Shown here: one piece after another, positions 1-13,230 of the stretch
How the letters are laid out: each line of letters starts with the position of its first letter
Numbering within the stretch: position 1 is the first letter of the stretch
Translations under genes and position numbers: made by a program
Source of the DNA: a bacterium
GTDB taxonomy: Bacteria; DYJV01; JALVYZ01
Reading direction: 5' to 3'
Assembly (NCBI GenBank): GCA_027037705.1
Contig: JALVYZ010000154.1
Coordinates: forward strand, 1-13,230
Length of the DNA: 13,230 bases
Notes under the pieces: model-generated
What the model was told of the DNA's origin: nothing
Seen by the model: only the letters and a program-made list of their open reading frames with translations
Databases searched by the model: none

Positions 1-384
1 GATGGCTGCTTGAGACCATATTTAACATATTATGGTAGGAAACTCTATGAAGTAATGAAGTATTTAACCATTGCAAATGTTGGAAACTACACAATTTTAT
101 TATGCTTTAACAATAAGAGATTTAATTCTTTACCAAAAGATATGCAGGAATTGTTTATAAAATCTGCTCCAAAATGGGCAGAATGGTCATTTGCAGCAGT
201 GAAAGAGTCAAATAAAAAATCATTAAAAATTTTTAAAGAGCATGGAATGAAAATCAATAAACTTGACGATAAAACACTTGCTGAATTTAAAAAGAGATTA
301 TCATCTGTATATGAGTGGTGGCTAAAACAGGTTCCAGATGGCAAAAAATATATAGATTTTATAGAAAAAAATCATTTATCATAA
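1..384 (+). CDS. dctP: TRAP transporter substrate-binding protein DctP, C-terminal part (gene cut by window start)
   Basis: The frame is open from base 1 and ends with TAA at 382-384, so this is the 3' end of a longer gene; the TTG at 10 is not a real start. The roughly 127 visible residues match the C-terminal lobe of periplasmic DctP-type solute receptors. They show a KLYEVMKYLTIANV stretch, then an NNKRFNSLPKDMQELF segment (family pattern NK..W/F..LP.d.Q), then an amphipathic helix-rich tail ending in YEWWLKQ. DctP proteins bind carboxylates or related organic acids in the periplasm and hand them to the DctQM membrane pair, encoded next on the same strand. The ligand cannot be told from this fragment. 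The family call is firm because dctQ and dctM follow directly. Confidence 0.9.
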   Translation, partial: DGCLRPYLTYYGRKLYEVMKYLTIANVGNYTILLCFNNKRFNSLPKDMQELFIKSAPKWAEWSFAAVKESNKKSLKIFKEHGMKINKLDDKTLAEFKKRLSSVYEWWLKQVPDGKKYIDFIEKNHLS

Positions 385-389
385 TTAAG

Positions 390-416
390 CCGAGCACCTG
401 AAGTTTAGGTGCTCGG
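390..416 (+). other. Intercistronic stem-loop after dctP
   Basis: A perfect 10-bp inverted repeat (CCGAGCACCT / AGGTGCTCGG) with a 7-nt loop starts 5 nt after the dctP stop codon. It is GC-rich in a strongly AT-rich setting, so it should fold stably in RNA. No T-run follows on the plus strand, so it does not look like a classical intrinsic terminator. A 3'-end stabiliser or partial attenuator between dctP and dctQM is the likelier role, as known for binding-protein genes that must outproduce their permease genes. The structure is seen; the function is inferred. Confidence 0.75.
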
Positions 417-420
417 GAAG

Positions 421-571
421 GCAGAAAAGAAGTTAGTTAAAGGTTTGTTGAGGTTAGTTAAGGTTAGTGAATTAAAATTAATAAACTATAAATAACAACA
501 AATTACTATTAATTACAATAAATAACAAAATTAATTTTCGCATTTACTCATTATCGCATTTACGCATTTAC
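421..571 (+). repeat. Mosaic of short tandem blocks, copy A (between dctP and dctQ)
   Basis: This non-coding patch fills most of the 216-nt dctP-dctQ gap. Three blocks follow one another. First, GTTAGTT-like words start at 432, 443, 453 and 463 (about 10.3-nt period). Second, five 10-nt units of the AATAAC/AATTAC type run over 481-530. Third, four 8-nt units of the GCATTTAC type run over 540-571 (the second is TCATTATC). Exact words are shared, as reverse complement, with the patch at 7138-7461: a 19-mer at 447-465, a 16-mer at 511-526 and a 12-mer at 556-567, in the same order. The dctQ ribosome binding site follows directly. I see no gene or promoter here. Confidence 0.8.
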
Positions 572-600
572 TTTATAAAGGGGAAGTAAAAAATTATTAT

Positions 601-1077
601 ATGAATAAAATTGTCAAATTAATTGATAAAATTAATACTTTGGTGGGATATTTTACAGGATTTGTTACATTTTTCCTTCTCCTTTTAGTTTTATGGGGAG
701 TTTTTGCAAGGTATATTCTCAGAAGTCCAAGCCATGTTGCACTTGAAATCAGTGGATATTTAATGGTTCTATTGACCTTTCTTGGTGCTGGCTACATTCA
801 TCTTCAAAAAAAGCATGTTTCTGTAGAAGTTTTAACTTCAAGACTGCCTGAAAAATTTAAAAAAATTCATGAAATTACTGTGAATATAGTGCTTTTACTT
901 TTTTCACTGATTGTTATTTATGAAGGGATAGAATTCACTATCCTGGCTTTTAAAGAAAATTACCGTTCAACAAGTTTATTAAATTTTCCCCTCTGGACAG
1001 TTTTCATAATAATTCCCATTGGAATGTTCTTCTTTTTACTTCAGATAATAAGAAATCTCATTAGAGGAAAAGAGTAA
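601..1077 (+). CDS. dctQ: TRAP transporter small permease subunit DctQ
   Basis: This 158-residue protein has four hydrophobic segments (about residues 14-38, 46-66, 87-107 and 127-150), the size and topology normal for DctQ. The family-typical FARYIL motif after helix 1, an acidic residue at the start of helix 2 and the HVSVEVL stretch are visible. DctQ forms the inner-membrane complex with DctM and helps dock the periplasmic receptor for sodium- or proton-driven uptake. The ATG at 601 is preceded by AAAGGGGAAG (577-586) with a rather long 14-nt spacing; no better in-frame start lies nearby. The stop overlaps the dctM start by one base (TAATG), so translation is probably coupled. Confidence 0.93.
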   Translation: MNKIVKLIDKINTLVGYFTGFVTFFLLLLVLWGVFARYILRSPSHVALEISGYLMVLLTFLGAGYIHLQKKHVSVEVLTSRLPEKFKKIHEITVNIVLLLFSLIVIYEGIEFTILAFKENYRSTSLLNFPLWTVFIIIPIGMFFFLLQIIRNLIRGKE

Positions 1078-2378
1078 TGGATTTTGTTATTGCTATTGTA
1101 ATTCTTGCTCTTTTAATCATTCTTTTGCTTTATGGAATTCCGGTTTTTGCATCTCTTGGTATTTCAAGTATTGTAGGAATAATACTTTTAAATGGATTTT
1201 CAGGGCTGTCAGTTATTCCGGAGCTTTATTATGAAAAGATGGATAATTTTGTTTTAATTGCAATTCCTTTATTCATTCTCATGGGAGAAATACTTTTTCA
1301 TACTGGAATTGGAAGTGACCTATACAAAATGGCAAGCAGGTGGACAAATAAAATTCCAGGTGGGCTTGCAATGGGCACTGTAATTGCAAGTACTGTGCTT
1401 GGTGCAATGTGTGGCGTAAGTGTTGCAGGAGCTGCAACAATAGGAGCTTTTGCTGTTCCTGAAATGATAAAAAGAGGATATGATAAATCTCTTGCAACAG
1501 GTTCTGTTGCTGCATCAGGAGCTCTTGCTCTTCTAATTCCTCCAAGTATAGGATTTATCCTCTATGGAGCAGTAGCTGATGAATCTGTTGGAAGACTGTT
1601 TATTGCTGGGATAGTGCCAGGAATTATACTTGCATTATGCATGATGATTTATATTTTTATTGTAGCAATGTTAAATCCAGAAAAAGCTCCTATTCCTGAA
1701 GAGAAAATTACCTGGAAAATGAGATTTGAGACACTATTAAGATGCTGGCCTGCCCTTTTTCTTATATTTTTGGTTCTTGGTAGTATATATTTTGGAATTG
1801 CTACACCAACAGAATCTGCAGCAATTGGCGCTGCTGGAGCTTTTTTTCTTGCAATTTTTATCTATAAAAGCATGAATCTTCAGGTATTTCTTGATATTAT
1901 TCTCTCAACAATGAAAACTACTGGAATGATTCTTTTTATCTTTATAAATGCAATGTTATTTGGATACATTTTAACAAGACTTCAGATACCTCAACAGCTT
2001 GCAATGATTGTTGCTGATGCTCACATGCCTAAATGGGCTGTTTTAACTTCTGTGGTTGCATTATTAATCTTTTTAGGAATGTTTCTTGACGGAGCTTCTG
2101 TTATATTAATATCAACTCCAATTCTTTTACCTGTTATAAGTGTAATTGGATTTGACAAACTATGGTTTGGGGTAATGTTAATGATTACAATTGAAATGGC
2201 TGTTATAACGCCACCAGTGGGGTTAAATCTCTATGTAATAAAAAGCATAGCACCTGATGAAGTTTCTCTTCAAGATATTATCATGGGAGCACTTCCTTTT
2301 GTGGTTGTTGAGATACTGGTTTTAATATTTTTTATAATTTTCCCAGAGGTGGTTTTATGGCTACCAAACAAAATGTAA
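1077..2378 (+). CDS. dctM: TRAP transporter large permease subunit DctM
   Basis: The protein has 433 residues, the usual DctM length, and is almost entirely hydrophobic with a dozen or so membrane segments. Family motifs are plain: IPLFILMGEI near residue 64, MCGVSVAGAATIGAFAVPEM around 110-130 followed by a LIPPS motif, the TPTESAAIGA segment in the middle, and the C-terminal AVITPPVGLNLYV. DctM is the ion-coupled transport subunit that carries the substrate across the inner membrane. Its start overlaps dctQ by one base, and its last 22 nt overlap the start of the next gene, whose ribosome binding site (AGAGGTGG, 2345-2352) lies inside dctM. The substrate is unknown. Confidence 0.95.
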   Translation: MDFVIAIVILALLIILLLYGIPVFASLGISSIVGIILLNGFSGLSVIPELYYEKMDNFVLIAIPLFILMGEILFHTGIGSDLYKMASRWTNKIPGGLAMGTVIASTVLGAMCGVSVAGAATIGAFAVPEMIKRGYDKSLATGSVAASGALALLIPPSIGFILYGAVADESVGRLFIAGIVPGIILALCMMIYIFIVAMLNPEKAPIPEEKITWKMRFETLLRCWPALFLIFLVLGSIYFGIATPTESAAIGAAGAFFLAIFIYKSMNLQVFLDIILSTMKTTGMILFIFINAMLFGYILTRLQIPQQLAMIVADAHMPKWAVLTSVVALLIFLGMFLDGASVILISTPILLPVISVIGFDKLWFGVMLMITIEMAVITPPVGLNLYVIKSIAPDEVSLQDIIMGALPFVVVEILVLIFFIIFPEVVLWLPNKM

Positions 2379-2860
2379 AGCTTTTTATAACAATTTTGGC
2401 AATTCTTTTTGCAATAAATCTCTATTCTCAAAATATAAATGATGAAAATGTATTTTTATATTTTAAGGAGGAATTATCATCCATTAAGAAAAGCTATGGC
2501 ATAACTGTTCTTAAATCAACTTATGCTAAATTGCGCACACCTTTTGGAAAGAAAAAATTTAAATTAAAAAACTATGAAATAAAAGAACTTGGAAACCACA
2601 TATATAAATTAACCTTAAATTTTTATAAGAGAAAAAAAATTTTCAGATTTCGAGAAAACAGAGCTATTTATTTTTTTTACAATGATAGTAAAATAGTATT
2701 TTTAACAAAAAAAGGGAAATTCAGATTTGGCATATTAAATCCTTCCATATATGACATTATTAAAATGCCAAATGGATATAAGATAGTAAAAAAAAGGTTA
2801 AAATATTATTTTAAAATTCCTGTACAAAATGGAAAAGTTTATTTATACATGGAATTATGA
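2357..2860 (+). CDS. Exported protein of unknown function
   Basis: I do not recognise this 167-residue protein. It starts with a good Sec signal peptide: a KQNVK basic end, a hydrophobic core of about 14 residues (LFITILAILFAINL), and a likely cleavage near YSQ around residue 25. There is no lipobox cysteine. The mature part is very basic and aromatic (many Lys, Phe, Tyr), looks rich in beta-strand, and has the repeated flavour of small periplasmic or outer-membrane-associated proteins. A LolA-like fold is conceivable but not supported by a motif. The start at 2357 is backed by AGAGGTGG just upstream and overlaps dctM by 22 nt; the stop overlaps the activase start (ATGA). It is therefore a tightly coupled member of the TRAP operon. 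Confidence 0.8.
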   Translation: MATKQNVKLFITILAILFAINLYSQNINDENVFLYFKEELSSIKKSYGITVLKSTYAKLRTPFGKKKFKLKNYEIKELGNHIYKLTLNFYKRKKIFRFRENRAIYFFYNDSKIVFLTKKGKFRFGILNPSIYDIIKMPNGYKIVKKRLKYYFKIPVQNGKVYLYMEL

Positions 2861-3630
2861 TTTTAACAGGTATAGACCTTGGGAGCAGATTTGTAAAAAT
2901 AATCTGCTTTGATTTAGTTAAAAAAAAATTTGTAAAAAAAGAAATTATTGATACAGTTGAATTTTATAAAAATTATGCAAAAGTTAAAAATAACAAACTT
3001 AGCGTTGATTTTAATAAATTAAATATACCATCCACAAATATTTGCTCCACTGGTTATGGTAGAAATAATATTAATTTAAAAAGAGCAAAAGTTATAAATG
3101 AAATAAAAGCCCATTATCTTGGAGTGTTATTTCAGTTTAAAAATTTTAAAAATTTTACTATCTTAGATGTTGGCGGCCAAGACACCAAAGTAATAAAAGT
3201 AAAAGATGGATATATTGATGATTTTATAATGAATGATAAATGTGCTGCAAGCACAGGAAGATTCTTAGAAAACATGGCAAATGTACTTGGAGTAACCTTA
3301 AATTATCTTTATAATCAAATAAAATCTCCTGTTAATTTAAATTCTACATGCGCTATCTTTGGAGAAAGTGAAGTAATAGGAAAAATTGCAGAAGGGAAAA
3401 AAATTTCATCAATTTGTGCAGGTATAAATTTAAGTCTGGCAAAAAGAATTGCTCCACTATTAAACAAACTTTATTCTGAAACTCTAATTTTAACTGGTGG
3501 AGTATCAGAAAATAGAGGAATAATACATTTTTTAAATAAATTAATCCCTTTTAAAAAAATATTAAAACCTCAAGAACCTCAATTTAATGGAGCAATTGGG
3601 TGTATTAATTCTTTAATAATAGAAAAATGA
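2857..3630 (+). CDS. BadF/BadG/BcrA/HgdC-family ATPase, 2-hydroxyacyl-CoA dehydratase-type activator
   Basis: The 257 residues match single-domain activases of the ASKHA fold. Visible are the phosphate-1 motif TGIDLGSRFVK (4-14), TGYGR (65-69), the DVGGQDTK motif (104-111), and the adenosine motif LTGGVSENRG (212-221). Cys129 in NDKCAASTGRFLE and Cys165 in STCAIFGESEV correspond to the two cysteines that hold the [4Fe-4S] cluster at the homodimer interface in HgdC. These proteins drive ATP-dependent one-electron transfer into (R)-2-hydroxyacyl-CoA dehydratases or benzoyl-CoA reductases. No dehydratase or reductase subunit is encoded here, so the client is unknown. Both ends overlap neighbours by ATGA (2857-2860 and 3627-3630). 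Oxygen-sensitive chemistry of this type points to an anaerobe. Confidence 0.9.
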   Translation: MILTGIDLGSRFVKIICFDLVKKKFVKKEIIDTVEFYKNYAKVKNNKLSVDFNKLNIPSTNICSTGYGRNNINLKRAKVINEIKAHYLGVLFQFKNFKNFTILDVGGQDTKVIKVKDGYIDDFIMNDKCAASTGRFLENMANVLGVTLNYLYNQIKSPVNLNSTCAIFGESEVIGKIAEGKKISSICAGINLSLAKRIAPLLNKLYSETLILTGGVSENRGIIHFLNKLIPFKKILKPQEPQFNGAIGCINSLIIEK

Positions 3631-4526
3631 TATTTGTAAATGTTATTTTACCAGTTTTTTTAATGATTGGAGTTGGCTTTTTATTTGAAAAAGTAAAAAA
3701 GCCTGACTTTAAATCTATATCTGATTTAACATTATATTTTCTATCACCTTGTTTAATCTTTGAAGCATTATTAAGAAGTAAAGAAAGCATTTCACAATTT
3801 GTCCCAAAAGCTATTATTTTTATGGTAATCTTAACATTAAGCTTATGGATTTTATCAATCTTTTTTTCAAGATTGTTAAACCTAAATTCATTCGAAGAAA
3901 GTGCTTTTTCATTGTCTACAATAATGATGAATTGTGGAAATTTTGGAATTCCTTTAATACTTTTTGCTTTTGGAGATAAAGCATTAGCTTATGCAGTTGT
4001 TGTATTAATAACTTTTACTTTTCCATTAGGTACACTTGCTATTTTTATTGCATCAAAAGGAAAATCATCTGTTATTGGATCATTATTAGAAATTACAAAA
4101 ATGCCATTATTTTACTCAATTGTTTTTGCAGTAATATTCAAATACTTCAACATACCTGTTCCTAAACTTATTATGAAACCTTTAACTCTAATGGGGGAAG
4201 CTGCTATTCCAACCCTTTTAATTGTGTTGGGAATGCAACTTGCGAGAACAGATTTAAAAACGAATTTCAAACCTATTACAGGAAGTATCTTTTTAAGACT
4301 TTTTATCTCTCCCATAATTGCAATAATTTTATGTAAACTCCTGAGAATAACTGGACTTCCTGCAAAAGTTTTAATTATTCAAACAAGCACTCCAAGTGCT
4401 ATAATTCCATTATTATATGCAATAAATTACGATACAAGACCTGATATTGTTGCTGGGACAATATTTTTCTCAACTATTTTAAGTGCCCTCACTTTAACAA
4501 TATTAATTTATTTTTTAGGAGTTTAA
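3627..4526 (+). CDS. AEC family (auxin efflux carrier/MdcF-like) permease
   Basis: This is a 299-residue integral membrane protein with about ten hydrophobic segments, close to the usual size for bacterial AEC permeases. Family signatures include the SPCLIFEALL stretch near residue 40, MNCGNFGIPL at about 101-110, an IPTLLIVLGMQLA segment near 194-206, and the PDIVAGTIFFSTILS C-terminal helix. Known bacterial members move small carboxylates such as malonate or malate, which would suit an operon led by a TRAP system; the substrate here cannot be read from sequence. It is coupled by ATGA to the activase gene and is the last gene of the operon. Its final 12 nt overlap the 3' end of the convergent histidine kinase gene, and no terminator is visible. 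Confidence 0.88.
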   Translation: MIFVNVILPVFLMIGVGFLFEKVKKPDFKSISDLTLYFLSPCLIFEALLRSKESISQFVPKAIIFMVILTLSLWILSIFFSRLLNLNSFEESAFSLSTIMMNCGNFGIPLILFAFGDKALAYAVVVLITFTFPLGTLAIFIASKGKSSVIGSLLEITKMPLFYSIVFAVIFKYFNIPVPKLIMKPLTLMGEAAIPTLLIVLGMQLARTDLKTNFKPITGSIFLRLFISPIIAIILCKLLRITGLPAKVLIIQTSTPSAIIPLLYAINYDTRPDIVAGTIFFSTILSALTLTILIYFLGV

Positions 4527-5885
4527 TGGAAGTGTTATTTTAAATATAGTATATTCATAATCCTCTACAAACTCAATTTTCCCTTTATGTGCTTCAATAA
4601 TTCTTTTAACAATTATAAGCCCAAGTCCTGATCCATGATCTTTTTCTGTGTAGAAAGGTGTAAAAAGTTTATCTGGATTTTTTATCCCTTTTCCATTATC
4701 TTTAACATAAATGTTAATTTCATTTTCTTTTTCTTCACATAATATTATAATTTTTTTATCATTTTTTTTATCTTTTAATGCATCAATTGAATTATTAATT
4801 AAGTTAAAGAAAACCTGTTTTAACTTAGTTTCATCACCTTTTACTCTTAAATCTTTACAATTGATTTCTAAATTTATTTTTTCTCTCTCAAGATTCTCTC
4901 TATAAGAATTTTTAATCTCTTTAAAAAAATCTTTTAAATTTATTTCATTAAAATTTAAATCAACAGTTTTTCCAAGTTGTAAAAAATCATTTGTAATTTC
5001 AGTAAGTCTCTTAATTTCATTTTCTATTTCAGCTATTTCTTTTGAGTTTGTATATTTTCTTTTTAAAATTTCTAATTTAAGTTTAATAGAATTTAAAGGA
5101 TTTTTAATTTCATGAGTAATTTCACCTGAAAATTTTCCAAGCATTGAAAGTTGTTGAGCTTTCATAAGCTCAGTTTTAATTTCTATTAAATTAGTAATGT
5201 CTTTAATTATACATACAAAATTTTGAGGTAAGATAATATGTTGTATTTCATAGGTTTTATTATTTATACGAATTGTAATAGTTTTATTCTGCTGAAAACA
5301 AAACATACATGGTTTATCTTTATTAAATGCTAATTCATAACATTTATAAATATTTTTAGCTTCTTTATTAGAAAAAATTAAATTAAAATTTTTATCAACA
5401 ATCATAACAGTACTATTTAAATTATTTAAAATTGCTTCAAAATAAATTTTACTTTTTTCAACTAAATTCTGAAAAGAAATTTTTTCAAAAAAATTAAACA
5501 AAATATTTCCAGCTAATTTATAAACTTCAGAGGAAAATCTTTTATCAACAATTATTAAATTTTTTAAAGATTTGTTTATAATAACTGGATAAACAACATA
5601 TTTAAATTTTTTCTCATCTGTTTTTAAATTTTTAAAAAAATCTTTTAAATTTTCTATAAAAGCGAAATTATGTATTGAAAAAAAAGTTTCAATTTGAGTA
5701 AAATTTATATCGACTTGTTCTACTTTTATATCTTTATACCTTTTTCTAAATCTTAATTTTGCATTTGTTAAAGCAAAATCAATAAAAATAACTTCATCCC
5801 ATAAAGCCTCAAATGTTAAAAAAAGACCATCAATTGAATCAACAGATGAAATTCTATTTAAGAAAATAAATTCATTTTTGTCCAA
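4515..5885 (-). CDS. Soluble PAS-domain sensor histidine kinase
   Basis: This 456-residue kinase lacks membrane segments, so it should sense an intracellular signal. Residues 1-135 form an unassigned, possibly GAF-like sensor part; about 140-235 is a PAS domain. The HisKA H-box is GEITHEIKNPLNS with phospho-acceptor His258. The ATPase part has the N-box NLINNSIDAL (361-370), G1 VKDNGKGI (394-401), F-box LFTPFYTEKD and G2 GSGLGLIIV (418-426). The PAS carries three cysteines spaced C182-x10-C193-x2-C196, a pattern recurrent in anaerobe PAS proteins that might bind a metal or FeS centre. The start is TTG at 5885, supported by AAAAGGAG 7 nt upstream, and overlaps plsY by 14 nt. No response regulator is encoded nearby; NtrB-like features suggest a sigma-54-type partner elsewhere. 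Confidence 0.92.
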   Translation of the reverse strand: MDKNEFIFLNRISSVDSIDGLFLTFEALWDEVIFIDFALTNAKLRFRKRYKDIKVEQVDINFTQIETFFSIHNFAFIENLKDFFKNLKTDEKKFKYVVYPVIINKSLKNLIIVDKRFSSEVYKLAGNILFNFFEKISFQNLVEKSKIYFEAILNNLNSTVMIVDKNFNLIFSNKEAKNIYKCYELAFNKDKPCMFCFQQNKTITIRINNKTYEIQHIILPQNFVCIIKDITNLIEIKTELMKAQQLSMLGKFSGEITHEIKNPLNSIKLKLEILKRKYTNSKEIAEIENEIKRLTEITNDFLQLGKTVDLNFNEINLKDFFKEIKNSYRENLEREKINLEINCKDLRVKGDETKLKQVFFNLINNSIDALKDKKNDKKIIILCEEKENEINIYVKDNGKGIKNPDKLFTPFYTEKDHGSGLGLIIVKRIIEAHKGKIEFVEDYEYTIFKITLPLNS

Positions 5886-6477
5886 ATTTAAACTCCTTTT
5901 TCTCTATTAGTCTCTGAATATTAGCTTTATGCTTGTAAATTATTAAAATTGAAATTGTTCCTGCAAAATACACCAATGAATCAGGATAGTTATAAAATTT
6001 AAAAATTATTAAAACCTTTATAATTGCTGGAAGTAAAAAAGATGAAATCATAGAAGCTAATGATACATACCTCCAGATATATGCAACTATAAAGAAAATT
6101 ATTGCAGCAATTAAAACTGCAATTGGTGTCAATACTAAAAATATTCCAATTGCAGTTGCAACACCTTTACCACCTTTAAATTTTAAAAATACTGGGAATA
6201 AATGTCCTAAAAAAGCTGCAAGACCAGTAAATAAAACTATTTGAAAGTCTAATCCCCATTTTTTTGCAAAATAAACTGGCAAAAATCCTTTTAAAATATC
6301 TAAAATTAAAGTTATAATACCTGGAATTTTACCTGCAGTTCTATAAACATTTGTAGCTCCAATATTTCCACTGCCAGACTTTGTTGGGTCTATTTTACAA
6401 AAAATTTTTGCAATTATTACACCATTGGGAATAGAACCAATAAGATAGGCAACTAAAATAATTAAAAGTGCTTTCAT
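5872..6477 (-). CDS. plsY: Acyl-phosphate:glycerol-3-phosphate acyltransferase PlsY
   Basis: The 201-residue polytopic protein carries the three PlsY signatures: GSIPNGVIIAKI near the N-terminus, KSGSGNIGATNVYR (about 33-46) and GHLFPVFLKFKGGKGVAT (about 91-108). PlsY transfers the acyl group of acyl-phosphate to glycerol-3-phosphate at the inner membrane, the first step of phosphatidic acid synthesis. Length and motifs are normal, so it should be active. The ATG at 6477 has only a weak ribosome binding site (AAAAGATT). A possible promoter, TTGAAA (6508-6513) and TATAAA (6487-6492) with a short 15-nt spacer, lies just upstream and is only tentative. The histidine kinase gene overlaps its 3' end, so the two are surely cotranscribed. 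Confidence 0.95.
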   Translation of the reverse strand: MKALLIILVAYLIGSIPNGVIIAKIFCKIDPTKSGSGNIGATNVYRTAGKIPGIITLILDILKGFLPVYFAKKWGLDFQIVLFTGLAAFLGHLFPVFLKFKGGKGVATAIGIFLVLTPIAVLIAAIIFFIVAYIWRYVSLASMISSFLLPAIIKVLIIFKFYNYPDSLVYFAGTISILIIYKHKANIQRLIEKKEFKFGQK

Positions 6478-6536
6478 TAATAATCTTTTATATTAATATC
6501 ATATATTTTTCAATAAAAAAGTAGTTTAATGATAAC

Positions 6537-6568
6537 ACAAAAAAGGCACCTAAAAAGGTGCCCTTTTT
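6537..6568 (-). terminator. Intrinsic terminator of the PHA operon
   Basis: GGCACC and GGTGCC (6545-6550 and 6557-6562) form a 6-bp GC stem around a 6-nt loop. On the minus strand the stem is followed by a run of six T, directly after the stop codon of the last phasin-like gene. A-rich and T-rich flanks on both sides could let it work in both directions, but no plus-strand gene ends here. Confidence 0.88.
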
Positions 6569-6842
6569 ACTTTGTTTTATCTTGTGGCATTGACTTTTTA
6601 TAAACATCTTTCATATAGTCAATACCTTTAATAACCATTTCTTTATAGTTTTCAAAAGCTAACTCTGAATTTTTAGCCCAGTCCTTATATATATTCAATA
6701 AGTGAGTCCTGTATGCTTCAGGTTGAGTTTGTAAGAAAAACTCTATCATTCTTTGTTGTTGAGACTGCAATAGATTTAAATTTTCAAACATTAAAAGATA
6801 AAAATTTTTTAAAGAATCAAAAAAATTTTCATTAATTGTCAT
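6567..6842 (-). CDS. Small phasin-like protein 2
   Basis: This 91-residue, almost fully helical, amphipathic protein is paralogous to the product of the gene just upstream. Both share an F..LKN.Y...F.N..L...QQ...E.FL core, then Y..W....... F..YK..V.KG.D.M. Such small helical proteins encoded beside PhaC/PhaE generally coat PHA granules as phasins; that role is inferred from size, helix pattern and position, not from a catalytic motif. The ATG at 6842 follows a strong GGAGGGGG, and only 14 nt separate it from the previous stop. It is the last gene before the terminator. A cytosolic chaperone-like function would be the alternative. Confidence 0.75.
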   Translation of the reverse strand: MTINENFFDSLKNFYLLMFENLNLLQSQQQRMIEFFLQTQPEAYRTHLLNIYKDWAKNSELAFENYKEMVIKGIDYMKDVYKKSMPQDKTK

Positions 6843-6856
6843 TTTTCCCCCTCCTT

Positions 6857-7114
6857 CTATTTTTTAGCTTTGTTAACAGCTTCAATCATAAAATCAAGTC
6901 CCTTAAATACAATTCCTTTAAAATCATCAAGAGCTTTTTGGGTAGAATTTAACCATTCTTCATAAAGTTTTGCAACTTCTTCATTGTTTGGTAATGGTGC
7001 TTGCTTCAAAAACATTTCTACTAATTTCTTTTGCTGTTCAGTAATAAGCTTAAAATTATCAAAAGCTAACTCATATACATTTTTTAAGTTTTCAAAAATT
7101 TTTTCATTTACCAT
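6857..7114 (-). CDS. Small phasin-like protein 1
   Basis: The product is 85 residues from the ATG at 7114. An in-frame GTG at 7123 would add three residues, but that GTG is itself part of the ribosome binding site AGGAGGTGA (7120-7128), so ATG is the better start. The sequence is helical and amphipathic (FENLKNVYELAFDNFKLITE, later WLNSTQKALDDFKGIVFKGL) and clearly homologous to the following gene, implying a tandem duplication. By position behind phaC it is probably a granule-associated phasin, shorter than the commonly described phasins. It is separated from phaC by a roughly 350-nt repeat patch, so its expression may be partly uncoupled from the synthase. Confidence 0.75.
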   Translation of the reverse strand: MVNEKIFENLKNVYELAFDNFKLITEQQKKLVEMFLKQAPLPNNEEVAKLYEEWLNSTQKALDDFKGIVFKGLDFMIEAVNKAKK

Positions 7115-7137
7115 GGCTTTCACCTCCTATTTTTTTT

Positions 7138-7461
7138 GGTTATGCGAATATGCGTAAATGCATAAAAAATGTTATTTATTGTAATTCATAGTTTTCAATA
7201 AGTGTTAGTGTTAGTGATGGTATGAGTTTTGTTATTCATGGTTATTTGTAGTAATTTATAGTTATTAATAGTTATTAAAGTTATTCATTGTTATATCGTT
7301 TTTCATTTTTCATTAAATAATGACTTCCGACTCTGCACTCCAGACTCCAGACTTTTACAACCTTAACTAACCTCAACTAACTTCTAACTAACCTACAACT
7401 AACATTAACTAACCTTTTATCGTCTATCACCCAAACATCCTTCAGCCTTCCGCCTTCTACC
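7138..7461 (-). repeat. Mosaic of short tandem blocks, copy B (between phaC and phasin 1)
   Basis: This patch fills the 350-nt gap; I see no gene in it. Read in plus coordinates it holds these blocks. 8-nt units GGTTATGC, GAATATGC, GTAAATGC at 7138-7161. 10-nt units of the GTTATTTATT type at 7171-7200 and 7231-7298 (one unit 9 nt). Two GTGTTA hexamers at 7202-7213. A 7-nt block with CTCCAGA twice at 7338-7351. Five AACTAAC words starting at 7365, 7375, 7386, 7397 and 7407 (mean 10.5 nt). A 7-nt block TTCAGCC, TTCCGCC, TTCTACC at 7441-7461. The 7-nt blocks and hexamers are not present in copy A (421-571). The words shared with copy A lie at 7359-7377 (19 nt), 7171-7186 (16 nt) and 7150-7161 (12 nt). 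Confidence 0.85.
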
Positions 7462-7473
7462 TTTGTTTTTGTA

Positions 7474-8508
7474 TTATTTGCTTCTTTCCTGCAGCCATTT
7501 TGCAACTGTTGGCGCAAGTTCTTTTTGAGAACGAGAGCTAACATAAATTCCAATATGTCCTCCTGGGAAAGCTATCATCTGCTTATCTTTTGAACCTACA
7601 AGATCATTTAAAGGTTTTGTTGATGCAGGTGGAACAAGATGGTCTTGCTCAGCATAAATTGTTAATATTGGCATTGTTATTTTCTTTAAATCTACTTTTC
7701 TTCCACCAAGTTCAAATTCTCCCTTTACCAGTTTATTTTCCTGATAAAGGTCTTTTATAAATTTTCTCCAAGTTTCTCCAGGTTGATCAGGACTATCAAA
7801 TATCCATTTTTCCATTCTTATGAAATTTTTTACTGTTTCAAGTTCATTGGCACCTTTTATAAAATTATAATACTTTTCAAAATTTAATTGAAATGGCTTA
7901 AGCATTAAGTATCCAAAATTCATAAAATCTCCAGATATATTACCAAAAGCATCTACCATTTCATCTGCATCTAAATATTTTGACCAGACATTTAAAAGTC
8001 CATCTTCTGTATCAAAATCTACTGGAGTAACCATAGTAACTAAATTTTTTATTTTTTCAGGATACAAAGCAGTATATATAACAGAAAATGTTCCTCCCTG
8101 ACATACTCCAAGAAGATTAATTTTATCTAATTTATGTTTTTCTCTAATAAAATCAACGCAATCATTCATATAACCATCAATATGATCCTCCATAGTTAAG
8201 TATCGATCTGCTCTTTCAGGATAACCCCAGTCAATCAAATATACATCTATCCCTTCCTCAATTAATCTTTTTATAAAACTTCTATCTTCCTGGAGGTCCA
8301 TCATATAATATCTATTAACAAGCGCATAAACAATTAACAGAGGCACTGGACATTTTTTTCTTTTATTTGATTTATAGTGATATAATTTTGCTTTATTATC
8401 TAATTTTAAAACTGTTTCTTTTGGAGTAGGTTCAACATCTATTTCCTCTATTTGATTAAGGAAATCATTCAGTTTCATCATATTGTAAAAAAAGTTAAAA
8501 GTACTCAT
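7474..8508 (-). CDS. phaC: Class III poly(3-hydroxyalkanoate) synthase subunit PhaC
   Basis: The 344-residue alpha/beta-hydrolase-fold protein polymerises (R)-3-hydroxyacyl-CoA into PHA on the granule surface. The modified lipase box GVCQGG (134-139) gives catalytic Cys136; Asp289 in AEQDHLVPP and His318 in PGGHIG complete the triad. The spacings Cys-Asp 153 and Asp-His 29 equal those of the Allochromatium vinosum class III enzyme (Cys149, Asp302, His331). Length under 400 residues and the adjacent phaE gene fit class III rather than class I or II. The ATG at 8508 follows the strong site AGGAGGTGAT (8514-8523), 17 nt after the phaE stop. All key residues are present, so activity is expected. 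Confidence 0.96.
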   Translation of the reverse strand: MSTFNFFYNMMKLNDFLNQIEEIDVEPTPKETVLKLDNKAKLYHYKSNKRKKCPVPLLIVYALVNRYYMMDLQEDRSFIKRLIEEGIDVYLIDWGYPERADRYLTMEDHIDGYMNDCVDFIREKHKLDKINLLGVCQGGTFSVIYTALYPEKIKNLVTMVTPVDFDTEDGLLNVWSKYLDADEMVDAFGNISGDFMNFGYLMLKPFQLNFEKYYNFIKGANELETVKNFIRMEKWIFDSPDQPGETWRKFIKDLYQENKLVKGEFELGGRKVDLKKITMPILTIYAEQDHLVPPASTKPLNDLVGSKDKQMIAFPGGHIGIYVSSRSQKELAPTVAKWLQERSK

Positions 8509-8525
8509 TGTCTATCACCTCCTGT

Positions 8526-9323
8526 CTATTTTTTAGCTGATGTTTTAGAAGCTTTCTTTAATTCTTCAATCTCTTTTTGTAATTTTTTTATTTCTTTCTT
8601 TAAATCATAAATTTCTTTATAAGCTCTATCAAGTTCCCATTTTGTTGCAATATTAGTCTCTTTTAGGACTCTAAAAGTAAATTCATCCATTGATTTTCTA
8701 AATCTAACAGTTGCATTTATAACCTCTTTTAACATTGTTCCATATTCTTCACTTTTAAAATAATCTTGAAAGATACTTTCATTGATTTCAACCCATTTTT
8801 TAAATGCTTTATCAAAATCTTCAAAAATATTTGTATCTTTTACACTTTCAATAAATTTCTCAAAGCCTTCTTTAGCCTTTTTTGAAATTGCTTCTCTAAA
8901 TTTTTCAGTTTTTTCTAAATAATCTTTGTAATTTTTAATTAACAATTTATATCCATCAATGTATTCTCTTGTTAACCCCAGAGATGGAGCACTTAAAAAC
9001 TCATCTTTTAAAAATGGGATTTCTTTGAATTTTGATAAATCATAAAAAGGAGACAATCCCATTAAATTAAAATTATTTAAACCAAAATTTTTAAACACCA
9101 TTTCTGCATACTGTTCCTGAAATTTTTTAAAAGTCTCCTGAAATGTATTGAAATCAGGAAAATATTTTTGATTTAACATATTTTCTTGAAAATTTTTAAA
9201 AAAGTTAACAAAATCCTGATAAGCATTTTGTGGTTGAAAAAAATCTGCAAATGGATTTAAACTTTTTGGTTCTGAATACAAATTCTGCCATCCTTTCCAT
9301 ATTTCATTAAAATTTTGAAACAT
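8526..9323 (-). CDS. phaE: Class III PHA synthase subunit PhaE
   Basis: The 265-residue protein has no catalytic motif, as expected for PhaE, which forms the active complex with PhaC. The N-terminal third is Phe/Gln/Asn-rich (FADFFQPQNAYQDFVNFFKN), the SAPSLGLTREY stretch (111-121) matches the conserved PhaE segment before the helical region, and a Lys/Glu coiled coil occupies about 228-258, ending in a Lys-rich tail. It is shorter than the roughly 350-residue A. vinosum PhaE. The ATG at 9323 follows AAGGAGGTGA (9328-9337), 15 nt after the reductase stop. Immediate upstream position to phaC and the shared strong ribosome binding sites imply matched synthesis of the two subunits. Confidence 0.9.
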   Translation of the reverse strand: MFQNFNEIWKGWQNLYSEPKSLNPFADFFQPQNAYQDFVNFFKNFQENMLNQKYFPDFNTFQETFKKFQEQYAEMVFKNFGLNNFNLMGLSPFYDLSKFKEIPFLKDEFLSAPSLGLTREYIDGYKLLIKNYKDYLEKTEKFREAISKKAKEGFEKFIESVKDTNIFEDFDKAFKKWVEINESIFQDYFKSEEYGTMLKEVINATVRFRKSMDEFTFRVLKETNIATKWELDRAYKEIYDLKKEIKKLQKEIEELKKASKTSAKK

Positions 9324-9338
9324 TTTTTCACCTCCTTA

Positions 9339-10097
9339 TTAAATTCTTAAACCACCATCAACTTCAATGGTTCTTCCTGTAATGTAATCGTTTTCTATAA
9401 TAAATATAAGTGTCTTTGAAATTTCTTCTTTAGTGCCAAACCTTCCTAAAGGTATTATTGCTTTCAATTTTTCTTTAATTTTTTCAGGTATTGGAGCTGT
9501 TAATTCAGTATCAATATAACCAGGAGCTATTGCAGCTACCCTTATCCCATATCGACTCAATTCCTTTGCCCAGGTAACAGTCATTGCTGAAACACCTGCT
9601 TTTGTTGCAGTATAATTTGTTTGTCCAATGTTACCTTCTCTTGAAATTGAAGACATTGAAACTATTACACCTTTTTTTTCATATTTAATCATCTGATATG
9701 CTGCTTCCCTGGCACAAAGAAAAACACCTGTCAAATTAACAGCTATTACTTTATTCCAATCTTCTATTGGAAATTTCTCAAAATTTTCTCCATTTCTTTT
9801 CACTAAAAGATGGTCTTTAACAATACCAGCGTTGTTAACAACAATATCAAACCCATTATGTTTTTTTGCTATTTCTTCAAATATCAATTCAACATCTTTC
9901 TCATTTGTAACATCCATTTTGTAACTATCTACCTTATATCCATTTTTATCAAAAAATTCATAGGCATCATTTAAAAAATCTTCATTAATATCACATATTG
10001 CTACTTTTGCACCTTGTTTTAATAAATCAAAGGTAAATTGTCTTCCAATTCCTCTTGCTCCTCCTGTGACTACAGCAACTTTTCCATTTATCTCCAT
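9339..10097 (-). CDS. SDR-family reductase/dehydrogenase, FabG-like, first gene of the PHA operon
   Basis: This 252-residue classical short-chain dehydrogenase has the Rossmann motif TGGARGIG (11-18), NNAG (88-91), Ser149, and YTATK giving Tyr162 and Lys166. It ends with the EVDGG motif typical of FabG-like enzymes. Asp36 after the second strand (AICDIN) is the usual mark of NAD(H) preference, unlike the second reductase at 10560-11303, which has Arg37 there. It probably interconverts 3-oxoacyl-CoA and 3-hydroxyacyl-CoA for the adjacent synthase; an ACP substrate or a degradative direction cannot be excluded. The ATG at 10097 follows AAGGAGGTGAT (10103-10113). The gene faces the divergent palindrome and leads the operon. 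Confidence 0.88.
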   Translation of the reverse strand: MEINGKVAVVTGGARGIGRQFTFDLLKQGAKVAICDINEDFLNDAYEFFDKNGYKVDSYKMDVTNEKDVELIFEEIAKKHNGFDIVVNNAGIVKDHLLVKRNGENFEKFPIEDWNKVIAVNLTGVFLCAREAAYQMIKYEKKGVIVSMSSISREGNIGQTNYTATKAGVSAMTVTWAKELSRYGIRVAAIAPGYIDTELTAPIPEKIKEKLKAIIPLGRFGTKEEISKTLIFIIENDYITGRTIEVDGGLRI

Positions 10098-10135
10098 TCT
10101 TTATCACCTCCTTGACATTTTGAAATAAATTTATT

Positions 10136-10163
10136 ATTGTAAAACATATTTATTGCATTGCAA
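10136..10163 (-). promoter_or_regulatory. Predicted sigma-70-type promoter of the PHA operon
   Basis: On the minus strand TTGCAA (10158-10163) and TACAAT (10136-10141) are 16 nt apart, giving a plausible -35/-10 pair upstream of the reductase gene. The -35 lies inside the palindrome, and its hexamer is self-complementary, so it can also serve the opposite promoter. Confidence 0.5.
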
Positions 10164-10182
10164 AATATTTTGCGATGCAATA
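10151..10182. promoter_or_regulatory. 32-bp near-perfect palindromic operator, probable PhaR site
   Basis: Fifteen of 16 base pairs are symmetric; only 10159/10174 mismatch. The outer arms are TATTGCAT and ATGCAATA, and the core GCAAAATATTTTGC is itself a perfect palindrome, so two nested dyads are present. It lies between the divergent reductase and phaR-type genes and covers the candidate -35 of both. TGC-containing dyads are known targets of PhaR repressors. Binding here is inferred from position and symmetry. Confidence 0.82.
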
Positions 10183-10186
10183 TCAT
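10158..10186 (+). promoter_or_regulatory. Predicted sigma-70-type promoter of the phaR-type gene
   Basis: TTGCAA (10158-10163) and TATCAT (10181-10186, five of six consensus bases) are separated by 17 nt. Most of the promoter lies inside the palindrome, which suggests autorepression. Confidence 0.5.
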
Positions 10187-10213
10187 AATAAATAAAAGGA
10201 GTCAAGCAAAAAA

Positions 10214-10558
10214 ATGAACAAAAAAGAAATTATTTTAAAAAAATATGAAAATCGTCGTATTTATAATTTAGAAGAAAAAAAGTATGTTAATCTAAATGAA
10301 ATAAATGAGCTGATTTTGCAGGGCAACAAAGTAAAAATTCTTGATAATAAAACTGGAGAAGATATTACTAACATAATTCTCCTCCAGATTGTTAATAATA
10401 TTCTTTTAGAAAATTTAAGTCATTTATCTTCTAATTTTCTTCATCAAATAATTGAAATGCAAAACTATATTTTTGGTGAAAATTTTATAAAAGTCTTTGA
10501 AAACACTTACAATATGACTATAAACTTATTAAAACTTACAAAATTGCAAACAGAATAA
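10214..10558 (+). CDS. phaR: PhaR-type PHA synthesis regulator
   Basis: Residues 8-66 match the PHB/PHA accumulation regulator DNA-binding domain: KKYENRRIYN (9-18), YVNLNEINELI (24-34), KILDNKTGEDIT (41-52) and LLQIV (56-60). The remaining 50 residues are a short helical tail where the polymer-contacting domain lies in longer homologues. In other bacteria PhaR represses phasin and its own gene and is released when it binds nascent PHA. Here the gene is divergent from the PHA operon and starts 32 nt after the palindrome. The ATG at 10214 follows AAAAGGAG with a longish 12-nt spacing. At 114 residues it is on the small side. Its stop lies 1 nt from the convergent reductase stop, without a terminator. 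Confidence 0.9.
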   Translation: MNKKEIILKKYENRRIYNLEEKKYVNLNEINELILQGNKVKILDNKTGEDITNIILLQIVNNILLENLSHLSSNFLHQIIEMQNYIFGENFIKVFENTYNMTINLLKLTKLQTE

Positions 10559-10559
10559 A

Positions 10560-11303
10560 TTACATATAAAGCCCACCATTAATTCCATAAACCTGGCCTG
10601 TTATATAACTTGATTTTTCATCTGCTAAAAATGCAACGACTCTTGCTACTTCCTCTGGAGTTCCAAATCTTTTTTGTGGAATTTTGTTCTTTATCATTTC
10701 ATAAATTTCAGGAGGAATTTTTTTTGTCATTTCTGTTTCAATAAATCCAGGTGCAACTGCATTTACTGTTATATTTTTCTTTGCAAGCTCAAGCGCCAAT
10801 GATTTTGTTAATCCTATAATTCCAGCCTTTGCAGCTGCATAATTTGCCTGACCAACATTTCCACTTAAAGCAATAATTGAGCTTATATTGATAATTCTTC
10901 CCCATCCATTTTCTATCATATAAGGTAAAGCAGCTTTTATGCAGTAAAATGTACCAAATAGATTTACCTGAATTACTCTTAACCATTCTTCAAGAGTCAT
11001 CTTTAATATAGTCTTATCACTTGTTATACCTGCATTATTAACTAAAATATCTATTTTCCCAAATCTATCAACAACACCATCAACAACACTTCTAACATCA
11101 TAATAATTATCAATACTTCCTTTAAAAATATCTGCGTCAACTCCATAATTTTTTATTAATTCTTCTTTTACTTTATTAGCCTCTTCTGAATTTCTGTTGT
11201 AACCAATAGCTATATTTATCCCATTTTTAGCAAGTTCTTCACAAATTGCTTTTCCAATTCCTCTTGAGCCACCTGTTACTAATGCTACATGTTTTTCAGA
11301 CAT
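10560..11303 (-). CDS. phaB: Acetoacetyl-CoA / 3-oxoacyl-ACP reductase (PhaB/FabG-like SDR)
   Basis: The 247-residue SDR has TGGSRGIG (10-17), NNAG (89-92), Ser142, and YAAAK giving Tyr155 and Lys159. Arg37 in GYNRN points to NADPH use. ENGWGRIINISS, the ITSDKTILKMTLEEW stretch and the C-terminal NGGLYM resemble PhaB acetoacetyl-CoA reductases, though the YAAAK environment is also normal for FabG, so the symbol is a best guess based on the PHA neighbourhood. It would make (R)-3-hydroxybutyryl-CoA for PhaC. The ATG at 11303 follows an AAGGAGGAGGGGG-type site. The gene sits beyond phaR and has its own predicted promoter, so it is not part of the operon at 6537-10097. Confidence 0.88.
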   Translation of the reverse strand: MSEKHVALVTGGSRGIGKAICEELAKNGINIAIGYNRNSEEANKVKEELIKNYGVDADIFKGSIDNYYDVRSVVDGVVDRFGKIDILVNNAGITSDKTILKMTLEEWLRVIQVNLFGTFYCIKAALPYMIENGWGRIINISSIIALSGNVGQANYAAAKAGIIGLTKSLALELAKKNITVNAVAPGFIETEMTKKIPPEIYEMIKNKIPQKRFGTPEEVARVVAFLADEKSSYITGQVYGINGGLYM

Positions 11304-11323
11304 TTCCCCCTCCTCCTTTTTTT

Positions 11324-11355
11324 GTTATAAATATTAACCATTTTTTAATTGTCAA
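11324..11355 (-). promoter_or_regulatory. Candidate promoter of the PhaB/FabG-like gene
   Basis: A perfect TTGACA (minus strand, 11350-11355) overlaps the 3' end of the upstream glycosyltransferase gene. The best -10 match is TATAAC (11324-11329), but the 20-nt spacer is too long; a weaker TATTTA gives 16 nt. The -35 is convincing, the -10 is not. Confidence 0.4.
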
Positions 11356-12821
11356 GATTGAGTCATTAAATAAAAATATAAATTCGTTTTTTTTACTTTT
11401 TTTTGAAAAATAGGAGTTAATTTTTTTAAAGGAGTTACACTCATGTAAATATATTTTTTAAAATTTTTACTTCTATATAAAGGCATCCTATATTCTCTTT
11501 CTATATTAAATAATAACCTTAACTTCTTATACTTTTCATCAACAACAATTGGCAAATGGCCAAATTTATTTAATTTTTTAACAATAAAAATAGCATCTTT
11601 GTGATAATTATACATATATTTTGTTCTATAATAATTAATAAAATGACTTGAAATCAATAATATAAAAATCGCAAGTCCTAATCCAAATTCTTTTATATTT
11701 ATCGTTAATTTAAAGTAAATAAAAGAAAAAATTCCAATTAGAAAAATAAGAAAGCTTTGAAAATAATAACCTTTGAAAATGAAAAATAGCACTCCAAAAG
11801 ATGTTACAATAAAAGCAAAAATTGAAAAAATGTTTAAAAATTTTAAATTTATTCTTTTGTTGAAGTCTGAAAAATTTCCACAAATTATTGCAAAAAAAGG
11901 AACTGCTGGTAAGAAATATCTTCCTTTTCCACAAGGGAATATAAATAATATTAAAAAAATAACTGAAAATATGATTAATGAACTTAACAGGATTTTATCA
12001 TTTATTTTCCTCTTTTTAAAACTATAAATAAAAACTAATGACCATGGGAAAAGGGCTAAAAAAGCTCTATAAGGAAATTCGATTGCATCAATAATAATAT
12101 CTTTAATACCTGATACTGCTCTATCTTTTACTTCAAAAAATAATGAATTTAATAAAGCATTAAAATTACCTTTTAAATAGTATAACCCAATCCATATAAT
12201 TGGTAATACTAATGAAAGAAAAAAATGAATTGATAATTTTTTTAAAAAATTTTTTTTATTTTTTTCAAATAATAGAAAAATTAAAAAAGATAAATAAAAA
12301 AATAAAGGTGAAATTCCCTTAGTTAAAATACTTGCCCCCATAAATAACGATGAAATAAAAATTTTATCTTTAATAATAAAAAAGTATGAAGCAAAAAATA
12401 AAAAAGTAAAAAGCATATCAGGCTCTGCTTTAACACCATAAGATATCATTGAAGAGAAAGAAGTTAAACCAATAATACTTGAAATAAGTGCAACATCTAT
12501 ATTTATATCTTTATAAAGAAAAAAAATAAAAAAACTCAACAATATTAATGAAAATAATGATGGGATTCTTGCGTCAATATTAGAAATGTATTTATCTCTT
12601 AAACTTGTTATTGCAATAACCCAATTATGAAATGGCGGTTTTTTATAGTATGGTTCCTGACAGATTTTTGGAACAATAAAATTTCTTGTAAATACCATTT
12701 CCTGAGCAATGATAGCTCTCCTTGGCTCTTCATGTTTTAAAGGTAATCTATTTTGATAAAATAATAAATTAAAAAAAATAAAAAAATTTATAAAAATCAA
12801 TTTTATCAAGGTCTTCTTCAT
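11352..12821 (-). CDS. GT39/ArnT-like membrane glycosyltransferase
   Basis: This 489-residue protein has around a dozen hydrophobic segments and the N-terminal signatures of polyprenyl-phosphate-sugar glycosyltransferases of the PMT/ArnT type. These are EEPRRAIIAQEMV (31-43, with the acidic residue before PR in the first periplasmic loop) and QEPYYKKPPFHNW (55-67). Such enzymes use undecaprenyl- or dolichyl-phosphate-linked sugars to modify lipid A, other glycolipids or proteins on the outer face of the membrane. The acceptor cannot be told. The gene is divergent from flagellin with 116 nt between the starts, so a role in surface or flagellin glycosylation is possible but unproven. No clear ribosome binding site precedes the ATG at 12821. 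Base composition is extremely AT-rich, with long A and T runs. Confidence 0.85.
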   Translation of the reverse strand: MKKTLIKLIFINFFIFFNLLFYQNRLPLKHEEPRRAIIAQEMVFTRNFIVPKICQEPYYKKPPFHNWVIAITSLRDKYISNIDARIPSLFSLILLSFFIFFLYKDINIDVALISSIIGLTSFSSMISYGVKAEPDMLFTFLFFASYFFIIKDKIFISSLFMGASILTKGISPLFFYLSFLIFLLFEKNKKNFLKKLSIHFFLSLVLPIIWIGLYYLKGNFNALLNSLFFEVKDRAVSGIKDIIIDAIEFPYRAFLALFPWSLVFIYSFKKRKINDKILLSSLIIFSVIFLILFIFPCGKGRYFLPAVPFFAIICGNFSDFNKRINLKFLNIFSIFAFIVTSFGVLFFIFKGYYFQSFLIFLIGIFSFIYFKLTINIKEFGLGLAIFILLISSHFINYYRTKYMYNYHKDAIFIVKKLNKFGHLPIVVDEKYKKLRLLFNIEREYRMPLYRSKNFKKYIYMSVTPLKKLTPIFQKKVKKTNLYFYLMTQS

Positions 12822-12852
12822 AAAAATTTCATAACAAATAAAAAAAATTAAT

Positions 12853-12879
12853 TAAAGTTTTTTTTTTACTATCCGAAAA
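12853..12879 (+). promoter_or_regulatory. Sigma-28 (FliA) flagellar promoter
   Basis: TAAAGTTT (12853-12860), 11 nt, then TCCGAAAA (12872-12879) fits the sigma-28 consensus TAAAGTTT-N11-GCCGATAA. All eight -35 bases and six of eight -10 bases match, with exact spacing, upstream of flagellin. Confidence 0.88.
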
Positions 12880-12896
12880 GTATTGTAGAAAATAAA

Positions 12897-12934
12897 CTGG
12901 CATGGAAGCCAGGAATATAAAACCAAGGAGGATT
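12897..12934 (+). promoter_or_regulatory. Flagellin mRNA leader: hairpin plus second GGA site at the ribosome binding site (CsrA-like layout)
   Basis: CTGGC (12897-12901) pairs with GCCAG (12908-12912) around the loop ATGGAA, exposing an ANGGA motif. A second ANGGA, AAGGA (12925-12929), lies inside the ribosome binding site AAGGAGGA, 23 nt downstream. One motif in a loop and one over the ribosome binding site is the known layout of CsrA control of flagellin (hag) in Bacillus subtilis. CsrA control here is inferred. Confidence 0.5.
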
Positions 12935-12937
12935 AAC

Positions 12938-13230
12938 ATGGCACTTATAGTAAACCACAATTTAATGGCAATGAACACCGCAAGGCATTTAAATGATGCC
13001 TATAACAGATTGGCAACTTCCACAGAAAGATTGTCATCTGGTTTAAGAATCAATAAAGCTGCTGATGATGCTGCTGGTTTAGCTGTTAGAGAAATAATGA
13101 GATCGGACATTAAAGTCTTGAATCAAGGAATTAGAAATGCACAAGACGCTATTTCATTAATTCAAACTGCTGACGGTGCATTAAGTGTTATTGATGAAAA
13201 ATTAATTAGAATGAAAGAACTCGCTGAACA
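12938..13230 (+). CDS. fliC: Flagellin, N-terminal part (gene cut by window end)
   Basis: The reading frame begins at ATG 12938 and stays open to the window end (97 complete codons). It shows the conserved D0/D1 N-terminus of bacterial flagellin: MALIVNHNLMAMNTARHLN, then TERLSSGLRINKAADDAAGL (29-48), then NAQDAISLIQTADGAL (67-82) and the MKELAE segment. Flagellin is exported by the flagellar type III apparatus and polymerises into the filament. The start is fixed by AAGGAGGA 8 nt upstream and by the standard N-terminus. It has its own sigma-28 promoter and a structured leader, so it belongs to the late flagellar genes. The variable central domain and the C-terminal part lie beyond the window. 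Confidence 0.97.
   Translation, partial: MALIVNHNLMAMNTARHLNDAYNRLATSTERLSSGLRINKAADDAAGLAVREIMRSDIKVLNQGIRNAQDAISLIQTADGALSVIDEKLIRMKELAE

Follow-up and report, generated by a model that had tools for sequence, protein, structure and literature searches.

Heptamer repeats in bacterial intergenic spacers have been reported piecemeal, from Xanthomonas, Nostoc, Beggiatoaceae and Geobacter, and have no agreed function. The window considered here, a 13,230-nt stretch of bacterial DNA (assembly GCA_027037705.1, contig JALVYZ010000154.1), contains two patches made up of short tandem blocks, which raises the question whether these are copies of one unusual element or members of a wider class, and what they might do in the cell. 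The original prediction placed the patches at 421-571 and 7138-7461 on opposite strands, and the coordinates and flanking genes bear this out: the first lies on the + strand and the second on the - strand, each oriented with its flanking genes. The natural unit of both, however, is the whole intercistronic spacer rather than the patch (385-600 and 7124-7473). No structured RNA family in Rfam 15 matched the window at the gathering score.

The first spacer (385-600, +), delimited by ORF calls and inspection of the printed spacer, separates a truncated upstream ORF (1-384), which from its context is probably a TRAP substrate-binding subunit, from a TRAP permease-like small ORF (601-1077). By word positions, its left arm (432-469, +) consists of GTTAGTT/GTTAGTG words with a 10-11 nt period, starting at 432, 453 and 463, with a degenerate GTTTGTT copy near 443, and a tandem repeat scan returned 432-468 with period 10. 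The right arm has two parts on the same strand: four AATWAC words at an exact 10-nt period (491, 501, 511 and 521; 491-526; tandem repeat 484-528, period 10), and CGCAT/CTCAT 8-mers at 539, 547, 555 and 563 (539-571; tandem repeat 534-571, period 8), 3' of which come the ribosome-binding region and the ATG at 601. A terminator-like hairpin, CCGAGCACCT...AGGTGCTCGG, occupies 391-417 of the window; similar hairpins lie at L026 ~20195-20225 and L139:18380-18453, and this is another dispersed element, present in several spacers and sometimes 5' of arrays.

The second spacer (7124-7473, -), delimited in the same way, runs from a PhaC-like synthase ORF (7474-8508, -), whose relatives in named genomes reach at most 66% identity and come from mixed taxa, to a small ORF (6857-7123, -). 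Reading along the - strand, its left arm comprises three GAAGG heptamer units (GAAGGCGGAAGGCTGAAGG; 7439-7457, tandem repeat 7439-7457, period 7), five GTTAGTT words spaced 10-11 nt apart (7365-7413; tandem repeat 7359-7415, period 10) and GGAGTNN heptamers (GGAGTCTGGAGTGCAGAGT; 7330-7348, tandem repeat 7337-7353, period 7). ATGAAAA heptamers (7300-7313; tandem repeat 7299-7314) are followed by a right arm of six AATWAC words at 9-10 nt (7231-7285; tandem repeat 7231-7294, period 10), a CACTAACAC hexamer block (7202-7216; tandem repeat 7201-7216, period 6), a second AATTAC...AATAAC pair (7170-7186) and GCAT 8-mers at 7158, 7150 and 7142 (7142-7161), after which comes AGGAGG at 7123-7128.

Exact 19-, 16- and 12-mers had been described as shared between the patches in the same order. 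The order, the 19-mer (447-465 and 7359-7377) and the 12-mer (556-567 and 7150-7161) stand, while the 16-mer is in fact a 17-mer (511-527 and 7170-7186, the latter being the second AATTAC...AATAAC pair); in 300 dinucleotide-shuffled pairs the longest shared word averaged 8.9 nt and never exceeded 13. The word order recurs elsewhere as anticipated: all five sampled spacers with the three words carry them in the claimed order, and 24 of 25 pairwise word orders agree in the sampled part of the genome. This consistency supports the idea of one element family or one generating process. The picture of a single three-word mosaic, on the other hand, does not hold, as the second patch also contains GAAGG, GGAGT, ATGAAAA and CACTAACAC blocks, and a spacer may combine any of the word types, which number at least nine.

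How far this population extends was addressed in the draft genome (2.05 Mb in 496 contigs), about 540 kb of which was read as contigs, 304 kb of it picked without regard to motif; gene boundaries came from simple ORF calls and the word list was made by hand. Word counts equal to those of random sequence had been named as the outcome that would speak against the claim, and over the whole genome we found 13 occurrences of GTTAGTTAAGG against 1 of its reversed-pattern control, 20 against 0 for GTTAGTTNNNGTTAGTT, 42 against 2 for AATAACNNNNAATAAC and 37 against 4 for GCATNNACGCATNNACGCAT. In the unselected contigs, arrays were present in 12 of the 37 co-directional spacers with a length of 60 bp or above, compared with 1 of 37 when these were read backwards, in 2 of 15 divergent spacers and in 1 of 1609 coding tiles; in a larger, partly motif-selected set, 60 of 120 co-directional spacers contained them. 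The units share one design, a core of 4-7 nt recurring at an exact period of 6, 7, 8 or 10 nt with a variable linker of 2-4 nt. In the sampled genome, period 7 is used by GGAGT (68 cases), GAAGG (25) and ACGAA (13), while GCAT has period 8 (74), AATWAC 10 (53), GTTAGTT 10 (16) or 11 (8), and AACAC 6 (24), in accordance with the periods first noted for the window (GTTAGTT about 10.5, AATAAC/AATTAC 10 and 8-nt words). Both patches are thus members of a population of short, strand-oriented tandem arrays that is genome-wide, specific to the lineage and located at co-directional gene junctions. A few arrays sit in divergent spacers (L125:1792-2125, L137:962-1151 and L031:4966-5072), where they are single hairpins or one arm only. 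Strain polymorphism exposed at contig breaks was considered and rejected, since array sequence was not significantly enriched at contig ends (2 of 132 tiles against 11 of 1417, p 0.31). Contigs C62 and C394 share a stretch of exactly 127 nt at their ends (the end of L250 and the start of L125); it lies inside an array and is apparently an overlap that the assembly graph left unresolved.

The arrays follow transcription. Among 52 co-directional spacers with strand-specific words, orientation agrees with the genes in 49 (binomial p about 1e-11). In six contigs, the window included, arrays lie next to genes of either direction, and five of the six have every array following its gene; contig strand therefore does not decide orientation, and replication-strand orientation was rejected on the same grounds. 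Placement within the spacer is equally regular. Median distances after the stop codon are 12 nt for GAAGG, 17 for GGAGT, 22 for ATGCG and 56 for GTTAGTT, and median distances before the next start are 36 nt for AACAC, 49 for CGCAT and 97 for AATAAC. The layout rule is accordingly that G-rich words lie 3' of the stop codon and C-rich, often complementary, words lie 5' of the ribosome-binding site of the next gene.

Several left and right words are reverse complements, and three such pairs tend to occur in the same spacer: ATGCG/CGCAT (odds ratio 9.3, nominal p 0.001), GGAGT/ACTCC (9.2, nominal p 0.03) and GGCTATAGG/CCTATAGCC (17, nominal p 0.04). GTTAGTT and AATAAC, which can pair only imperfectly, also co-occur (odds ratio 4, nominal p 0.03), whereas the unmatched word pairs that were checked showed no excess (p 0.08-0.99). 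Long bulged hairpins are predicted for fourteen spacers with matched arms, among them L252:1787-1881 and L256:4205-4317. In these, cores are paired at 160 of 165 positions and linkers at 22 of 49; as the spacers were chosen by exact cores, core pairing is partly built in, and the informative figure is the near-random pairing of the linkers. Spacers with modules had a mean fold z of -1.82, compared with -0.59 for those without. Folding of the antisense strand is comparable (mean z -2.40; MFE -35.1 against -38.0 for sense), and a comparison of sense and antisense folds for an RNA-specific wobble signature gave no clear difference. Since the antisense strand is equally structured, the folding data cannot separate RNA from DNA. 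Predicted accessibility of the ribosome-binding site was slightly higher with the modules in place than with a shuffled spacer (0.576 against 0.550, p 0.03), and spacers without modules showed no such gain over their shuffled counterparts.

The linkers also bear on the age of the arrays. Identical neighbouring linkers were observed 2 times against 6.4 expected for GGAGT, 2 against 2.2 for AATWAC and 14 against 9.6 for ATGNG (p 0.08). Because neighbouring units share linkers no more than chance, the arrays are not freshly slipped copies, and simple slippage, which would give alike neighbours, was rejected. So was recent inverted duplication, which would give complementary linkers. Either the arrays are old, with drifted linkers and cores that were held, or the generating process itself varies the linkers. 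For comparison within the order we used one genome, G001, and 0 of 65 co-directional spacers in the 277 kb of it that were scanned contained such words. At eight orthologous junctions the spacers measure 91-256 nt with arrays in our genome and have gaps of -4 to 71 nt in G001 (median 13.5), while at 15 orthologous junctions without arrays the median gaps are 6 and 18 nt in the two genomes. The eight include the nuoB-nuoC and nuoC-nuoD-like junctions and all lie outside the window, whose TRAP subunit has matches of only 26-30% in G001. As the G001 junctions are short and free of arrays, either this lineage acquired arrays within operons or the other one lost them.

Related layouts occur outside this lineage. 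Four consecutive GGAGTNN units were found in 23 of 386 genomes and, by the tally of the tool, in 22 of 327 genera from many families, although the reversed control, too, has matches in some of these genomes, which means that not every hit is meaningful. The outside cases shown are mostly near-perfect copies such as (GGAGTCA)n, unlike the variable-linker units described here. In four genomes (G336, G228, G171 and G370) we recognized by eye G-rich arrays with the complementary array after them, located between genes or 5' of a ribosome-binding site. At L286:2457-2733 of the unrelated genome G171, 8-nt GAGTT units precede complementary AACTC units directly before AGGAGG, the same layout with a different word. 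Taking other phyla together, among the arrays closest to an upstream gene 8 share its strand and 1 has the opposite one, but 14 of 34 arrays lie inside crude ORF calls, so that a gene-following orientation is no more than suggested there. Near position 1500 of L240 (G171), an ORF call contains a (GGAGTCA)n array across which the flanking frame appears to continue; this array is apparently tolerated within a gene. Near position 1500 of L246 (G066), another ORF call contains a near-perfect hairpin made of four GAGTCTG units and, after them, four GACTCTT units.

What, then, are the arrays for? REP-type intercistronic hairpins act on mRNA decay or processing, or uncouple the translation of neighbouring genes. 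Our best guess, held at a little under even confidence, is that the arrays likewise act at the mRNA level, as hairpins between cistrons. In a polycistronic mRNA, the left array would pair with the right one in any register and give a bulged stem between the two cistrons, leaving the ribosome-binding site outside. We infer that such arrays are transcribed and fold in vivo, and that the likely effect would be on mRNA decay or processing, or on the uncoupling of translation between neighbouring genes. They may have arisen and grown at tight operon junctions through slippage or strand switching of the DNA, and would then have been retained with their cores kept and their linkers free to drift. On the side of this model are the orientation and placement of the arrays, the complementary arms of some spacers and the scarcity of arrays in divergent spacers and in coding DNA. 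The stronger folding of spacers with modules, the slight gain in accessibility of the ribosome-binding site and the linkers, which neighbouring units do not share beyond chance, also speak for it. Against it count the GGAGT arrays, which are without an ACTCC partner in 19 of 24 spacers, the equally good folding of the antisense strand and the imperfect match of GTTAGTT with AATAAC.

The main rival to the hairpin model is neutral slippage at the DNA level combined with a strand bias that comes from transcription. Slippage of the polymerase and strand switching templated by hairpins would leave functionless tandem and inverted arrays where selection is weak, as at operon junctions, and orientation would come from a transcription-linked bias such as a G-rich non-template strand or R-loops behind the stop codon. 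We regard this as a real possibility, though one that we do not expect to be correct. It is favoured by the many arms without a partner, by the folding of the antisense strand, by the array-free genome of the same order, which implies quick gain or loss, and by the scattered phylogeny of the class, although several of the genomes concerned match the reversed control as well; the near-perfect outside copies are typical of slippage, and no function was found for the Xanthomonas/Nostoc class (PMC4692102). It is opposed by the linkers: adjacent ones resemble each other no more than linkers drawn at random from this genome, and those of opposing arms pair near chance while the cores match, which is unexpected for recent slipped or inverted copies in the absence of core selection.

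Invariant cores, variable linkers and exact periods would also suit sites bound by a protein that reads repeats or acts as a multimer on RNA or DNA (S1, CSD, CsrA-like or a nucleoid protein); the core would then be the recognized word, and the period would set the spacing. The left words contain GGA, and for the TAACTGA heptamers that precede start codons in Beggiatoaceae such a role has been proposed (PMC4679880). With at least nine unrelated cores, four periods and many words that are reverse complements of each other, many proteins would however be needed, and we consider this explanation improbable. Still less credible is that a transposase has spread a single mobile miniature element (MITE, REP/REPIN or SDR-like) to all these sites. 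The arrays are dispersed, intergenic and tend to be palindromic, and the window patches have 12-19-mers in common, but they lack a common full-length sequence and fixed ends, module content differs from spacer to spacer, and the shared words are just recurrent units. Chance low-complexity sequence, for which the short words and the AT-richness of the genome might speak, is refuted by the reversed-pattern controls, both in the whole-genome counts and in the 12 of 37 spacers with arrays, and we give it practically no weight.

A broader reading goes further. A process or system, so far unrecognized and widely but patchily distributed, might write complementary, core-conserved pairs of micro-repeats into tight operon junctions, the G-rich word after the stop and its complement ahead of the following start, where they would act as RNA hairpins; layout rather than sequence would then be selected, because comparable layouts were seen by eye in G171, G228, G336 and G370 although the words change from phylum to phylum. 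We consider this broader proposal speculative and rather unlikely. The genome provides a rich natural data set, with arrays of several unit lengths in about one third of the sampled co-directional spacers, an array-free relative, and orthologous junctions of core operons (nuo-type genes) that do or do not contain arrays. Two questions become testable with it: are such arrays selected as RNA hairpins, and is a unit length of seven special, as polymerase-slippage models propose?

Among known systems, the STRR repeats of cyanobacteria are known mainly as heptamers; they resemble our arrays in being short, tandem, dispersed and intergenic, whereas several unit lengths are used here. Closest in placement are the intergenic heptamers described by Rehm et al. 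in 2015 (PMC4692102), GGGAATC in Xanthomonas and GGGGA(T/C)T in Nostoc, which have a core-plus-variable form (GGGANTN) and lie mostly between co-oriented and rarely between divergent genes. Immediately after stop codons the G-rich strand of these repeats coincides with the coding strand, and immediately before starts with the non-coding one; Xanthomonas has 70-75 inverted pairs, and no replication-strand preference was seen. Our arrays share with this class the short, exactly periodic intergenic units and the G-rich sense words near stops with complements near starts. They differ in that the class has one word of seven nucleotides, whereas we find at least nine words with periods of 6, 7, 8 and 10 nt, several of them per spacer, and in that those repeats are G-quadruplex-capable, while the dominant cores here (GTTAGTT, ATGCG, GGAGT and GAAGG) have no GGG run. 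A fixed-order mosaic unlike anything known, as originally supposed, is therefore too strong a description: a rule is shared rather than an element and, as the placement rule is already published, the patches are better seen as a variant of the STRR class that is richer in unit types. The nearest precedent for stems with paired cores and free linkers is the P6b stem of the Nostoc tRNA-Leu(UAA) intron (PMC4476775), where Class I TDNGATT and Class II NNTGAGT heptamers, with degenerate positions within the unit, ensure correct pairing; repeats were gained on both sides of the stem, and most single-nucleotide variation of Class II falls in unpaired regions. That case, however, is a single intron stem with one unit length and is not intercistronic. 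The TAACTGA direct repeats of Beggiatoaceae (MacGregor 2015; PMC4679880) form many oriented intergenic arrays just upstream of start codons, have a scattered phylogeny and were proposed to act post-transcriptionally in translational regulation, but, unlike the arrays here, they consist of one perfect heptamer with almost no inverted partner (one indirect repeat). In Geobacter metallireducens (PMC2700814), four-unit GGACCGG heptamer elements in 49 dispersed copies, predicted to be regulatory, are short and tandem like ours but represent one fixed element and also occur inside genes. The phenomenon is thus known in part, as oriented heptamers and hairpin pairs; new here are the mixed unit lengths, the core/linker pattern and the density of the arrays.
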